Notes under the pieces: model-generated | Seen by the model: the letters and a program-made list of their open reading frames with translations, nothing else | Databases searched by the model: none | Told to the model about the DNA's origin: nothing | Made by a program: the position numbers and the translations under genes | Part shown: positions 1 to 64,000 of the stretch, piece by piece | Position numbering within the stretch: position 1 is the stretch's first letter | Layout: every line of letters starts with the position of its first letter | Source: Caproiciproducens faecalis | GTDB lineage: Bacteria; Bacillota; Clostridia; Oscillospirales; Acutalibacteraceae | Length of the DNA: 64,000 nucleotides | Assembly: GCF_019448085.1 (NCBI RefSeq) | Contig: NZ_JAGFNZ010000002.1 | Coordinates: forward strand, 1-64,000 | Direction of reading: 5' to 3'

Positions 1-20
1 TCTTCCCTTTCGGTATTGGA

Positions 21-158
21 GGGACTCGCGGAACGCGGGTACAGCGTGCCAACACCCGAATCCAGTCACCTCGACCAACATTTGGAATCCGGTAGAGAAC
101 CGGGTTCCTTTTTTATTATAGTTAAAAGGTGACTGGGTGAGAACCAGCCGGTGCAGAT
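21..158 (+). repeat. tRNA-3'-end-like modular repeat, copy A, with terminator
   Basis: Positions 21-76 carry a degenerate tRNA 3' half ending in CCA. They match 25825-25881 almost base for base. Positions 71-158 match 25694-25783: a hairpin terminator (GGAATCCGG/CCGGGTTCC, 84-108, then a T run) and a tail from 128 that contains a small CTGG/CCAG hairpin. No 5' half able to pair with the acceptor strand is present, so I do not call a functional tRNA, although one could lie upstream of the window. Positions 159-318 show only AT-rich sequence before the next gene. Confidence 0.6.
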
Positions 159-318
159 ACCATTTTCTTTTCTTTCTTTGCATTTTATATTTATAGTGCT
201 ATTATATTAATATATGTATGGGAAATTTTTCGGGGCCCCCCTACCTATCATAATGTATAGCACGCAATGAAACAGGAATTTGCATAAGAGTAATAATAGT
301 AAGGTTGGAGATGAATTT

Positions 319-912
319 ATGGAATATTCGCAGATAAGGCAAAACTTTGAGCGGCATGGATTTACAACACAGTTTTTTTCAACAAAGGAAGAGGCTTGCT
401 GTTATCTTGCCGATGTTTTACAAAATCAAACCATTGGATTTGGCGGAAGTGAAACTTTAAGGGAAATGGGACTGTTTGAGGCTCTGCAACAAAAAAATGC
501 TGTCATATGGCACAATAAGATTCCAGGCTTGGCAGTGCGGAAACTTGCAAATTGTGCGGATACTTATATAACCAGTGCAAACGCAATAGCGGAAACTGGA
601 GAGATTGTTAATATAGACGCAACGGGAAATCGTGTTGCCATGACTGCCTTTGGCCCTCAATCCTGTTACTACGTTATAGGGAGAAATAAAATTACAGCTA
701 ATATCAGCGAAGCCTATTCGCGGTGTAAAAATGTAGCTGCCCCCTTAAATGCCAGACGACTGGGCGCAAAAACACCATGCGCAGTTAAGGGAGATAAATG
801 CTATAATTGCAACAGTCCTGACCGAATTTGCCGCATTATCTCGGTAATTGAACGAGTACCACGGGGTATGAAGTGTGAAATTATCTTTGTGGATCAGGAA
901 TTAGGATTTTAA
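319..912 (+). CDS. LUD domain (LutC/DUF162-like) protein
   Basis: This 197-residue protein looks like a stand-alone LUD domain. The family includes LutC-type proteins of lactate utilisation, but many small anaerobe members have no known function. Visible family features are GFGGSETLREMG near residue 40, a WHNK/GLAVRKLANCADTYITSANAI stretch and the ASxTG-like NIDATGNRVA segment. The C-terminal part contains CYNCNSPDRICR, a cysteine cluster typical of this subfamily that may bind metal. I prefer the ATG at 319, because GGTTGGAG lies 9 bases upstream; a TTG 39 bases earlier has a poor ribosome-binding site. It stands alone upstream of a Cys-rich gene. Its substrate cannot be read from the sequence. 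Confidence 0.75.
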   Translation: MEYSQIRQNFERHGFTTQFFSTKEEACCYLADVLQNQTIGFGGSETLREMGLFEALQQKNAVIWHNKIPGLAVRKLANCADTYITSANAIAETGEIVNIDATGNRVAMTAFGPQSCYYVIGRNKITANISEAYSRCKNVAAPLNARRLGAKTPCAVKGDKCYNCNSPDRICRIISVIERVPRGMKCEIIFVDQELGF

Positions 913-1007
913 CCTTAATTATTTGTATGATAGCTATAAGCAAAAATTGTAATTGCTCTTTATTATATAATATTAAGAGAGATAATAGAAATTTGTGGAG
1001 GCTTGAA

Positions 1008-1334
1008 ATGATTATCGATAATAATCCAAAAGAAATTGAGGCAATGGAAGCGTTTCATCGTGGGGATAGAAAAGAAGGGTCACGATTACAGGAAGAATTT
1101 GCTTCGGAATTTCGGGAAGAGTATAAGACCAAAGACCATTGTCCATGTAAAAAAGCGTGCCGTTATCATGGAAATTGTAAAGAATGTGTAGCCATTCACA
1201 GGGCACACCAAGAACATGTTCCGAATTGCATGAGACCATTGATAAACAGGAAGGTTAAGCTATTATCAGAACTTACCGAGCATACTATTTCCTATGAGAT
1301 TGAACCACCTAAAGAAATATTGAGAAAAGAATAG
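1008..1334 (+). CDS. Cys/His-rich small protein, possible zinc-binding domain
   Basis: A 108-residue protein of unknown function. The N-terminal half is acidic and helical, and the centre holds a dense cysteine and histidine pattern: HCPCKKACRYHGNCKECVAI, then HRAHQEHVPNCM. This pattern of Cys pairs followed by a YHG/HxxH segment suggests a structural zinc or Fe-S site and recurs in small anaerobe proteins of unknown role. The start at 1008 is chosen because TGGAGG precedes it by 8 bases; the open frame extends upstream without a ribosome-binding site. It follows the LUD gene on the same strand with a 95-base gap and could be co-transcribed. I do not recognise a specific function. Confidence 0.6.
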   Translation: MIIDNNPKEIEAMEAFHRGDRKEGSRLQEEFASEFREEYKTKDHCPCKKACRYHGNCKECVAIHRAHQEHVPNCMRPLINRKVKLLSELTEHTISYEIEPPKEILRKE

Positions 1335-1605
1335 ATTTCCTGAGTAAATTCACATACAGAAAAAGGTGCAAAACTTTTTATTGTAGATTGAAATTATGAG
1401 TACAGTGTCTTCCGTTCCTTTGAAGCTACGCATTGTGTTTAAATAATGCATCTCTAATTTATTATTAATGATTTTCTAATTCTGCTTAAAACTGTTTTCG
1501 TTATAATGTAATCATAGTGATTTGCAATTTACTGTGCGCCATCGCGCCATAAATAAAACGCCAATGATCTATCAGGATTTACATTGAGGATTGTGATGAC
1601 GTCTG

Positions 1606-2433
1606 ATGACTTTTGATAACCGCTGCAAAACGAACTACCCGATTATTCTTATACATGGTACAGGGTTCCGTGATAGGAAATGGCTGAATTATTGGGGCAG
1701 GATCCCGAAGATTTTGATGAATTACGGCTGCGAAATATATTACGGACATCAAGACAGCTGGGCAACCATTGAGCAAAACGCAATAACAGTGAAGAAAAGT
1801 ATAGAGGAGGCACTCGCAACTTCCGGATCAGAAAAAGTCAATTTGATTGCGCATTCCAAGGGCGGCATGGAAGCAAGATACATAATCTCTACCCTCGGTC
1901 TGTCGAACCATATCGCCAGCCTAACAACCATAGGTTGCCCCCATCACGGCTCCAGAACCATGGATTTGGTTTGTAAGCTACCGGTGATGCTGTTTCGTCC
2001 GGTGTCTGTGTTTATCAACCTGTGGTTTCGAATTCTAGGAGATCGGAATCCGGATTTCCATCAGGTATGTCGCCAGTTTACCACATATTTTGCCGAAGAA
2101 TTCAATAGACAGAATCCCGATTCCGAGAGTGTATATTATCAAAGCTATGCCGCTGTGATGAAGAATTCGTTCAGTGATTTTATTTTGGCTGCTCCACATT
2201 TTGTGGTTTCCATCATCGAGGGTGAAAATGACGGCCTTGTTACCCCGATGTCTGCAAAATGGACGAATTTTCGAGGTGTTCTACGAGGAAGCACCAACCG
2301 TGGGATTTCTCACGCGGATGAAGTAGACATACGCAGGAAAAGGCTGGCCAAAAAGGTACAAGCCGGTCGTGTTCGGGATATTTGCGATGTTTACGTTCAA
2401 ATTGTTGAGGGACTCAAACAGCACGGTTTTTGA
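1606..2433 (+). CDS. alpha/beta-hydrolase, lipase-like
   Basis: A 275-residue alpha/beta-hydrolase resembling bacterial triacylglycerol lipases. PIILIHGTG (about residues 12-20) is the oxyanion-hole strand and loop. AHSKGG supplies the nucleophile Ser84. GENDGLVT gives a likely acid Asp209, and GISHADE a likely His236, so the whole triad is present. GCPHHGS is the usual segment after the nucleophile elbow in this family. There is no signal peptide, so the enzyme is probably cytoplasmic; its lipid or ester substrate is unknown. TTGAGGA lies about 15 bases before the ATG, a loose spacing. The 270 bases upstream contain a TATAAT at 1502 but no convincing -35 box. Confidence 0.8.
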   Translation: MTFDNRCKTNYPIILIHGTGFRDRKWLNYWGRIPKILMNYGCEIYYGHQDSWATIEQNAITVKKSIEEALATSGSEKVNLIAHSKGGMEARYIISTLGLSNHIASLTTIGCPHHGSRTMDLVCKLPVMLFRPVSVFINLWFRILGDRNPDFHQVCRQFTTYFAEEFNRQNPDSESVYYQSYAAVMKNSFSDFILAAPHFVVSIIEGENDGLVTPMSAKWTNFRGVLRGSTNRGISHADEVDIRRKRLAKKVQAGRVRDICDVYVQIVEGLKQHGF

Positions 2434-2581
2434 TTTACATGAAAAGGTTTGATGGAATGATTCTTTTGTTTGTAGAAACAGATGATATACCGTATGATCC
2501 ACCCGTTTGGCCGGAAGAACAAGGCAAGCAGCAGAAGCAAAGGCATTTTAATTTTCAGGTTGACGACAGGAGAATTAGAGT

Positions 2582-3412
2582 ATGGAAAAAAAGCGAAAAC
2601 TTTTCTGTGAGATATCGCCATTTACATATAAAATATCTTTACTGAGGTGCCGAGTTGTTCGCCATATTTTTAATTTGTTCTCCTTTAAAAAATTCGCTGT
2701 AAAAAAGAGTAGTGATACTTTGCCTGTTTTGGTATACAGTCATAAATCTTTAATTCGTCGAAATCTGGGAAATGTAGATGCACAGCTACAAGAAAATAAA
2801 GCGGTAAATTTAAGTATTGCCGCACCTAAAGTGTCAAATGTTTTAATACGTCCCGGAGAATACTTTTCATTTTGGAAGTTAGTTGGCCCATGCACAGCAA
2901 AAAAAGGATATAGAGAAGGTTTGACCATCAATAGCGGGCAAGTAGGGAAAGATATTGGCGGCGGTATGTGCCAATTCACAAATTTAATACATTGGATGAT
3001 CCTACATACCCCTATGCAGATTACGGAACATCATCATCATGACGGGATGGATTTGTTTCCGGATTATGGCAGGCAAATTCCTTTTGGAGTGGGGACTTCT
3101 ATTATGTACAACTATCTTGATTACTGCTTTAAAAATACAACTGAGAATGTCTTTCAGCTCATCGTCTATACTACGCCAGAATATTTATGTGGGGAACTAA
3201 GGACGGATAAAGAGCTTCCATACAAATATCATATCAAAGCGGAAGAAGAATTTTTCTCTAAAGAGCAGGACGAAGTGTTTCGCAACAACTGTATCTATAG
3301 AGAATGTTTTGATAAGAAAACCGGTAAGCTTTTCACAAAAGAGTTGATTAAAAGAAATCATGCAAAAGTTATGTATGATACAAGTAAACTATTGATAGAA
3401 TCTACGGAATGA
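2582..3412 (+). CDS. VanW family protein
   Basis: A 276-residue VanW-domain protein. VanW is an accessory protein of vanB-type glycopeptide resistance clusters. Its biochemical role is unknown and many Clostridia carry stand-alone copies. The core is clear: RPGEYFSFWKLVGP around residue 95, YREGLTI, then DIGGGMCQFTNLIHWMILH with the conserved GGGxCQ stretch, an EHHHHDG motif and DYGRQIPFG. The N-terminal 40 residues are basic and hydrophobic but not a clear signal peptide. No van ligase, dehydrogenase or two-component genes lie nearby, so resistance cannot be inferred. A short overlapping frame (2430-2645) upstream was not accepted as a gene. A strong hairpin follows at 3432. Confidence 0.85.
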   Translation: MEKKRKLFCEISPFTYKISLLRCRVVRHIFNLFSFKKFAVKKSSDTLPVLVYSHKSLIRRNLGNVDAQLQENKAVNLSIAAPKVSNVLIRPGEYFSFWKLVGPCTAKKGYREGLTINSGQVGKDIGGGMCQFTNLIHWMILHTPMQITEHHHHDGMDLFPDYGRQIPFGVGTSIMYNYLDYCFKNTTENVFQLIVYTTPEYLCGELRTDKELPYKYHIKAEEEFFSKEQDEVFRNNCIYRECFDKKTGKLFTKELIKRNHAKVMYDTSKLLIESTE

Positions 3413-3431
3413 GTATAAATTTACAAATGCA

Positions 3432-3468
3432 ATGGGAAGCAGTGAGGTTTCAGCTCACTGCTTCCCAT
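3432..3468. terminator. hairpin between convergent vanW-like and fetB-like genes
   Basis: The arms ATGGGAAGCAGTGAG and CTCACTGCTTCCCAT are perfectly complementary over 15 bp, with a 7-base loop. The hairpin sits between two convergent genes and could stop transcripts from both sides, although the T tracts are short. Confidence 0.7.
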
Positions 3469-3526
3469 TCTCATGTATGTTTCACGGTTTTAGTTATCGG
3501 TTTTACATTATTAAATTTCCGTATCC

Positions 3527-4285
3527 TTATTGCAGCTGCTTCCGCTTATTGAAAAAGCCCCTGTAAGAAAGATAGCAGGCCATAAATGAGGAAATAGCGG
3601 TTGTCGACATCAGCATGAAGGTTACCAAAATCTGATACCGGATAGCCAGTAGAGGAGATGTTCCCGCAAGAATGAGCCCCGTCATCATGCCCGGCAATGA
3701 AACGATCCCAAGCGTTTTGGCTGAATCAATCGTAGGAATCATACCCGTCCGGATGGAATTGCGGATAATCTCAATAGAGGACGGCAAGATATCCGCGCCC
3801 AGTGAAAGCTTGGTTTCCACTTCGTCCCGCCTGCTTTTAAAATCGGAAGACAGCTGGCGGAAGCATAGTCCAAGCGCAACCATAGCATTGCTTATAATCA
3901 TCCCGCTGACTGGTATGATCTGGTTGGGCTGATATTTTATCGCGCCTGAAAAAACAAGGATGGACAGGGTAATCCCAGCTCCAACTGCAATTGATACGAA
4001 TGAGACGAGCAGCCCGTTTTTAATTTCTTTTCCTCTTTTGGATGCGTTATAAGCGGCATTAAACGTCATAATCAATACCAGCAGTGTCGTAAATAACGGA
4101 TTGTTCAGGCCAAAAATATACTCAAGGATATAACTGACCGCAATAAGCTGGATAACAGCTCTGACAACACTGATGATGGTTTCTTTCTCAAGCTTGAGCT
4201 TTTGAAAATAGGAAAACAGCAAAGATACCATCACAAGAGAAGACGCGATCAGAAGGGAACCAATACTGATGTTGGCATTGTTCAT
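3527..4285 (-). CDS. fetB: FetB/UPF0014-family ABC exporter permease
   Basis: A 252-residue integral membrane protein with about seven hydrophobic segments, matching the FetB (YbbM, UPF0014) family. E. coli FetAB is an ABC exporter linked to iron homeostasis and oxidative-stress resistance. Characteristic stretches are SVVRAVIQLIAVSYIL near residue 40, TFNAAYNASKRG, ISNAMVALGLCFRQL, EVETKLSLGADILPSS and the LGIVSLPGMMTGLILAG loop. Length and topology are normal for the family. It overlaps the ATP-binding subunit by 4 bases (ATGA) at 4282, so the two are translationally coupled, and a MarR regulator lies directly upstream. The exported metal cannot be deduced from sequence; iron is the precedent, and a copper operon lies next door. 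Confidence 0.85.
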   Translation of the reverse strand: MNNANISIGSLLIASSLVMVSLLFSYFQKLKLEKETIISVVRAVIQLIAVSYILEYIFGLNNPLFTTLLVLIMTFNAAYNASKRGKEIKNGLLVSFVSIAVGAGITLSILVFSGAIKYQPNQIIPVSGMIISNAMVALGLCFRQLSSDFKSRRDEVETKLSLGADILPSSIEIIRNSIRTGMIPTIDSAKTLGIVSLPGMMTGLILAGTSPLLAIRYQILVTFMLMSTTAISSFMACYLSYRGFFNKRKQLQ

Positions 4286-4941
4286 TTAAGTTCCTCCAGC
4301 GAATTTATTTGGCCGTCCTCAATGGTCAACAGCTTTCCGGCGTATTTTCTGCCTTGCTCAGGGTTGTGTGTAACCCATAGGATAGTTACCCCTTCCCCAT
4401 TGAGCGCCTCAATCGCTTTTTCCACGATGAGCGTGTTATCGGCATCAAGAGCGGAAGTCACTTCATCCAGCAGCAAAACATCGGGCATAAAAAGTAAAGT
4501 CCGGATCAGGGCAATCCTTTGCTTCTCCCCACCGGAGAGGCCCTGAATTTTATGACCCAGATAATCCTGGCTCATATTAAACCGGGAAAAGAGAGAATGC
4601 ACCCTTTCCCGATCTACATTTTGTTTACGGATTGCATAGGAAAACGATATATTATCCTCTACCGTTTCTCCAAAAAGCGTAGGCGTTTGAAAACAGTAGC
4701 TGATTTTCTTCCTTACTTCAATTGGATCCTGCTGCATAAGATCGTCACCGTTAAACAAAATCCTGCCTCCGGTTGGGCTAATCAGGTGGCAGCAAAGCTT
4801 CAACAAGGTGCTTTTCCCGCTGCCGGAAGGTCCCATGACGGAAACATAGTCGCCCGGCTCGATACTGATTGATATGTCTTTCAGTATGGATTTTTCATCA
4901 TTGCTGTACGAAACGTCCTGAAACTCTATTTGAGTCAACAC
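4282..4941 (-). CDS. fetA: FetA-like ABC transporter ATP-binding protein
   Basis: A 219-residue nucleotide-binding subunit and partner of the overlapping FetB-like permease. It has Walker A GPSGSGKST (about residue 38), a Q-loop in SYCFQTPTLFG, the ABC signature LSGGEKQR (about 135), Walker B VLLLDEVTSALD and the switch His in WVTHNPEQ. The compact size and single domain fit FetA/YbbL. It is the middle gene of a three-gene minus-strand unit (MarR, FetA, FetB), with 12 bases between the MarR stop and this start. The GGGGGG-rich Shine-Dalgarno region lies immediately upstream of the ATG. Hydrolysis at the inner face of the membrane would drive metal export. Confidence 0.85.
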   Translation of the reverse strand: MLTQIEFQDVSYSNDEKSILKDISISIEPGDYVSVMGPSGSGKSTLLKLCCHLISPTGGRILFNGDDLMQQDPIEVRKKISYCFQTPTLFGETVEDNISFSYAIRKQNVDRERVHSLFSRFNMSQDYLGHKIQGLSGGEKQRIALIRTLLFMPDVLLLDEVTSALDADNTLIVEKAIEALNGEGVTILWVTHNPEQGRKYAGKLLTIEDGQINSLEELK

Positions 4942-4953
4942 AAGCCCCCCTTT

Positions 4954-5388
4954 CTATTTACCTTCATGAAACAGGGTTTCTTTACTCACATTGCTGAGCA
5001 GTTCATTCAACAGGTACAAAAGCTGCTGACGCTGCTCAGACGGAAGGGTATGAAACATATTCCGCGCAAAAAGCCTGTCTTCACGCATATGCCCCTGTAA
5101 AATGATATTTCCTTCATCAGTTGTCACAAGTTCAATCGCCCTCCTGTCACGATCCTTTCTGACACGCTGAATATACTTTTTGCGTTCCAGCCTGTCCAAT
5201 ATTCCGGTAAGGGTGGACGGCGGAATACCATAGTTTTTTGTTAGATCTCTGATCTGGACTGTTTTATGAAAATGAATTCTTTCGAGTACATACATATCCT
5301 GCGGCTGGATTCCCGAGCTTTGCAGTTGATATGCATCCTTATACTGGACAAGGCCAATTATCCGGTGCAAAATCATGTTTTCATCCAT
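4954..5388 (-). CDS. MarR family transcriptional regulator
   Basis: A 144-residue winged-helix protein of the MarR family. The recognition region reads VQIRDLTKNYGIPPSTLTGILDRLERKKYI, followed by the beta-wing VRKDRDRRAIELVTTDEG; Asp and Arg in the DRR motif are family hallmarks. The GAGAGGTGAG upstream of the ATG is a good ribosome-binding site. It is first in an operon with fetAB, so it probably controls that exporter and itself. The AT-rich inverted repeat at 5411-5439, just upstream, is a candidate operator. The ligand is unknown; a metal, an oxidant or a small aromatic compound would all fit the family. Confidence 0.85.
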   Translation of the reverse strand: MDENMILHRIIGLVQYKDAYQLQSSGIQPQDMYVLERIHFHKTVQIRDLTKNYGIPPSTLTGILDRLERKKYIQRVRKDRDRRAIELVTTDEGNIILQGHMREDRLFARNMFHTLPSEQRQQLLYLLNELLSNVSKETLFHEGK

Positions 5389-5410
5389 TTACTCACCTCT
5401 CTGTTATTAA

Positions 5411-5439
5411 TACGATATTAAAAATTTTCGATACTCGTA
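5411..5439 (-). promoter_or_regulatory. candidate MarR operator
   Basis: TACGA (5411-5415) and TCGTA (5435-5439) form an inverted repeat around an AT core that contains further GATA/TATC half-sites. It lies 23-51 bases upstream of the marR start, where an autoregulatory operator would be expected. Assignment is by position and symmetry only. Confidence 0.35.
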
Positions 5440-5487
5440 ATTTATTTAATAATATCACTATCTGTTTTGAAAGACAATGTAAAAACA

Positions 5488-5526
5488 AAACTCCGCGTGG
5501 TTTAAAGCCCACACGGAGTTTTTTTG
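5488..5526. terminator. bidirectional-looking terminator hairpin
   Basis: CTCCGCGTGG pairs with CCACACGGAG with one C/A mismatch, which becomes G-U on the minus strand. A run of seven T follows on the plus side and a T-rich stretch on the other. No gene ends immediately before it on either strand, so it probably insulates the marR and copper promoters. Confidence 0.6.
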
Positions 5527-5587
5527 TATAGATTAATATTAATTAGCCCTATCTCCATTTTATCTCCACATTAATACGTTAATATCA

Positions 5588-5630
5588 GGATGACCCCAAG
5601 CTGGCATGCCAGTAAAAATGGGGATGATCC
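5588..5630. promoter_or_regulatory. nested palindrome upstream of the copper operon
   Basis: A perfect 12-bp palindrome, CTGGCATGCCAG (5601-5612), sits inside an imperfect outer repeat (GGATGACCCC on the left, GGGGATGATCC on the right). It lies about 60 bases before the small membrane-protein gene that opens the copper operon. It could be a copper-responsive operator or a 5'-UTR hairpin. It does not match the CopY box I know (TACAnnTGTA), so the regulator is undetermined. Confidence 0.3.
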
Positions 5631-5687
5631 GGGGTTCAATCACAGTCAACAGACCTAAACTGCTGAGTTCGAAGGAGGGGAATGAAT

Positions 5688-5819
5688 ATGGAGTTTCTGA
5701 TAAGTCATTGGCATTGTATTTTACCTGCCATTGGCATAATCGCTGCGCTATTTTTTATGCGGGAAAAACCGAAAGAAAAAGAGGCTGATTATAGCGAAGA
5801 TAAAAGACGCAATGACTAA
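5688..5819 (+). CDS. 43-residue single-pass membrane protein heading the copper operon
   Basis: A very short open frame with an excellent ribosome-binding site (AAGGAGGGG, 7 bases before the ATG). It encodes one hydrophobic helix, [16 protein letters not shown] (residues 9-24), followed by a strongly charged tail, [19 protein letters not shown]. The helix is preceded by HWHC, which could bind a soft metal. The next gene, the copper ATPase, begins 38 bases after its stop with its own Shine-Dalgarno site, so the two are probably co-transcribed. Small membrane proteins of this kind can modulate P-type ATPases, but I do not recognise a family and that role is inference. An in-frame ATG two codons earlier is too close to the ribosome-binding site. 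Confidence 0.6.
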
Positions 5820-5857
5820 TCAAAACACACTGTGAAATTTGGAGAGGTGATATATTT

Positions 5858-8350
5858 ATGGATAGTCAGGTATTGAGTATAAGGGGAATGACGTGTGCCG
5901 CCTGTGCGCAAAGAATTGAAAAAACGGTGCGCAAACTTTCCGGTATCGGTCAGGCTACGGTTAACCTTGCTAGCGAAAAGCTGTTCGTGGAATACGACGA
6001 CAGCGTTGTACAGCTTACCGCCATTAAAGAGGCTGTGGCAAAAATCGGCTATGAAGTCGTTGAAAAAACCGACAACAGCAGTGTTACCATCCCAATAGGG
6101 GGCATGACATGTGCCGCCTGCGCCCAGCGTGTGGAAAGAGCGATTAAAAAAGTGGATGGCGTGACGAGCGCATCTGTTAATTTCGCCACAGAAAAGGCTA
6201 CAGTCGTATATGAGCCACAAAAAGCACGGCTGTCGTCCGTTCGGGAAGCGATTGAAAAAGCTGGATACAAAGCCTTAGAAATCAATAAAGCGGACGCGGC
6301 AGACGAGGATCGAAAACGAAAGCAAAAAGAAATCCGGATTCTCTGGACAAAGTTCATTGTTTCCGCCATGTTCTCTGTTCCGCTTTTGTACATTGCCATG
6401 GTGCCGATGATTAAAGTGATTCGGCTGCCTTTCCCGGCGGGGCTTGACCCGATGCAGTTTTCCTTGATCTATGCACTGGCGGAATTGATGCTGGTAATTC
6501 CAGTGATCGGCGTGGGATATAAATTTTACACCATCGGATTTAAATCGCTATGGCAGCGCAGCCCCAATATGGATTCCCTGATTGCGATCGGCACAACTGC
6601 CGCAGTTCTGTACAGTATCTATAACACATGGCAGATCGCGCAGGGAAACTTCAAGGCAGTGGAGCATCTGTACTTTGAAACAGCGGGCGTAATCATTACT
6701 CTGATTTTGCTTGGCAAAACGCTGGAGGCGGTTTCAAAAGGCCGGACGAGCGAAGCCATTAAGAAGCTTATGGGGCTTGCGCCGAAAACCGCAATTATTA
6801 TGCAGGATGGTATGGAAAAGGAAATTCCCATTGATGAAGTGGAAATCGGCGATATCCTTGTAGTCAAACCGGGGGCGAAGATCCCCGTTGACGGTACTGT
6901 CTTGGAAGGACACACCGCGATTGATGAATCTATGCTGACCGGGGAGAGCATGCCGGTGGATAAAAAAGCCGGCGACCCTGTTTACACCGCTTCTCTGAAC
7001 ACTACGGGTACCATTCAGTTTAAAGCTGAGAAAATCGGCAGCGATACCGCCCTTGCACAAATCATCAAGCTGGTGGAGGATGCGCAGGGGTCGAAAGCTC
7101 CCATTGCACAAATGGCGGATATTGTATCCGGTTATTTTGTTCCCGTCGTTAGTATGATCGCCCTACTGGGCGGGATTGTGTGGTACTTTGCTACCGGCGG
7201 CAATCTGGAATTCGCCCTCACGATCTTTATTTCCATTCTGGTTATCGCCTGCCCCTGTGCATTGGGCCTCGCGACTCCCACCGCTATTATGGTTGGAACA
7301 GGCAAGGGAGCCGAAAACGGAATTCTGATCAAAGGCGGTGAAGCACTGGAAACCGCGCATAAAATCAACACGATCATTTTTGATAAAACAGGAACCATTA
7401 CTGAGGGTAAGCCTGCTGTAACAGATGTGCTTCCCGCGGATGGAATCGAAAAAGAATATCTTCTTCGCATAACAGCGTCGGCAGAGAAAGGATCCGAGCA
7501 CCCCCTCGGCCAGGCAATCGTTCATGGCGCGGAGAATGCGGGACTGAAGCTCCTTTCGGTAGAGAACTTTGAATCTCTCACAGGGCGGGGAATTGAAGCA
7601 AAAATTAACGGCAGGGCTGTGCTGGCAGGAAACCGTAAGCTGATGGATGAACGGGGGATTTCCCTTGTAACCTTGGAGAATGCAAGCGACAAGCTGGCTG
7701 GGGAAGGTAAAACACCCATGTATGTCGCCTTGGACGGCAAATTATCCGGAATCGTCGCTGTGGCCGACGTTGTAAAGCAAAGCAGCCAAGCGGCAATTGA
7801 AAGCCTGCACAAAATGGGGATTGAGGTTGCCATGATTACCGGGGACAACAAAAAGACCGCCGCCGCAATTGCAAAGCAGGTTGGAATTGACCGTGTGCTC
7901 GCGGAAGTGCTGCCGCAGGACAAATCAAATGAAGTTAAAAAGCTGCAGGCCGAGGGCCGGAAGGTAGCAATGGTAGGCGACGGCATTAATGATGCGCCCG
8001 CTCTGGCGCAGGCCGACATCGGGATTGCAATCGGCTCCGGCACTGATGTGGCAATGGAGTCCGCAGACATCGTACTGATGCGCTCCGATCTGATGGATGT
8101 CCCGACTGCCATTCAGCTTAGTAAAAAGACCATTCGCAACATTAAGCAAAACCTGTTTTGGGCGTTCGGTTATAACGTAATAGGAATCCCGATTGCCGCA
8201 GGTGTTCTGTATTTGTTCGGCGGGCCGTTGCTCAACCCGATTTTTGCTGCCGCGGCCATGAGCCTGAGTTCGGTTTCCGTACTGACAAATGCGCTGCGTC
8301 TGAAGAGATTTAAAGCAGCAACGAGAAAGAATAGAGAGGTATCAACATGA
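5858..8350 (+). CDS. copA: Cu(I)-exporting P1B-type ATPase
   Basis: An 830-residue P1B-ATPase with two N-terminal heavy-metal domains, each with a GMTCAAC copper-binding motif (about residues 9 and 83). Then come the membrane helices, the actuator motif MLTGES, the transmembrane CPC copper site (ACPCALG, about residue 465), the phosphorylation site DKTGT (about 508), the SEHPLG nucleotide-binding motif and the hinge [10 protein letters not shown]. All catalytic elements are intact and CPC indicates Cu(I)/Ag(I). It pumps copper out of the cytoplasm and would receive it from the CopZ-like chaperone at 9088. GGAGAGGTG precedes the ATG at good spacing. Its TGA overlaps an ATG at 8347 as ATGA, suggesting coupling to the next gene. 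Confidence 0.95.
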
Positions 8351-8366
8351 AAAAAATTCAAAGGTT

Positions 8367-9068
8367 ATGATTGCTGTTGGGGCGGCCGTCGTTATAGTTG
8401 CTGTATTGCTAACAGTTATCTTTAAGACGGCAGGCGGCAATCTGGACGTGGTGGGAAAGGAATCCATTACCTCGTTTGAAAGTATATTAAAAGCAGTACC
8501 GGATAAAGTAACAGCAGACCAAACAAACGCGGGCTGGTCACTGGCAGCTCCCGACGGTTCCGTTCGCTTCATTTGGAGCGAGGATTACAGCAAGAGCCCT
8601 CTGCATGATGTGATGCTTGAATTTGATGCGGAACCCTTTGTAAATGCCGGACTTGATAAAAGCAAACTGCCGAAAAATTATGCGGCATATGATGAGATGC
8701 TGATGGTTGGAACCAAATTGGGAAATAATAAGCTGACTTATAAGGGCGACCCGACGCCTCTTGCAGCCTATGAGCAAATTGTTGGCAAATACCGTAGCTC
8801 TATCGGTTACCATACGGCTTTGGACCATTACAATGTAAATCTTGGCAACGGGAATCTGTTTGAATGGGCAAAAGACATGAAAATCAACAAATCTACGAAC
8901 GAGAATCAGGACAAGGACATCGTATTTGTCCTGAACCCCGAGCCGCTGATTGCAGCTGGGGTTAATCCCGATAAGGTCAAGGGTTGGGTCTACACCACAG
9001 TGAAAGTCGATATAGACGGAAAACCCACAGATGTGTATAAATTTTTAAAACCCTTTAATTTACAGTAA
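8367..9068 (+). CDS. membrane-anchored protein of unknown function in the copper operon (start affected by a frameshift)
   Basis: The intact frame begins at 8367 and encodes 233 residues: a hydrophobic helix at the N terminus (VGAAVVIVAVLLTVIF) and a soluble domain of about 210 residues with no motif I recognise. The natural start appears to be the ATG at 8347, which overlaps the copA stop as ATGA. In the present sequence that frame hits TGA after seven codons. One extra A in the run at 8350-8356 would give MKKNSKVMIAVGAAV, a normal basic N terminus leading into the anchor. So this is a sequence error, a slippage-controlled start or a recent mutation. Its position between copA and copZ suggests an extracytoplasmic role in copper handling; the domain has no Cys or His cluster. 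Confidence 0.6.
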   Translation: MIAVGAAVVIVAVLLTVIFKTAGGNLDVVGKESITSFESILKAVPDKVTADQTNAGWSLAAPDGSVRFIWSEDYSKSPLHDVMLEFDAEPFVNAGLDKSKLPKNYAAYDEMLMVGTKLGNNKLTYKGDPTPLAAYEQIVGKYRSSIGYHTALDHYNVNLGNGNLFEWAKDMKINKSTNENQDKDIVFVLNPEPLIAAGVNPDKVKGWVYTTVKVDIDGKPTDVYKFLKPFNLQ

Positions 9069-9087
9069 ATAAACAAAAGGAGTCAGT

Positions 9088-9294
9088 ATGGAAAAAATAT
9101 TATTCAATGTAAACGGTATGTCCTGCGAGCATTGTGTCAGGTCAATCACTAAGGCAGTCAGCGCACTGTCGGGAATTGGAGGCGTTTCGGTCAGTCTGGA
9201 CGCCAAAACCGTGGAAGTGGAGTATGACCCTGCGAAAAGTTCGCCGGACCAGATTAAATCAGAGATTGAAGATCAGGGCTATGATGTAGTTTAG
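9088..9294 (+). CDS. copZ: CopZ-like copper chaperone
   Basis: A 68-residue single heavy-metal-associated domain. The metal site GMSCEHCVRSI (Cys13 and Cys16) lies in the first loop, and the rest shows the beta-alpha-beta-beta-alpha-beta pattern, ending QGYDVV. The size is exactly that of CopZ/Atx1 chaperones, which deliver Cu(I) to the N-terminal domains of CopA. It follows the unknown anchored gene by 19 bases with AAAGGAG as ribosome-binding site, and is last in the copper operon. Two hairpin terminators follow. Confidence 0.93.
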   Translation: MEKILFNVNGMSCEHCVRSITKAVSALSGIGGVSVSLDAKTVEVEYDPAKSSPDQIKSEIEDQGYDVV

Positions 9295-9300
9295 TAGTCC

Positions 9301-9386
9301 AAAGGGGAGCCGCCAACCAAGCGACTCCCCTTTTCGTACGGCCAAAAAAGCGGTGGTATCGTTATGCGTTACCACCGCTTCTTTTT
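9301..9386. terminator. two consecutive terminators after copZ
   Basis: The first hairpin (9301-9334) is GGGGAGCCGC / GCGACTCCCC followed by TTTT, and ends the copper operon. The second (9344-9386) is AAGCGGTGGTA / TACCACCGCTT, with A and T tracts on both sides, so it can also stop the minus-strand transcript arriving from the SDR gene at 9497. Confidence 0.8.
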
Positions 9387-9496
9387 GCCAATTCTTATCA
9401 GATCAACAATTTTACCTAAACCGGTAGAGCCTATCCCTACGAAAGAATAACAGACTCGCTTGACTTTATGTCCGTAACCGCTTTTATCTCAAACGG

Positions 9497-10306
9497 TTAA
9501 AAGTTTGTGTCATAATCCCAAGGCTGACCACCGCAGACGCAACCGCCGTCAACGCGGTATTCGCAGCCGGTGATGTAGGAGGAAGCGTCCGAAGCGAGGA
9601 GCAGACACACGCCCGCAATATCCTCCGGATAACCGGGACGGTTAAGCGCGATGCGGTCGAGCAGGTATTTGCTGCGCGTCGGGTGCGCCCAAGTCACAGT
9701 TGTAAGATCCGTTTTGATGTGCCCGGGGCTGATGCAGTTGGCGCGGATATTGTATTTTGCCCACTCCACAGCCATAGAACGTGTCAGCGAAAGAAGTCCG
9801 CATTTTGTTGCGCCGTAAACAGAACAACCACCCAGGACAGGCCCTGTGTTATGCGAGCCAATATTGATGACGCTTCCGCATTTTTTCTCTTTCATATATG
9901 GCGCGACAGCCTGTGAAACAAAGAATGCGCCTTTGAGGTTGATCGCCATAATTCTGTCGTAGGTAGCTTCGTCAACGTCGACAAGTCCCTCGCGCTTGTT
10001 GATTCCTGCACAGTTTACAAGAATATCGATCTTCCCGTATTCAGCCACGACAGCCTTTACCGCCGTGTCAATGCTCTCGCGCTTTGTAACGTCAAGAATA
10101 ACGGCAGACGCTGTGCCGCCCGCGTCTTCAATAAGTTTTTTGCGCTTATCCAAAGCTTCGGCGTTGATATCGCACAGCGCGACGGACGCACCCGCTCCCG
10201 CCAGCGTCGACGCAAGTTCTCCACCAATGCCGCCGCCCGCTCCTGTGAACAGGACTGTTTTTCCTTCAAGCGAAAACATTTTAAGTAAATTTTCAGCTAC
10301 ACCCAT
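9497..10306 (-). CDS. SDR-family oxidoreductase, gluconate 5-dehydrogenase-like
   Basis: A 269-residue classical short-chain dehydrogenase. It has the NAD(P)-binding TGAGGGIGG (about residue 20), the NCAGINKR structural motif, the catalytic Ser in NIGSHN and YGATK as the Tyr/Lys pair, with a C-terminal YITGCEYRVDGG. An Asp after the second strand (ALCDIN) suggests NAD preference. The closest type I can name is gluconate 5-dehydrogenase/IdnO-like sugar-acid or polyol dehydrogenases. The ATG at 10306 is chosen because GGGGAGG lies 8 bases upstream. It is the last gene of a minus-strand operon with a tartronate-semialdehyde-reductase-like enzyme and a split transketolase, so it probably oxidises a sugar acid or polyol to the keto form. 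Confidence 0.8.
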   Translation of the reverse strand: MGVAENLLKMFSLEGKTVLFTGAGGGIGGELASTLAGAGASVALCDINAEALDKRKKLIEDAGGTASAVILDVTKRESIDTAVKAVVAEYGKIDILVNCAGINKREGLVDVDEATYDRIMAINLKGAFFVSQAVAPYMKEKKCGSVINIGSHNTGPVLGGCSVYGATKCGLLSLTRSMAVEWAKYNIRANCISPGHIKTDLTTVTWAHPTRSKYLLDRIALNRPGYPEDIAGVCLLLASDASSYITGCEYRVDGGCVCGGQPWDYDTNF

Positions 10307-10374
10307 TAAAAATTCCTCCCCTAAACGGGGACAGCTGCGAAAGCCGTCCCCGCGCATAATAGTTTCTTGTTATT

Positions 10375-11262
10375 TTATTTGCCAATCTTCGTTCCAGAAA
10401 CTTTCGCGTAGTAATTTGCCAAACTGCTGTGATCCTCCTGACCACGTCCGTCTGCATGGAGCGTCTGCAGCATTTCCATTACCGCGGCTGTCAGCGGCAG
10501 CGGGGAACCGACGCCGTGTCCGGTTTCGAGTGCATTGTTCAGGTCTTTGATGTGCAGGTCAACTTTAAAGCCAGGTTTGAAGTTGCCGTCGATCATCATT
10601 GGAACCTTTGCGTTCATTACGGTGGAACCCGCAAGACCGCCCTTAATTGCTTCAAAAACAAGCTGCGGGTCTACACCGGCTTTTTTAGCCAGCGTAAATG
10701 CCTCTGCGCAGGCTGCAATGTTGCAGGCCACAACGACCTGATTTGCAAGCTTGGTCGTATTGCCCGCACCGATTGTTCCACAATATACCGCTGAAGCGCC
10801 CATCTTCAGCAAAATGTCCTCTTTGACACTCTCAAATATTTCTTTATCGCCGCCAACCATAATGGAAAGCGTACCGTCGACCGCTTTCGGCTCGCCGCCG
10901 GATACCGGCGCATCGATCATTTTAATCCCTTTTGCAGCACAGGCTTTGTGAATCTCCTGAGAAGCGAGCGGTGCAATCGAGGACATGTCGATCAGGACGG
11001 TACCGGCCTTCGCGCCTTCCAGCACACCATTTTCGCCCATGACCACTGTTTTTACATGGGGGGAGTTAGGGAGCATGGTAATAATCAGGGAACACTGTTC
11101 AGCAACAGCTTTTGAGGAAGCAACGGATTTTGCACCGGCCGCCACTACATCGTCAACATTTGCCTGCACTACATCGAACACGACTAATTCATGTCCGGCC
11201 TTCATAAGATTTTTTGCCATGGGTTTCCCCATAATGCCAAGTCCGATAAAACCTATTTTCAT
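10375..11262 (-). CDS. garR: 2-hydroxy-3-oxopropionate reductase family protein, copy 1
   Basis: A 295-residue beta-hydroxyacid dehydrogenase of the GarR/GlxR/3-hydroxyisobutyrate type. It has the N-terminal Rossmann motif GFIGLGIMGKPMAKN, the substrate-binding DAPVSGGEPKA stretch (about residues 118-128) and the catalytic Lys in GAGNTTKLANQ (about 170). The expected reaction is NAD(P)H-dependent reduction of tartronate semialdehyde to glycerate. The start at 11262 is preferred over an ATG two codons earlier because GGAGG sits 9 bases upstream. The protein differs from the copy at 23422 at only three residues, and the two genes are almost identical in DNA but inverted relative to each other. 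It lies between the SDR and the split transketolase of the minus-strand module. Confidence 0.85.
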   Translation of the reverse strand: MKIGFIGLGIMGKPMAKNLMKAGHELVVFDVVQANVDDVVAAGAKSVASSKAVAEQCSLIITMLPNSPHVKTVVMGENGVLEGAKAGTVLIDMSSIAPLASQEIHKACAAKGIKMIDAPVSGGEPKAVDGTLSIMVGGDKEIFESVKEDILLKMGASAVYCGTIGAGNTTKLANQVVVACNIAACAEAFTLAKKAGVDPQLVFEAIKGGLAGSTVMNAKVPMMIDGNFKPGFKVDLHIKDLNNALETGHGVGSPLPLTAAVMEMLQTLHADGRGQEDHSSLANYYAKVSGTKIGK

Positions 11263-11329
11263 ATCCATAAACCTCCGTAAAAAGAGAATTTTCCTTTTGT
11301 ATCCGCTGAATTGGCGTTATTTCCGGCCT

Positions 11330-12253
11330 TTATTTTACCGATAAAATCGCCTTGACGATGTGATCCTTCGTAATGCCGAAATGTTCGAGCAGCTCGGTGT
11401 AATTGTGCGCGCTACAGCCAAATGTGTCCTCAACGCCGACGAACTCAATCGGTTTGCGGGACTTGCGCAGTGCTTCCGCAATAGCGCTGCCCAATCCGCC
11501 AACGATGTTGTGCTCCTCCGCTGTGACAACGGCTTCGCAATCTGCGGCAAGCTCGATGATTTTCTCGTCGTTCAGCGGTTTGATTGTACTAACGTTGACA
11601 ACTTTGACAGAAACTTCGTCTTTCAGCGCTTCCGCTGCCGCGAGTGCAAGGCTTACCGGGTATCCCGTCGCAAACACAACAACGTCTTTGCCCTCTTTGA
11701 GCACAGATGGTTCGCCAATCTTGAACGGCTTGCCCTCTGGGGTAACATTATCGTAGTCATTGCGGTTAACACGCAGGTAAACAGGGCCGCAGTAATCTGC
11801 GATCGCCTTTGTTGCCTCTACCATTTCATTGGCATCGGCGGGGTTGATAACAACCATATTGGGAATTGCTCTCATAATCGCCATGTCCTCAACGCTCTGG
11901 TGGGTCGCGCCGTCACCGAAGTCGGAAAGCCCCGCGGACGAACCGACGACTTTTACATTGAGTTTGCCGATCGCAATTGTCTGGCGAATCTGGTCATAGG
12001 CACGTCCAGCCGCAAATACGGCGAACGTGTTGACAAACGGAATCTTTCCGGTCTGGGCAAGCCCTGCCGCGACAGAAGTCATATTCGCTTCCGCGATACC
12101 CATTTCCAGGTGACGTTCCGGGTATTTCAGCTCAAACAGTTTCCCCATCGTAGAGCCGCCCAGATCAGCGTCAAGCACAAAGATATTGTTATTTTTTTCA
12201 CCGAGCGCAACAAGCGTTTCGCCGAATGCCGTTCTTTGGTTTACATAACCCAT
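11330..12253 (-). CDS. transketolase-like protein, C-terminal subunit (module 1)
   Basis: A 307-residue subunit carrying the pyrimidine-binding and C-terminal domains of transketolase. It has FELKYPERHLEMGIAEANM with the conserved Glu that activates thiamine diphosphate, the FAVFAAGRAYDQIR segment, SSAGLSDFGDGATHQ and the C-terminal TAEEHNIVGGLGSA. Bacteria and archaea often split transketolase in this way. The N-terminal subunit lies 13 bases upstream (12267-13094) in the same operon. The ATG at 12253 has AGGGGGG 7 bases upstream; an in-frame TTG two codons earlier is less likely. A second, diverged pair lies at 21603-23394. The donor and acceptor sugars are not evident; hydroxyacid enzymes around it suggest a sugar-acid substrate. 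Confidence 0.88.
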   Translation of the reverse strand: MGYVNQRTAFGETLVALGEKNNNIFVLDADLGGSTMGKLFELKYPERHLEMGIAEANMTSVAAGLAQTGKIPFVNTFAVFAAGRAYDQIRQTIAIGKLNVKVVGSSAGLSDFGDGATHQSVEDMAIMRAIPNMVVINPADANEMVEATKAIADYCGPVYLRVNRNDYDNVTPEGKPFKIGEPSVLKEGKDVVVFATGYPVSLALAAAEALKDEVSVKVVNVSTIKPLNDEKIIELAADCEAVVTAEEHNIVGGLGSAIAEALRKSRKPIEFVGVEDTFGCSAHNYTELLEHFGITKDHIVKAILSVK

Positions 12254-12266
12254 AATCAAGCCCCCC

Positions 12267-13094
12267 TTACGCTTTCAGCTCGTCAAGAGCCTTTTGGTAT
12301 GTTTCTTCCGTCAGAGTACCGTTGTGGAAGCCTACAACACCCTCGGCAAAGCTGACGCCCTTACCTTTGATTGTGTGTGCGATAATTACCGTCGGCTGTC
12401 CTTTGACTTCGTCGGCGGCATCGAGCGCTGTGAGGATTTCTTCGATGTTGTGCCCGTCTATCTCAATGACATTCCAGCCGAAAGCTTTCCATTTTTCAGG
12501 CAGGGGGTTTGTGTCAAAACGATCGCATACCTTACCCTGCGCCTGCAATGTGTTCTGGTCTACTATGGCCACAAGGTTATCCGCTTTGAAGACCTTCGCC
12601 GCCATAGCCGCTTCCCAAATCTGACCCTCGGCGATTTCGCCGTCGCCGCATATTACATAGACGTTCGCGGGAATTTTATCCGCTTTAAGTCCGAGTGCCA
12701 TGCCGAGACCGATGGAAAGTCCCTGCCCGAGAGAGCCTGTACCGGCCTCAATTCCGGGAGTTTTGCGGACATCGGGGTGCCCTTGCAGCATCGCGCCGAT
12801 TTCCTTGGTGTGCTTCAGCTCTTCAACAGGAAAATACCCCGCTTCGGCAAGTGCCGAATATTGCAGGATCGCCGCGTGTCCTTTGCTGAGCAGAAAACGG
12901 TCGCGGTCGGGTTTCTTCGGGTTTTTGGGGTCGTGGTTCATCTTGTGAAAATACAGAGCTGCGACAATATCTGCGGAAGAGCCCGATCCGCCGAGATGCC
13001 CCGCGTGACCCACTCCCATACTGATTACCACGTCGCGGCGTAAAGTCTGTGCCTTTGCTTTGATGCTATCCAATAACTCTTTGGGATATGCCAT
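12267..13094 (-). CDS. transketolase-like protein, N-terminal subunit (module 1)
   Basis: A 275-residue thiamine-diphosphate-binding subunit. Visible family motifs are GHAGHLGGSGSSADI (residues about 29-43), SKGHAA, TGSLGQGLSIGLGMAL, the cofactor motif beginning GDGEIAEGQ and ending in the NTLQAQG region, and IAHTIKGKGVSF. Together with the following gene it forms a complete transketolase that transfers two-carbon ketol units. It opens the minus-strand transketolase-reductase-SDR operon, and a promoter-like element overlaps the end of livF just upstream (13330-13358). The ribosome-binding site is only GGGGGTT. A 260-base gap with a CTGCGGCA/TGCCGCAG hairpin separates it from livF. Confidence 0.88.
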   Translation of the reverse strand: MAYPKELLDSIKAKAQTLRRDVVISMGVGHAGHLGGSGSSADIVAALYFHKMNHDPKNPKKPDRDRFLLSKGHAAILQYSALAEAGYFPVEELKHTKEIGAMLQGHPDVRKTPGIEAGTGSLGQGLSIGLGMALGLKADKIPANVYVICGDGEIAEGQIWEAAMAAKVFKADNLVAIVDQNTLQAQGKVCDRFDTNPLPEKWKAFGWNVIEIDGHNIEEILTALDAADEVKGQPTVIIAHTIKGKGVSFAEGVVGFHNGTLTEETYQKALDELKA

Positions 13095-13329
13095 AAAAAA
13101 TCAACCCCCATTTCACATTTCATACCTGCGGCAGACATTTTTGCCGCAGAGAATACAAATTTTACAATCGCGCGGAAGATTGAATGCCGCCGGTTATTGC
13201 TGCCCGAAAGGCAATATTCGCACTCCCGCACGATATGTATGGCTGAGCCGCAACGCGGCCGCCCTCGCTGAATCTAAATTCTAAACCCGTACCAAGTCCC
13301 ACGACTCAATACCATTCGCTGCAAAGCGA

Positions 13330-13358
13330 TACATATATTGACAACTGTCAATTGTCAA
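13330..13358 (-). promoter_or_regulatory. candidate promoter for the module 1 transketolase operon
   Basis: On the minus strand TTGACA (13353-13358) is separated by 17 bases from TATGTA (13330-13335). The spacer holds TTGACA/TGTCAA repeats that are partly palindromic and could be an operator. The element overlaps the livF stop codon, so the transketolase genes could be expressed independently of the transporter. Confidence 0.5.
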
Positions 13359-14065
13359 ATTCCCAAATACGCCTTGCGTATGTCGGGGTTGGCGAGCAGT
13401 TCTGCGCTATTGTCGGCCATTACGACTTTTCCTGTTTCCAAGACGTAACCTCTGTCGGCAATTTGCAGCGCCTTAACGAGATTCTGCTCGATAATAAGCA
13501 TTGACGAGCCGTTTTCTTTCATTTTTTTCAGGATATGGAACACCTCGTCCACGACGATTGGCGCAAGCCCGAGTGACGGCTCGTCGAGGATGAGAAGCTG
13601 CGGTTCCATCATCATCGCACGCCCGATGGCAAGCATCTGCTGCTGACCACCTGACAGCGTACCGGCAAGATAGTTTTGTCTCTCCTTAAGAATCGGGAAT
13701 GTATCGAAAACCATTTTCAGCAGTTCCTGCCGTTTTGACTTTGTGCGCTTTGTGTAAGAGCCAAGAATCAAGTTATCTGTAATGGAAAGATTGCTGAGGA
13801 TACCGCGCCCCTGCGGGATGTGGGCAATGCCCATTTCAGCACGGGAATAAGCGTGTTTTGACGCAAGATCGTTGCCAAACCAGGAAATCGATCCCGACTG
13901 AATTTTCACTTCGCCCGATATTGTGCGGAGGATCGTTGTTTTGCCTGCGCCGTTTGAACCGACAAGTGCCACAACCTCGCCCTCGTTTACCGAAAGGTCG
14001 ATGTCAAAGAGGATTTTTAGGTCGCCGTAACCGGCGCAGACCTTTTCGAGTTTAAGCATCTCCAT
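13355..14065 (-). CDS. livF: branched-chain amino-acid-type ABC transporter ATP-binding protein LivF
   Basis: A 236-residue ABC ATPase of the LivF type. It has Walker A GSNGAGKTT (about residue 38), the Q-loop IAHIPQGRGI, the signature LSGGQQQM, Walker B LLILDEPSLGLAP and the LivF-typical LIIEQNLVKALQIADRGYVLETG. It is the last gene of a five-gene minus-strand transporter cluster and overlaps the end of livG by 14 bases. GGGGAGG lies 9 bases upstream of the ATG. The Liv family imports branched-chain amino acids, but relatives carry amides, urea, aromatic acids and other small organic molecules. The adjoining sugar-acid enzymes suggest that the cargo here is not an amino acid. Confidence 0.9.
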   Translation of the reverse strand: MEMLKLEKVCAGYGDLKILFDIDLSVNEGEVVALVGSNGAGKTTILRTISGEVKIQSGSISWFGNDLASKHAYSRAEMGIAHIPQGRGILSNLSITDNLILGSYTKRTKSKRQELLKMVFDTFPILKERQNYLAGTLSGGQQQMLAIGRAMMMEPQLLILDEPSLGLAPIVVDEVFHILKKMKENGSSMLIIEQNLVKALQIADRGYVLETGKVVMADNSAELLANPDIRKAYLGI

Positions 14066-14822
14066 TTTTGTAATCCTCCCCTAAGTACGCTCTGATAACC
14101 TCAGGCTTTTTCATAACTTCAAGGGGATCGCCCTCTGTCATAAAGTGACCTTCCTCCATAACCACCACACGGTTACACAGTTTCGTGACAGCAGACATAA
14201 CGTGCTCGATAAACAGAACCGTTATCCCCTGCTTGTTGATTTTGCGAACCATATCAAGGCTTGTTTCCATCTCGCTGGGTGTAAGCCCCGCAAGGCACTC
14301 GTCCAGCATCAGGATTCGCGGGCGAATTGCAAGTGCGCGCGCCATATCAAGCCATTTGCGCTTTTCGATAGGCAATTTGGTGCATTTCTGCTCTGCGATG
14401 TCGTCGAGCTGCACAAACTTCAGAATCTCTTCCGCTGCCTTATACGCCTCTTTGAGCGTACGGTTATACAGCATAGCGATCGTATAAATATTTTCAAACA
14501 CGGTCAAATCCGAGAAAGGTTTTGGGGTCTGAAAAGTTCTTCCCATACCCAGTTTAGCCCTGTTCGGCACAGACTGTTCTTTGAGCGTAACGGAACTGCC
14601 GTCGGCGTTATAATAAAGGATTTCGCCTTTGTCATGGATATAAACGCCTGTCATAAGGTTGACGGACGTGCTTTTACCGCAGCCGTTCGGTCCGATAAGT
14701 CCAAGGATTTCCCCCTCGTATATGGAGAAACTCAAATTATTGATGGCGTGTACGCCCCCGAAAGACTTATCCACATTTTTCAGTTCGATTATTTTTTTAC
14801 AGTTTTCAGGCAATTCTGTCAC
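14052..14822 (-). CDS. livG: ABC transporter ATP-binding protein LivG
   Basis: About 256 residues, with Walker [10 protein letters not shown], a Q-loop in [13 protein letters not shown] and Walker [12 protein letters not shown] with the usual LivG end segment [10 protein letters not shown]. The ABC signature is unusual: where LSxGQ-like residues are expected the protein reads [15 protein letters not shown]. LivG proteins often have LPYG there, but loss of the glycine is notable. The open frame extends far upstream into livM. The true start is probably GTG at 14822, or TTG at 14813, which has GGGGGTGA at ideal distance. The gene overlaps the livM end by about 17 bases, so translation is coupled. 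Confidence 0.85.
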
Positions 14823-15858
14823 CCCCGACCGTCTTTTTAGCGAAGTACTTCGCCTTAATATCTTCAACAATTGAAACGATGCCGTTCGGCTTGAACAGAA
14901 CCATAACCACGATGAGCAGACCGTAAAGTGCCCAGCCCGCGCCGCCGCCGCCCAAATCCTGCAAATAGGCATTGGAGAGTTCCAGCAGGGGTATTGAGAT
15001 CAGTGCGCCAACCAACGGTCCCCAGATTGTGCCCATACCGCCAAGGATTGCTACGATGCCGATACGCACCGACATATCCTGAGATGCAAGCGTGTTCGGA
15101 TCGGCAAAGCCGGTCTTAAAAACGTAGAGCATTCCGGTAAACGCCATCATCGCTGAACTAATAAGAAAGGCCTTCAGTTTGACGTTCTGCGATTTCATTC
15201 CGAGCGATTCCGCCGCGTCCTGATCCTCACAAATAGCCCTCAGATAATACCCGAGTTTGTGGCTGTCAATATAAACGACAATCAGCGTGGTGATAATCAT
15301 CCATATAAACGCCACGAAATAGTAAGGCAGATCCGTGTCGAAATGCAGCCCCCAAAGGGTGTTGCCACTGCGGATTTTGAAAGTAAGTCCGAGCGACCCG
15401 CCTGTGAAACGCTCAAAGTAAATCAACAGCTGCCGAAAGATTGTTGTACAGGCAATGGTCGCTATGGAGAAGAACACTCCGCGAAGCCTGAAGCATGGCC
15501 AGCCGATGACAACGGCGAGCAAAAGAGCCAGCGCGATTCCGAGCCATACGCTTATCCAGGGGGAAATGCCAAGCGCGGGAATAATTTTTCCGCCCGCCTG
15601 CCCCGAACCGGCAAACAGTATGATGGTTGTATACGCGCCGATTGAGAAGAAAATTGATGAAGCCCACGAGGTCTGCTTTCCGTATCCGCCGATGATATTC
15701 CAGGCGTTTCCAAGCGCGGCGAAGAAGAATACTTCCATAAGCACACGCGTAAAATAAGTCCTGCTTATCACAAACGGGAAAATCAGGCATATTACCATAA
15801 ATGCCAGCGCAACCGGGTGCTTTTTGATGGTCGCCGGGTTGAAAATATTCTTAATCAT
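14806..15858 (-). CDS. livM: ABC transporter permease LivM
   Basis: A 350-residue membrane protein with about nine hydrophobic segments. It shows the LivM pattern: [29 protein letters not shown] near residue 50, [13 protein letters not shown], then the conserved EAA-like loop [24 protein letters not shown] (around residues 210-235) that contacts the ATPase, followed by [15 protein letters not shown]. It pairs with LivH to form the import channel. The start codon overlaps the livH stop by one base, and livG starts inside its end. Confidence 0.9.
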
Positions 15859-16733
15859 TACGACGCACGTCCTTTCTTTCCGAAAAGTCCGTATGGCCTG
15901 ATTATCAACACCAGCATCAGCACTGCGTTGATTGCCGCCTGAGAGAGAAGCACACCAGCATAGGAACTTGTCATTGATTCAACCAGCCCGATGATCAGAC
16001 CGCCGATCAGCGCGCCCTTGATGTTGCCCAATCCGCCGAGAACCATTGCAGACATTGCTATGATAGAAAACTGGGAGCCTACTTTAGGCGACAGCAAAAA
16101 TATCGGAGAGATGAGCAGTCCCGAAATTCCCGCAAAAACTGTTCCTAAAGCGAACGCCGTGATAAAGACTATGCTGGTCTTTATTCCGAGGGATTCTGCT
16201 ATTACGCGGTTTTCGCTCGTCGCCCTCATAGCCCTGCCGATGTCGGTTGAGGCGAGGAACCAGTTGACGAACACGGCAAACGCCGCAGCAGCAATAAACG
16301 CGATAACCCTCGCTGTAGAAAGCGACACACTTCCGAGCGCAAGTGCCCCATTACGGAGCTGGTCAGATACCGCCACGCTCTTAAAGTCGGGCCCGAAAAT
16401 TAGCTGTATCACGTTCTGTATGATATAAGACAGCCCTATCGTCAGCAGAATATAGTTGCTGTCGCCCTTGCCGATCACCTTTTTGATGGTGGTGGAAAAG
16501 AAAATACAGCCCGCGAGGTACATCGCCGCGCCCACCGGAACAAGAAGCCAGTAGGGCAGGCTTCCCTGCGGCATCAGCGAATACATCGCGTAAGTAAAAT
16601 AAAGGCCCATAGCCAAAAAATCGCCTTGTGCGAAGTTGACTATTTTCATAACACCGTGAATCATTGTTATTCCCACGGCGACCAGCGCATAAACCCCGCC
16701 GATTAACAGCCCATTAATTATAACCTGAAGCAT
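15858..16733 (-). CDS. livH: ABC transporter permease LivH
   Basis: A 291-residue permease with eight or so membrane segments. Family signatures include YALVAVGITMIHGVMKIVNFAQGDFLAMG near the N terminus, LTIGLSYIIQNVIQLIFGP, the ATPase-contacting loop RATSENRVIAESLGIKTSIVF (about residues 180-200) and MVLGGLGNIKGALIGG. It is the second gene of the transporter cluster, about 110 bases after the solute-binding protein gene. The gap contains a strong GC hairpin likely to lower expression of the membrane and ATPase genes relative to the binding protein. Confidence 0.9.
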   Translation of the reverse strand: MLQVIINGLLIGGVYALVAVGITMIHGVMKIVNFAQGDFLAMGLYFTYAMYSLMPQGSLPYWLLVPVGAAMYLAGCIFFSTTIKKVIGKGDSNYILLTIGLSYIIQNVIQLIFGPDFKSVAVSDQLRNGALALGSVSLSTARVIAFIAAAAFAVFVNWFLASTDIGRAMRATSENRVIAESLGIKTSIVFITAFALGTVFAGISGLLISPIFLLSPKVGSQFSIIAMSAMVLGGLGNIKGALIGGLIIGLVESMTSSYAGVLLSQAAINAVLMLVLIIRPYGLFGKKGRAS

Positions 16734-16799
16734 TTTTTATCATTCTCCTCTTTACGGGGGTGATTTCCAAAATACGCGATGCGTAAATGAAAGATTAAG

Positions 16800-16831
16800 G
16801 ACGGGCGCGCGGCGCGTGCCGCGCGCCCGTC
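16800..16831 (-). other. 14-bp perfect GC hairpin between livK and livH
   Basis: GACGGGCGCGCGGC pairs perfectly with GCCGCGCGCCCGTC around a 4-base loop. No clear U tract follows on the minus strand, so a full terminator is unlikely. In binding-protein operons such hairpins typically protect the upstream mRNA from 3' decay and raise the binding protein to permease ratio. Confidence 0.7.
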
Positions 16832-16844
16832 TCCACTCAAGTTT

Positions 16845-18170
16845 TTATTTCTTTTCGAAAGGTTTCATTGTATCCGGGTTAAGCAATACGCCTGTCGCGT
16901 ATTCCTGTGGATATACGCTGGTAGGTTTGCCGTTCTGCCACTGCAGGATGATAGCGCGGGAACCGGTGTTAAGACCTGTTGTGTCATCGAAATCGCCGTC
17001 GCCGTTGATTACGCCAAACCATTTGCTGTTGCTTTTGTTGAGCTTGCGAAGTTCGTCGCGAACCTTAACAGGATCGTCGGATTTCGCGTTTTCAACTGCC
17101 TCGTAAGCAAGCATGATGGAGAAGAGAGTCGGTCCGCCCTGACCTGCGAGGAATTCTTTGTTCTTCTCTTCATAGTGGGCATTCATTTCCATCCAGCCGG
17201 CGTTTTCCTTTGCGCCCTTCTGATCCCAGCACCAGGAGTCAACAGAAGTAAGACCGTTTACTTTATCGCCAAGATCTTTATAGAGTGACGGCCAGGTCAT
17301 AGCTGCACCGCCGCCGACTACGAGCGGGTGATAGTTCAGTGTATTCATCGCCGTAAAGATCAGTTTGAGGTCGTTCGGGTATGCGCTCGGAAGGATAACG
17401 TCAACGCCCGCATTCTGGATCTTGGTGATCAGCGGGGTCGCGTCTGTAAACGAACTGCCCTCATAGCCTTCATCGGAAACGAGTTTGAGTCCGCGCTCAG
17501 AAACCTGTTTGCGCGTATTGTTGGACTGGTCTGTGCCCCAAGCATCATTGGAATAGAGCAGACCGAGTTTCAGATCTTTGACGTCTTTGCCGATACGCTT
17601 CGCGTAATCAGCGAGGAAGTCAAGCTGTGTAGGAATGAACGAACTTGATGTAGCCGCCGGTTGGAACACGAAAGAGCATCCTTGGTCGGAAACAGCTTTG
17701 TTCGCCGCCGCGCCCGTGACTGTGGGCACCTTGTATTTTTCAAGTATCGGAAGCATAGTCAATGCGATGGACGAGTTGGAGTTGCCAATAACGCTCGTGT
17801 AGCCGCCTTTGGAAAGAGCACGCTCAAGCGGCAAAGTTGCCGTAGCCGCATCGGATGTAGAGTCGAGAACTTCAATTTGGATTGGGCGTCCACCCAAAGA
17901 TGGGAAACCGCCGAGTTTTTCGTTAATGTACCATTGCGCCGTTTCAGCCGCGAGTGTGCACTGACGACCCGATTCGGACGTGCCGCCCGATACGCAGGCG
18001 TAAACAAGGAACTTGACAGGATCCCCTGATTTCCCCGTATCAGTGGAAGCTGCTGTGCTTGACGTTGCGGGAGCCGTCCCACTTGACGTTGACGCTTTGC
18101 CGCCAGAGCATCCCGCCGCAGCGGAAAACGCTATAATCGCAGCAAGAATAAGTGCCAGTTTCTTTTTCAT
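16845..18170 (-). CDS. Liv-type substrate-binding lipoprotein
   Basis: A 441-residue periplasmic-binding-like protein of the LivJ/K type. A lipoprotein signal, MKKKLALILAAIIAFSAAAGC, ends in an AAGC lipobox, so the mature protein is anchored to the outer membrane face through Cys21. A Ser/Thr-rich linker follows, then a binding domain with VIGNSNSSIALTMLPILEKYKVPTVTG, typical of the family. The open frame extends 23 codons further upstream, but the start at 18170 is supported by AAGGGG 7 bases before the ATG and by the signal peptide. It is first in the transporter operon and downstream of a same-strand GntR gene. The ligand cannot be named; a sugar acid or related small acid is my inference from context. 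Confidence 0.88.
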   Translation of the reverse strand: MKKKLALILAAIIAFSAAAGCSGGKASTSSGTAPATSSTAASTDTGKSGDPVKFLVYACVSGGTSESGRQCTLAAETAQWYINEKLGGFPSLGGRPIQIEVLDSTSDAATATLPLERALSKGGYTSVIGNSNSSIALTMLPILEKYKVPTVTGAAANKAVSDQGCSFVFQPAATSSSFIPTQLDFLADYAKRIGKDVKDLKLGLLYSNDAWGTDQSNNTRKQVSERGLKLVSDEGYEGSSFTDATPLITKIQNAGVDVILPSAYPNDLKLIFTAMNTLNYHPLVVGGGAAMTWPSLYKDLGDKVNGLTSVDSWCWDQKGAKENAGWMEMNAHYEEKNKEFLAGQGGPTLFSIMLAYEAVENAKSDDPVKVRDELRKLNKSNSKWFGVINGDGDFDDTTGLNTGSRAIILQWQNGKPTSVYPQEYATGVLLNPDTMKPFEKK

Positions 18171-18261
18171 AATGCATCCCCTTTTCAATTTCGCTATAAT
18201 ATCGTTCAGCGCCAAGACGGCGCATAAACCCCAAATCACATTATTAGCATTTAAGGCCTTA

Positions 18262-18957
18262 TTATTTCCCTTTTAACAGAAATTTTTCATTCGCCGCAAT
18301 GTGTTCATACATAAATTTACGCGCTTTCTCCGCGTCCCCGGCTTCGAGCGCGTCCACGATGATGGCGTGGTAATAACACCCAGCCTCTCCGCCGATAGCC
18401 CGCACTACCCGTTTCATATGCGCTGAATAAACTTCGCTGATAATTTCGTATGTCTTGATAATCAGGCTATTGCGCGATATCGCGGCTATGCGGTAGTGAA
18501 ACTTCAAATCAGCGTCCGCGAGCGCAGAACGATCGTTTTGCAAAGCGAGCATTTTCGCGAGCATGTCCCGCAAATCTGCTATATCTTCCGTTTCTGCGCG
18601 CCCCGCCGCGATTGCACAGGCGCCGGACTCAAACTCGCGTCTGAACTCAAGAATGCTTTCGATGTTTTCCTCTAAGTATGCAACCGGAATTAAACTGTTC
18701 AGCCCGCTGCTTTCATCAATTGTAGCAACATATGACCCGTCACCGAGTCGCGTTTCAATAAGCCCTAACCCGACAAGCCTATGCAGCGCGTTTCGTATCG
18801 TCACCCGCGAAACCCCGAACATCGCGCTCAAATCGCTCTCCGACGGCAGTTTTGACGCCGGCGGCCATTCGTGTGAACGTATCCTCAGTTTCATCTGTTC
18901 CAGCACCTGACTGCTCAGGCTGATATGCTGTATTCGCTCAATCAACGCAATCACCAC
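18262..18957 (-). CDS. GntR/FadR-family regulator 1
   Basis: A 231-residue FadR-subfamily repressor. The winged helix includes WPPASKLPSESDLSAMFGVSRVTIRNALHRL and the wing IETRLGDGSYV. The C-terminal FCD domain has DADLKFHYRIAAIS, HM and YYHAIIVDALEAGD, with His residues that usually bind a metal and a carboxylate ligand. The GTG at 18957 gives the same length as the paralogue at 20827, but the ribosome-binding site is weak and a TTG at 18945 is possible. The gene lies upstream of the Liv transporter on the same strand and divergent from the dehydrogenase gene. A promoter and palindrome are visible at 19003-19057. It probably senses an acid metabolite of this pathway. Confidence 0.85.
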   Translation of the reverse strand: MVIALIERIQHISLSSQVLEQMKLRIRSHEWPPASKLPSESDLSAMFGVSRVTIRNALHRLVGLGLIETRLGDGSYVATIDESSGLNSLIPVAYLEENIESILEFRREFESGACAIAAGRAETEDIADLRDMLAKMLALQNDRSALADADLKFHYRIAAISRNSLIIKTYEIISEVYSAHMKRVVRAIGGEAGCYYHAIIVDALEAGDAEKARKFMYEHIAANEKFLLKGK

Positions 18958-19002
18958 ATTTTCTGATGGTTTGTGTCTAACTATACTGCTTATAAGACAA
19001 CT

Positions 19003-19057
19003 ACCTGTATCACAGGTTGCTGTTATTATTATATATAATATCATTTCTCAATGTCAA
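19003..19057 (-). promoter_or_regulatory. promoter and palindromic operator of the first gntR gene
   Basis: On the minus strand, TTGACA (19052-19057) and TATAAT (19028-19033) are separated by 18 bases. Ten bases downstream of the -10 box is the perfect inverted repeat ACCTGT-atc-ACAGGT (19003-19017, plus-strand reading). The placement just past the -10 box fits autorepression by a GntR dimer. Confidence 0.65.
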
Positions 19058-19384
19058 TGCATATAACCATAAACATTTGTGGAAAATATTTGGTGATTAT
19101 AACTAATAAAAGAAGGGGCGAGAAATATGATAGGTAAAAAATCGTTTGTCCAATACTCAGTATAGTATCCTTTTAATACAGTATAATACAACTAATCGGA
19201 AGGCCGTCCCCATTGCAGGCTTCAATCTATCGCATCTGCTCCCTATTCATCAGTCCGGCCTGCAAATTCTGAATGAATGCGATTCTATCCGGAGAATGAG
19301 AAAGCGGGTTAAAAAAGCCGAATTGTAACAAAAGGCAATAAATAGGAGAAATCGTTGTACACATTAACAAAATTTAAATAAACG
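19058..19384. other. intergenic stretch without recognisable features
   Basis: This AT-rich region lies between the divergent gntR promoter and the dehydrogenase promoter. It contains a 60-codon open frame (19146-19328) with no ribosome-binding site or recognisable product. I see no RNA gene, terminator or repeat in it. Confidence 0.5.
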
Positions 19385-19461
19385 TTGACTTTTATTTCAA
19401 TATAATACTATAATATGCACAGAAGGCGGTATTACAGGCTGTCAGGCAGGCTGTTCAACAG
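19385..19461 (+). promoter_or_regulatory. promoter and candidate operator of the dehydrogenase operon
   Basis: TTGACT (19385-19390) and TATAAT (19409-19414) are spaced by 18 bases. About 37 bases downstream lies CTGTT-c-AACAG (19451-19461), an 11-bp palindrome sharing the CTGTT/AACAG half-sites found before the second gntR gene. A leader of about 240 bases follows before the start codon. Confidence 0.55.
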
Positions 19462-19658
19462 GATATACACCTGGTAAGGTGATATGAAGCATCAACTGTG
19501 ACAATCAAGCAATGCTTGCGGTTGAAGACAAAAGGAGGCGGAGCTGCCGTAATCATGATGTTGGCACAATATCATATAGTTTTTCTAAAATTGGTAGGAA
19601 ACGTCCGGATCGGTTTCCACGACGTCTCCCAGGCCTTAAAAAACGAAAGGATAATTGC

Positions 19659-20684
19659 ATGAAAGGTATTGTATACGAAGGACCAAATAAATTGAGTTAT
19701 CAGGATGTTCCCGATGTTTCCCCCAAACAGGGCGAAGTCAAGCTGAGAGTCAAAGCCTGCGGTATCTGCGGCAGCGACGTACATGGTTATCTGGGCTTGA
19801 CCGGGCGGCGGCTTGAGCCTATGATGATGGGTCATGAGTTCGCCGGCGAGGTCGTGGAGCTGGGCGCGGGTGTAACCGGCCGCCAAATTGGCGAAAAGGT
19901 TGCGGTTTATCCGGTCGATTTCTGCGGAGAATGCGAAATGTGCAAAAAAGGCGATGTTCATCTGTGTCTTAACAAACGCGCGTTCGGTGTTCTGGATGTG
20001 GACGGCGCATTTGCCGAATATATCTGTGTACCTGAAAAATGCTGCTTTACAGTGAAGGACAATGTTCCTTATGCAATCGGCAGTCTAATGGAGCCACTGG
20101 CTGTATCTTACCGCGGAGTGGGGCATGCCGGAGATCTGAGCGGAAAAAATGTTCTTCTGGTCGGCACCGGAACAATCGGCCTGTTGGCGCTGGCATGTGT
20201 AAAAATGAAGAATCCCCGTAAAATCTTCGTTTCCGATTTGAGCGATTCCCGTTTAGAGGTTGCCCGCAGCATGGGAGCAGACGTGCTTATCAACCCCAGC
20301 AAACAGGATTTTAAAGAAATCATTATGGCGAACACCGACGGCAAAGGTGTGGATGTGGCGATTGAAGCGGTGGGCGCGACCCCGACCGTACAACAGGCAA
20401 TGTCAGCGCTGGCTTTTGGCGGAACAGCTGTCTGGATCGGCAATAACAAACCCATGGTAGAGATCAACATGCAGGAAATCGTTACACGCGAACTGACCGT
20501 TCACGGTTCTTTCCTTTACGGTTACGAAGAATTTAAAACAGTCGTCTCACTGCTCAACGAGGGAAAACTCAATGTTGCTCCGCTTATTAGCAAAGAAATT
20601 ACGCTGGCTCAGGCTCCGGACTATTTCTATAAACTGGCGCATGACCCAGGTGAGTTGATTAAGGTGGTTGTTGTAGATTCTTAA
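19659..20684 (+). CDS. zinc-dependent medium-chain dehydrogenase (polyol/threonine dehydrogenase type)
   Basis: A 341-residue MDR-family alcohol dehydrogenase. The catalytic zinc site is KACGICGSDVHGY (Cys about 37) plus GHEFAGEV. The structural zinc cysteines are in CGECEMCKKGDVHLC, and the cofactor motif is VGTGTIGLLAL, with an Asp (VSDLSD) at the end of the second strand suggesting NAD. The start at 19659 is chosen because the protein begins at the family-typical MKGIVYEGP and AAAGG lies 9 bases upstream; the frame is open for 49 more codons without support. It is the first gene of the plus-strand module with gntR, split transketolase, GarR and glycerate kinase. It likely oxidises a polyol or sugar acid at a secondary alcohol. 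Confidence 0.87.
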   Translation: MKGIVYEGPNKLSYQDVPDVSPKQGEVKLRVKACGICGSDVHGYLGLTGRRLEPMMMGHEFAGEVVELGAGVTGRQIGEKVAVYPVDFCGECEMCKKGDVHLCLNKRAFGVLDVDGAFAEYICVPEKCCFTVKDNVPYAIGSLMEPLAVSYRGVGHAGDLSGKNVLLVGTGTIGLLALACVKMKNPRKIFVSDLSDSRLEVARSMGADVLINPSKQDFKEIIMANTDGKGVDVAIEAVGATPTVQQAMSALAFGGTAVWIGNNKPMVEINMQEIVTRELTVHGSFLYGYEEFKTVVSLLNEGKLNVAPLISKEITLAQAPDYFYKLAHDPGELIKVVVVDS

Positions 20685-20743
20685 GCTGCAATACACAGTT
20701 TTTCGGCCTAAATCGATATTGGCATTCGGTTGCATTGTTATAA

Positions 20744-20773
20744 AACAGCCTGTTGCAATATTTCGAAACAGGC
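20744..20773 (+). promoter_or_regulatory. overlapping inverted repeats upstream of the second gntR gene
   Basis: AACAG-c-CTGTT (20744-20754) is an 11-bp palindrome. It overlaps a second repeat, GCCTGTT (20748-20754) with AACAGGC (20767-20773). The same half-sites appear at 19451-19461. Candidate GntR/FadR operator, by symmetry and position. Confidence 0.5.
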
Positions 20774-20826
20774 AGTATCATTATATCTATAATGTAATAT
20801 TAGCAGATACGCAGGAGGGTATAACA

Positions 20827-21522
20827 ATGAAAATTAAACCGATTGTCTACCAGAGGATAAGCGATCAGGTGTTTGAGCAAATGAAACAGCAGATTTTACA
20901 GGGAGCCTGGAAACCTGGGCAGAAACTACCCTCTGAAAATGATTTGGCGGCCAGTTTTGGGGTAAGCAGAATTACGGTGCGGCAGGCAATGCAGAAATTG
21001 TCCGTACTCGAACTGGTTGATACCCGTTCCGGCGAGGGTTCGTATATTAAAGAAGCAAGCCTGTCCCCAATCATGAACAGTATTATGCCAATCGCTTATT
21101 TAGGCGATTTCGATATCCGACAAGTACTTGAATTTCGGCAGATGGTGGAAGTGGAAACCGCGGGCTTCGCCGCCGAAAAGGCAACACCGGAGGAAATCGC
21201 ACAGCTGAGGGCACTCTACAATGAGATGAAGACGATTGAAATAGATAAAGAACGGCATCAATTTGCCAAGCTTGATTTGGATTTCCATTTTAAGATTGCG
21301 GAGATGACCAAAAACGAACTGATTATTGCCACCCATAACATTTTAAGAGAAATACTGAGCAACGCTATGGAACAGATTGTAGAGCATCTCGGAAGCGACA
21401 TCGGCATCTACTATCATGGAAAGCTGCTTGAGGCAATAGAAGCACACGACGTTAAACGGACAAAGGACATTATGCGGGAACATGTGCAGAAAACATTGGA
21501 GAGTATGTGCAGTAATAAATGA
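20827..21522 (+). CDS. GntR/FadR-family regulator 2
   Basis: A 231-residue paralogue of the regulator at 18262. The DNA-binding domain includes GQKLPSENDLAASFGVSRITVRQAMQKL and the wing VDTRSGEGSYI. The FCD ligand domain has LDLDFHFKIAEMT and the IYYHGKLLEAIEAHD segment. GGAGGG lies 10 bases before the ATG. It is embedded in the plus-strand module, between the dehydrogenase and the transketolase genes, with inverted repeats immediately upstream. Having one FadR-type regulator per module suggests that both modules answer to related acid ligands, perhaps with cross-regulation. Confidence 0.87.
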   Translation: MKIKPIVYQRISDQVFEQMKQQILQGAWKPGQKLPSENDLAASFGVSRITVRQAMQKLSVLELVDTRSGEGSYIKEASLSPIMNSIMPIAYLGDFDIRQVLEFRQMVEVETAGFAAEKATPEEIAQLRALYNEMKTIEIDKERHQFAKLDLDFHFKIAEMTKNELIIATHNILREILSNAMEQIVEHLGSDIGIYYHGKLLEAIEAHDVKRTKDIMREHVQKTLESMCSNK

Positions 21523-21602
21523 TGTTACCGGCAAATTAAATAAACCATACTTGTCAGTATGGTTTCCAGTCGCATAATTGAACATAGGAGGTAATTATTA
21601 TT

Positions 21603-22445
21603 ATGACAAATCAGGATACAGTGAAAAAAATTAAAAAACTGGCAATCAATATCCGTCGTGATGTTGTCAATATGATTGGCGGAGAAGGGCATGTCGGCCA
21701 TTTAGGCGGTTCCTGCTCCAGCGCCGACATTGTAGCCGCGCTTTACGGACATAAAATGAAATTCGATCCGAAGAATCCGCAGTGGGAAGGCCGCGATAAA
21801 TTTATATACAGTAAAGGCCACGCTGCTATCGCACAGTACGCAGCACTCGCAGAAACCGGCTATTTCCCCGTTGAAGAGTTGAGCACCTGCAAAAAACTCG
21901 GCTCCCGTCTGCAGGGGCATCCTGACCGCTGCAAGACCCCCGGCATTGAGGCGGGCACCGGTTCACTGGGTCAGGGCCTTTCCATTGCCAACGGTATGGC
22001 ACTGGCGATGCGCCTTGACAAAAAAGATAATAAAGTTTACTGCATTATGGGTGACGGTGAAATGGACGAAGGTCAGATCTGGGAAGCCGCTATGGCGGCC
22101 GCCAGTTTCAAGATTGACAACATCGTCGGTATCATTGATAAAAACTGCTTACAGGCTACCGGCGCCTGCGCCGACCGCTTCAATACAGATCCGCTGTCGG
22201 AAAAATGGAAAAGTTTCGGCTGGCATGTCATTGAAATTGACGGTCACAACGTAGAACAGATTCTCGCTGCTTTTGATGAAGCGGATACCGTTAAGGGTAT
22301 GCCGACTGTTATCATCGCACATACCATTAAAGGCAAGGGCATTTCATTTGCGGAAAACGTAGTTGGCTTCCACAATGGCTCTTTGACAAAAGAACAATAT
22401 GAAACCGCGCTGAAAGAACTGGATTCCCAGTTCGCAGCTTTATAA
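21603..22445 (+). CDS. transketolase-like protein, N-terminal subunit (module 2)
   Basis: A 280-residue subunit homologous to that at 12267 along its whole length, with many substitutions. The thiamine-diphosphate site is intact: GHVGHLGGSCSSADI, SKGHAA, TGSLGQGLSIANGMAL, GDGEMDEGQ and IAHTIKGKGISF. It functions with the C-terminal subunit, which starts 20 bases after its stop. AGGAGGT precedes the start at about 9 bases. Keeping two complete but diverged split transketolases side by side, each with its own regulator, suggests different substrates or induction conditions rather than central pentose-phosphate metabolism. Confidence 0.88.
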   Translation: MTNQDTVKKIKKLAINIRRDVVNMIGGEGHVGHLGGSCSSADIVAALYGHKMKFDPKNPQWEGRDKFIYSKGHAAIAQYAALAETGYFPVEELSTCKKLGSRLQGHPDRCKTPGIEAGTGSLGQGLSIANGMALAMRLDKKDNKVYCIMGDGEMDEGQIWEAAMAAASFKIDNIVGIIDKNCLQATGACADRFNTDPLSEKWKSFGWHVIEIDGHNVEQILAAFDEADTVKGMPTVIIAHTIKGKGISFAENVVGFHNGSLTKEQYETALKELDSQFAAL

Positions 22446-22464
22446 GAAAGGGGATGTGTCAGAT

Positions 22465-23394
22465 ATGAGTAAGACACAAAGCCAGCGTTTAGCATATGGT
22501 GAGGAAATCGTCGCACTGGGCGCTGAAAATCCAAACGTGGTCGCTCTTGAAGCGGATCTTGGTAAATCCACTATGTCCTGCCTGTTCCAGCAGGCATATC
22601 CTGATCGTTACTTTGAAATGGGTATTGCGGAGCAGGACATGCTCTCTACAGCAGCCGGACTGGCTGCCAGCGGAAAAATTCCGTTTTGCAGCACTTTCGC
22701 GGTTTTCGCTACCGGCAGAGCTTATGACCAGATTCGGCAGACGATCTCCATTGGAAAGCTGAATGTAAAACTTTGCGGATCCTCTTCCGGTCTTTCCGAT
22801 TTCGGCGACGGTTCCACCCATCAGGATATCGAAGATGTCGCACTGATGAGCGTAATTCCGAATATGACAGTGTTGACCCCCTGTGATGCTACTGAAACAC
22901 GTCAGGCGGTACGTATGGCTGCTGCAATCGACGGCCCGGTGTACATCCGCGTTGTCAGAAATGATCTTCCCGATTATATCGGTGAAGATGACAAATTTGA
23001 AATTGGAAAACTGCGTGTGCTCAACGAGGGTTCTGACGTTGCAATCTTTGCGCAGGGTTCCATGGTCAGCGCTTCCATGAAGGCTGCCGAACTTTTAAAA
23101 GCTCAGGGAATTTCTGCAAAAGTGGTCAATGTTTCCACTATGAAACCATTTAATTATGCAGGTGTGGCGGAAATCGCGAAATCTGTTAAGGCGGTGGTAA
23201 CCGCTGAAGAACATAATTACATCGGCGGTCTTGCTTCTGCCGTTGCACTGTCCCTGCGGACATCCGCCGTACCCATGGATTATGTCGCGGTACAGGACGT
23301 CTTTGGACAGTCGGCCTATGGTTCTCCGGAACTCATGGAACATTACGGGCTGACCGCAGAAAATATTGTAGATAAGGCAAAGAATCTGCTGTAA
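22465..23394 (+). CDS. transketolase-like protein, C-terminal subunit (module 2)
   Basis: A 309-residue partner of the preceding gene. It carries the catalytic Glu in YFEMGIAEQDML (about residue 55), the FAVFATGRAYDQIRQTI and SSSGLSDFGDGSTHQ segments and the C-terminal TAEEHNYIGGLASA. The ATG at 22465 is preferred, with AAAGGGG 11 bases upstream; an in-frame GTG at 22456 lies too close to that site. It is followed 27 bases later by the reductase copy, so the product of the ketol transfer is probably handed to that enzyme and then to glycerate kinase. Confidence 0.88.
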   Translation: MSKTQSQRLAYGEEIVALGAENPNVVALEADLGKSTMSCLFQQAYPDRYFEMGIAEQDMLSTAAGLAASGKIPFCSTFAVFATGRAYDQIRQTISIGKLNVKLCGSSSGLSDFGDGSTHQDIEDVALMSVIPNMTVLTPCDATETRQAVRMAAAIDGPVYIRVVRNDLPDYIGEDDKFEIGKLRVLNEGSDVAIFAQGSMVSASMKAAELLKAQGISAKVVNVSTMKPFNYAGVAEIAKSVKAVVTAEEHNYIGGLASAVALSLRTSAVPMDYVAVQDVFGQSAYGSPELMEHYGLTAENIVDKAKNLL

Positions 23395-23421
23395 TCATTA
23401 TCAAAAAGGAGAACTGATTTC

Positions 23422-24309
23422 ATGAAAATAGGATTTATCGGACTTGGCATTATGGGGAAACCCATGGCAAAAAATCTTATGAAGGCCGGACATGAATTAG
23501 TCGTGTTCGATGTGGTTCAGGCAAATGTTGACGATGTAGTGGCGGCCGGCGCAAAATCTGCTGCTTCCTCAAAAGCTGTTGCTGAACAATGTTCCCTGAT
23601 TATTACCATGCTCCCTAACTCTCCCCATGTAAAAACGGTGGTCATGGGCGAAAATGGTGTGCTGGAAGGTGCGAAGGCCGGTACTGTCCTGATCGACATG
23701 TCTTCGATTGCACCCCTCGCTTCCCAGGAGATTAACAAGGCTTGTGCTGCAAAAGGGATTAAAATGATCGATGCGCCGGTATCCGGCGGCGAACCGAAAG
23801 CGGTCGACGGTACACTTTCCATTATGGTTGGCGGCGATAAAGAAATATTTGAGGGTGTCAAAGAGGACATCCTGCTGAAGATGGGCGCTTCAGCGGTATA
23901 TTGCGGAACAATCGGCGCGGGCAATACGACCAAGCTTGCAAATCAGGTCGTTGTGGCTTGCAACATTGCAGCCTGCGCAGAGGCATTTACGCTTGCTAAA
24001 AAAGCCGGTGTAGACCCGCAGCTCGTTTTTGAAGCAATCAAGGGCGGCCTTGCTGGCTCCACCGTAATGAATGCAAAGGTTCCAATGATGATCGACGGCA
24101 ACTTCAAACCTGGCTTTAAAGTTGACCTGCACATCAAAGACCTGAACAATGCACTCGAAACGGGACACGGCGTCGGTTCCCCCCTGCCGCTGACGGCCGC
24201 GGTAATGGAAATGCTGCAGACGCTCCATGCAGACGGACGTGGCCAGGAGGATCACAGCAGTTTGGCAAATTACTACGCAAAAGTTTCCGGAACCAAGATT
24301 GGCAAATAA
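23422..24309 (+). CDS. garR: 2-hydroxy-3-oxopropionate reductase family protein, copy 2
   Basis: A 295-residue enzyme almost identical to the one at 10375: I count three substitutions (V/A in GAKS-ASS, H/N in SQEI-KA, S/G in IFE-VKED), all outside the cofactor and catalytic motifs. The DNA is also nearly identical, whereas the flanking transketolase pairs are far more diverged. This means a recent duplication or gene conversion limited to this gene. AAGGAGA precedes the ATG. In this operon it is followed by glycerate kinase, which supports tartronate semialdehyde as substrate and D-glycerate as product. Confidence 0.88.
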   Translation: MKIGFIGLGIMGKPMAKNLMKAGHELVVFDVVQANVDDVVAAGAKSAASSKAVAEQCSLIITMLPNSPHVKTVVMGENGVLEGAKAGTVLIDMSSIAPLASQEINKACAAKGIKMIDAPVSGGEPKAVDGTLSIMVGGDKEIFEGVKEDILLKMGASAVYCGTIGAGNTTKLANQVVVACNIAACAEAFTLAKKAGVDPQLVFEAIKGGLAGSTVMNAKVPMMIDGNFKPGFKVDLHIKDLNNALETGHGVGSPLPLTAAVMEMLQTLHADGRGQEDHSSLANYYAKVSGTKIGK

Positions 24310-24342
24310 AATCAATTTGTTAATCCTGATTTAATCTTTCTA

Positions 24343-24392
24343 CAGCGGGGGCGCGTTCTGTTGTTGTCAATACAATGGAACGTGCCCCACTG
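24343..24392 (+). other. hairpin in the garR-glycerate kinase gap
   Basis: GGGGCGCGTTC pairs with GAACGTGCCCC (one G-U), and CAG/CTG extend the stem outward. No U tract follows, so it is probably an mRNA-processing or stability element that adjusts glycerate kinase expression rather than a full terminator. Confidence 0.45.
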
Positions 24393-24496
24393 TGTATTTG
24401 CCCAGTATTCCCTTTCTAAGGCCGTTACGGGAATTCCGAATTCAAGTCAGTCTTGGGGACGTTCAACAGATTACAATAACGAAGGAGATTAAGAAC

Positions 24497-25630
24497 ATGA
24501 AAAAAGTCATTTTAATTCCTGATTCGTTTAAAGGCACAATGGATTCCGCTGCTATATGCGAAATTATGAAAAGACAAATCGAAATCCATTATCCTGATGC
24601 AGAAACAGTCTCCATTCCGGTGGCGGATGGCGGAGAAGGAAGCGTAGATGCATTTTTGACAGCTGTGGGCGGAGTGAAAAAAGCTTTGACCGTTACCGGG
24701 CCGTTTTTTGAGCCCGTCGATTCTTTCTACGGAATCATCAACGACAGTACGGCCATTATAGAAATGGCGGCCTGTGCAGGCTTGCCGCTCGCCGGCGATC
24801 ATCTGGATCCGGCCGCAGCAACGACTTTTGGTGTGGGCGAACTGATTTTAGACGCGGTCAAGTCCGGGTGCACAAAAATCATTATTGGACTTGGCGGAAG
24901 CTGCACCAATGATGCCGGCGCAGGAATGGCAGCTGCTCTTGGCGTTAAATTTTATGATGAAAAAGACCAGGAATTTATTCCTACGGGCGGAACTCTTTCA
25001 AAAGTCAAACGTATCAACAGCGAAAGTGTTTCTGAAAGGATTTCCGGCATTGAATTTGCGGCCATGTGTGATATTGACAATCCGCTTTACGGTCCGACAG
25101 GCGCCGCTTATGTTTTTGGCCCTCAGAAAGGCGCCGACGCGTCTATGGTTGCAGAACTTGACAAGGGTTTGCAGAGCATTGCCCAAGTCATTCGCAACGA
25201 CCTTGGAAAAGAGGTATCCAATATTCCGGGCTCCGGTGCGGCAGGCGGTTTAGGAGCCGGCGTGGCGGCTTTTTTGAATGCTGCGCTGCAGCCCGGTATT
25301 GATATCGTGTTGGATACCGTCCACTTTGACGACTTGTTAAAAGAGGCTGATCTGGTCTTTACAGGCGAAGGAAAAATGGATACACAGAGTCTTCGCGGAA
25401 AAGTTGTCATCGGCGTTGCACGCCGCGCAAAAACAGTCGGCGTTCCGGTCATTGCTGTCGTTGGAGACATCGGCGACAATATTGAAAAAGCATATGATAT
25501 GGGGGTCACTTCCATTTTTAGCATTAACCGTGTCGCAGTACCATTTAAGGAAGCTAAATTGCGCAGCCGAAGTGATCTTGCCCTGACTGTCGATGACATT
25601 ATCCGTCTTTTAAAATGCACACATTTTTAA
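24497..25630 (+). CDS. glycerate 2-kinase (GlxK/GarK family)
   Basis: A 377-residue class II-type glycerate kinase, length typical for GlxK/GarK. Visible family stretches are the N-terminal LIPDSFKGTMDS, VADGGEGSVDAF, the IIGLGGSCTNDAGAGMAAALG segment (about residues 130-150), FAAMCDIDNPLYGPTGAAYVFGPQKGA and FTGEGKMDTQSLRGK. It phosphorylates D-glycerate to 2-phosphoglycerate, feeding lower glycolysis. The ATG at 24497 has GAAGGAGA 8 bases upstream; the frame is open further upstream without a start site. It closes the plus-strand module and completes a route from tartronate semialdehyde to a glycolytic intermediate. Confidence 0.92.
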   Translation: MKKVILIPDSFKGTMDSAAICEIMKRQIEIHYPDAETVSIPVADGGEGSVDAFLTAVGGVKKALTVTGPFFEPVDSFYGIINDSTAIIEMAACAGLPLAGDHLDPAAATTFGVGELILDAVKSGCTKIIIGLGGSCTNDAGAGMAAALGVKFYDEKDQEFIPTGGTLSKVKRINSESVSERISGIEFAAMCDIDNPLYGPTGAAYVFGPQKGADASMVAELDKGLQSIAQVIRNDLGKEVSNIPGSGAAGGLGAGVAAFLNAALQPGIDIVLDTVHFDDLLKEADLVFTGEGKMDTQSLRGKVVIGVARRAKTVGVPVIAVVGDIGDNIEKAYDMGVTSIFSINRVAVPFKEAKLRSRSDLALTVDDIIRLLKCTHF

Positions 25631-25693
25631 TTTTAATAAAATGTCCCCACCCCCCAGCAAGGACGTAGAGGCTGCTGGTTCGAATCCAGTCGC

Positions 25694-25783
25694 CTCGACC
25701 AGCATTTGGAATCCGGTAGAGAACCGGATTCCTTTTTTTATTGCAGTCAAAGGGTGACTGGGTGAGAACCAGCCGGTGCAGAT
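25694..25783 (+). repeat. tRNA-3'-end-like repeat with terminator, copy B
   Basis: The repeat shared with copy A starts at about 25694. It is preceded by a well-formed tRNA T-arm (GCTGG-TTCGAAT-CCAGT, 25673-25690) and acceptor 3' strand ending in ACCA (25698-25701), but no matching 5' half exists upstream. A terminator (AATCCGG/CCGGATT, then seven T) follows, and then the CTGG/CCAG tail to 25783. It lies just after the glycerate kinase gene and may end that operon. Confidence 0.6.
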
Positions 25784-25824
25784 CGGGAGAAACACAAAAT
25801 TCCCCTCTCCCCCTAAGTGCTGCA

Positions 25825-25958
25825 GGGACTCGCGGAACGCGGGTACAGCGTGCCAACACCAGAATCCAGTCACCTCGGCCATAGAAAAAAGGGTCCGCAA
25901 ACGCGGACCCTTTTTTCTATGGCAACGCGATCGGTAGACAGAAACAGCCGGTGCAGAT
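25825..25958 (+). repeat. tRNA-3'-end-like repeat with terminator, copy C
   Basis: Positions 25825-25881 match 21-76 almost perfectly and end in a CCA. A different terminator follows: GGGTCCGC/GCGGACCC (25891-25910) and a T6 run. The end (25941-25958) repeats the GAAACAGCCGGTGCAGAT-like tail of the other copies. Apparent protein frames on the opposite strand here are by-products of the tRNA-like sequence. Confidence 0.6.
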
Positions 25959-25986
25959 TCCTTATACCGTCATCCCAACAAAAAAT

Positions 25987-26334
25987 TTATGGCTTTATAT
26001 ATGCATATCCCTCTTGCTGCTTATCGATTAGTTCCCTGACACCTACTGGAACAACTTTTACAAATGGGAAAAGCTGTTCTCTGGAGATATTCATTCCATT
26101 TAACGCGTTGTTGCATGCTACGAAGGCAACATTTTTCTGTGATAAAAACTCCAGTGAGTTTGTATCAATCAAATCGCTGTTATAAACATAACCTTTCACA
26201 GCTTCCGAATTAGCTAAAACTTCTATGAATATGCCGGAAAGATCGTCATAGGAAACCAATAGATTTTTGATATTATTGAGAAGTAAATTCCACTTATGAA
26301 ATTCATCAATATGAAAAATTACGCGAGAATCCAT
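25987..26334 (-). CDS. DsrE/DsrF-like small protein
   Basis: A 115-residue protein resembling the DsrE/TusD superfamily. It shows RVIFHIDEFHKWNLLLNNIKNLL as first strand and helix, IEVLANSEAVKGY as second strand, then NVAFVACNNALNGMNI, where the Cys corresponds to the family's usual CxNxL-type position, and VVPVGVRELIDKQQEGYAYIKP as the C-terminal pattern. Relatives act in sulfur relay or are uncharacterised. The ATG at 26334 has AGGA about 10 bases upstream; the longer frame begins in a poor context. It is downstream of and co-oriented with the LysR gene. I cannot assign a specific partner. Confidence 0.7.
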   Translation of the reverse strand: MDSRVIFHIDEFHKWNLLLNNIKNLLVSYDDLSGIFIEVLANSEAVKGYVYNSDLIDTNSLEFLSQKNVAFVACNNALNGMNISREQLFPFVKVVPVGVRELIDKQQEGYAYIKP

Positions 26335-26388
26335 ACAATCACATCCTGTCAATATAAAGGATACCAATTCGCACCTGACTCTTTCGAG

Positions 26389-27282
26389 CTACTTTACGGG
26401 GGACTGCTTCGATTTTCCGCATATTTTTAAAAAGCGCTGCATGGGTACGGTCAAAAACTTATCCGTGCGGTAAATGACGGAGAGCGCCCAAGGAAATTCC
26501 GGGTTCTTCAGGTGGAGCTGACATACACGGCCGGCGTACAGCTTGTCGACCAGAGGCTTTGGCAAAATGCTGACGCCCTGATTGTTTGCAACCATCTCCA
26601 GCAGCAAATCCCACTGGGAGCTTTCAAAAACGATGTTCGGCGCAAAGCCTGCGGCTTTGAAGCGTTCCAGCACTACATCGTAGTACATATAATCCGGAGA
26701 AACCATTAAGAAACGCTCCGTCCTCAGCGCCCCGAAGTCCACGCAGCTCTGGGTGGCAAGCGGATGCTGCTTGGGAACGACCAGCACAGCCTCCGAGCGG
26801 AAAACGGTTTGGCTGTAAAACTTGCTGTCCGAAAACGGTTCGATCACTACGCCCAAGTCGAGCGTTCCGTCGTCCACCAGATCCCGGATCGATTTGGAGG
26901 TAATCTCCGTAATCTGTAAGTCGGTTTCCGGGTAAGCCTGCCGGAATTGATAAATCAGGGAAGAAAAATAGATGGTTCCGGCGGAAGGGGGTAATCCGAG
27001 CGTCAGGGCACCGCCCGCGCAGCGCAGCTTCTGCTCCAGTTCCTGCGTTTGCGTGTGATAATAGTCCAGCAGTTTTGCTGCGTATTCATAAAATGCCAAA
27101 CCGTCCTGCGTAATCAGAAGATCTTTTGCCCGGCGCCCGATGAATTCCGCCTGAAATTCATTTTCCAGTGCGCGAATGGCCTTGCTCAGGGTCGATTGGC
27201 TGACGAAAAGCTTCTCGGCCGCTCTTGTAAAATTGCGTTGCTTTACCACTTCCACATAGTAAGCCAGCTGAATCATTGTCAT
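26389..27282 (-). CDS. LysR-family transcriptional regulator
   Basis: A 297-residue LysR regulator. The N-terminal helix-turn-helix spans AYYVEVVKQRNFTRAAEKLFVSQSTLSKAIRALENE. The effector domain begins with the ALTLGLPPSAG type of strand and includes DGTLDLGVVIEPF and a NNQGVSILPKPLVD segment. It is divergently transcribed from the MFS transporter-CoA-transferase operon, the classic arrangement for a LysR activator and its target. A set of GTATGAAT half-sites lies in the shared intergenic region (27367-27395). The inducer is probably the acid or CoA-ester precursor handled by those genes. Confidence 0.88.
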   Translation of the reverse strand: MTMIQLAYYVEVVKQRNFTRAAEKLFVSQSTLSKAIRALENEFQAEFIGRRAKDLLITQDGLAFYEYAAKLLDYYHTQTQELEQKLRCAGGALTLGLPPSAGTIYFSSLIYQFRQAYPETDLQITEITSKSIRDLVDDGTLDLGVVIEPFSDSKFYSQTVFRSEAVLVVPKQHPLATQSCVDFGALRTERFLMVSPDYMYYDVVLERFKAAGFAPNIVFESSQWDLLLEMVANNQGVSILPKPLVDKLYAGRVCQLHLKNPEFPWALSVIYRTDKFLTVPMQRFLKICGKSKQSPVK

Positions 27283-27366
27283 TGGGGATTTTCACCTCAA
27301 TTTCTATATTCTATTTTCATTATACTTGAGAATTTTTTGTTTGCAATCCCAATTCGGGGCGTCTTT

Positions 27367-27395
27367 GTATGAATTTGATTCATACGGGTATGAAT
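27367..27395 (+). promoter_or_regulatory. LysR operator candidate with three GTATGAAT half-sites
   Basis: GTATGAAT-ttg-ATTCATAC (27367-27385) is a perfect 8-bp inverted repeat. A third GTATGAAT follows directly (27388-27395). It is located between the lysR start and the transporter gene, as expected for a LysR recognition site plus activation site. Confidence 0.65.
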
Positions 27396-27519
27396 TTTTT
27401 GTATTTTTCTTCTGAAAAACACCGTGCTATGATACTGGCAGGAAATGCTTTGGCCAAAGCAGAGGAACTAGAATGAATTGCTTGCGTGCAACCGTATGCA
27501 AGCGAGAGGAGAGGTATTT

Positions 27520-28728
27520 GTGCAAGAGCAAGAGAAAAAAGTATCTTCCGTCAGAGCCATACTGATCGAAACGGTGATGTTTTTTACATACGCGTTTTTT
27601 GCCGTAAACTGGGTTGCGGGCAGCACGCTGACGCCGCAGATCATGAAATATTTCAATCTGCAGTCGTTTGCGTCGGCAACCTTTATTTCCAACGCCATCA
27701 CGATCGCAAAAATCATCGGTAACTTCATGGCCGCCGGAATTCTTGTCAAGCTGCTGCCCAAAAAGGCGATCGGCCTGGGTTCCGGACTGATTGTCGCGGG
27801 CAGCGCGCTGGCCGTTCTGGCGCCGCAGTATTGGATTTTTATTTTGGGCCGCTTCCTTATGGGGTTTGGCGGCGCGCTGTATGTGGTTTATTTCAGCCCC
27901 GTCGTCATTCACTTTTTTGCCCCTGAAAAGCGCCCGACGGTCAATGCGCTCAACAACGTGGCCTACAATGTCGGAGGAATCATCGCAATGCTAATCGTCG
28001 GCCCGGTCATCCGCTGGATGCAGACCTGGCAGTACAGCATGGCATTTTTCGCGGCAATCAGCGCCGTCTTGTTCATCACATGGCCGGTTTTGGGACAGGA
28101 CTTTGAGCTGAACCGTTCCTCCGGTGCGGATACGGAGAAATACACCATAGGGGATGCGATCAAGGAAAAGAACAACTGGTTTCTGCCGCTTACCTATTCC
28201 GGATTACTTACCTTCTACATAGTACTGCTTAATATTTTCCCGATTTCCGGCGTAACCGCAATCAACTCTAAAACACTCAGCACCCTGGTGGCGGTCGGCG
28301 GTGTCGTCGGTTCCGTACTGGCGATTATGCTGTCCAAGGTATACTTCAAGCGCCTGCCCGTAATCCGTTGGAGCGGTCTGGCCATGACCTTGTTCGGCGC
28401 GCTGATGTTTAACACGAAAAACGGTATGCTTTCGATCATTGCAGCCTTTGCCATCGGCGTGCTGATGTTCCTGCCGATCACCTCCCTCGTAATGATTCCA
28501 CAGGAATTGCCGAACATGTCCCCTGCAAAGCTGACGACCATTATGGGTCTGTTCTGGGCGCTGTCCTATGTAATCGAATCGGTTGTGTTCTATCTGATCG
28601 GCATTGTGATCGACAAATCCGGATATTCGGCCGGACTGACCATTGCGCTGGTGATGAGCGCAACTTTCTTCCTCGGATCGTTCCTCCTTCCGGAAACAGG
28701 ACGTTCCGCAAAGGAAAAGAAGCAGTAA
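27520..28728 (+). CDS. MFS transporter
   Basis: A 402-residue major facilitator with about 12 hydrophobic helices. The usual loop motif is weak (VKLLPKKAIGLGSG after the second helix), and the central loop is short and polar (QDFELNRSSGADTEKYTIG). It begins at GTG 27520 with GGAGAGG upstream; earlier codons in the frame lack a ribosome-binding site. It is followed 19 bases later by the CoA-transferase, so it probably imports an acid that this enzyme activates. Subfamily is uncertain, and I would not assign a substrate from sequence. Confidence 0.8.
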   Translation: MQEQEKKVSSVRAILIETVMFFTYAFFAVNWVAGSTLTPQIMKYFNLQSFASATFISNAITIAKIIGNFMAAGILVKLLPKKAIGLGSGLIVAGSALAVLAPQYWIFILGRFLMGFGGALYVVYFSPVVIHFFAPEKRPTVNALNNVAYNVGGIIAMLIVGPVIRWMQTWQYSMAFFAAISAVLFITWPVLGQDFELNRSSGADTEKYTIGDAIKEKNNWFLPLTYSGLLTFYIVLLNIFPISGVTAINSKTLSTLVAVGGVVGSVLAIMLSKVYFKRLPVIRWSGLAMTLFGALMFNTKNGMLSIIAAFAIGVLMFLPITSLVMIPQELPNMSPAKLTTIMGLFWALSYVIESVVFYLIGIVIDKSGYSAGLTIALVMSATFFLGSFLLPETGRSAKEKKQ

Positions 28729-28747
28729 GTATGGAAAGGAAATTTTT

Positions 28748-30082
28748 ATGAAATCGTTTGAAGAAATATATCGTGAGAAAAAAATGACCGCCGAACAGGC
28801 GCTGGAATTAATTCAGGACAACGACTATATGTTTTCCGCCCAAGCGGCCGGGGAGCCCGAGGCGATTCTTGAAAAACTGCAGTACCTCAAGACAACCGGC
28901 GTAAAAAATACGGTTCTGAACACCTGCCTGCCCCTGAAGTATTACGAGGCGTTCAAGGACCCTGAAATGAAGGGAGTTATGGCGCATAACGGCTGGTTTT
29001 TCAATGCCGGTCTGCGTGACGCACAGACCAGAAAACTGGTGAGCGACGTGCCCCAAAGCTCTACCTCCATTCTGCGCAAAACCCTTGACCGCATCGCTTA
29101 TGAAAACCGCCGTCCCGTGGTGCTGACCACCGTATCCCCCATGGATCAGCACGGCTATATGTCCCTGTCCGTCAGCGCGATTTATGAGCGGGACCTGATT
29201 AACAAGGGGGCTCTTGCCATCGTGGAGGTGAACCCCAATTTTCCCCGTACCTTCGGTGACACACAGGTTCATATTTCCGAGGTTGCGGCAGTTGTGGAAT
29301 CCGACCGCCCCATCTTCAAAAGCAAGCTGGCTCCTTACACCGAAACAGATGCGGCAATCGGCAGATATATTGCCTCACTGATTGAGGACGGCTCCACGAT
29401 TCAGCTGGGAATCGGCAATATTCCGAATGCGGTGGCGACGGAGCTGAAGAGCAAGCACCATTTGGGAATCCACACGGAAATGTTTACGGAAACCATGGTG
29501 GATTTGATTGAATGCGGCGCGGTGGACAATTCCCAAAAGGGTCTGCTCAACGGCTATTCGGTTTGCTCCTTCACCATGGGCAGCCAGAGGCTGTACGACT
29601 ACATTGATAACAATCCCTCTGTTTTGTTTAAATCCTGCACCTTTACCAACGACCCGTACACCATTGGAAAAAACAACAAATTTGTATCGGTGAATGCTAC
29701 GCTGGAGGTTGACCTTACCGGTCAATGCGCGTCGGAAACAGTCGGCCACACTCAGTGGTCCGGCACGGGCGGACAGTCCGAAACCGTACAGGGCGCGCAG
29801 ATGTCTCCCGGCGGCAAGTCGATTATCGCCATGCACTCCACCTATACCACCAAGGACGAAAGCGGAAAAGAGGTTCTCCACTCGAAGATCGTGCCGTTTT
29901 TGCAGGAAGGCTCGGTCGTCACCACGTCCCGCAACGACACGGATTATGTGGTGACGGAATACGGCATTGCCTGGCTGCGCGGTCTAAATGTGAGCCGCCG
30001 CGTCGAGGCTCTCATCAACATTGCGCACCCGGACTTTCGCGAGGAGCTGCGCCGCCAAGCCGAAATAAACAGAATTTGGTAA
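28748..30082 (+). CDS. acetyl-CoA hydrolase/transferase family CoA-transferase
   Basis: A 444-residue enzyme of the butyryl-CoA:acetate / 4-hydroxybutyrate CoA-transferase family. Visible motifs are EVNPNFPRTFGDTQVHISEV, QLGIGNIPNAVATEL, GIHTEMFTE (its Glu, near residue 243, is the probable catalytic residue that forms the glutamyl-CoA thioester) and the C-terminal VVTEYGIAWLRG and NIAHPDFREELRRQAE. It transfers CoA from a donor such as acetyl-CoA to a carboxylic acid. GGAAAGGA lies upstream. In context with the MFS gene before it and the redox operon on the other strand, it could activate an imported acid, or serve the cell's butyrate fermentation. Confidence 0.88.
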   Translation: MKSFEEIYREKKMTAEQALELIQDNDYMFSAQAAGEPEAILEKLQYLKTTGVKNTVLNTCLPLKYYEAFKDPEMKGVMAHNGWFFNAGLRDAQTRKLVSDVPQSSTSILRKTLDRIAYENRRPVVLTTVSPMDQHGYMSLSVSAIYERDLINKGALAIVEVNPNFPRTFGDTQVHISEVAAVVESDRPIFKSKLAPYTETDAAIGRYIASLIEDGSTIQLGIGNIPNAVATELKSKHHLGIHTEMFTETMVDLIECGAVDNSQKGLLNGYSVCSFTMGSQRLYDYIDNNPSVLFKSCTFTNDPYTIGKNNKFVSVNATLEVDLTGQCASETVGHTQWSGTGGQSETVQGAQMSPGGKSIIAMHSTYTTKDESGKEVLHSKIVPFLQEGSVVTTSRNDTDYVVTEYGIAWLRGLNVSRRVEALINIAHPDFREELRRQAEINRIW

Positions 30083-30105
30083 AGAACCGTTTTCCCTCGC
30101 ATAGC

Positions 30106-30149
30106 AACACCCCCTGTTGTAGTTGTTTTTCTTCAGCAGGGGGTGTTTT
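30106..30149 (+). terminator. terminator after the CoA-transferase gene
   Basis: AACACCCCCTG pairs with CAGGGGGTGTT, followed by TTTG; it lies 24 bases after the stop codon. The long loop is T-rich. Confidence 0.75.
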
Positions 30150-30289
30150 GTCATTCTAAGGATTAACTACCTTTGCTTAAATTCCATATGAATTTTACCT
30201 GAAACATCCAAATCAACCAAATTAAATTGACGTATAAACCATACCTGTGGTGTTATCTGTGTAAGTCCCCGGATGTCTCTACCTGCAAA

Positions 30290-30820
30290 TTACACTATTT
30301 TCTTTTCGACCTGCGCTTCACTTCTCATAGCCAGCTTTTTGCATGGCCCCATAAGGAGAACGCAGACCCCGTTGAAAATAAGACTGCCCACAATGAAGGT
30401 ACCAAAAAAGAGTGGTATATTTGACGAAAACGCGGTTACGTCAATACACGCGCAGGTTAAGTACGCAAATCCAACGTTGTTAAGAACCTTCGGAGCATAC
30501 GGATGCAGCACGATCAGGATGAAAAGGACGACGGCCAGAGGAATGAGGAAACCGAAAAGGCCGCCCAGAACCGGTGTCAGCGCCGAAATAGCCAAAAGAG
30601 CCGCCACTGTGAGTACAAGCCCGACAAAGCCGCCCACCTCAACGGAAATCAGTCTGTCCTTTATTTCGCCTTCCATAGTAAACAGCATGATGTTACTGAT
30701 AAAAATCAGCCACCCGTATTGAAAATTCATAATGTTGAGAATCGCGTTTGCAATCAGGATCCAAAGGAGCAGAGACAGGCGGAAGTAGAGCAGAAATCGC
30801 TTCTGTACTGTTTCATTCAT
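30290..30820 (-). CDS. small integral membrane protein, possibly DUF1097-like
   Basis: A 176-residue protein with five or six hydrophobic segments: LSLLLWILIANAILNIM, WLIFISNIMLFTM, VGLVLTVAALLAI, FLIPLAVVLFILIVLHPY, GFAYLTCACIDVTAF and FGTFIVGSLIFNGVCVLLMGP. Topology, size and the late small-residue pair of helices recall the YcdZ/DUF1097 family, but I am not certain. It is last in a minus-strand operon with two SDRs and a flavoprotein, starting 16 bases after the preceding stop. A transport or anchoring role in that pathway is a guess. Confidence 0.7.
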   Translation of the reverse strand: MNETVQKRFLLYFRLSLLLWILIANAILNIMNFQYGWLIFISNIMLFTMEGEIKDRLISVEVGGFVGLVLTVAALLAISALTPVLGGLFGFLIPLAVVLFILIVLHPYAPKVLNNVGFAYLTCACIDVTAFSSNIPLFFGTFIVGSLIFNGVCVLLMGPCKKLAMRSEAQVEKKIV

Positions 30821-30836
30821 GATTCTTTTCTCCTTA

Positions 30837-31700
30837 TTATTTTTTTAAGAGGGAAGGATCGACAGGTTCCGTTCTGTTTGCCTGATAAATTCCCTGCTGC
30901 TTTAAGAGTTCATCATAATTTTCGTGCGTCAGAATGTAGAACTGCTTTTTCGCGAGGGAAGCGAATACCTTTTCAACCGTAGGCTCCAGCGGAGCGCCGT
31001 TGTCGAGAATCTGCTTATTGAATTCAATGAATTTCTGATATTTTTCCGATGTGTAATAAGGATCGCCCTCCGGAACAGCAAACCGCTGCGGGCGGTGCCG
31101 GTCCGTCAGATGCATCTCCGTCTGTACGAACCCGGGACAGAACACGGAAACATCGATGTCGGCGCCGGACGCCTTGAGAGACTTGTATACGCACTCCGAC
31201 AAAGCAACTGCCGCATGCTTCGTGCTGAAGTAAACCGGGGCGGAGCCCAAAGTAATCAGTCCCGCAATGGAGCAGACGTTTAAGATCTGACAGTGTGTGC
31301 CTTGGCTGCGCATCTGCGGAATAAACCTCTGCATCATAAACCAGTGGGCGTACACGTTGACTTCCGTCACCCACTTAATATCCTGCTCTTTGATGTCTAA
31401 AATATCGGCGCCGTTTGATACGCCAGCGTCATTAATCAGGATATCGCAGCGGCCGAATTCTTCCATAGTACGGTCGAATATTTTCTGACATTCTTCCGAA
31501 AGAGAAACATCTGCCTGCACAGCAACCGCTCTGCGGCCCATTTCTCTGATTTCACCGGCGACCGCTTCCGCTTCATCCCCGTGGATATCGGCGATCAGCA
31601 CATCGGCTCCCCGTTTCGCGCAGCCCAGCGCCAGGGCGCGCCCGATACCGTTGGCGCCCCCCGTGATGACCAGTACTTTTCCGTTATAATTATCAATCAT
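30837..31700 (-). CDS. SDR-family oxidoreductase A
   Basis: A 287-residue classical short-chain dehydrogenase. It has TGGANGIGRALALG as cofactor motif (about residue 12), LIADIHGDEA with an Asp favouring NAD, NDAGVSNG, a Ser in NVCSIAGL and YFSTKHA as the Tyr/Lys pair. A C-terminal extension (KFIEFNKQILDNGAPLEP...) is shared in outline with the next gene upstream. It sits between the second SDR and the membrane protein gene in the flavoprotein operon. Probably it oxidises or reduces a hydroxyl/keto group on the same substrate as its neighbours. Confidence 0.85.
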   Translation of the reverse strand: MIDNYNGKVLVITGGANGIGRALALGCAKRGADVLIADIHGDEAEAVAGEIREMGRRAVAVQADVSLSEECQKIFDRTMEEFGRCDILINDAGVSNGADILDIKEQDIKWVTEVNVYAHWFMMQRFIPQMRSQGTHCQILNVCSIAGLITLGSAPVYFSTKHAAVALSECVYKSLKASGADIDVSVFCPGFVQTEMHLTDRHRPQRFAVPEGDPYYTSEKYQKFIEFNKQILDNGAPLEPTVEKVFASLAKKQFYILTHENYDELLKQQGIYQANRTEPVDPSLLKK

Positions 31701-31714
31701 ATCGGTGCATCTCC

Positions 31715-32554
31715 TTACTGTGGATTTTTTCCGTTGACCAGATTTTGAATGCGCATCCCGGCAACAACCTGAGATTCCGGATGGGTGAAGATGTAGAATT
31801 TTTCATCTTCCACGGCGGTGAACACACAGGTTCCCACATAATCGATGGGAATGCCCGCCGTTACCTGACGTTCACTGCGGATATAGCCCGATTTGAACTC
31901 CTGTCCCTGATAGTAGGGATCATCGTTAATCGCGTAACGTTCAGGCCGGTGAGTATCCGCCAGATGAATGCCCGTCTTCACAAAGGCGGGTACCAGGCAA
32001 TGTACCTGGATACGCCCGAGGCCGCGGTTCTTCAGCGCGAGATAGGTGCCCTCCGAAGCGCCAAGTCCCGCGAATTTTGTAGCGTGGTACATAACCGCGT
32101 TTCCGGAGGTCATCAAACCTGCAGTAGACTCCGTATTGATAATGACGGCTTCGGTTCCCTGCTGAATCATCTGCGGAATAAAGACATGCATGCCGTAAAG
32201 ATGGCTCATCATGTTAACCTCGGTAATCCATTGGATATCCTGCACGGGAATCTCCCAGATTGGGCCGGATACCGATACCCCGGCGTTGTTGACAAGCATG
32301 TCTACCTGCCCGAAAGTGTCCAGAGTCAGCTTTAAAAGCCCCTCTACGTTTTCAAGAAGGGAGATATCCGCCTTCTGCCCTACCGCCTCGACACCCATCT
32401 CGTGCAGCTCGTTTACAACACGATCCACCGCCGGTGCGTCAATGTCGTTAACCACGATTTTCATGCCGCGCAGCGCGCCTTCTTTGGCAATTGCCTCTCC
32501 AACACCGCTTCCGCCGCCCGTAACAACCAAAACCTTACCTTTAAACTCTTTCAT
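31715..32554 (-). CDS. SDR-family oxidoreductase B
   Basis: A 279-residue short-chain dehydrogenase and paralogue of SDR A. It has TGGGSGVGEAIAKEG, VVNDIDAPAVD, NNAGVSVSG, a Ser in NTESTAGL and YHATKFA, which is the Tyr/Lys pair. Both SDRs share the unusual C-terminal stretch with HLxDxHRPxRxA followed by a YY motif, absent from most SDRs, which implies a common type of substrate. It lies 14 bases after the flavoprotein gene's stop and directly before SDR A. Two consecutive related SDRs suggest action on two hydroxyl positions or stereoisomers. Confidence 0.85.
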   Translation of the reverse strand: MKEFKGKVLVVTGGGSGVGEAIAKEGALRGMKIVVNDIDAPAVDRVVNELHEMGVEAVGQKADISLLENVEGLLKLTLDTFGQVDMLVNNAGVSVSGPIWEIPVQDIQWITEVNMMSHLYGMHVFIPQMIQQGTEAVIINTESTAGLMTSGNAVMYHATKFAGLGASEGTYLALKNRGLGRIQVHCLVPAFVKTGIHLADTHRPERYAINDDPYYQGQEFKSGYIRSERQVTAGIPIDYVGTCVFTAVEDEKFYIFTHPESQVVAGMRIQNLVNGKNPQ

Positions 32555-32568
32555 CTCTGTCCCCTCCT

Positions 32569-34503
32569 TTAAAACACAAACGCCTTGTCGTTTGCACTAT
32601 GCATTGCGTTGACAATCGTTCCCGGTTTTTCCGTGTCGCCAACCAACACCACTTTGTCAAACGAAGCTTCCATTTCCTCATACAGAGCGCGGTTCGACCG
32701 CACGCCAAGCGCCAGAACAACTACGTCGGCTTTGCGGGTGACTTCAGCGGCGCTGGCCATGACGCCGAGCGTAATCTCTCCGTCCCCGACCGCCTTGATG
32801 GCATGACCTGTCAGAATTTCAACCTTATTCTTATTCAGGCGCTCCATAAGGTAGTGCAGAACGCTCGGATAAAGAGTGGTGCCAACGGCGTTCATCATCT
32901 CTACCACGGTAACCTGATTATTGGGGCTCAGATATTCGGCTGTTTCCAGACCTGTGACGCCACCGCCGATAACGGCGATGTTTTTCCCGCTGAGTTTTAC
33001 TTCCCCGGACAGTACCTGTTCCGCCAGAACAGCTTTTTCGACGCCGGGGATTCTGGGAACAATCGGGTTTCCGCCCTGAGCAAGGAATACTCCGCACGCG
33101 CCGATTTTCCTGCATTCTTCCACGGTGCCCTGTGTATTCAGGCGCACATCCACGCCCCATTTTTTGAGTTCCGCTTCCTGTGTGTCAATCAGTTCAGCCA
33201 ATAACTCCTTGTGAGGAGGCACGGAACCGAATTTAATGGTTCCGCCAAGCCTGTCGCTTTTTTCAAACAGCACCGTTTTGAACCCTCTCTTAGCCAGCAC
33301 CAGCGCGGCCTGCATGCCGCCCGGCCCACCGCCGACGACGGCCACTGTACGCCCGTTACCATCCTTTACAAGTTTGTCGTCACCGTGGGTCAGTTCCCGT
33401 CCGAGAATCGGGTTGACCGTGCATTCGATCGGTCTGCCCTGATTGGCCACAAGGAAGCAGTTCATACAGCCAATACATTTGCGGATCAGGACGTCATCCC
33501 CGCGTTTTGCCTTATTGGCCCACTCGGCGTCAGCGAGCTGACCGCGCGCGACACCCACAAAATCGGAAACCCCCTCTTCCAGAAGTGCTTCGGCAAAGTC
33601 CGGATGTTTGATTGTATTGACGGCGATTACCGGGATTTTCACATTCGCCTTGATATTTTTTGCCAGGTGCTTTTTCCAGCCCTCCGCGAAGCAGGACGGT
33701 TCAATAATGGTTGCGCCGGACTCATAGGTTCCGCAGCTCACATTCAGGCAGGCAATCCCCAAGCTTTCGAGGTATCTTGCAATATGAATGCACTCCTTTT
33801 CATCGAGGCCGTCCTCAATGAATTCGCTGCCGTCGATACGGACGCAGACCGGGAAATCCGGGCCGCAGGCAAAACTGATGCCGACGATAATCTCGGTGAT
33901 AAAGCGCATACGATTGAAGAAATCACCGCCGTATTTGTCTGTGCGCTTGTTGGTGTGCGGGCTTAAAAATTGGTTGACCAGATATCCGTGAGCGGCGTGG
34001 ACTTCCACTCCGTCAAATCCCGCGGTCTTGGCGATCACAGCACCCTTTACAAATTTCTGCGCCATTGCCGTGACTTCCTCCGTGGTGAGCTCCCTTGGCA
34101 TTTCGCCTATAATCCTGCACATCACCGGAGAGGGGGCAACGATTTGCTTTCCGTGCAGAAGTCTGCCCATTGTCTCATTTCCCGGGTGGTGGAGCTGAAG
34201 AAAGATCTTCGTGTCGTACGCGTGCACTGCCTCCGCCAGCCGGACAAGGCGCGGAATGTGCTTGGAATCCGTCGCGCACAGCTGGTTGCTCGTACCGATC
34301 CCCGTCTCCTCGTCTATCCGGCAAATTTCGGTGATAATCAGTCCGCATCCGCCCTTTGCCCGGTCAGCGTAATACCGGATAATTTCGTCGGATGCTTCTC
34401 CTGTGGAGGATGCGAACCCCGTCCCCATCGCAGGCATGACGATTCTGTTTTTCAGTTCAAGTTTTCCGATTTTCCCTTTTTCAAAAAGCTTGGTGTACTT
34501 CAT
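32569..34503 (-). CDS. FMN/Fe-S/FAD flavoenzyme of the 2,4-dienoyl-CoA reductase/BaiH family
   Basis: A 644-residue old-yellow-enzyme-type oxidoreductase with three parts: a TIM barrel for FMN (residues 1-330, with KNRIVMPAMGTGFAS and HAAHGYLVNQFLSPHTNKRTDKYGG), a [4Fe-4S] site CIGCMNC followed by a further Cys, and a FAD/NAD(P) module (VVGGGPGGMQAAL near 395 and AVIGGGVTGLETAEYL near 515). The family includes 2,4-dienoyl-CoA reductase, 2-enoate reductase, trimethylamine dehydrogenase and bile-acid BaiCD/BaiH. It opens a four-gene minus-strand operon with two SDRs and is divergent from a PucR regulator. A role in reducing or introducing a C=C bond next to a carbonyl is likely. Confidence 0.88.
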   Translation of the reverse strand: MKYTKLFEKGKIGKLELKNRIVMPAMGTGFASSTGEASDEIIRYYADRAKGGCGLIITEICRIDEETGIGTSNQLCATDSKHIPRLVRLAEAVHAYDTKIFLQLHHPGNETMGRLLHGKQIVAPSPVMCRIIGEMPRELTTEEVTAMAQKFVKGAVIAKTAGFDGVEVHAAHGYLVNQFLSPHTNKRTDKYGGDFFNRMRFITEIIVGISFACGPDFPVCVRIDGSEFIEDGLDEKECIHIARYLESLGIACLNVSCGTYESGATIIEPSCFAEGWKKHLAKNIKANVKIPVIAVNTIKHPDFAEALLEEGVSDFVGVARGQLADAEWANKAKRGDDVLIRKCIGCMNCFLVANQGRPIECTVNPILGRELTHGDDKLVKDGNGRTVAVVGGGPGGMQAALVLAKRGFKTVLFEKSDRLGGTIKFGSVPPHKELLAELIDTQEAELKKWGVDVRLNTQGTVEECRKIGACGVFLAQGGNPIVPRIPGVEKAVLAEQVLSGEVKLSGKNIAVIGGGVTGLETAEYLSPNNQVTVVEMMNAVGTTLYPSVLHYLMERLNKNKVEILTGHAIKAVGDGEITLGVMASAAEVTRKADVVVLALGVRSNRALYEEMEASFDKVVLVGDTEKPGTIVNAMHSANDKAFVF

Positions 34504-34665
34504 GAAATCAGCCCTTTCTTACTTAAAGTTTGATTTTTTAGCAAAATACTTTTTGCTCCAGCAGGATCTCTGTTAATAATATAACATACCTAACCAGCAA
34601 AAGATATGGACTCCCCATACAAAACACTTGCCTTTTTTATGCCTGATGACTAAAATATAATTGAG

Positions 34666-36210
34666 GTGATGGAATTGCTGTTTAGCAAAATGATTGCGAT
34701 ATTATCCGGAAAATTAAAAATAGACCAACAAATAACTAGTAACAACTCACAAATTTATGAGCTGAAAGAGCTAAATCTCCAGTCCGAACTGAACAACTGC
34801 AAAAATGACATTTTGTATTTTGTGCGTGATGCAACCTGTTTGAAAGACGCCGTACCGCAGAATCTTATTTATGTTGAATGTACTTCCGATGAAGTGCGCA
34901 AATGTTTTGTCAACTCCGCACAGGTCGAAGCCGACAGTTTTCAGCCCGCCATGGCGTTTGCCTGCGATCTTCTGAACAGAGCTTACCGGATGCAGGCTCT
35001 GTATTCGTCCATGCTTCATATGATTCTGGACGGAAAAGGAATTTCCGGTATCCTGAGCGATATTGCCGACAGGGCTGAGAGCTCTATTGTAATGATTGAC
35101 ATGAGCGGCAAAATCATGGCTCACTCGTCCCCTTTCCGGCTTCAGAACCCTCTTTGGACACAGAGCGTAAAACAGGGTTACTGCCCAACGGAATTTATGG
35201 AACACATCCGAAAGCTTCGGCAAGAAAAGGGAAAACTGCCGGGTTCCGACCCATATGTCCGCGTCTGCGAAGAGATGCAGCTCTTTTACCTCTGCAGTAA
35301 AATTTCAAAAAACGACACACTTTTCGGTTATATCTTTATGATTCAACCAGACAGCGAATTTGGTGCGGACTGCTATGAGATGCTGTCCATCGTCAGCAAA
35401 GCGCTGACGGAAACGACGCTGAAGCATCAAAATAAAATCACCCTGCAATCACACCTTTACGGTGAAATGCTGACGGACATGCTAAACGGAATTTCGGAAA
35501 AGCAGGCGGAAACCCGCATTCATGTCAGTGAACTCACGTTTCCCAACTATATGCGTGTTCTGACGGTCAAGCCGCTTTATTACCACGGTGAGGTCAGTCT
35601 GGCCGCGTCCATACAGCCCCAACTCGAAACGATTTTTCTGGTTGAACAGAGTATTGTCTACCAAAAATCGATTGTGCTGATTATCGGAGTGAAAAAAGAC
35701 CGGACAATCCCTCCGGAGCAATTGGAACAGCTCCGGGCGCTGTGTGCGCAGAATTACCTTTTGGCCGGTATCAGCAATTCCTTTTCCAATCCGACGAAAT
35801 TCCCGGAATATTACCGTCAGGCGGAAAAGGCCGTGATTCTCTCGCAGAGAATGGATGCGGACGGTTTTATACACAGCTATGTGGATTATGCTTTTTTTGA
35901 TATGCTGGATAACCTTCCCGAAGAGCTGCGGCTCATGCGCTACTGCCACCCGGCTCTTCCTCTTCTCAGGGAATATGACCGGCAGAAGGGCACGAAACTG
36001 TACGAGACTCTGCGCTCCTTTACGCTTACCGGCTTTAATCAGAACCGAACGGCAGAGCTTCTCTTTCTTCACCGCAACACGCTGAACTACCGTCGGCAAA
36101 AGATTATGCAGCTTTGTGGAATTGATCTTGAGGATTCTCAGACTAAATTCCTGCTGAGCTACTCTTTTGCCATTGATCTTTTTCTTGAGAAAAACACCCT
36201 GTATTCATGA
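34666..36210 (+). CDS. PucR/CdaR-family transcriptional regulator
   Basis: A 514-residue regulator with a GAF-like sensor region (AESSIVMIDMSGKIMAHSSP around residue 145) and a C-terminal HTH_30 domain: YDRQKGTKLYETLRSFTLTGFNQNRTAELLFLHRNTLNYRRQKI. The PucR and CdaR families activate catabolic genes for purines, sugar diacids and other organic compounds. Translation could begin at GTG 34666, ATG 34669 or, with the best ribosome-binding spacing to GAGGTGA, TTG 34675. It is divergent from the flavoprotein operon, which is its most likely target, with a 162-base shared control region. Confidence 0.85.
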   Translation: MMELLFSKMIAILSGKLKIDQQITSNNSQIYELKELNLQSELNNCKNDILYFVRDATCLKDAVPQNLIYVECTSDEVRKCFVNSAQVEADSFQPAMAFACDLLNRAYRMQALYSSMLHMILDGKGISGILSDIADRAESSIVMIDMSGKIMAHSSPFRLQNPLWTQSVKQGYCPTEFMEHIRKLRQEKGKLPGSDPYVRVCEEMQLFYLCSKISKNDTLFGYIFMIQPDSEFGADCYEMLSIVSKALTETTLKHQNKITLQSHLYGEMLTDMLNGISEKQAETRIHVSELTFPNYMRVLTVKPLYYHGEVSLAASIQPQLETIFLVEQSIVYQKSIVLIIGVKKDRTIPPEQLEQLRALCAQNYLLAGISNSFSNPTKFPEYYRQAEKAVILSQRMDADGFIHSYVDYAFFDMLDNLPEELRLMRYCHPALPLLREYDRQKGTKLYETLRSFTLTGFNQNRTAELLFLHRNTLNYRRQKIMQLCGIDLEDSQTKFLLSYSFAIDLFLEKNTLYS

Positions 36211-36247
36211 TCGGTATCAATCGCTTCTGCCCTGTGAAAACATAGTT

Positions 36248-36297
36248 AAAACGGCATGTCGCAATTCGAGTTTGTTCGAAAAGCGGACATGCCGTTT
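36248..36297. terminator. hairpin between convergent pucR-like and surface-protein genes
   Basis: AAACGGCATGTC pairs with GACATGCCGTTT; an inner TTCGA/TCGAA stem lies in the loop, and a T-rich stretch follows. It sits between two convergent genes. Confidence 0.75.
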
Positions 36298-36333
36298 CTT
36301 TATGATTTTATTTAGATGAGTCTGGTATTATTC

Positions 36334-39318
36334 TTATCCTACCGTGGCAACAAAAATCCTTGTACCGTTTACATAGATTCCGGCTGCTGAACCTGCCGCA
36401 CCGGCGGACGTGATTCTGTAGAGATAATCGTTTCCTGATTTTCCGACATTGGCAAGGCTGAAGGTTGAAGATCCGACAGCAACAGCCGGTGCCGTTGCGG
36501 AGGTAATTTTAAAGGTATAGGCGCCTTTCACGGTTACGTCCATCGTTGTATCGGTCGTGAAAGAAGCGCCCTTTACCGTGGCGACAAAAATCCTTGTTCC
36601 GTTCACATAGATTCCGGCTGCCAAGCCTGCCGCGCCGGCGGATGTAATTTTGTAGAAATAATCATTGCCGGATTTGGAAACATAGGAAAGCTGGAAAGAA
36701 GAGGAACCAACGGTAACGGCCGGAGCCGCCGCCGAGGTAACCCTAAAGGTGTAGGAACCGTTCACAGCCAAATCCATAGTGGTATCGGTTGTGAAAGCAA
36801 TTCCTTTTACTGTTGCGACAAAGATTTTATTCCCGTTCAGGTAGATCCCTGTTGCGGAACCGGTGGAGCCGACTGCGGTAAGCCGGTAGAAGTATTCATT
36901 TCCGTTCTGGGAAGCCAGTACCGCTGTAAACACGCCGTTTGTACCGGTAACAACGGAAGGCGTGGACGATGCTGTTACTTTCATAAGGTAGCTCCCGCCC
37001 TTCTCGACCGAGAGAGCGGCATTTGTGTCGGAAACTGCGGTCGGAGTTGGAATGGCGGTGACAGCGCAGCTGGCGGCGCCGTAATCGTCCATTTCATAAC
37101 CGTCCGCGTCGTAAAGGACTGCGGTCAGGGTCGCTTTGTTTTCCGATGCGAAAACCGGGTCCACATTGTTAACCTTTACGGTTGCGGAAGCGCCGGAGGA
37201 AGCGAGTTCAAATATCTCGCTGCTGCCGTCAAGCTCCCAAACAACTTTCGCCCCGCTGGGGATAGAGGTGCCGACCGGATAAGCGCTTGCGGTGAATGTC
37301 TCTGAATAGCCCTTGGCAATACTGGAAGATTCTTTATTCATGACAAGACCGGCAAAAGAAAGAGACGCGATTTTAAAAGTATCGATTGAAGTGCCTGTTG
37401 TTTTTGCAAGTGTGAATCCAAAGGTGTCGAAATCGTCCTCATCGACGGCATCTGAAGCGGCCTTAAAGACTGTGGTGCCGACCGCAAAGGTTTTGTCGGT
37501 CAGCTTCAGTGTGATCCCGTAGATACTGTCGGTTACATAAAGATTTCCGGCCGCAATCCTCATTGTACCGTCCCCGTCAATCGTATCTGCCGTGACCATC
37601 CCGTCAAATGTCAGAACGGTGTCGGAGTCCAGGGAAATGGTGTCAATTGTAACAGCGCCGCTGACGGTTGCTGCCGTGTCCTCGCTCTGAGCATCCATCG
37701 TTCCGTTTACCGCGTTGGCAGGAGCGGGAATCGTTCCGGTGAAGGCTTTGCTGTCATCACCGACATATACCGTTGTTTCACGGTAATCGAGGTCGATGGC
37801 ATTCACGTTAACGCTGTCCCCGACGAGTGTGATGGAGCCGTCCGCGCCTGACTTAACACCGGCGGAGGTAATTTTGGATTCCTTAGAAGACATAAAGATG
37901 TCCCGGGCGGAAATCTTTCCGGTTACGACCGGAGTATCCGAATCATTCGCGGTAATGGTAACAGTGCCGTTGGCATTGATTGTTCCTGTTGTGCCTGCGT
38001 TTACGGTCACGTTGCTGTCCGAATCAACCGTTTCATCGGTAACATCAATATTTCCGACTTTTCCGCCGCCGATCAAAACCGCGTTTCCGTCCGGTGTAAC
38101 CGGTGCGCCGCTTGTTTTAATATTGCCGACGGTACCGTCCGTAACTTCAACGGTGCCGTTTTTTACATCGATGGAACCGACTTTTGCGTCACTGATTTGG
38201 AGATTTCCGACGCTGCCGGAAATTTTCTGCACACTGGTTTTCTCCTCCACATTCACGCTTGCGGTGCCTTGCGGGAATACCACTTCGCTGTCTGTGACAT
38301 TGGCTGTTCCGGAATTTGCATTGCCGGTCAGCATCGTTTTTCCGTCCGTTCTCTTAATGGTAAAAGCGTTGCTGTCCGGCAGTAAGGTTGCCGCGTCGGC
38401 TTTTTTATCAATTTTTGTTTTTAAAGTATAATAGTCGCTGGAACTGGTCGAGGCCTTGTAGGTGGAACCGTCCGCAACCAGCTTCTTCACGGTAACACTT
38501 ACGTTCATGGTACCGGCGTCCTGTGTATACAGATGGGTTTCGGAAGAAAAGTTTCTACCCACGGTAACGGTCGGGAACTGGGTAAATGCCGAAGCCGTGT
38601 CGGAAACCGAAACATGTGCATCACTGCCCGTCACGCTGAGGCTATAGGCGTTTCCATTTGTAATGCCGGAGGTTGCCGCGGTTAAGTCGGCAGCCTCATA
38701 AAGTGCCAGCGCGGAATCAGAGCTGGGCTTTGCTTGATAGATCCCGAGCGTTTTTGTGTAGTTGGCGGTTTGGGCAAAGGTTTCAAAATTGGAGAAACCG
38801 GTGCCGGGCTCTTTTGCTGTGAAACCTGAATCATATTCGCCGAAAACGATCTGATCCTTGTCGTAAACATATACAGTAAGGTTGTTTCTGGCTTTCACCG
38901 TATAATCATTTCCGTCTTCGTCTGTGCAGCTGCCTTCATAAAGAACGGAAATGACCTCTTTGCCGGAAGCCGAGCTGCTTTTCAGCTTCAGGGTCGCCAC
39001 ATCGGTGGAGCTGTCTGTCTTTAACGAAACAAGACTGTCGCCGGAAATATGGGCGATGGCGGTAATTTTTTCGTCGTCGACCGTCTGATGGTCCGTTGTT
39101 TCAAAAAGGAAATCACTGCCGCTGTTAAGCAGGAAATCCGTAAGGTTGGCGGTATTTACCGTACCGCCGTTGACAAGATAAATTGCGTCTTGATTGGTGC
39201 CGCTGATTGCACCGGTCGTTGACCTGGTAGCCGCCGTGGCAACGACGGATGAAAAGCTGCTGATAATCAGCGCAGAAGAAAGTACAATAGAAAGTACTTT
39301 TGCTGTAAATTTTTTCAT
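36334..39318 (-). CDS. large secreted surface protein with beta-helix-like middle and C-terminal repeats
   Basis: A 994-residue protein with a signal peptide (MKKFTAKVLSIVLSSALII then SVVATAAT). The middle part (about residues 370-480) repeats short VGNI-D/GTI-like rungs, for example KVGSIDVKNGTVEVTDG and TGTINANGTVTI, as in beta-helical surface proteins. A bacterial Ig-like stretch follows (SSSIAKGYSETFTASAYPVG...). The last 240 residues are three repeats of about 79 residues, each ending in GIYxNGxxIFVATVKG. There is no LPXTG or S-layer motif, so the mode of wall attachment is unknown. It is downstream of, and co-oriented with, the ECF sigma/anti-sigma pair and may be one of its targets. 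Composition is rich in T, S, V and D. Confidence 0.75.
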   Translation of the reverse strand: MKKFTAKVLSIVLSSALIISSFSSVVATAATRSTTGAISGTNQDAIYLVNGGTVNTANLTDFLLNSGSDFLFETTDHQTVDDEKITAIAHISGDSLVSLKTDSSTDVATLKLKSSSASGKEVISVLYEGSCTDEDGNDYTVKARNNLTVYVYDKDQIVFGEYDSGFTAKEPGTGFSNFETFAQTANYTKTLGIYQAKPSSDSALALYEAADLTAATSGITNGNAYSLSVTGSDAHVSVSDTASAFTQFPTVTVGRNFSSETHLYTQDAGTMNVSVTVKKLVADGSTYKASTSSSDYYTLKTKIDKKADAATLLPDSNAFTIKRTDGKTMLTGNANSGTANVTDSEVVFPQGTASVNVEEKTSVQKISGSVGNLQISDAKVGSIDVKNGTVEVTDGTVGNIKTSGAPVTPDGNAVLIGGGKVGNIDVTDETVDSDSNVTVNAGTTGTINANGTVTITANDSDTPVVTGKISARDIFMSSKESKITSAGVKSGADGSITLVGDSVNVNAIDLDYRETTVYVGDDSKAFTGTIPAPANAVNGTMDAQSEDTAATVSGAVTIDTISLDSDTVLTFDGMVTADTIDGDGTMRIAAGNLYVTDSIYGITLKLTDKTFAVGTTVFKAASDAVDEDDFDTFGFTLAKTTGTSIDTFKIASLSFAGLVMNKESSSIAKGYSETFTASAYPVGTSIPSGAKVVWELDGSSEIFELASSGASATVKVNNVDPVFASENKATLTAVLYDADGYEMDDYGAASCAVTAIPTPTAVSDTNAALSVEKGGSYLMKVTASSTPSVVTGTNGVFTAVLASQNGNEYFYRLTAVGSTGSATGIYLNGNKIFVATVKGIAFTTDTTMDLAVNGSYTFRVTSAAAPAVTVGSSSFQLSYVSKSGNDYFYKITSAGAAGLAAGIYVNGTRIFVATVKGASFTTDTTMDVTVKGAYTFKITSATAPAVAVGSSTFSLANVGKSGNDYLYRITSAGAAGSAAGIYVNGTRIFVATVG
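36337..37047 (-). repeat. three tandem ~237-bp repeats coding the C terminus of the surface protein
   Basis: The two copies nearest the 3' end (36337-36573 and 36574-36810) are closely similar. The third (36811-37047) is more diverged. Each encodes FTTDTTMDxxVxGxYTFxxTSA, SGNDYxYxITSAG and GIYVNGTRIFVATV-like segments. Copy number could vary by recombination. Confidence 0.75.
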
Positions 39319-39435
39319 TCTTCAAATCCTCCTGATTGAGTGTTGTTGGTAAATTAAATGGTAAGTTTGGTAATAATTTTTTCGGAAGCAGGTCGGTTCA
39401 ATGCCGCAGCCGTGCTCCATGTGAGCTGACTCAGC

Positions 39436-40500
39436 TTACTGCGGTAACTTGCTGTCGTTGTTGATGGCTGAAGAGGAGGAAGAGGAGCGACTGCCGGTTT
39501 CTGTGCTGCCGGAGCTGCTTTGCGTCTGAGAGGATGTAATCCCGTTTTTACTGGAAGCGGGCTGTGAATCTACTTTTTCCGGGTCACCGGATGAATCGGA
39601 AACACTGTCTTTGCCCGATTCACCGGAAGAAACCGGGGAATCCTCATCGTCCGTCTCATTGGCTGTATCCTGTGTATTTTTGTCAACGGCTGTGCCGGAT
39701 GAACTCGGCGCATCTTGGCCGTCCGCTTCGTCGATAGCGGTGTTGTCATCCTCCGGAGCGGAGCTGTTGGCTTTGGCTAACTTTTTCAATTCGTTGATCC
39801 TTTTCATAATATCCTTTACTTTGGCATCTTTGTATTCACTGACAGTGACGGAAGGATCAAGCGCCTGCAGCTTTTGTATTAAACTCAGTTTACCCGGAGT
39901 AAGGGCGAGCTTTTTAGCTTCGTCCCGTTTTTCCAGCGGAACGTGATCCTTGCTGATCGTTGCGGTCTTACGCTCTGATTGTATTGCCGTTTCTGCACCC
40001 TGTGCCGCGGCGTTTTCCAGTTCGATCGCGGTCGAAGCATCGTCGGTTTCAGAGGTCACGGAAATGACCGTTGACCCGTCTTGCGCGACAAAGCCCTTCT
40101 GCGCGGCTGACTTCACCAAAGTATGGACAGCGCTTTTGACATCCGCATCCATGATGTTTTGCCCGTTCAGAATCGTTGTTCCGTCGCTGTTATAAGCGGT
40201 TGCGGACACGATTCTCCCCAATCCATTTACGCCCAGCTCCACACTGGGGTTAATGTCAAGACTTAAATAGGAAGCCGGAGTTTTATAATAGGCAACCGTG
40301 GCCGCAGACATTGCGCACACAAAGAAAACGGTACAGGCGGCAATAACGACCCTTTGCCTCACGGACCGTGCGGACCTGCTTTTGGTTGCAGCGGGCGATG
40401 CATTTAAACTGGCAATAAGGTAAGCTTTTGTGTTCCTTTTCAGATCTTCCTTGGCACGGATATGGTTCATAGCGGCCCTAAAAATAGTTTCCATCATCAA
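39436..40500 (-). CDS. RsgI-like transmembrane anti-sigma factor
   Basis: A 354-residue type II membrane protein. Residues 1-49 are cytoplasmic and basic, a single membrane helix follows (VVIAACTVFFVCAMSAATVAYY, about 50-71), then an extracytoplasmic domain starting YLSLDINPSVELGVNGLGRI. The N-P inside DINPSVEL is the site of autoproteolysis known from RsgI proteins. A long Ser/Thr/Asp-rich tail (about 240-354) with QSSSGSTETGSRSSSSSS probably spans the wall. It overlaps the ECF sigma gene by 23 bases, the standard arrangement for a sigma factor and its inhibitor. Signal and protease are unknown. Unlike cellulosomal RsgI proteins no carbohydrate-binding domain is visible. Confidence 0.82.
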   Translation of the reverse strand: MMMETIFRAAMNHIRAKEDLKRNTKAYLIASLNASPAATKSRSARSVRQRVVIAACTVFFVCAMSAATVAYYKTPASYLSLDINPSVELGVNGLGRIVSATAYNSDGTTILNGQNIMDADVKSAVHTLVKSAAQKGFVAQDGSTVISVTSETDDASTAIELENAAAQGAETAIQSERKTATISKDHVPLEKRDEAKKLALTPGKLSLIQKLQALDPSVTVSEYKDAKVKDIMKRINELKKLAKANSSAPEDDNTAIDEADGQDAPSSSGTAVDKNTQDTANETDDEDSPVSSGESGKDSVSDSSGDPEKVDSQPASSKNGITSSQTQSSSGSTETGSRSSSSSSAINNDSKLPQ

Positions 40501-40978
40501 AACCTCTCAATTTGTTCTTTAAAATTGCTTTCGCCCTTCGTAGATGTGTGTGAATGGTATTCTGATTTCTGCCAAGAATCGTTGCAATTTCAGGAACGGA
40601 ATAGTCCTCAAAATAGAAGAGATAAATAACATTTCTATATTTCTGCGGAAGAGATAACACTTCACGCAGTACACCCTCTTCGGATTTATCCTCTATGGGA
40701 ATTTCTAAATTGTCGATGGAACAAGTATTTTTACGGAAAAAGCTTTTGTGGAAATCCTTGCATTCATTGATCGTAACTCTGCAGAGCCATGCCTTTTCAT
40801 GCGTGTCGTTTTCAAATGGTTTTTGATACTGCAATAGTTTTAAAAAGACATTTTGAAAAATGTCTTCCACATCCGCTTCATTCTTGAGATACATAAAGCA
40901 TATTCTTCGAACCATATCGGAATATTTGTCGAGAGCTTCTGTTACAACATCGTTGGTACCGGACGATGTTTTTTCCAT
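40478..40978 (-). CDS. ECF-type RNA polymerase sigma factor
   Basis: A 166-residue sigma-70-family protein. Region 2 reads YLKNEADVEDIFQNVFLKLLQYQKPFENDTHEKAWLCRVTINECKD, and region 4 LPQKYRNVIYLFYFEDYSVPEIATILGRNQNTIHTHLRRAKAILK. There is no region 3, as in ECF factors. The ATG at 40978 has GGGAGG 8 bases upstream, better than the ATG six codons before. It is the first gene of a unit with the RsgI-like anti-sigma factor, and probably directs transcription of itself and of surface genes such as that at 36334. Confidence 0.9.
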   Translation of the reverse strand: MEKTSSGTNDVVTEALDKYSDMVRRICFMYLKNEADVEDIFQNVFLKLLQYQKPFENDTHEKAWLCRVTINECKDFHKSFFRKNTCSIDNLEIPIEDKSEEGVLREVLSLPQKYRNVIYLFYFEDYSVPEIATILGRNQNTIHTHLRRAKAILKNKLRGFDDGNYF

Positions 40979-41135
40979 TTCATTTCCTCCCTTCATTACT
41001 ACATACGATTGAAAAGAACAAAAACTTTCAAAATTCGGTAAAGTTTATACAATTTGCATTCCAGTATATAGCACCCCGCTAAAACAGATCTGCTTATTCA
41101 GAGCGATTTCCGAGTCAAGAGCAGACGGTTTTGTT

Positions 41136-41174
41136 AAAAAAAGAGGGAGAAGTGTTTCTCAACACATCTTCCTC
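41136..41174 (-). terminator. terminator after the PAP2 gene
   Basis: GAGGGAGAAGTGTT and AACACATCTTCCTC form a stem with two mismatches and a TCTC loop. Read on the minus strand, seven U follow. The rest of the 300-base gap 40979-41289 shows no gene. Confidence 0.65.
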
Positions 41175-41289
41175 ATTAAGGATCTTCTCTGGGAGCTGCC
41201 TATACCATTTTACCGTCAAATTTAACCCAAGGTCAACTCCAATATTTACCGCTTTCCCTGCTTTCCGGGCCGAACCGCAGGAAACATCA

Positions 41290-41784
41290 TTATAAAAGCC
41301 AGAATCCGATGATTCCGATCAAAAGGCTGAACGCAACACCGGCGGCCACGTCCCTGGGAAAATGGATTCCGGCAAGGGGACGAATCACGGAGATCAGCAG
41401 CGCAATCACCGACATGGCAAAGCCGGCAGGCGGCCAGATATACCAGCAGGCAACCGCAATAATGGTCACCGACGCGACATGGCGGCTGGGGAAAGATTGC
41501 CCTTTCTTTTCGCGGGGAATCAATGGCTCTATCCCCAGTTTTTCATAGGGCCGCGGCAGATTCCAGCGCTTTCGCACAACGGTCACCGTACCGAAAACGG
41601 CGGCGGGTATCAGCAGTGCCTTGAAAAACCGCCCGTCTCTCCGGATTGCCAACATCGCCAGCAGAGCGGGATACGCGCAGTAGACAATACGCGGCAGCCA
41701 GAGGTTCAGTATCTTCATGACGTTTAACCATCCCGGCCGGAGTAAAAACCATTGTCTGATCTTGTCATATTGTTCTTTTTTCAA
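41290..41784 (-). CDS. PAP2-family phosphatase
   Basis: About 164 residues with four or five membrane helices. All three phosphatase signatures are present: KRWNLPRPYE (K-x6-RP type), FPSRHVAS (PSRH) and RPLAGIHFPRDV (SR-x5-H-x3-D type with P for S). The family dephosphorylates undecaprenyl pyrophosphate, phosphatidic acid or related lipids at the membrane. I choose a TTG at 41784 (AAAGGA 8 bases upstream); a longer frame from GTG at 41847 has no ribosome-binding site. No partner gene is adjacent. Confidence 0.8.
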   Translation of the reverse strand: MKKEQYDKIRQWFLLRPGWLNVMKILNLWLPRIVYCAYPALLAMLAIRRDGRFFKALLIPAAVFGTVTVVRKRWNLPRPYEKLGIEPLIPREKKGQSFPSRHVASVTIIAVACWYIWPPAGFAMSVIALLISVIRPLAGIHFPRDVAAGVAFSLLIGIIGFWLL

Positions 41785-41925
41785 TAGAAAAATCCTTTCT
41801 GCGATTCTCTCACGGTTGATTTCGCGGATAAGTGAGATTGTTCCCACTGTTTGATTGATTCCGTTTCGCCGATAATTTGGGGGCGAATGAGCAAACTAAT
41901 AAAAATCAGTAAAGGAGGAACTGAA

Positions 41926-42222
41926 GTGGATCAAGATCAACCGCAAAGCACACTGGCTCTGAACACACTGGACAATATCCCGTCACCCGCACCAAATGCC
42001 CGAAAGATCACCGGGCTGGTAAAAGAAAGCGGAAGGATAACCGGTTACCAGCTTTCAGACAGCACGGTTCTGGATAAAGCACAGGCTGTTGAGTTAGCCC
42101 GGAAAGGCGAAATTACCGGCGTGGGCATCGCGCACCGGGGCGACACCGAGTATCTCAAGTCGATTCCCGACGGCAGCGACAGCAACAACCTGAGCAACCT
42201 TCCCTCAATATCCCGTTCTTAA
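41926..42222 (+). CDS. DUF3892-domain protein
   Basis: A 98-residue protein. Residues 35-75 match the DUF3892 pattern: ITGLVKESGRITGYQLSDSTVLDKAQAVELARKGEITGVGIAHRGDTEYLKSIPDG. A disordered polar N terminus (DQDQPQSTLALNTLDN) and a Ser/Asn-rich C terminus flank it. Function is unknown; members occur singly or in multiples in Clostridia and Bacilli. GTG at 41926 is preferred, with AAAGGAGG 7 bases upstream. A terminator follows. Confidence 0.8.
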   Translation: MDQDQPQSTLALNTLDNIPSPAPNARKITGLVKESGRITGYQLSDSTVLDKAQAVELARKGEITGVGIAHRGDTEYLKSIPDGSDSNNLSNLPSISRS

Positions 42223-42241
42223 AAATCATAAACCATCCTAT

Positions 42242-42269
42242 CAGGGCGGCTGTAAAATCAGCCGCCCTG
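42242..42269. terminator. hairpin between convergent genes
   Basis: CAGGGCGGCTG pairs perfectly with CAGCCGCCCTG around a 6-base loop, between the DUF3892 and DUF4317 genes. No strong T run follows. Confidence 0.65.
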
Positions 42270-42303
42270 AAATTCGCCATTAGATATACGAAGCGACTCC
42301 CGA

Positions 42304-43434
42304 TCAGGAAATCCGAATGCTGACCCCGTTGACCTCCACCCCGTCATCCGCCCGGATCAGGATGTATTTTGAACCGTTAATCACCCTTGTTTCCAACAAA
42401 TCGCTGCGCTCCGGGTTAACCTGAATGGTCACGTCGGGGGTACGGACCTCGAACTTTTTTGTGTCTACAAGGTTCTGCGGACTGATTGCAACGTCGGCGC
42501 CAAACTCATCGTTGAATTTCTCATCAAAGGCATCCATATTGGACTCGGCAACTCCGCAGGATTTCAGGACGGATTTGACCGTACCCTTGGAAATTGCCAG
42601 AGGGTCAGCTTCTTTATTGGTTTTGTGTACTTCGATCATTTCGCTCAATTGCCCGTGGACCGATTGCAGGACTTCGTAACTGCAGTCGTCCGCAAGGGCT
42701 TCGCCCAGCACGGACTGAAAGGTCTCTTTCTGCGCGGCAGCCGGCATGGGGACGTCGGTCTTAAACACAGCGTCAACAAATTCCGCGTGATTTTCCTTAA
42801 CATCCCTTGAATAGTAGAGAGCGTTATAAATATTGGGACTGCGGTCGTCAAACGCCGGGAAAAGAAAGCCAAGCTCCGGCGGGGAAACCAGCCAGTCGGC
42901 TTTGCGGTTGTGGAACTCATTTTCCACAACATAGTAGCTTAACGCGGGCTGCGTCGGCTTGATTGGGCAGATGCTGCACAGGATATAGGAATACACTTCA
43001 GAGGAAGCGTCGTCCTGTTTTTCCCCGTCCTTGGAGCGGTAAAAGACATCATAGGTATCGTGTGTCAGCAGAATCAGATACTGGCCCTCCAAAGCGATGT
43101 TCTGAATGACCCGCTCAAAAAACGCCTGTACGGCGTCCTCGTTTTTCAGGGAGGAATTCCTCAGTTCCATAAGCAATTGATGTTCTTCCCCGGCGACAAC
43201 CTGCTCAGTGGCAAAAGAAAGATCAATCAGATTTTTCCCCAGGGTTCCGGACAGCGTACGCTTGAGAATGGCCAAAAACTTTTCGGATTCTTCCTGTGAC
43301 ATCAGCGCAAGTGATTGGTCGAATTGGGAAACAATTTCCCGCTTGTCATTGACAAAGCAGCCCCGTATATGGGTAATATTACTCTTGTCCTGCCGAAAAC
43401 GGCGGCGAATTTCAGAAACTTCCTTTTCGTTCAT
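42304..43434 (-). CDS. DUF4317-domain protein
   Basis: A 376-residue cytoplasmic protein of the DUF4317 family, common in gut and environmental Clostridia and without known function. It begins NEKEVSEIRRRFRQDKSNITHIRGCFVNDKREI, the family-typical N terminus, and has GQYLILLTHDTYDVFYRSKDG and FLFPAFDDRSPNIYNALYYS in the middle. The start at 43434 is supported by AGAGG 5-6 bases upstream and by the family N terminus; the frame is open for 26 more codons. It is the gene just past the terminator of the TnpB-like operon but is probably expressed separately. Confidence 0.85.
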   Translation of the reverse strand: MNEKEVSEIRRRFRQDKSNITHIRGCFVNDKREIVSQFDQSLALMSQEESEKFLAILKRTLSGTLGKNLIDLSFATEQVVAGEEHQLLMELRNSSLKNEDAVQAFFERVIQNIALEGQYLILLTHDTYDVFYRSKDGEKQDDASSEVYSYILCSICPIKPTQPALSYYVVENEFHNRKADWLVSPPELGFLFPAFDDRSPNIYNALYYSRDVKENHAEFVDAVFKTDVPMPAAAQKETFQSVLGEALADDCSYEVLQSVHGQLSEMIEVHKTNKEADPLAISKGTVKSVLKSCGVAESNMDAFDEKFNDEFGADVAISPQNLVDTKKFEVRTPDVTIQVNPERSDLLETRVINGSKYILIRADDGVEVNGVSIRIS

Positions 43435-43553
43435 AATAACCTCTTTTAAATATGTAATATCAGTATCGGCTGACTGAGAAAGGGCGGCGGGAAAGATTCT
43501 CTGCTCGAACAAATATTATAGCACATGGCTCCGCAGAGTTCCAGCCATTTGAA

Positions 43554-43714
43554 AAGACCCGACCCGAAAAGAGAAGAATCTCTTGGGTCAGGTCTTATTT
43601 AAATAGCTGCACTTGAACGGTTTTCACCGCCTCCGCTCAGCGGAATTGCTCTGCACACGGGTTTCCCCGCGTCTGCGGAAACATGATGCGGCAGCTAATG
43701 CACCCGGAATGATT
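43554..43714 (-). ncRNA. candidate structured RNA at the 3' end of the TnpB-like gene
   Basis: Read on the minus strand, the sequence right after the stop codon folds into several helices. A long-range stem AGCTGC/GCAGCT (43691-43696 with 43605-43610) closes three hairpins: GTTTCC..GC/GCGGAAAC-type (43661-43682), TCCGC-TGA-GCGGA (43632-43644) and CGGT-GAAA-ACCG with a GNRA loop (43618-43629). After an AT-rich linker comes a terminator, AAGACC/GGTCTT with a GACCC/GGGTC extension and an internal AAGAGA/TCTCTT hairpin, ending in UUUU (43554-43596). TnpB proteins use a guide RNA (omega-RNA) encoded at this place. Whether this is one is inference; it could also be an elaborate 3' UTR. Confidence 0.4.
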
Positions 43715-45256
43715 TCACTTCAGGATCAGGTGGACGGATTCCCGAAGATTCGCGGCCTGTGAAAGCTTTTTCCAAACCGCATATTTTTTGGGATCGTAAA
43801 TATAGGTTCCCCGCAGCCCTTCCAAAAATCGGCTGAGCTCGTCAAACAGGGACGTATCGTCTGCGGCGCCCGGCGGGAGCCGGTATTGGAAGCCAAGAAG
43901 CTGGCTGCGGCAAAGGAAACCGTCCTCTTTTTTAATGATCGTAATAGGCACCTTATCCTTGCGGTACCTGTCGAGTTTTTTCGCGAGATTTTCGCTGCCC
44001 ACCCACTCAAATTCGGTCGCACAGCCACAGTGGATGCACACAAAAAGCTCATCGGTCACCCGGTTGCGCCGGGTTCTGGTTCCGCAGCGCGGACAGGTAA
44101 GGAAAAGACTGTTCGCACTTACCTCAATCGGCGGCGGCAGCCCTTTTTCGGGTAATTTATATTTTAAGGTTTTTACCAGTGACGCGTAATCTCTGACAGA
44201 AAAACAGTGCTGTGCGTCTTCAGCCGAAACCGGGATTCTGTCGTTGGCTCCGCCGTTTGCCTCCAGTATCACCTGGGAACCATTCTTCACGGCAATTTCC
44301 GCTATTCTGTTTGACAGATAAAAAACCGTATTTTGATTCACTGATGCGGAAATAGAATTGTTTTCCAAAACAGCGCCGCCCTCGCCGCAAACCGTATAAC
44401 TTAATCCTCCCCGCGCATTGCGCGCAACCCCCATGGTTGTAACCGTTTCATCAACGATGCCGGAGCCGCACTCCATATAAATCATTAAGTAATACTTATT
44501 GCCTTTTTTAACCAGTCTGGCGGAATGCAGCAGCCGCGGCTGCTGCAGTGCCTGCTTCAGGTCGGCAAGCTGCTTTTTCCCAAAGGCCAGCGGAACAACG
44601 ATATAGCGCCTCTGTCCGGGAAGATTGTTCATATAATACGATCCTTCACAGACATATTTCAGGCTGAGCCCGCTGTTGCCATATTCGCCGGAAATGCTGT
44701 CCTTCCGGTTCAGAAGATATAATTTTGCATAAAAACGGTCTTTAAATTCATCGTACAGCAAGCAGTAATCTCGCTCCCTGGCATAGCGGCCAAAATAGAC
44801 GGAACGCGGCTTTCCCGCCTTTCCAACCAGTTTAGAACAGCGGTGTTCAAGGCCCTGTGTACCGATGTCTCCCGTGTCGAACAGCCCTATGCATTCCTCC
44901 ATTGCCAGCGAGTAGCGCGGAGCGTCCAAAAAAGCGAGCGGATACCCGGTTCGCGAGTTTTTCTGCTTTTGGGCAAGATAGGTTGCCGCAGTAGCGGCAA
45001 AATCTAATTTTAAGGAATCCTTGAAAGGCTGCACCCCAAACTGATTCAGGCTTTCGGAAGTTTCCTTATCAATCATTTTCAGTATCCGGTGCTGTGGAAC
45101 AGGCGCTTCTGTTTCGCACAGAATCCCGATTTCCTTCTCGTACCGGTCCAGAAGAAACTGCAGCGCCTGTGAATAACGCAGAAGAGCGGCATCCATCAAA
45201 TCCCGCTTATGCCTGCTGGGTTTGTAGATCTGCAGCATCAGTGTTTTATAAGTCAT
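43715..45256 (-). CDS. TnpB/Cas12-like protein with degraded RuvC triad, in the hydrogenase-sensor operon
   Basis: A 513-residue protein with the layout of IS605-type OrfB/TnpB. The N-terminal region (YKTLMLQIYKPSRHKRD...) and the beta/wedge-like segment (HSARLVKKGNKYYLMIYM) lead to a split RuvC fold. RuvC-I reads TMGVARNARGG, where GVDxG is usual, so Asp becomes Ala278. RuvC-II keeps Glu332 in QVILEANGG. A zinc ribbon follows (Cys388, 391, 407, 410), and RuvC-III reads CATEFEWVGSENLA, where the DxNAAxN Asp is Glu417. Cleavage activity is therefore unlikely. An extra C-terminal ~80 residues are unusual. The start overlaps the upstream PP2C-like gene by 4 bases (ATGA), so it is translated as part of the sensor operon, not as a free transposon gene. 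Confidence 0.68.
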   Translation of the reverse strand: MTYKTLMLQIYKPSRHKRDLMDAALLRYSQALQFLLDRYEKEIGILCETEAPVPQHRILKMIDKETSESLNQFGVQPFKDSLKLDFAATAATYLAQKQKNSRTGYPLAFLDAPRYSLAMEECIGLFDTGDIGTQGLEHRCSKLVGKAGKPRSVYFGRYARERDYCLLYDEFKDRFYAKLYLLNRKDSISGEYGNSGLSLKYVCEGSYYMNNLPGQRRYIVVPLAFGKKQLADLKQALQQPRLLHSARLVKKGNKYYLMIYMECGSGIVDETVTTMGVARNARGGLSYTVCGEGGAVLENNSISASVNQNTVFYLSNRIAEIAVKNGSQVILEANGGANDRIPVSAEDAQHCFSVRDYASLVKTLKYKLPEKGLPPPIEVSANSLFLTCPRCGTRTRRNRVTDELFVCIHCGCATEFEWVGSENLAKKLDRYRKDKVPITIIKKEDGFLCRSQLLGFQYRLPPGAADDTSLFDELSRFLEGLRGTYIYDPKKYAVWKKLSQAANLRESVHLILK

Positions 45257-45978
45257 AACACAACCTGCCTTGCAACATCCGGCGCCCCTCTTCTACGCAA
45301 GGAAGCGGAAGGTTCTATTCGGAAGGCCAGCGCGGATAAATCGCTTTTGGGTCTTCCAAAAGAAAGGGATTCCCCTGCCGCCAGGAGCAGCCGAACCGGT
45401 TCTTCCGCCGACATACCGGGATGATAGGCATTCTCCATATAAGTTTGTATGTTCCGCAAGCTCCAGCCATCCTTCAGATTTCTGTCCGCTCCGGCGTTTA
45501 GCATACCGCTGCCGACCGCGATCACCGTATCGGCCTGCTTGGCGGTGAGTTCCGTGCTCCGGATTGTTTTTCCCTGCAGTACCCGGCCGGCAGTCTTTAT
45601 GGTTACCGGCTTTCCGCGCCGGAGAAAAATCACATCGGGTGTTCCAAACTGCTCCACATAGATATGCCCGTCAAAACGCGCAAGAATCAGCGTGAAGCCA
45701 ATGTTGTTTCCGTTTTCCGCCTGTCGGCCTGACGGCTGGGACTCTACAAGCATGTTGGCAATGTGTGCGACGGACACCCCGCCGCCGCCCATCGTCTCCA
45801 TCATCCTGACGGCGAAGGATGTAAGAAGGTTTGCTCTTGCCCCGCCGTTTTCCCCGCCGGCAAGGATAGCCGTAACACCCAGTTCATTTCGGATAATTTT
45901 CATCCGGTCTTTACAGAATTCTTCCTGAAACTGGGGAATACACGCACTGTAGGTGTCAATTTTTACGATGTTCTTCAT
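45253..45978 (-). CDS. PP2C/SpoIIE-like protein lacking metal-binding Asp residues
   Basis: A 241-residue protein that aligns with the SpoIIE-type phosphatases linked to sensory [FeFe] hydrogenases. Its critical positions are changed. The usual LADGxGSG motif is ILAGGENGG (Asp to Gly41), and the VSDGV motif is AVGSGM (Asp to Ser157). Near the C terminus the expected DD pair reads SD (in PKSDLSALAF). Without these Asp residues Mn/Mg binding and phosphatase activity should be lost. The rest of the fold is kept (IYVEQFGTPDVIFLRRGKPV, GWSLRNIQTYM). It overlaps the sensor hydrogenase end by 23 bases and the TnpB-like start by 4. A binding or scaffold role is my inference. Confidence 0.7.
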   Translation of the reverse strand: MKNIVKIDTYSACIPQFQEEFCKDRMKIIRNELGVTAILAGGENGGARANLLTSFAVRMMETMGGGGVSVAHIANMLVESQPSGRQAENGNNIGFTLILARFDGHIYVEQFGTPDVIFLRRGKPVTIKTAGRVLQGKTIRSTELTAKQADTVIAVGSGMLNAGADRNLKDGWSLRNIQTYMENAYHPGMSAEEPVRLLLAAGESLSFGRPKSDLSALAFRIEPSASLRRRGAPDVARQVVL

Positions 45979-47683
45979 CCCCCGTCAGCGGAACGATATT
46001 TTCGGTCAGCTGCAGAAGCGCGACTTTGGTTTCGCAGGTTGTTTCTCCCAAAAGATCCGCAATTTCCTGTACGACCCGCATCTGCTTATTCACGATCTCT
46101 TTTGCAAAGGCGGCGGTTTTCTCCGTAACCTTACGCTGCTCTTCCAGCACCTGTTCCTGCTGGGTAATATCCTTCAGAAGCACAAACATCAGCTGGTTAT
46201 TGCTCACATTTACCACTGTCTGTTCCAGAATCACACCCAGTCCGCTGTAAGACTGTTTATGGTTCAGAATGTTTTCCCCGCTCTGCAAAACTTCCTGAAA
46301 ATCCGCGCTGGGAAGGATGGCGCTGATCGGCTGCCCGACGCACTGTTCGTCAATTTTCAGCAACTTCGCGGCGGAAGGATTGAATTGCTCTATATTGAGT
46401 TGATCGTTAATGACCAGAATCCCGGTTGGCGTGTGTTCGACAACCGTATTGGACATACTTTCGGCCAGTTCCCGCATATAGGGAATGCACATATTGATAT
46501 TTGCTTTTCCCTGCAGAACGGCGATCGCTTTTTCCCGGCAGGTATTGTAGCCGCAGCATCCGCAGTTCAGCTCTTTCTCCGGCGTCGTTTTTCCGGTGGA
46601 AGCCAGAACGCTGCGGATTTTTTCTTCATCGATCGTCTCTTTCTTGGCGGAACGGTTTCTGAATTTTTTGGTAAACTGTGACGCTACTCCTTCTGTAAGG
46701 GCGGGCGGCGCTTCGTTCATCTGCTTCACATTGTTGACCAGCACATTTTTTGAATTTAAAAAGCTGTGATTCATCAGTTTCAGAATAGGGCCGCCCAGGC
46801 ATCCCCCGGAACAGGCGTTTAACTCCAAAAAATAGCCGGACAGATGGTCCTGAACAATAGAATCCAGAATTTCAATGCAGCGGTCCACACCGTCGACACT
46901 CAGGCACTCATAGGTGCCGCGCTCTTTTTGCCGCAGATTCTTGATGATCCCCCCCGGCGCGGGATAATAACGGGGCAGGGTATTTTTTAAGGTGCGGCTG
47001 TTCTGGTCGCGCCGGGAGAGATCTACTTTCTCTTCATGGAACCATTTCTCCAGTTCGTCAAAGGTGAGCACGGAAAATAAGAGATTGCCGTTGTCGGGGT
47101 CGGCACACTCATATTTCTTGGAAATACAAGGCCCGATAAAAACAATTTTTGCCCGAACGCCGTAAATCTGTTTAATCATGCGCGCATGCGCAATCAACGG
47201 AGTCACTACCGGCGCAAGCTGCGGGATCAGCGAAGGATAGTTCTTTTCTACAAGCAGATTTACCGAGGGACAGGAGGTGGTAATGATGTTCTGCATTTTA
47301 TGTTCCCGAATCAGCTTTTCATACTCACGGGTAACTTGTTCCGCGCCGATAGCCGTTTCCTCCACATGGGTAAATCCCAGCTTTTTCAGCGCCGCGGATA
47401 TTTTTGTAATACCGGTCTGCGGAAAAGCCGCAATATAGGACGGGGCCAGAGAAACATAAAGTTTCTCCCCCGCACGGATCGCCTGTTTTACCTTAAAAAG
47501 ATCGCTGTTGATATATTTTGCGTTCTGCGGACAAATCAGCAGGCAATTCCCGCAATAAATACATTCGTCGCCAATAATGTGAATCTGTTCATTGCGGTAT
47601 GCAATCGATTTTACCGGACAATTGCGAATGCACTTATAGCAGTTTTTACAATCAGATTTATTTAAACCAATAATTTCTTCCAT
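45956..47683 (-). CDS. sensory [FeFe] hydrogenase-like protein with PAS domain
   Basis: A 575-residue protein of the putative H2-sensing [FeFe] hydrogenases (group C type). There are two N-terminal [4Fe-4S] sites (CKNCYKCIRNCP, CIYCGNCLLICP), then an H-cluster domain with TTSCPSV, GPCISKKYE and ELNACSGGCLGG, so all four H-cluster Cys are present although TSCCP and MPC are altered. Next is a further Fe-S site (CGCCGYNTC...C, about residue 385) and a PAS domain (about 430-530: VVEHTPTGILVINDQLNIEQFNPSAAKLL), followed by a short coiled coil. There is no kinase domain. It heads the operon with the PP2C-like and TnpB-like genes. It likely senses H2 or redox state and passes the signal by protein contact. 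Confidence 0.87.
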   Translation of the reverse strand: MEEIIGLNKSDCKNCYKCIRNCPVKSIAYRNEQIHIIGDECIYCGNCLLICPQNAKYINSDLFKVKQAIRAGEKLYVSLAPSYIAAFPQTGITKISAALKKLGFTHVEETAIGAEQVTREYEKLIREHKMQNIITTSCPSVNLLVEKNYPSLIPQLAPVVTPLIAHARMIKQIYGVRAKIVFIGPCISKKYECADPDNGNLLFSVLTFDELEKWFHEEKVDLSRRDQNSRTLKNTLPRYYPAPGGIIKNLRQKERGTYECLSVDGVDRCIEILDSIVQDHLSGYFLELNACSGGCLGGPILKLMNHSFLNSKNVLVNNVKQMNEAPPALTEGVASQFTKKFRNRSAKKETIDEEKIRSVLASTGKTTPEKELNCGCCGYNTCREKAIAVLQGKANINMCIPYMRELAESMSNTVVEHTPTGILVINDQLNIEQFNPSAAKLLKIDEQCVGQPISAILPSADFQEVLQSGENILNHKQSYSGLGVILEQTVVNVSNNQLMFVLLKDITQQEQVLEEQRKVTEKTAAFAKEIVNKQMRVVQEIADLLGETTCETKVALLQLTENIVPLTGDEEHRKN

Positions 47684-48032
47684 TCAAAATACTCCAAATT
47701 AATGAACCCAATTAATATTGTTTTATCCTACCATAAATCAAATCAAAAAACAACGCTGCCGGTACTTGTTTTCATTTATTGTATTATAAATATGGTTTTT
47801 AAATACAAAGTGTCTTTTTGTTAAAATATTAACTTATCGAATGCGTAAATTCCACTGTTCATGGGACTTTACACTGTTTACGGTCTGTTTCGGGTCCGGA
47901 TAAAGCTGCCGAAATCCTCCTGAAAATCCGGATTTCATTGACGATTTGCTTTTGACGTGTTAATTTTACTTTGCTATTAAGAAGTGATTTTCGCAGCATA
48001 GAAAATTACAGGAAAAGGATTGGTGTGTTTTT
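47684..48032. promoter_or_regulatory. divergent control region between the sensor operon and the hydrogenase operon
   Basis: On the plus strand TTGACG (47952-47957) and TATTAA (47975-47980) are 17 bases apart, a plausible promoter for the ferredoxin-hydrogenase genes. Upstream of it GAAATCC/GGATTTC (47911-47917 and 47930-47936) is an inverted repeat that could bind a regulator. The minus-strand half is very AT-rich with a TATAAT at 47780-47785 region but no clear -35 box. This is the most likely target of any locus-specific regulator, including the TnpB-like protein. Confidence 0.45.
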
Positions 48033-48284
48033 ATGGTGATTGAAGTATATATTGGAAAAACGTTGCGGTTAACGTCCTTCGATGTGTTAAAGGACTTTCA
48101 AAGGCTGATCAAACAGAATCATCTGGAAAACAAAGTTTCACTGAGCGCTTCCCTTTGCGTCGGTGATTTTGCCCAATCAGGAGTACCGGTGAAAATAGGA
48201 GAAGCTTTTACCGACTTTGTTTCAAAAGATAACCTGGAGCATGTGTTTGGGAAATATGTCCTGCAGGCAGTGGGTTCCTGCTGA
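48033..48284 (+). CDS. thioredoxin-like [2Fe-2S] ferredoxin homologue lacking most cluster ligands
   Basis: An 83-residue protein with the fold pattern of the small thioredoxin-like ferredoxins that accompany [FeFe] hydrogenases: strand-loop VYIGKTLRLTSF, a helix DVLKDFQRLIKQNHLENKV, strand LSASLCVGDFAQSGVPVKIGEAF and a final helix NLEHVFGKYVL. In functional members the cluster uses CxGxxC and CxGxC. Here these positions are Tyr6, Leu11, Cys42 and Phe46, so only one of four ligands remains. It cannot hold a [2Fe-2S] cluster in the usual way. It lies directly upstream of the hydrogenase gene, which starts 79 bases after its stop. The gene is intact, which suggests retention for a structural role. 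Confidence 0.6.
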   Translation: MVIEVYIGKTLRLTSFDVLKDFQRLIKQNHLENKVSLSASLCVGDFAQSGVPVKIGEAFTDFVSKDNLEHVFGKYVLQAVGSC

Positions 48285-48363
48285 AACAGAAACCGAAAGG
48301 TTTCCGATACAGTCTGATTCTATTCCCCCATCATGAGGGGTTGATTTGTGGAGGGTGTGTGAA

Positions 48364-49782
48364 TTGCTGGTTTTTGATTCCAATGTACAGGAACTGAAAT
48401 ACAGAGTACTGAAAGAGGTGGTTCGGCTTTCCGAAAAAAATGAGCTGACCACAAAACTGTATGATATCCCGCGAACGATTGTACCCGGCCCGAAGGCTAC
48501 TATGAGATGCTGTATTTACCGGGAAAGGGCAATTGTGGAGGAACGCGTAAAAATGGCGATGGGTGGAAACCCAGACAACAAAAACGTTGTCGAGGTGATT
48601 GACATTGCCTGTGAAGAATGTCCCAGCAAACGGTTTCTTGTTACGGAAACCTGCCAGGGCTGCATTGCGCACCGCTGCCAGGCCGCGTGTCCGGCAAAGG
48701 CAATTACCTTCGTGAACCATAAAGCGGTCATCGACCCGGACAAGTGCAAGGGATGCGGCCAGTGCATGCGGGCCTGCCCCTACCATGCGATTACAGAGCA
48801 GGAACGGCCGTGCATCAATGCCTGCAAAGCGAAAGCAATCTTTTTGGATGAGCAGAACAAAGCGGATATTGACCCGGATAAATGCATTCGCTGCGGGGCA
48901 TGTGTCCGTCAGTGTCCTTTCGGTGCCATAGTGGATAAGTCATATGTTCTGAATGTCATGCAGATGATTAGAGACTCCAATCACGGAAAGAACTACAGGG
49001 TTTACGCCGCCGTTGCGCCCGCAATCGCAAGCCAATTCTCTTACGCCAAAATCGGGCAGATTGTTTCAGGCCTGCATCAAATCGGTTTTCACAAAGTGGT
49101 GGAAGCCGCCCTTGGCGCGGACATCACTGCGCGGAAAGAAGCGGAGGAACTGGCTGAGAAAGAGTTTCTGACGACCTCCTGCTGCCCCGCATTCGTTCAG
49201 TATATTAAGACAAACTTCCCTGAATTGGAACAAAACATTTCCGGCAACGTTTCTCCGATGGTGGAAACAGCCCGATTGATTAAAATGATTGACAAAACGG
49301 CGAAAGTGGTATTTATCGGCCCCTGCATCGCGAAGAAAATGGAATTTCAGAAGGAAGAACTGCACGGGATCGTCGACTCCGTCATTACTTTTGAAGAACT
49401 GCAGGCCATATTCGGCGGTTTGAATATTCAGCCGGAGGAACTGGAAGAAAAGAAGCTGAACGACGCTTCTTACTTCGGCAGAATTTTTGCCAGAAACGGC
49501 GGAGTAACGGAAGCGGTATTCAACGTCCTGCAGCAAGAAAATTCTGATTTTCAGGTAGACCCGGTCATTTGCGACGGACTGGAAGAATGCCGCGCCGCAC
49601 TGCTCAAGGCTTCTAAGGGAAAGCTGGCTGAAAACTTTATAGAGGGTATGGCCTGTGTCGGCGGATGTGCCGGCGGAGCCGCCTGCCTCAGCTTAAACCA
49701 CGCGATGAAAAATAGAATGAGCATTGATAATTTTGCAAAACAGGCACACACCGGAATCAATGAATCCGTACCTGTCAGATAA
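48364..49782 (+). CDS. [FeFe] hydrogenase (group B type)
   Basis: A 472-residue iron-only hydrogenase. Its N-terminal part has a Cys-rich segment (CEECPSKRFLVTETCQGCIAHRCQAACP) and two [4Fe-4S] ferredoxin motifs (CKGCGQCMRACP, CIRCGACVRQCP). The H-cluster domain has all three canonical signatures: TTSCCPAF (about residue 275), GPCIAKKMEF and FIEGMACVGGCAGGAACLS. It should interconvert H+ and H2 in the cytoplasm with ferredoxin. The start is probably TTG 48364, nine bases after GGAGG; earlier codons in frame are too near that site. Its placement opposite a sensory hydrogenase suggests H2-dependent control of its expression. Confidence 0.9.
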   Translation: MLVFDSNVQELKYRVLKEVVRLSEKNELTTKLYDIPRTIVPGPKATMRCCIYRERAIVEERVKMAMGGNPDNKNVVEVIDIACEECPSKRFLVTETCQGCIAHRCQAACPAKAITFVNHKAVIDPDKCKGCGQCMRACPYHAITEQERPCINACKAKAIFLDEQNKADIDPDKCIRCGACVRQCPFGAIVDKSYVLNVMQMIRDSNHGKNYRVYAAVAPAIASQFSYAKIGQIVSGLHQIGFHKVVEAALGADITARKEAEELAEKEFLTTSCCPAFVQYIKTNFPELEQNISGNVSPMVETARLIKMIDKTAKVVFIGPCIAKKMEFQKEELHGIVDSVITFEELQAIFGGLNIQPEELEEKKLNDASYFGRIFARNGGVTEAVFNVLQQENSDFQVDPVICDGLEECRAALLKASKGKLAENFIEGMACVGGCAGGAACLSLNHAMKNRMSIDNFAKQAHTGINESVPVR

Positions 49783-49800
49783 TATAGGAGGCTTGTGATT

Positions 49801-50175
49801 ATGTTGGATTGTAAATTGTGTAATTACTATCAATCGGTTTCGGGACGGGATTTCCGCGGAATGGATCTGGGGATCTGCGAGTTCACCGATATGCTGTTTG
49901 TAGAAGATACCGACAATATGATGGGAGAATATCCCTGCAGAAAGATAGAATACAACGATTATCTCCGCAAAAAATCAGCGGCCAGCATCGATACCGTCGC
50001 TGCAGCGAAATTAGTGGACGCGGAACTGTTTCATGAACTGAAGCAGTGCGGAGTTTCGATGATAAAATTTCCGGAAGGAATCATTAAAAAATGTTTTGAG
50101 AACCAGCTGGAAAAGAAGAGCCGGGAAATGCACCGCGAAGTACAAGTAAACTTACTTGAAACTAGAAACGCATAA
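49801..50175 (+). CDS. hydrogenase-linked small protein with N-terminal Cys residues, function unknown
   Basis: A 124-residue protein of no family I recognise. The first 50 residues hold LDCKLCNYY, GICEF and EYPCRKIEY, so a CxxC...C...C arrangement could bind a zinc or iron-sulfur site. The remainder is helical and charged (AAAKLVDAELFHELKQCG, FENQLEKKSREMHREVQ). It starts 18 bases after the hydrogenase stop with AGGAGG nine bases before the ATG, so it is co-transcribed with and probably related to the hydrogenase. A GTG two codons earlier is too close to the ribosome-binding site. An assembly or regulatory partner is conceivable. Confidence 0.7.
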   Translation: MLDCKLCNYYQSVSGRDFRGMDLGICEFTDMLFVEDTDNMMGEYPCRKIEYNDYLRKKSAASIDTVAAAKLVDAELFHELKQCGVSMIKFPEGIIKKCFENQLEKKSREMHREVQVNLLETRNA

Positions 50176-50235
50176 AGTCGGATGTCTCCTCATTCGAACT
50201 GTTTGTGGCGATTCTGTTTTAAATAATTGCTAGGT

Positions 50236-50284
50236 GACAAAAAGGTTTGAATTCTGTATAACACAGGACTCAAACCTTTTTGTC
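50236..50284. terminator. bidirectional terminator
   Basis: GACAAAAAGGTTTGA and TCAAACCTTTTTGTC are perfect 15-bp arms with A and T tracts on both sides. It lies between the convergent hydrogenase operon and the HD-GYP gene and can serve both. Confidence 0.9.
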
Positions 50285-50296
50285 TTTATCGTAATT

Positions 50297-51367
50297 TTAA
50301 ATTTTCACTACGCCCGTTATCGTAAGATTTGCTAAATTCCTATTATTCTTAAGGTCTAAGTACATCGGTTTGTTTTCGTTGCTGCACACGACTTTGACTT
50401 TTGGCCTCAGCACGCAGTCTTCATAGTTTTCAACAACAATGGCAGTAAGGCCATTGTTCAGCAGTACACAGGTTCCAAGCGGAAATGCGGCGACTTTTCT
50501 GGTGAACAGTTGGATCAGTTCCGGGTCAAACAGCGTTCCAGCGCCTCCCATCAGATATTCCATCACCTCCGAAGGCATCATTGCCGGTCGATACGGACGG
50601 TCGGATGTCATAGCGTCGAAGACATCCGCAATGGAAATAATACGGCTGAATCGATTGATACCGTCCCCTGACAGCCCGGCCGGATAACCGCTCCCGTCCA
50701 TGCGTTCGTGATGCTGCAAAATGCCAATAAGGCCTAACAGCGGCAAATCCAGATTTGCGCGGGTAAGGTATTCATATCCCAGGTCAGGATGCTTTTTGAC
50801 CTCTTCATACTCTTCGGGAGTTAACGAATCCGTTTTATCAATAATACCTTTGCTGACAAACACCTTGCCGATATCATGCAGCAAAGCGCCCAGCCCAAGT
50901 TTAAAAAGATCTGTTTCATTCAAGCCAAGCGTCACCCCCATCACAATGGAAAGAACGCCGACATTGACGGAATGGAAATAGGTGTAGTTGTCATAGGATT
51001 TCAAATCGATCATATTGACCATGATGTTCTGGTTCAAAATAATTTCTTCCACTATATCCTGCACAATCACTTTTGCATTATCGGCCATGATCTGGTTGAA
51101 TCCGGTGGTCAGGGTTTGATTATACATATCCTTGACTGCTGTGACCGCCGAATTTCTCAGCTGGTCGTTAATAACGGTCTTGATCTCAATCTCGTCCGAC
51201 AGCTTGTCGGAAATGTAGACACCCTGAAACCCATTATGCGCTATATGAGAAATATACGACGGTTTCAGGGGCTGTCCCTGCTGCAATAGCAGGCTGCCGT
51301 CGTTTCCGTATAAATTTTTTGCCAGCACCATGCCTTCACGAAGACAAAGAGTCGGGACATATCGCAT
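50297..51367 (-). CDS. HD-GYP domain protein (probable c-di-GMP phosphodiesterase)
   Basis: A 356-residue protein with an N-terminal domain of unknown type (RYVPTLCLREGMVLAKNLYGNDGSLLL) and an HD-GYP catalytic domain. LLHDIGKVF supplies the HD pair (about residue 170), HHERMDGSGYPAGL gives the GYP motif and ISIADVFDAMTSDRPYRPA is the typical follow-up segment. Such enzymes hydrolyse cyclic di-GMP. A short C-terminal extension after the domain is beta-rich. The ATG at 51367 has GGGAGG 7 bases upstream. It is a single-gene unit with a terminator on each side. Confidence 0.88.
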   Translation of the reverse strand: MRYVPTLCLREGMVLAKNLYGNDGSLLLQQGQPLKPSYISHIAHNGFQGVYISDKLSDEIEIKTVINDQLRNSAVTAVKDMYNQTLTTGFNQIMADNAKVIVQDIVEEIILNQNIMVNMIDLKSYDNYTYFHSVNVGVLSIVMGVTLGLNETDLFKLGLGALLHDIGKVFVSKGIIDKTDSLTPEEYEEVKKHPDLGYEYLTRANLDLPLLGLIGILQHHERMDGSGYPAGLSGDGINRFSRIISIADVFDAMTSDRPYRPAMMPSEVMEYLMGGAGTLFDPELIQLFTRKVAAFPLGTCVLLNNGLTAIVVENYEDCVLRPKVKVVCSNENKPMYLDLKNNRNLANLTITGVVKI

Positions 51368-51515
51368 AAAGCATCCTCCCAAAGATGTTAATCATTTTTA
51401 GTATCATAAAATTTTCCAAAAAATCGGGTATTATTTGTCAAATTCAGGTATTTCTTTAGCTATTTTATCATACACAAAGCCTTCAATATGAGTAAAACGA
51501 ATTATAAAAAGAAAA

Positions 51516-51553
51516 ATGGTATTAAATACTTGAAGCTCAAGATTTAATACCAT
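51516..51553 (-). terminator. terminator after the efflux operon
   Basis: ATGGTATTAAAT..CTTGA pairs with TCAAG..ATTTAATACCAT around a short loop, and U-rich sequence follows on the minus strand. It lies 70 bases past the stop of the fusion protein gene. Confidence 0.8.
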
Positions 51554-51624
51554 TTTCTATCTCAATCGACTCCTCAACGGAATCTGAAAACTTCGCAAAA
51601 CACGGCAAAAAGCGCCGCCTGGGG

Positions 51625-52833
51625 TTATTTCAAAGAAAAATATACGTCCGCCGTATATCCGGGTTTGAGCAGCTGATTCGGGTCGGACGGTTTGACCAGT
51701 ACGCGGACAACCCGTTTCCCGTCTTTTTCCTGCGCGAGGTTCGGTATCTGCGTAACGGTTCCGGAAAGCGCAACGTCCGGAGCTGACGTGGGAACAATCC
51801 GGACGGTATCGCCCAGCTTTACTTTCCCAATAAATACCTCATCCACTTCCGCGCTGATCGTAAGCGAATCCGCGTCGATGATTTGGAGCACACGGGTGGG
51901 AGCGTTCTGCACGCCAAGGGGATCGGCATTACTGACGGCAATCCCCTGTATAATTCCCTTTTTCAGGCCGCATACGATCTGATTCCCTTTCAGGTAGTCC
52001 TTCGCGGTCTTCGCCGTCATCAGGTTGAGATCTACCTGTGCGGCGGTGAGTCCGCTCTGCTGCTTTGCGGTATTTGCCGTATTGCTGTTTTTGAGGGTGT
52101 CAAGCTGCGTCTTTTTGGATTGGAGCGAAACGGTCAACTGATCGACTTCCTCTTTCAAAGCGTTTTTCGCCTTCGTAAGGTTGTACTGTACATCCGTAAG
52201 CGCTTTCTGCTTCTGATTCAGCGCCGACACATACTGATTAAGAGTCGCTTTGGAGACAGCGCCCGAATTGTATAACGTCTGATTATTCTGCAGGTCGCGT
52301 TTGGCGTCCGCCACTTCCTGATTGGCCAGAGTCAGGGAGTTCTGCAGAAGCTTGAGATCGGGGCTGGTTCCGCTTCGGTATTCTCCCGATTTACGGTTCA
52401 GCAGGCTCTGTGTCTGGGCAATGTCGGCTTCCAGCGCGGCAATACTCTGCTCGGCGGCCGGAAGTCCCGCCTCGTTGGCCGCGACCTGCTGTTTCAGCTT
52501 ATCAAGGATTCCCTGATATTCCGAAAGGTCCAGCGTCACCAGTATCTGACCAAAGGTGACCCGGTCGCCCTCTTTGACGGAGACACCGGTTACAATTGAC
52601 GGAAAATCAATATTAATGTCAACCGCGGTGCCGTATTTTACTTCGCCCCACGCGTCGAGCTCATTGCTTTGCGCAGCGGACGGTAAAGGAATGTTTCCTT
52701 TCGCGGCAGGCTCTTTTTGAAATTGACTGATCCCAAATACGACGACCAGGGCAACCAGAACCCCGCCCAAAATCAGCGAGATCTTTTTATGTAATGAAAC
52801 CCATTTTTTCAATTTTGCAAACCCTGTTTTCAC
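51625..52833 (-). CDS. efflux membrane fusion protein (HlyD/MacA-like)
   Basis: A 402-residue periplasmic-adaptor-type protein. It has an N-terminal membrane anchor (ISLILGGVLVALVVVFGI, about residues 17-34), the lipoyl half-motif IVTGVSVKEGDRVTFGQILVTLD, a long coiled coil (about 100-240, with QTQSLLNRKSGEYR and YNLTKAKNALKEEVDQLTVSL) and a C-terminal beta-barrel (TISAEVDEVFIGKVKLGDTVRIVP, PGYTADVYFSLK). It is the last gene of the three-gene efflux operon, 17 bases after the permease. With the FtsX-like permease and ATPase it should form a MacAB-type exporter for a peptide or amphipathic drug. Confidence 0.87.
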   Translation of the reverse strand: MKTGFAKLKKWVSLHKKISLILGGVLVALVVVFGISQFQKEPAAKGNIPLPSAAQSNELDAWGEVKYGTAVDINIDFPSIVTGVSVKEGDRVTFGQILVTLDLSEYQGILDKLKQQVAANEAGLPAAEQSIAALEADIAQTQSLLNRKSGEYRSGTSPDLKLLQNSLTLANQEVADAKRDLQNNQTLYNSGAVSKATLNQYVSALNQKQKALTDVQYNLTKAKNALKEEVDQLTVSLQSKKTQLDTLKNSNTANTAKQQSGLTAAQVDLNLMTAKTAKDYLKGNQIVCGLKKGIIQGIAVSNADPLGVQNAPTRVLQIIDADSLTISAEVDEVFIGKVKLGDTVRIVPTSAPDVALSGTVTQIPNLAQEKDGKRVVRVLVKPSDPNQLLKPGYTADVYFSLK

Positions 52834-52850
52834 GGAAAATCCTCCTGTTT

Positions 52851-55166
52851 TTATTCAACGCTCTTTAGAGCCGAAAGCATATCAAGATTCTGCATCTTCT
52901 TCGCAACCACCTGATTGATAAATCCGGCGAAAAGAAACGTCATTGCGCCGGAAATCAGGATATTCTGAAAGCTGAGCGAACCAATCAGATCCATTCTCTT
53001 ATCAAGACCCGCCGCCACAACTTCGGCAATGAACCAGCCTACCGGAATTCCAAGCAGCAATCCAAGGAAGCTGGAAATGTAATTTTCCAGCAGCACCAGG
53101 GAACGAACTTCCTTCTGGTGGAACCCGAGTACGCGCAGTGTGGCAAGGTCTCGGATCCGCTCTGTGTAATTGAGAACACTGCAGTTGTAAAGAACCACAA
53201 AGGCAAGCGCCGCTCCGATTACGATAAGCATAATCACAGCAATCAGCATGACCTGTGTCGTCGCGGCAAAATCCGCCGACTGCCCCGTTCGGTCCACCGC
53301 TTCCTCAACGGCGTCGCTGCTGAGGAATTTTTTATCGGGCGCTCCGTTCCATTTGATCAGAAGCGCCGTTGGCTGAAACTTTTCTCCGAGAGATTTCCAG
53401 TAGGTATCCGTTAAATATATTCCCTGTCCAGAAGCTAAATAGACTGTCTGCACAATCGGTACCGAAACGTACTGATCGCTCGTCCTCTTAATACGGATGC
53501 TGTCGCCCTGCTTCACTCCCAGCGTTTCCGCCAGCTTGCGGGTCATCGTGATTCCGTCGTTTGTCAGGGTTACCTTTTTCCCCGAAAGCTCCCTGAGGTT
53601 GACCAGCGGGCTGTCCTGTGTGGTAATTGTCAGGGGTTCCATTTTCCTCTGTCCATTGGGACAGACTACTTCCGCCGCGGTTTCCTGAATCTGCTGCGTA
53701 ATGCCGTCCAATTGCAGATTGTTCAGATAGCGGAAATCCGTCTTTTTCTGATCGACCAGCACTTTTTGATCGTAGGTAAACGTCTGTTCATAAACCTGAA
53801 TCGGAATAGCCGCGACCATATCATTAATGGTAAAGGCGGAAAGGATGGTGCCGGTACAGCCCATGATGCCGATAATACTCATAATCAGGCGCGACTTGTT
53901 CCTAAAAATATTACGCGCAATCAGTTTTCTGCTGAACCTCATTTTTCTCCAAAGCGAGGGAACAGATTCCAGAAGAATATGACTGCCCCTTTTGGGCGGT
54001 TTATCCCGCAGGAGCACCGCGGGGGTGTCCCCCTGCAGCTTCCAGCAGGCGTAGAACGAAACGCCGCCAGTACAGATCAAAATGAGAAGAAGCGCAAAGA
54101 AAAAATTCGGGTAATTGACCGAAACGGAATAGTCCGGCAAAGTCAGTCGGAGTCTGGGAATCAGAACCTTTCCGAACAGAACGGGGCCAATGGCCAGCCC
54201 GGCCAAAGCGCCCAAAAAACCGACCCCAAGGCCGTAGGAGGTATAGTGCATTAGAATCGTTCGGCGGCTGTAGCCCAGTGCCTTCAGGGTTCCAATCTGG
54301 CTGCGCTGATTTTCCACCAGACGCATCATAGTGCTTTGGGTAATGAGGGCAGTCACCAGAAAGAAAAGGAGCGGAAAAGCAGTCGCCAGCGTTTTAAACT
54401 GCTGGACAAGAGAATCTACGCTGCCTGCACTGCTGCTGTCTTTCCACGCAATCAAACCTATCAGGTTTTTCCCGATTATTTCGTCCGCCTGCTGTTCCAC
54501 CTGACTGACATCCGCGCCCGGCAGAAGTTTGATGCAGATCTGGTTAAACACCTTTTGCCCGTATACACTTTCAAGGGAATCCGCGCGGATGGTTAAAAAG
54601 CCGTACTTTTGGCTGTTCGGAGATAAATCGGTTGAATTTTTCACCGAAAAAATATGTTCACTGCTTAACGCCAGCCCGGTAATCGGCAGCCGTACCCAGG
54701 TACCGTTCAGCTTGACGGACAGAGAGTCACCAATTTTCAGTCCGTGCGCTTTTGCAAAGGCTTCGTCCAGAACCGCGCCGCCGTCCTGCTTTCCAAACCG
54801 TCCGGCCCGTAGATCCGGCTGATCTAAGGTGTTTTGATTATCGAGTGCGTAAATATGCAGGGTGGGATTCCCCGGAAGATCCGTATCCGCATCAGCGGTA
54901 AAGCGCCGTTCCGCCAGCGCAACTCCCGGTATTTTCTGAATTTTCCAAACCTGCTGTTCCGAAGGGTTTGCCACGGTAACCCAGAGGTCGGAACGGTTGG
55001 TGGCCCGGTACATGGTGTCCGTATGGTTTTCAATGGATATCCAGACGCTGTCCAGTCCGGTTACGATGCTCACAGCCAAAGCCGCCATAATCAGAATGGA
55101 AATAAACTGTGCCTTTGATTTTTGCATATCCCGGATTGCTTTTTTCCACAGAGCGCCCTTTACCAT
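52851..55166 (-). CDS. FtsX-like ABC transporter permease
   Basis: A 771-residue membrane protein with two FtsX/MacB-type modules. There is one N-terminal helix (AQFISILIMAALAVSIVTGL), a large extracytoplasmic domain (about 45-260), three helices around 270-390, a second extracytoplasmic domain and three C-terminal helices ending KMQNLDMLSALKSVE. EKSVE-like ends and the ALGYSRRTI/VLGFHQKEV coupling helices are typical of this exporter class. It overlaps the ATPase gene by 7 bases, and is followed by the fusion protein. The substrate is unknown; lipoprotein, peptide or antibiotic export are the known options. Confidence 0.87.
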   Translation of the reverse strand: MVKGALWKKAIRDMQKSKAQFISILIMAALAVSIVTGLDSVWISIENHTDTMYRATNRSDLWVTVANPSEQQVWKIQKIPGVALAERRFTADADTDLPGNPTLHIYALDNQNTLDQPDLRAGRFGKQDGGAVLDEAFAKAHGLKIGDSLSVKLNGTWVRLPITGLALSSEHIFSVKNSTDLSPNSQKYGFLTIRADSLESVYGQKVFNQICIKLLPGADVSQVEQQADEIIGKNLIGLIAWKDSSSAGSVDSLVQQFKTLATAFPLLFFLVTALITQSTMMRLVENQRSQIGTLKALGYSRRTILMHYTSYGLGVGFLGALAGLAIGPVLFGKVLIPRLRLTLPDYSVSVNYPNFFFALLLILICTGGVSFYACWKLQGDTPAVLLRDKPPKRGSHILLESVPSLWRKMRFSRKLIARNIFRNKSRLIMSIIGIMGCTGTILSAFTINDMVAAIPIQVYEQTFTYDQKVLVDQKKTDFRYLNNLQLDGITQQIQETAAEVVCPNGQRKMEPLTITTQDSPLVNLRELSGKKVTLTNDGITMTRKLAETLGVKQGDSIRIKRTSDQYVSVPIVQTVYLASGQGIYLTDTYWKSLGEKFQPTALLIKWNGAPDKKFLSSDAVEEAVDRTGQSADFAATTQVMLIAVIMLIVIGAALAFVVLYNCSVLNYTERIRDLATLRVLGFHQKEVRSLVLLENYISSFLGLLLGIPVGWFIAEVVAAGLDKRMDLIGSLSFQNILISGAMTFLFAGFINQVVAKKMQNLDMLSALKSVE

Positions 55167-55861
55167 GCAATTTCCTCCACTTTTTTCGGGTGCCTGTGGA
55201 TTTTTTTCTCTGCAATTTTTCCGTCGCTCATATGGATAACCGTCTGGGCCATTTCCGCAATCGGCGCATTATGCGTCACAATAATCACGGTTTTCCCAAG
55301 GTCGCGGGCAACGTCCTGAATCAGCCGGAGCACAATCCGTCCGGTTCCGGAATCCAGCGCCCCCGTTGGCTCGTCGCACAGCACGATCTGTGGATTTTTC
55401 GCAAGCGCCCGGGCGATGGATACCCGCTGCTGCTCGCCGCCGGACATCTGGCTCGGAAAGTTGTCCATGCGTTTAGACAAGCCCACGCGCTCCAGCATTT
55501 CCTGTGCGTCAAGCGGATCAGTGCAGACTTCCTCCGCAAGCTGAACATTTTCCAGCGCTGTCAGGTTCGGCACCAGATTATAAAACTGGAACACAAAGCC
55601 GATTTTCGTTCTTCGGTAATCGGTCAGTTCCTTTTCCGTCATGCCGGAAATCACTTCTCCGCCTACGGAAATGGTTCCCGCAGTGGGCGAATCCATGCCG
55701 CCAAGCATATTGAGCATGGTGGTCTTACCCGCGCCGCTTTGTCCCAGGATGACGTTGAACGTTCCCTGTGTCAGACTAAAGCTGACATCATCCACCGCCT
55801 TGATGATATTCTCACCGACACGGTATTCCCTTTCTACATTTCTCAGATCAATAAATTCCAT
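55160..55861 (-). CDS. ABC transporter ATP-binding protein (MacB/LolD type)
   Basis: A 233-residue ATPase. It has Walker [10 protein letters not shown] (about residue 39), a Q-loop [18 protein letters not shown] with the family-typical long form, signature [15 protein letters not shown], Walker [13 protein letters not shown] and switch [13 protein letters not shown]. The start at 55861 has AGGAGA 6 bases upstream; the frame is open further without support. It is first in the exporter operon and divergent from a TetR gene whose likely operators lie between them. Confidence 0.88.
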
Positions 55862-55942
55862 AGACGATCTCCTATAAACTTGCGGAATACAACAATTCTT
55901 TATGGATTGTTCGGCAAAGATGATTCCATTCATTTCATTCTA

Positions 55943-56069
55943 TCTTGTTCAATTTTATCGAACAAGCTGTTGCTTTATTATAACTGTTATATTATAATAC
56001 ACATAGTATAATAATCAACATGCAGTTCGCTGATATAGTGACTTTTCCTATACACTTGATCGGAAAAGT
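55943..56069. promoter_or_regulatory. two palindromes between the efflux operon and tetR (candidate TetR operators)
   Basis: CTTGTTC (55943-55949) with GAACAAG (55959-55965), and ACTTTTCC (56041-56048) with GGAAAAGT (56062-56069), are perfect inverted repeats in the divergent control region. One lies near each start. The second sits about 60 bases before tetR. Either may bind the TetR dimer. Confidence 0.5.
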
Positions 56070-56126
56070 GTCTGTTAACTCAATTGGAAAATATTATTAT
56101 TTTACTGGAATGGGAGATTTATCGTT

Positions 56127-56726
56127 ATGAAATCGGGAGAACAAGACCGAAGAGTAAAATATACCAAAATGGTGCTCCGGGAAAGCCTTCTTGAACTCAT
56201 GAAGGATAAACCGATCACCAAAATCACTCCGACAGAGCTTTGCCGTCTGGCGGATATTAACCGCAATACGTTTTACGCGCATTATTCAAGTCCGATGGAT
56301 CTGCTCTCAACCATTGAAAACGAGCTGTATGAGGAAGTGATTCAGGCGTTTGAATGCTCCTTTCATACAGATACCATGGAGATCCTCCTTACGGAAATTT
56401 GTCAGGTAATCCGGAATCACAGCGCGATCTGCAAGATACTTTTTTCAGAATACGGTGATAAAGACTTTCTAAAGCGTGTGATTTATCTGGCGCACGATAA
56501 AACCGTGGTGGAATGGAAAACCCTGATGCATGATTCCAGTGCGGAGATGGTTGAGCGCCTGTTTACCTTCACCGTCAACGGCAGCATGGCCATTATACAG
56601 GACTGGATTCTAAAAGGAGCCAAGGAAAGTCCTTCGGAAATCGCTCATTTTATTAACAGTGTAACCCATTACGGGCTGCGGGCCTTTACAGGTTCCAATA
56701 TGAAAACAAAAAAGCAAAATTCATAA
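56127..56726 (+). CDS. TetR-family transcriptional regulator
   Basis: A 199-residue regulator. The N-terminal helix-turn-helix spans YTKMVLRESLLELMKDKPITKITPTELCRLADINRNTFYAHYSSPMDLL; NTFYAHY is the recognition helix. The C-terminal domain resembles those of TetR proteins found next to ABC efflux genes in Firmicutes (HDKTVVEWKTLMHDSSAEMVERLFTFTVNGSMAIIQDWI). It is divergent from the three-gene exporter, which it probably represses until a toxic ligand binds. The stop codon is the first base pair of a very strong terminator. Confidence 0.88.
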   Translation: MKSGEQDRRVKYTKMVLRESLLELMKDKPITKITPTELCRLADINRNTFYAHYSSPMDLLSTIENELYEEVIQAFECSFHTDTMEILLTEICQVIRNHSAICKILFSEYGDKDFLKRVIYLAHDKTVVEWKTLMHDSSAEMVERLFTFTVNGSMAIIQDWILKGAKESPSEIAHFINSVTHYGLRAFTGSNMKTKKQNS

Positions 56727-56762
56727 CAGAAATCCCCACGGCAGAGCCGTGGGGATTTCTGT
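56726..56762. terminator. strong terminator after tetR
   Basis: ACAGAAATCCCCACGGC and GCCGTGGGGATTTCTGT are perfect 17-bp arms around an AGA loop. The stem begins at the tetR stop codon and lies between convergent genes. Confidence 0.85.
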
Positions 56763-56827
56763 TCCTCTATTTTTGCGTGACTTTGGCAGAAAAGCATTCC
56801 TAAAAAAGATTATCATTGAGCATCGGC

Positions 56828-57061
56828 TCAATCGCCGATATAGGTAAACCGGCTGACCTTAGCGCCGTCGCGCTCGACGGTTTCGTTCCACATGGAAGCC
56901 GGACGCACCCAAATGCCCCGTTCCCCGTACAGTGCCTGATAGACGACCATGTCCTCCAGCGTTTCCGAATGTTTTGCTAGATACAGCACTTGATATTCAT
57001 TTCCCTTGAAGTGGCGGTATCGCCCTGTTTTAATCCCGTTTTCCATTACAGCACATCCCAT
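56828..57061 (-). CDS. DUF1653-domain protein
   Basis: A 77-residue protein matching DUF1653: GRYRHFKGNEYQVLYLAKHSETLEDMVVYQALYGERGIWVRPASMWNETV is the family core. Relatives are small cytoplasmic proteins of unknown function, widespread in bacteria. Translation may start at 57061 or at the ATG at 57046 that begins MENGIKTG. It lies 4 bases after the ResA-like gene's stop on the same strand, so it is in the thiol-redox operon by position. Confidence 0.85.
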   Translation of the reverse strand: MGCAVMENGIKTGRYRHFKGNEYQVLYLAKHSETLEDMVVYQALYGERGIWVRPASMWNETVERDGAKVSRFTYIGD

Positions 57062-57065
57062 TCTT

Positions 57066-57635
57066 TTACACTCTTTTGTTTTTGATTAATTCAATCCCGG
57101 CAGCAAGGGTTTTTTCATCAATCGCTCCCTGATATGCCCGAACAATATATCCGTCCTGATCGATAAAAAAAGTATCCGGTATAGATGAAATTCCATAAAT
57201 ATTGGCCGCCTGCTGCTCACTGTCAAAATAGACCGGGAATTCAAAGCCCTGTTCTTTCACATAATTTTCTGCCTTCGTCTGCGTTTCGCGCTCACCGTCC
57301 GTAAGGTCTATCATCAAAAATACCACATCATTCCCGGCGTTTTGATACTGGGCATTAAAATGAGGCATTTCTCCCTTGCAGGGCGGGCACCAGGAAGCCC
57401 AGAAATTCAGCACAACCGGTTTCCCTTGAAAATCCGATAGCTTTACTTTCTTTCCGTTTGCATCAAACACCGTGAAATCCGGCGCCGGAATTTTATCCCC
57501 CTGGGAAGAGAGAGTGCCTGCAGATTCGTTTTGGTTCGGCTTATAATGACTTGATAAAACACTGTACGCAAAATAGGCCGTGCCCAAAAAAGCCGCAAAC
57601 AAAAAGATGCCTAAAAATGTTTTTCCTCTGCTCAT
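57066..57635 (-). CDS. TlpA/ResA-like membrane-anchored thioredoxin
   Basis: A 189-residue extracytoplasmic thiol oxidoreductase. An N-terminal anchor (GIFLFAAFLGTAYFAYSVL) is followed by a thioredoxin fold with the active site WASWCPPCKGEM (about residue 83), AND an SSIPDTFFIDQDG cis-Pro segment. Such proteins reduce or oxidise disulfides outside the membrane and receive electrons from CcdA. The ccdA gene lies directly upstream (9-base gap) and AAGGAGGG precedes the ATG. No cytochrome c genes are seen here, so the clients are probably other secreted thiol proteins. Confidence 0.9.
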   Translation of the reverse strand: MSRGKTFLGIFLFAAFLGTAYFAYSVLSSHYKPNQNESAGTLSSQGDKIPAPDFTVFDANGKKVKLSDFQGKPVVLNFWASWCPPCKGEMPHFNAQYQNAGNDVVFLMIDLTDGERETQTKAENYVKEQGFEFPVYFDSEQQAANIYGISSIPDTFFIDQDGYIVRAYQGAIDEKTLAAGIELIKNKRV

Positions 57636-57644
57636 ATACCCTCC

Positions 57645-58316
57645 TTAAAATGTCAGCAGTGATAAGAAATATCCCATCAGCCCCGTCAGCATCATTACGC
57701 CGATGATAATCAGCAGGCCGCCAGAAATCAGCCGGATATACCGGTAGTTCCTTTTCATAAAATCAAAGGCCGTACGCAGACGGTCAATTAAAACCGCGCT
57801 GGCAATAAATGGAATTCCAAGCCCGAGCGAAAAGCTCAGCAGCATGAAAACTCCTTTCAGGCTTTCCCCGCTGGAGGCCGCCAGCATTAAAGCAGAACCC
57901 AGGAAAGCCCCCACACACGGAGTCCAGCCTATGGAAAAAATGATTCCGAACAGCACTGAGGACAAAACCCCGGAATTGGCAACCTTTTTGTTCATTTGAT
58001 GATTGGAACCCAAAAACGGCAAAGGAACCAGCTCCATGTAGCTCAGTCCGAACAAAATGACAATGACCCCGGAAAACACATTGACCGCCGTCCGGTATTC
58101 TTTCAATACTCCGCCCACAGAACCCGCAAACGCACCCATCAGAACGAAAACCACAGTAAACCCAAAGACAAACGCAGCAGCGTTAATCAGGGTAACTCTT
58201 TTATTCCTTTCCTTTTGCTGCCCGGCAAAATAAGATACATACACCGGCAGCATGGGCAGCAGACACGGTGATATAAAAGTGATGATTCCTTCCAGAAATG
58301 AAATGAGATAGTCCAC
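57645..58316 (-). CDS. ccdA: CcdA-type thiol electron transporter
   Basis: A 223-residue protein with six hydrophobic helices. The conserved cysteines are at ITFISPCLLPMLPVY (first helix) and SIGWTPCVGAFLGSAL (fourth helix), exactly as in CcdA/DsbD-beta. It moves reducing equivalents from cytoplasmic thioredoxin across the membrane to ResA-like proteins. The start is GTG at 58316, with GGGGGGTGAA 6 bases upstream. It is first in the operon with the ResA-like and DUF1653 genes. Confidence 0.9.
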   Translation of the reverse strand: MDYLISFLEGIITFISPCLLPMLPVYVSYFAGQQKERNKRVTLINAAAFVFGFTVVFVLMGAFAGSVGGVLKEYRTAVNVFSGVIVILFGLSYMELVPLPFLGSNHQMNKKVANSGVLSSVLFGIIFSIGWTPCVGAFLGSALMLAASSGESLKGVFMLLSFSLGLGIPFIASAVLIDRLRTAFDFMKRNYRYIRLISGGLLIIIGVMMLTGLMGYFLSLLTF

Positions 58317-58651
58317 TGAATATTCACCCCCCTACTCCTAAATAGCTGAACCAACTGAAAATACCCTGACTGAGGGACAAGGATCATTAAGAGATTTCAT
58401 TAAGGTATCCCCGAAAGATTTGTAAAAGATGCATTCATTATAGCGCATAAAATTGCCGCGTTCGGTGATTTGGTCACAGTCGACTCGTCGCGTTTCCGCA
58501 TTCCCCCGTTTTTCAGTCTGCCGAGAAATTTGCGGCTGGCAATCAAAAATTCAAACAATCGGCTTCTTTTCCATTGGTGTATAAACCTGTTTTTATTTGA
58601 ATATAATTTAAACACAATATGGATATTACGAAGAAAAAGGAGCTGATTGTT
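58317..58651. other. intergenic region between ccdA and the coiled-coil gene
   Basis: This 335-base region holds the divergent control sequences. A TATAAT occurs at 58602-58607 on the plus strand without a good -35 box at the right distance, and a short GTGA/TCAC inverted repeat lies near 58469. I see no gene or structured RNA. Confidence 0.4.
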
Positions 58652-58888
58652 TTGCCACGCGGAACGCAGAAAACAGATGAACAAAGACTTGAAAAACTGG
58701 ATGAAAAAATTGCGGAACTGGAGCTGAGAAAATCTAAAATTGATGGAAAAATCAAAGAGGTAAAAGAGCAAAAGCAAGCTATTTTTGACCAGCAGCAGCA
58801 GAAAAAACTTGAAGAATTGCAAAATTTTATTTCTAAACTTGGAAAAACTCCCGACGAAATTTTGACCATTTTAAACAGCGCGGGATAG
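58652..58888 (+). CDS. small coiled-coil protein
   Basis: A 78-residue, highly charged protein. Residues 12-60 have heptad character with alternating K and E (EKLDEKIAELELRKSKIDGKIKEVKEQKQAIFD), then QQQQKKLEELQNFISKLGKTPDEILTIL. It recalls DUF4315-type small helical proteins of Clostridia, many of which sit in mobile elements, but I am not certain. I choose TTG at 58652, with AAAAAGGAG 10 bases upstream; an ATG 11 codons earlier lacks a ribosome-binding site. It is a single gene with its own terminator. Confidence 0.6.
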   Translation: MPRGTQKTDEQRLEKLDEKIAELELRKSKIDGKIKEVKEQKQAIFDQQQQKKLEELQNFISKLGKTPDEILTILNSAG

Positions 58889-58891
58889 AGA

Positions 58892-58924
58892 TAAAAAGGG
58901 AGCGGGTTCAGCCCGTTCCCTTTT
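58892..58924 (+). terminator. terminator after the coiled-coil gene
   Basis: AAAAAGGGAGCGGG pairs with CCCGTTCCCTTTTT (one G-U), with a TTCAG loop, three bases after the stop codon. Confidence 0.85.
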
Positions 58925-58977
58925 TAAGTTGCTTACTCACTCGTGACTGATGAAATGCTAAAAAGTCAATTCTTTGT

Positions 58978-59229
58978 TTAGCCGTGAAGGCCATCGGACT
59001 GAAGTTCCATATTTTCTACCACAATATCATGGATTTCACCTAAGGAAGCGCAATACTCCAGCACTTTCCACGGAATATTGGTGTGAAAATGAATTTTAAT
59101 CAGTTCTTCATCCCCCACCGCAAGCAGGCAGTCTCCCGGTATGTTTTTCACAATATAATCATGAATCTGATCTTCCGAAAGATTTTTTCCTTCAATTAAC
59201 AGCTGCGTATCAAATTTATATTCCAGCAT
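58978..59229 (-). CDS. stand-alone FakA C-terminal (DAK-phosphatase-like) domain protein
   Basis: An 83-residue protein resembling the extreme C-terminal part of fatty-acid kinase FakA/YloV. It has YKFDTQLLIEGKNLSEDQIHDYIVKNIPGDCLLAVGDEELIKIHFHTNIPWKVLEYCASLGEIHDIVVENM, which keeps the HxHTNxP-type motif of that domain. In FakA this segment follows a nucleotide-binding DAK-L domain, which is missing here. It is therefore either a single-domain member or a remnant. GAGAG lies upstream of the ATG. There is no FakB or kinase gene nearby in the window. Confidence 0.65.
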   Translation of the reverse strand: MLEYKFDTQLLIEGKNLSEDQIHDYIVKNIPGDCLLAVGDEELIKIHFHTNIPWKVLEYCASLGEIHDIVVENMELQSDGLHG

Positions 59230-59377
59230 TTTTTCTCTCCTTTTTAGGGTTTTCGGATTGAATCTTTATTGCTTATTGATTATTTTACACCAAATCGGAA
59301 ATGGATGCAAAATATTTCTCTGCAGTAAGTGCATTGCGGAGTTTCTCTCAGAAAACCGCTGTTTTCCACGCTTTTGT

Positions 59378-60199
59378 TTACTGCCGCAACCGAGGAATTC
59401 GCTTTCCCACCGATGAATTTTTGAAGATAAGAATTAAAACCAAAATCAAAACACCGCACAGTACAATGGTCCCTCCCGGTTTTAATCCGACATAATAGGA
59501 AATAAATAGGCCGGGCACCGTAAACACGAGCGCAAATCCGATTGCGCAGAGCACAGTTTTCTTGTAGCTTTTGGCGACCTGCATTGCGCAGGCAACCGGA
59601 ACCACCATCATGGAGGAAACAATCAGCGCGCCAACTGTCCGTGCCGCCACGGAAACGGTGATGGCTGTAAGAACCGTAAAAATGAAATTGACTGTGCGAA
59701 CCGGCACACCGGCCAGCCTGGCGAGCTGCTCGTCGAAGGAGATGTAAAACAGTTCTCTATAGAGAAAGACAAATGAAAGCAGCACAATCACGCTGATGAT
59801 AATGACAAGATCCAGTTCGAAATCGCTGATGGCGACAATACTGCCGAAAAGAAAGCTGTTAAAACTCTGTGCGTTCTGGACAAAACCGGACAAAATGCCA
59901 GCCAGCCCGATTCCGGCGGACATGATGATTGCAATCGAAATCTCGGAGTATTGGGGGAACTTTTTGCGGATTCCTTCCATAGCGAAAGCCGCAAGTGTAC
60001 AGGCAGCAACGGCCCCCAGAACCGGATTGAAATTGAAAATCAAACCGAGCGCCACACCTGCCAGCGAAGTGTGGGAAAGCGCGTCCCCCACCATAGAAAG
60101 CCGTTTCAGTACAATCACAGTTCCAATACAGGGAACAATCACGGCGAGCAGAATTCCCACCAGAAACGCCCTGCGCATAAATTCATACTCAAATATCAT
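59378..60199 (-). CDS. znuB: zinc/manganese ABC transporter permease (ZnuB/AdcB type)
   Basis: A 273-residue membrane protein with about eight helices of the ABC-3 family. Recognisable parts are FLVGILLAVIVPCIGTVIVLKRLSMVGDALSHTSLAGVALG at the N terminus, YREL..ISFDEQLARLAGVPVRTVNF and TVGALIVSSMMVVPVACAMQVAKS. It is the channel of a high-affinity metal importer and overlaps the ATPase gene by 11 bases. The ATG at 60199 has GGAGG 6 bases upstream. Zinc rather than manganese is inferred from the binding protein. Confidence 0.9.
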   Translation of the reverse strand: MIFEYEFMRRAFLVGILLAVIVPCIGTVIVLKRLSMVGDALSHTSLAGVALGLIFNFNPVLGAVAACTLAAFAMEGIRKKFPQYSEISIAIIMSAGIGLAGILSGFVQNAQSFNSFLFGSIVAISDFELDLVIIISVIVLLSFVFLYRELFYISFDEQLARLAGVPVRTVNFIFTVLTAITVSVAARTVGALIVSSMMVVPVACAMQVAKSYKKTVLCAIGFALVFTVPGLFISYYVGLKPGGTIVLCGVLILVLILIFKNSSVGKRIPRLRQ

Positions 60200-60866
60200 G
60201 ATCTTCCTCCAGAACACCGCTTGAGTTCAAGTGCAGGATGTGTTTGGCAGAACGGAACGCGCGCTCAACATCATGCGTTACCATCAGGATCGTAATTCCT
60301 TGTTCCGCGTTGAGTTGCTCCAAAAGAGCGTATAGGCTTTTCGCAGCCTGTGCATCGATTCCGGTGACCGGTTCGTCCAACAGCAGAATCTGCGGTTGTG
60401 CCACCAAAACGCGTGCCAGCATAATCCGCTGCTGCTGACCGCCGGAAAGCTCTCCGATTCTTCGTTTTGCGCAATCCTGCATACCGACTGTTTCCAAAGC
60501 CTGCTGAACCAACACTTTATGCTTTTTTGCGGGAAGTCGAAGAAATCCTAGCTGAGAGTACAGGTTGGCTTTTACAACTTCTTCCACAGTTGCGGGGAAG
60601 CCCCCGAAAAAGGCCGCACTGTTCTGAGGAATATAGCCGATTTTGCGAAAATCTCTTGGGTCACAGCCATCCTTCCCAAACAGCCGAATGGTTCCGGAGG
60701 ACGGCTTTAAAACGCCGAGAATCAACTTTAGAAGCGTGGATTTGCCGGCGCCGTTGGAACCGATTATCCCCGCATAATCGCCGTATTCTACCGAAAGGTT
60801 TATTTGGGAAAGAACATTTTCTCGATTATAAGAAAAGTACAGATCTTGAATTTCCAAAACATTCAT
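60189..60866 (-). CDS. znuC: zinc ABC transporter ATP-binding protein (ZnuC/AdcC type)
   Basis: A 225-residue ATPase. It has Walker A GSNGAGKST (about residue 36), the Q-loop IGYIPQNSAAF, signature LSGGQQQRIMLARVL, Walker B ILLLDEPVTGID and switch MVTHDVERAF. Its start lies two bases after the stop of the binding-protein gene. It powers uptake through the ZnuB-like permease encoded next. Confidence 0.9.
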   Translation of the reverse strand: MNVLEIQDLYFSYNRENVLSQINLSVEYGDYAGIIGSNGAGKSTLLKLILGVLKPSSGTIRLFGKDGCDPRDFRKIGYIPQNSAAFFGGFPATVEEVVKANLYSQLGFLRLPAKKHKVLVQQALETVGMQDCAKRRIGELSGGQQQRIMLARVLVAQPQILLLDEPVTGIDAQAAKSLYALLEQLNAEQGITILMVTHDVERAFRSAKHILHLNSSGVLEEDHDI

Positions 60867-60868
60867 GT

Positions 60869-61834
60869 TTAATTCAATGCTTCCTTCAGCACCTGCAGAT
60901 TGTCCCGCATGACTGAAAAATATTCTATCCCCTGAGCCTGTTCTCCGTCGGTAAGCCCTTCCAGCGGGTTGAAGGTGGCTGTTTTAGCTCCAACTGCCTT
61001 TGCAATGGTTTCTGAAACCTTGGGGCTGACCAGTTCTTCAAAAAAGATGGTCTTCACCTGATTTTCTTTCGCAAACTTTATGATATCACTCATGCGCGCC
61101 GGATCGGGCTCAGAATCCGCGGTAAGCCCTTCTATGGCAACCTGATTTAAGCCGTAAGCCTTGCAGAGATATCCGAACGCTTCATGCGCGACAACAATGT
61201 CTTTGCTTTTGAAGGAAGCTGCTGCCGTTTTATACTCACTGTCCAGTGCATCAAACTTTGCAGCGTACTTTTTATAGTTACTTTCATAAACGTCCTGATG
61301 CGCTTTGTCAGCCTCTACAAATGCATTTTTAATATTTTCCATTTCCTTTTTTGCGTTTTCAGGAGAAAGCCAGACATGGGGATCGTACTGCTGAGCTTCT
61401 TCCCCTTCCTCCGCGTGGCCGGGCATCAGATCAAGGCCTTTGGAAGCTTCCACAGTCACCAGATTTTTATTCTGAAGCGAACCGAGAACCTTTTCCGCCC
61501 AGCCCTCCATACTGGCACCATTATAGACAATAACGTCCGCCTTTTCCAGATTGACAAGGTCCGCGGCGGCCGGCTCCCAGTCGTGCGGCTCCGTCCCGGC
61601 GGGAACCAGATTGACAACCTCTATCTGATCGCCGCCAACCTTTTTTGCAAAATCGTACATGGCATAAAAGCTGGCGTAGACTTTTAACTTTTTACCTGTT
61701 GTCTGTTCGGTGGCTGGACTTTGACCGGACTGTACCGGCGCCTGTGTGTTCTGCGAGCCCGAGCTGCAGGCGGTCAGAGACCCCAGAGCCAAAACGAGCA
61801 CCATCAATAATGTAAATATCTTTTTCACAATCAA
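60869..61834 (-). CDS. znuA: zinc-binding lipoprotein (ZnuA/AdcA type)
   Basis: A 321-residue cluster 9 metal-binding protein. Its signal peptide ends in the lipobox LTACSSG. Metal ligands are visible: GTEPHDWEP (His about 82), a short acidic loop HAEEGEEAQQYDPHVWLSP with the second His, AHEAFGYLCKAYG and the Glu/Asp near FFEELVSPKVSE. The loop before DPHVWLSP is only slightly His-rich, compared with long His stretches in some ZnuA proteins. It opens the znuACB operon. The promoter and a perfect palindrome just downstream of the -10 box (61849-61876) indicate tight control by a Zur- or AdcR-like repressor. Confidence 0.9.
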   Translation of the reverse strand: MIVKKIFTLLMVLVLALGSLTACSSGSQNTQAPVQSGQSPATEQTTGKKLKVYASFYAMYDFAKKVGGDQIEVVNLVPAGTEPHDWEPAAADLVNLEKADVIVYNGASMEGWAEKVLGSLQNKNLVTVEASKGLDLMPGHAEEGEEAQQYDPHVWLSPENAKKEMENIKNAFVEADKAHQDVYESNYKKYAAKFDALDSEYKTAAASFKSKDIVVAHEAFGYLCKAYGLNQVAIEGLTADSEPDPARMSDIIKFAKENQVKTIFFEELVSPKVSETIAKAVGAKTATFNPLEGLTDGEQAQGIEYFSVMRDNLQVLKEALN

Positions 61835-61848
61835 ACCTCCTGATTTTT

Positions 61849-61903
61849 AGTAAATGCTAATTACTTGCATTTACTATTATACTTTTAAAAAAGAAATTGT
61901 CAA
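61849..61903 (-). promoter_or_regulatory. znuA promoter with zinc-repressor-like operator
   Basis: On the minus strand TTGACA (61898-61903) and TATAAT (61876-61881) are 16 bases apart. TAGTAAATGC/GCATTTACTA (61849-61858 and 61867-61876) is a perfect 10-bp inverted repeat with a 9-base centre that begins at the last base of the -10 box. A repressor bound there would block open-complex formation. Confidence 0.8.
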
Positions 61904-61938
61904 TACAAGTGCAAACAATTTGCATTTGTATTGACAAT
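61896..61938 (-). terminator. long palindrome/terminator upstream of znuA
   Basis: ATTGTCAATACAA-TGCAAA arms pair over 20 bp with a single mismatch, and the loop is CAA. It ends the upstream yibE/F transcript and its distal arm carries the -35 box of znuA, so terminator and promoter are nested. Confidence 0.65.
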
Positions 61939-61953
61939 TTTTGTTAAATCTAT

Positions 61954-63169
61954 TTACTTATCCTCAGGAGCTTCTTTGCTGCCCCGAAATGTTTCCTTCT
62001 TGCGCAGATTTTGAGGCAGAGGTTTCCGGGCTGTTTCTTCCGTGCATACCATTGCCGAAATGAACGTTGTAAACGGAATGGTCAAAAGCATTCCCAAACT
62101 GCCCACCAGCGACTGCAGAAATTCGACAATGATCTCCTCCTGATTCAGAAGCTGTAAAACCGGATAATTGGAAGCCGCGTAAATAATCAGAGTCACCAGA
62201 CTGCTTCCTACATAAGCCAGAATCAGCGTGTTCATCATCGTTCCCATGATGTCTCTGCCAATATTCAGACCGGATTTAATCAGAATACTTTGAAATACGC
62301 CTGCCCCTATTCGACTTAATTTCAACTAGAGAAGATGCAATAGACATTGCCACGTCCATGGTGGCGCCAAGTGCTCCAATGGTAACCATTGCAAAAACTA
62401 CCGCCTGTAGGTTGAGCGACTGGTCGGAAAACAACTCCATCAACCTTGAAGACTGGTCATTGTAAAATCCGGTCAGTTTCATGGTGTGATTGAACAGTAA
62501 ATAAATACCGCCTGAGAAAACGACCCCGCCAATGCATCCCAGCGCAGCCGCCAGACTTTTTCGGTTGATTCCACCCGTCAGCAGAAATGTAACACAGATC
62601 ACATAAACGCAGACCAGGATAGTGCAGAAGTAAATATTGAAACCCGCCAGAATCAGCGGCAGAAAAACATAAAACACAGACAGGCAGGTCAAAAGCAGGG
62701 CAATTACGGTATGAACTCCTTTTCTGCCGCCGAAAATCAAAATCACGGCCGCCAGAATCACGGACAAAATGATGATCTGATCGATTCTCTCATAATTCTC
62801 AAAAGCCCACTGTGTTCCCTGATCCTGCGTTAACTTTCCCAGAACCACATTATCTTTTTCGCTCACCGCAGGCGGCATAGTACGATTGTTGGCGTAGGCA
62901 TACTGGGTGGCCTGTACGACTTGCCCTTTATTTTGCCCGCTGGTGATCTTTGCTGTAAAAGTTACAATGGTTCTGGTTGTATCACTCTGATCCGGTACCG
63001 CACCGTCCACACTGACCACCTGAGCAAAAACCTGATCGTCCAGTTCCGAATCTCTGCTTTGTACGAGAATGCTGAGTTTATGCTGCTGAGCAATACGGTT
63101 TCCTCCAAAAAGGAACAGAATGGATACTATCAGAATCAAAAGATAAACTGTCCTGTTTTTTCCGTACAT
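61954..63169 (-). pseudogene. YibE/F-like membrane protein gene interrupted by a frameshift
   Basis: The first 297 codons (63169 to 62276) give an N-terminal helix, an extracytoplasmic domain and five membrane helices that match the YibE/F family up to TMDVAMSIASSLVEIKSNR. The frame then goes wrong. The next frame (62325 to 61954) continues precisely with AGVFQSILIKSGLNIGRDIMGTMMNTLILAYVGSS, the conserved second part. Removing one base from the four-base homopolymer at 62304-62307 joins them as VEIKSNRAGVFQS. So it is either a recent pseudogene or a consensus error. The family is a multipass membrane protein of unclear transport function. Confidence 0.8.
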
Positions 63170-63243
63170 ACCATCACCTTCGTTAGCTATTTGTATGTTC
63201 AGAAGATAACAGTTATGTAACTTTTCTGTCCGATTTTCATAGC

Positions 63244-63269
63244 AAAAAAGGCCGCTGTGAAGCGACCTT
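63244..63269 (-). terminator. terminator after the nitroreductase gene
   Basis: AAGGCCGCT pairs with AGCGACCTT (one mismatch), and on the minus strand a run of T follows the stem. It lies 47 bases past the stop codon. Confidence 0.7.
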
Positions 63270-63315
63270 AAAGTTGAACCTTACGCATGAATAATTCTCT
63301 CATTTGAGTCTGACG

Positions 63316-64000
63316 TTATTTATTGAAATTTTTCAGATGCTCCGAAACTGACCGATTCATTTCTAGTGTAAAATCAGACATGTACTTCCTTTTGCAGAAA
63401 GCTTCCAGACTCTCTTTGCTTCCCGTTTCGCCGTACATGCTTAGAAGTTCTTCCGGCTGCATTTCCCTGTAGGAGTTCTCGTGAACAATATGTTTTGGAT
63501 CAAAGCGCCTTGGTTTCACCCGGTCTTTCTGCTGCTGGGTGGGATATCCGTAAACCACCATAACGGCCGGGAGCGTGTATTGCGGCAAGGAGAGAAGTTC
63601 CCTGACTTTTTCACAATTTTCAAGAATATCCCCGATATAGCAGGAGCCAAGTCCCAGCGACTGAGCCGCCGTTACCGTATTCTGCGCCGCAATGATGGCG
63701 TCGGAGCAGGCAAGCAGCAGGTCGCCCGGCCCGGGCTTACGAGGTGACAACCCCGCGGCATTGAACATTTTATACCATTTGTCATAATCCGCCGTAAAAA
63801 CAAAGACGAGCGGGGCTTTGGCAATAAACGGCTGATTGTCACAAAGGACGGACAGCCGTTCTTTGATTTTACTGTCCGTCACATCAATAACGGTGTAAAG
63901 CATCATATTCCCGGCCGTCGGCGCTTCAAAAGCCGAGGCGAGAATTTCATTTTTCACCTCAGCAGAAACTTCCCGCTTTTCAAAAACGCGTACGGATTTT
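63316..64000 (-). CDS. nitroreductase-family protein (5' end outside the window)
   Basis: At least 228 residues of a flavin-dependent nitroreductase. The frame runs through the window edge: before the internal GTG at 63957 it encodes KSVRVFEKREVSAEV, the typical RRSxRxFxxxxV N terminus, so the real start lies beyond 64000. Visible are APTAGNMMLY (FMN-phosphate contact), DAIIAAQNTVTAAQSLGLGSCYIGDI (dimer core) and the late PAVMVVYGYPTQQQ segment, followed by a family-typical C-terminal extension with RRFDPKHIVHENSYR. It uses NAD(P)H and FMN on nitro- or quinone-like substrates. Confidence 0.88.
   Translation of the reverse strand, partial: KSVRVFEKREVSAEVKNEILASAFEAPTAGNMMLYTVIDVTDSKIKERLSVLCDNQPFIAKAPLVFVFTADYDKWYKMFNAAGLSPRKPGPGDLLLACSDAIIAAQNTVTAAQSLGLGSCYIGDILENCEKVRELLSLPQYTLPAVMVVYGYPTQQQKDRVKPRRFDPKHIVHENSYREMQPEELLSMYGETGSKESLEAFCKRKYMSDFTLEMNRSVSEHLKNFNK

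Follow-up and report, generated by a model that had tools for sequence, protein, structure and literature searches.

The window analysed here, a stretch of 64,000 nucleotides from Caproiciproducens faecalis, carries on its reverse strand three apparently cotranscribed genes, which encode a HydS-type [FeFe] hydrogenase, a PP2C-like protein and a TnpB/Cas12f-like protein (Table 1). The hydrogenase contains both the H-cluster domain (Fe_hyd_lg_C, 8.8e-49) and a PAS domain (PAS_8, 1.6e-5), and from its family membership is expected to sense H2. The PP2C homologue has a relative in locus L030 (E=7.7e-18), and its length is 390-392 aa in most distant relatives as against 241 aa here. The hydrogenase-PP2C-TnpB gene order, to which an earlier sequence-only reading had drawn attention, is conserved: the TnpB-like gene lies downstream of the PAS-hydrogenase and PP2C genes in all 23 loci. 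From the operon structure alone we infer that HydS and the PP2C protein are coupled to the TnpB-like protein.

Table 1. Features of the locus, with positions in the window
Feature	Position	Strand	Basis or remark
TnpB/Cas12f-like protein, RuvC-I dead (A278)	43715..45256	-	fold and homologue comparison
Extra C-terminal domain of the TnpB-like protein	~residues 430-513		outside matched range
PP2C/SpoIIE-like phosphatase homologue, 241 aa	45253..45978	-	SpoIIE E=9.6e-4, below cut-off
HydS-type [FeFe] hydrogenase with PAS domain	45956..47683	-	domain matches
Divergent monomeric group-B [FeFe] hydrogenase (context)	48346..49782	+	
Conserved RNA element (guide-RNA-like scaffold and first 5 nt of slot)	43601..43706	-	
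RNA pseudoknot	GCTGC 43691-43695 with GCAGC 43606-43610	-	
Putative guide slot TATTTAAATA	43596..43605	-	between pseudoknot strand and terminator
Intrinsic terminator hairpin (dG -26), then T run	43555..43595	-	
AAAAACCA, putative target-adjacent motif upstream of HydS	47793..47800	-	
TATTTA, 6-nt match to guide slot of the window's own RNA	47787..47792	-	
Predicted -35 (TTGTTT) of HydS promoter	47748..47753	-	prediction only
Predicted -10 (TAGGAT) of HydS promoter	47725..47730	-	65 bp downstream of the site's CC; prediction only

The TnpB-like protein shares the TnpB/Cas12f fold, including RuvC and the zinc ribbon, bearing out the architecture first read from the letters. The RuvC-I Asp, reported there as replaced by Ala278, is missing in 27 of 27 homologues, hence none of them has an intact RuvC D-E-D set; the reported change of the RuvC-III Asp to Glu417 likewise agrees with the profile alignment, which supports Glu417, not Ser421, as the equivalent residue. 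The homologues are open frames of 480-540 aa with 24-67% identity and four invariant Cys. The gene is present as a single copy in its own genome, no transposase is found among the eight neighbour genes scanned, and a locus search with the single protein as query found no relative. The C-terminal domain, modelled alone, reaches a pLDDT of 88; its best Foldseek match, the putative antitoxin 3k6q (E=0.012), is too weak to be of use.

A conserved RNA begins 8 nt past the stop codon of the TnpB-like gene and ends, where the guide of a TnpB is expected to start, in a tail of ~10 nt followed by the terminator. In the RNA alignment 97.6% of the cells are paired, with 54 double-change cells against 16.8 in shuffled alignments, and the pseudoknot is 100% paired, with GC changed to AU in 5 rows. 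The RNA is present in all 22 genomes with the TnpB-like protein and in none of 8 without it, most of the 22 being in the seed and five (G776, G620, G558, G708, G510) outside it. Rfam gives no match over the element, neither in 41500-50500 of the window at E up to 1 nor in eight of the loci at the gathering score, and by eye no similar RNA was recognised at nine frames of ordinary TnpBs near the family (L012, L014, L058 and L059 among them).

The locus resembles the TnpB of IS200/IS605 in its fold, its zinc ribbon and the RNA directly 3' of the gene, and differs from it in the lost RuvC-I Asp, the single copy and the neighbourhood free of transposase genes over the eight scanned. Structures 9n9c and 9n9m are presumably dCas12f-gRNA complexes; unlike in Cas12f, no CRISPR-like repeat array is found here within 41000-50500, the RNA is single and fixed, and the protein has its extra C-terminal domain. 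TldR proteins, reportedly described by Wiegand in 2024, are said to be TnpB-like nuclease-dead repressors. Judged from published descriptions, TldRs are TnpB-derived, with an inactivated RuvC, a guide RNA beside the gene and promoters as targets, and here too a RuvC-inactivated TnpB-derived protein has a putative guide RNA beside its gene (22/22 genomes) and candidate targets in promoters. In the passages of Walker 2026 (PMC13418256) available to us, a guide of only 6 nt can be enough, and TldRs are linked to flagellin, prophages and CsrA, in contrast to HydS-PP2C here.

The motif AAAAACCN followed by 5-10 nt of the RNA tail is found in promoters of HydS, bifurcating hydrogenase, iron-ADH and Nfn-type genes. 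After AAACCN upstream of HydS/NuoE/Fd in the 28 system loci, the most frequent 5-mers are TATCT (7 loci) and TATTT (5), the next having 2. The pattern AAACC.TAT[CT]T upstream of HydS or NuoE is present in 12 of the 28 in the sense direction and in none in the antisense (shuffled mean 0.145), and in 0 of 18 HydS loci without the TnpB-like gene, an absence that may partly reflect ancestry since these control loci come partly from other families. Genome-wide, 14 of 27 matches of AAAACCNTATCTA in 14 system genomes lie upstream of redox genes, as against 0 of the 27 examined (30 in total) in 28 control genomes. Seed k-mers by themselves are no more frequent in intergenic DNA than expected (6-mers: 41 observed, 50.4 expected), and exact in-locus matches to the 22 nt that follow the scaffold are, apart from isolated cases, not longer than in shuffled controls; the AAAAACC flank alone brought the signal into view. 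The motif is therefore a post hoc finding, made with knowledge of the tail, and the counts over the 28 loci test it again on the loci that had suggested it. Held-out genomes with the system were sought and no new ones found. A de novo k-mer count gives CCGTATCTA in 8 of 28 system loci and 0 of 18 controls, with A/T-rich and Rex-like k-mers ranked above or beside it.

A site agreeing with the locus's own tail over 5-10 nt is found in 16 of the 28 system loci; in the regions read of the other 12 it is not found, as in Christensenella (L091, L028, L032), Caloramator (L024, L040), L027, L033, L037 and L038. For the genus of the window, HydS alone stands out as a convincing target. One genome (G306) has a tail-agreeing site, but no gene could be recognised behind that site; the site of G044 departs from the tail at position 5, and in G776 the promoter reads TATTT against a tail of TATCT.

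The sites stand in one orientation, with their CC 49, 65-69 or 76-80 bp before the predicted -10 in 19 of 22 and off these preferred spacings in 3. In nine of the 22 the predicted -10 lies at 78-80 bp (shuffled mean 0.55, maximum 3), a statistic in which the promoters of one genus are related by descent. For HydS itself, a wider search range gave another promoter candidate scoring 0.5 higher. Class I activators such as CRP have sites at preferred distances upstream of -35. The spacing here is similar, and the single orientation and preferred distances upstream of the predicted -35/-10 make activation the most likely mode; unlike in class I activators, recognition is proposed to be partly RNA-DNA pairing. 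The same protein-RNA complex might instead act on these targets as a TldR-like repressor, its binding blocking transcription of the hydrogenase and alcohol genes. TldRs are repressors in the available passages of PMC13418256, and a RuvC-dead fold with an adjacent RNA is as expected for one. However, sites upstream of the predicted -35 with such spacing (19/22) are poorly placed for a roadblock. The position of the sites suggests an activator, and we consider repression unlikely. Besides this position, the locus differs from TldR in its ~10-nt tail before the terminator, its long AAAAACCN motif and its several redox genes as putative targets.

The tail and the DNA site change together, in TATCT, TATTT and TATTA variants. 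All four species of the window's genus have TATTT in both, and G133, with tail TATTA, has its genome's only AAACCNKATTA in its own hydABC promoter, a match of 10 nt. Permuting tails among species gives p=2e-5 for 17 species and 0.0019 for 10 representatives, leaving out G306 (retrieved by a pattern that contains its tail), G044 (mismatch), L035, L037, L038 and the TATCA variant site of L022; an earlier permutation including the last four gave 5e-5 overall, and for the TATCT species taken alone p ranges over the runs from 0.009 to 0.026, the upper value being that of the earlier permutation. In most species the agreement is only 5-6 nt, positions 7 and beyond contributing little on average in an analysis that took in G306 and G044. 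Such short agreement, with TATCT the tail in most species, means that it is mostly one conserved 5-mer, as would be expected if the RNA were a structural cofactor or processing signal without guiding and AAAAACCNTATCTA were read by protein alone (the TnpB-like protein or another regulator), TATCT being shared by chance or common descent; G776, which retains its site despite the mismatch, also fits. We regard this as quite improbable, given that RNA and DNA have both changed at positions 4 and 5 in clades apart from each other (the window's genus and G133), the 10-nt agreement in G133, and the 18 HydS loci without the TnpB-like gene at which the site is not found. That the protein is a functionless transposon TnpB, now decaying in the operon in which it was caught, would account for the lost RuvC residues, but is scarcely credible against long open frames of such divergence with invariant Cys, one gene order in every locus and an RNA kept with compensatory changes.

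The sequence-only reading had supposed an RNA-guided DNA-binding protein linked to H2 or redox sensing and acting on nearby or distant genes; at the sequence level, this is supported by the downstream RNA, by the short slot, which agrees and covaries with the promoter motif, and by sites at redox genes both close to the locus and farther off in the genome. A dead TnpB relative whose own RNA matches fermentation promoters looks like a natural RNA-guided gene switch. We propose that a TnpB/Cas12f relative has been kept as a chromosomal transcription regulator, which would bind the RNA encoded directly 3' and use its fixed ~10-nt tail, ahead of the terminator, as a very short guide. The RNP would read AAAAACCN and, next to it, 5-10 nt able to pair with the tail, with sites upstream of its own HydS operon promoter and, in other genera, at bifurcating hydrogenase (nuoE-nuoF-hydA), iron-ADH and Nfn-type genes; it would bind AAAAACCNTATYT sites upstream of hydABC, HydS, ADH and Nfn and most likely activate these promoters in a class I-like manner, its activity probably set by HydS, through H2/redox sensing, and the PP2C protein. 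RNP formation, DNA binding, activation and signal transfer are the steps we infer. From the observed fold, RuvC loss, gene order, RNA structure, promoter motif, slot-site agreement and predicted-promoter spacing, the best explanation as a whole is likely to be a hard-wired RNA-guided regulator, probably an activator, serving as output of the HydS H2/redox sensor. The fuller version, in which a class I-like activator with a 6-10 nt guide, as H2-sensor output, sets together with Rex operators the electron flow to H2 versus ethanol, has in our view slightly better than an even chance.

A PAS-hydrogenase with a PP2C protein, as here, is known as HydS/HfsB with the HfsC phosphatase in Thermoanaerobacterium and Ruminococcus albus. 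In the passages available to us (PMC5707799, PMC11837493), deletion of hfsA/B leads to higher adhE expression, the route from HydS/HfsB to gene expression is unsettled, and the possible players are an adjacent Ser/Thr kinase (R. albus), Rex and tsac_0415, with no TnpB-like protein or RNA named. We found no earlier report of a HydS-linked TnpB-like regulator in the parts of the open-licence literature available, and the dedicated RNA, its ~10-nt tail and the tail-matching promoter motif appear to be new. The locus offers a candidate for the DNA-reading end of this route, with exact sites to mutate. If true, core metabolism would here be regulated by a domesticated RNA-guided protein whose guide is fixed to a few nucleotides and which may be a natural activator descended from TnpB. 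The system is found in 15 of 391 sampled genomes of the class, the window's own counted, in several Clostridia families.

Profile searches of public genomes with the TnpB-like protein give 23 loci, from Caproiciproducens, Christensenella, Caloramator, Petroclostridium, Ruminiclostridium, Pseudobacteroides and others, and in all 23 the sensory hydrogenase gene HydS and a homologue of the phosphatase-like gene PP2C precede the TnpB-like gene on the same strand. The gene is a single copy in its own genome. Among 59 relatives searched, it occurs in 3 of 10 congeners (58-67%) and at full length in 1 of 49 others (genome G044, 40%), with a weak partial match in G018 and nothing more. On a wider scale, 15 of 391 genomes of the class sample match the protein, its own included (E below 1e-120), 13 further ones match weakly at the level of ordinary TnpBs, and its own genome is the sole match among 398 of the phylum sample (E 1e-40). 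HydS is commoner: of 33 genomes lacking the TnpB-like gene, 17 have it (E 1e-100). One record, 'Calditrichales bacterium MX18-03' (loci L036/L092), has a title that looks misassigned, because its locus groups with Clostridia and the matching genome, G576, is listed in the window's class.

Five loci (L021, L022, L023, L027, L038) have about 2.8 kb between PP2C and the TnpB-like gene. A gene of 867-873 aa, which we read as AdhE-like and whose L027 copy is similar to Fe-ADH proteins, fills this space in four of them, and the gap in L022 is equal in size; the insertion would tie the module to ethanol formation. The window PP2C has 241 aa, against 390 aa in most of the distant relatives, and its usual ADG motif, retained in L018, reads AGG; judged from this shortening and substitution, it may be without phosphatase activity. 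The TnpB-like protein carries beyond its Cas12f match an additional C-terminal alpha/beta domain (residues about 430-513), with a weak fold match to the putative antitoxin 3k6q; this domain could be a contact for RNA polymerase or for PP2C.

Straight after the TnpB-like stop codon, the same RNA element is found in all 29 downstream regions read. It consists of a hairpin P1 with GCTGC in its loop, a stem that varies, the short hairpin P3 and, on the 3' side, a GCAGC that forms a pseudoknot with the loop of P1. In the 25-row alignment A3, 97.6% of cells are paired and 54 show a double change, compared with 16.8 for shuffled data; slid controls bring pairing down to 18-53%. P3 has double changes at 4 of 5 pairs, and P1 pairing is incomplete in L009 and L010. 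Pairing in the pseudoknot is 100%, five rows having AU for GC at one of its pairs. The covariance model gives one strong match beside the gene in 22 of 22 protein-bearing genomes (E at most 6.2e-11), most of which overlap its seed (outside it are G776, G620, G558, G708 and G510), and none in eight genomes without the protein (E 0.1). Rfam gives no RNA match in the sequences searched, namely window positions 41500-50500 (E up to 1) and eight of the loci (gathering score). A hairpin (dG -14 or lower) with a T-rich tail begins 5-17 nt past the pseudoknot strand in 30 of 35 regions, therefore only about 10 nt are free where a TnpB guide would start.

In most species this putative guide slot begins TATCT; its opening bases are TATTT in L020, G044/G104 and the window's genus, TATTA in G133 and GATTA in G306. 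Many loci with the system (HydS, PP2C, TnpB-like gene and RNA) have AAAAACC[GAT]TATCT upstream of HydS and of nuoE, which heads the bifurcating hydrogenase operon, and the window's genus has instead AAAAACCATATTT. Upstream of HydS, NuoE or Fd at 28 system loci, the 5-mers following AAACCN are led by TATCT (7 loci) and TATTT (5), the next reaching 2; in antisense and in the controls, other 5-mers lead. AAACC.TAT[CT]T lies upstream of HydS or NuoE at 12 of 28 loci in sense and at none in antisense (shuffles 0.145), and at none of 18 HydS loci without the TnpB-like gene. A separate scan, covering 17 of these 18, finds no AAACC.TATYT in the 1.5 kb upstream, two of the 17 having an AACC or GACC form. 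AAACC sites fit the first five bases of their own slot at 12 of 28 loci (11 with TATYT, plus G133, counted from a stretch fetched later). Four further agreeing sites (L034, L097, L095, L092) have a degenerate flank or lie barely past the region limit, and 12 of the 28 loci have no agreeing site in the regions read. The copy AAAAACCGTATTT, antisense within the TnpB-like gene, is probably chance.

Coordinates of the features discussed
Feature	Sequence	Stretch	Position (strand)
TnpB-like gene		window	43715-45256(-)
PP2C gene		window	45253-45978
Antisense motif copy	AAAAACCGTATTT	window	44321-44333(+)
Sigma-factor and RsgI-like anti-sigma genes		window	39436-40996
Small Cys-rich protein		window	49795-50175
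Small Cys-rich protein		L118	1124-1309(-)
Sites at iron-ADH and just before HydS	AAAAAACCATATTATATAA, AAAAACCATATTA	L223 (G044)	6417 and 8029
Site fitting GATTA slot	AAAAACCAGATTAATAATAG	L220 (G306)	3744(-)

We searched AAAACCNTATCTA in 42 genomes, 14 with the system and 28 without. The former have 27 matches, 14 upstream of redox genes, 12 in reading frames and one intergenic with no gene behind. The redox genes are HydS or Fd-HydS, NuoE, three NuoE-type genes (G576), and an iron-ADH and an Nfn-type FAD/NAD protein (G506), named by HMMs for G506, G576 and G044 and elsewhere by similarity to L030 and L024 proteins. The latter have 30 matches, and of 27 examined, 25 are in frames, 2 intergenic and none at a redox gene. 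Similarly, AAAAACCNTATTT has 13 matches in the four system genomes of the window's genus; of 11 examined, four lie upstream of HydS, one per genome, five in frames and two intergenic elsewhere. Five congeners without the system have 10 matches, of which 9 were examined: 8 in frames and one intergenic, with an unrelated gene 96 bp further on.

Slot and site also vary together. At position 4 both read T throughout the window's genus (4 of 4 species), and both read C in those TATCT species that bear a site. The exception is G776: its nuoE promoter (L094/L224) has AAAAACCTTATTT, i.e. TATTT, against an RNA slot TATCT; as the sequences stand, this is a real mismatch and counts against the guide model. 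G133 has a single AAACCNKATTA genome-wide, located in the hydABC promoter, which fits its own slot over 10 nt (TATTAAATAA) with a predicted -10 at 78 bp. The G306 site fits its slot with no gene recognised behind. In G044, AAAAAACCATATTATATAA lies upstream of the iron-ADH adjoining HydS, 77 bp from the predicted -10, and another site, AAAAACCATATTA, stands on the opposite strand just before HydS; the slot, TATTTATATAA, differs by one T. All 3 sites of G576 match the slot over 8 nt, as does 1 of 4 in G506, and 1 of 2 in G479 matches over 10 nt. Permuting slots among species gives p=2e-5 (17 species) or 0.0019 (10 representatives), and inside the TATCT group 0.009 (13 species) or 0.023 (9 of them); the mean gain past position 6 is small.

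Taking the best predicted sigma-70 promoter at least 20 bp downstream, 9 of 22 sites, not independent cases as promoters within a genus are related, have their CC 78-80 bp away from the -10 (shuffled mean 0.55, maximum 3). These nine belong to HydS, NuoE and ADH promoters from several genera. Other distances are 68-69 (6 sites), 65 (3) and 76 (1), and three G576/G506 sites are off pattern (55, 102, 148). In L023, L026 and G506 the first site is followed 30-31 bp downstream by another, 49 bp before the predicted -10. CRP is a class I activator, and by analogy the single orientation, the location upstream of -35 and the preferred spacings point to such an activator. A Rex-like operator follows the predicted -10 at 5 of 22 sites; upstream of HydS/nuoE in L021, L023, L026 and L096, TTGTTAA..TTAACAA stands immediately past it, at 88-91 bp from the candidate site's CC, which would put two redox inputs on one promoter.

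Most likely, the TnpB-like protein and its RNA would form a small RNP, with AAAAACCN in the role of the TAM and RNA-DNA pairing over 5-10 nt in that of the seed. Once bound, it would aid RNA polymerase at the HydS operon, as autoregulation, and in other genera also at hydABC, ADH and Nfn promoters. A guide this short is not out of the question, because 6 nt are enough in vivo for TldR guides (PMC13418256). HydS and PP2C probably set RNP activity, as suggested by the gene order and by published reports, in which adhE expression rises on hfsA or hfsB deletion and HfsB/HydS is a suspected regulator (PMC5707799, PMC11837493, PMC10055695). In R. albus the proposed partner is an adjacent Ser/Thr kinase (cited in PMC5707799).

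RNA-guided regulators derived from TnpB, as proposed here, are already known as TldR. New by comparison would be the protein family, the H2-sensor partner, the redox target set, the activator-like position, and a fixed, very short slot that ends at a terminator. Searches of open-licence papers, on TnpB together with hydrogenases and on exapted TnpB/dCas12f regulators, brought up no report of such a system. Elsewhere in the window, a sigma-factor gene adjoins an RsgI-like anti-sigma gene, with no link to the HydS operon. Two small Cys-rich proteins without family match, one in the window and one in L118, lie beside hydrogenase genes and are alike by eye.
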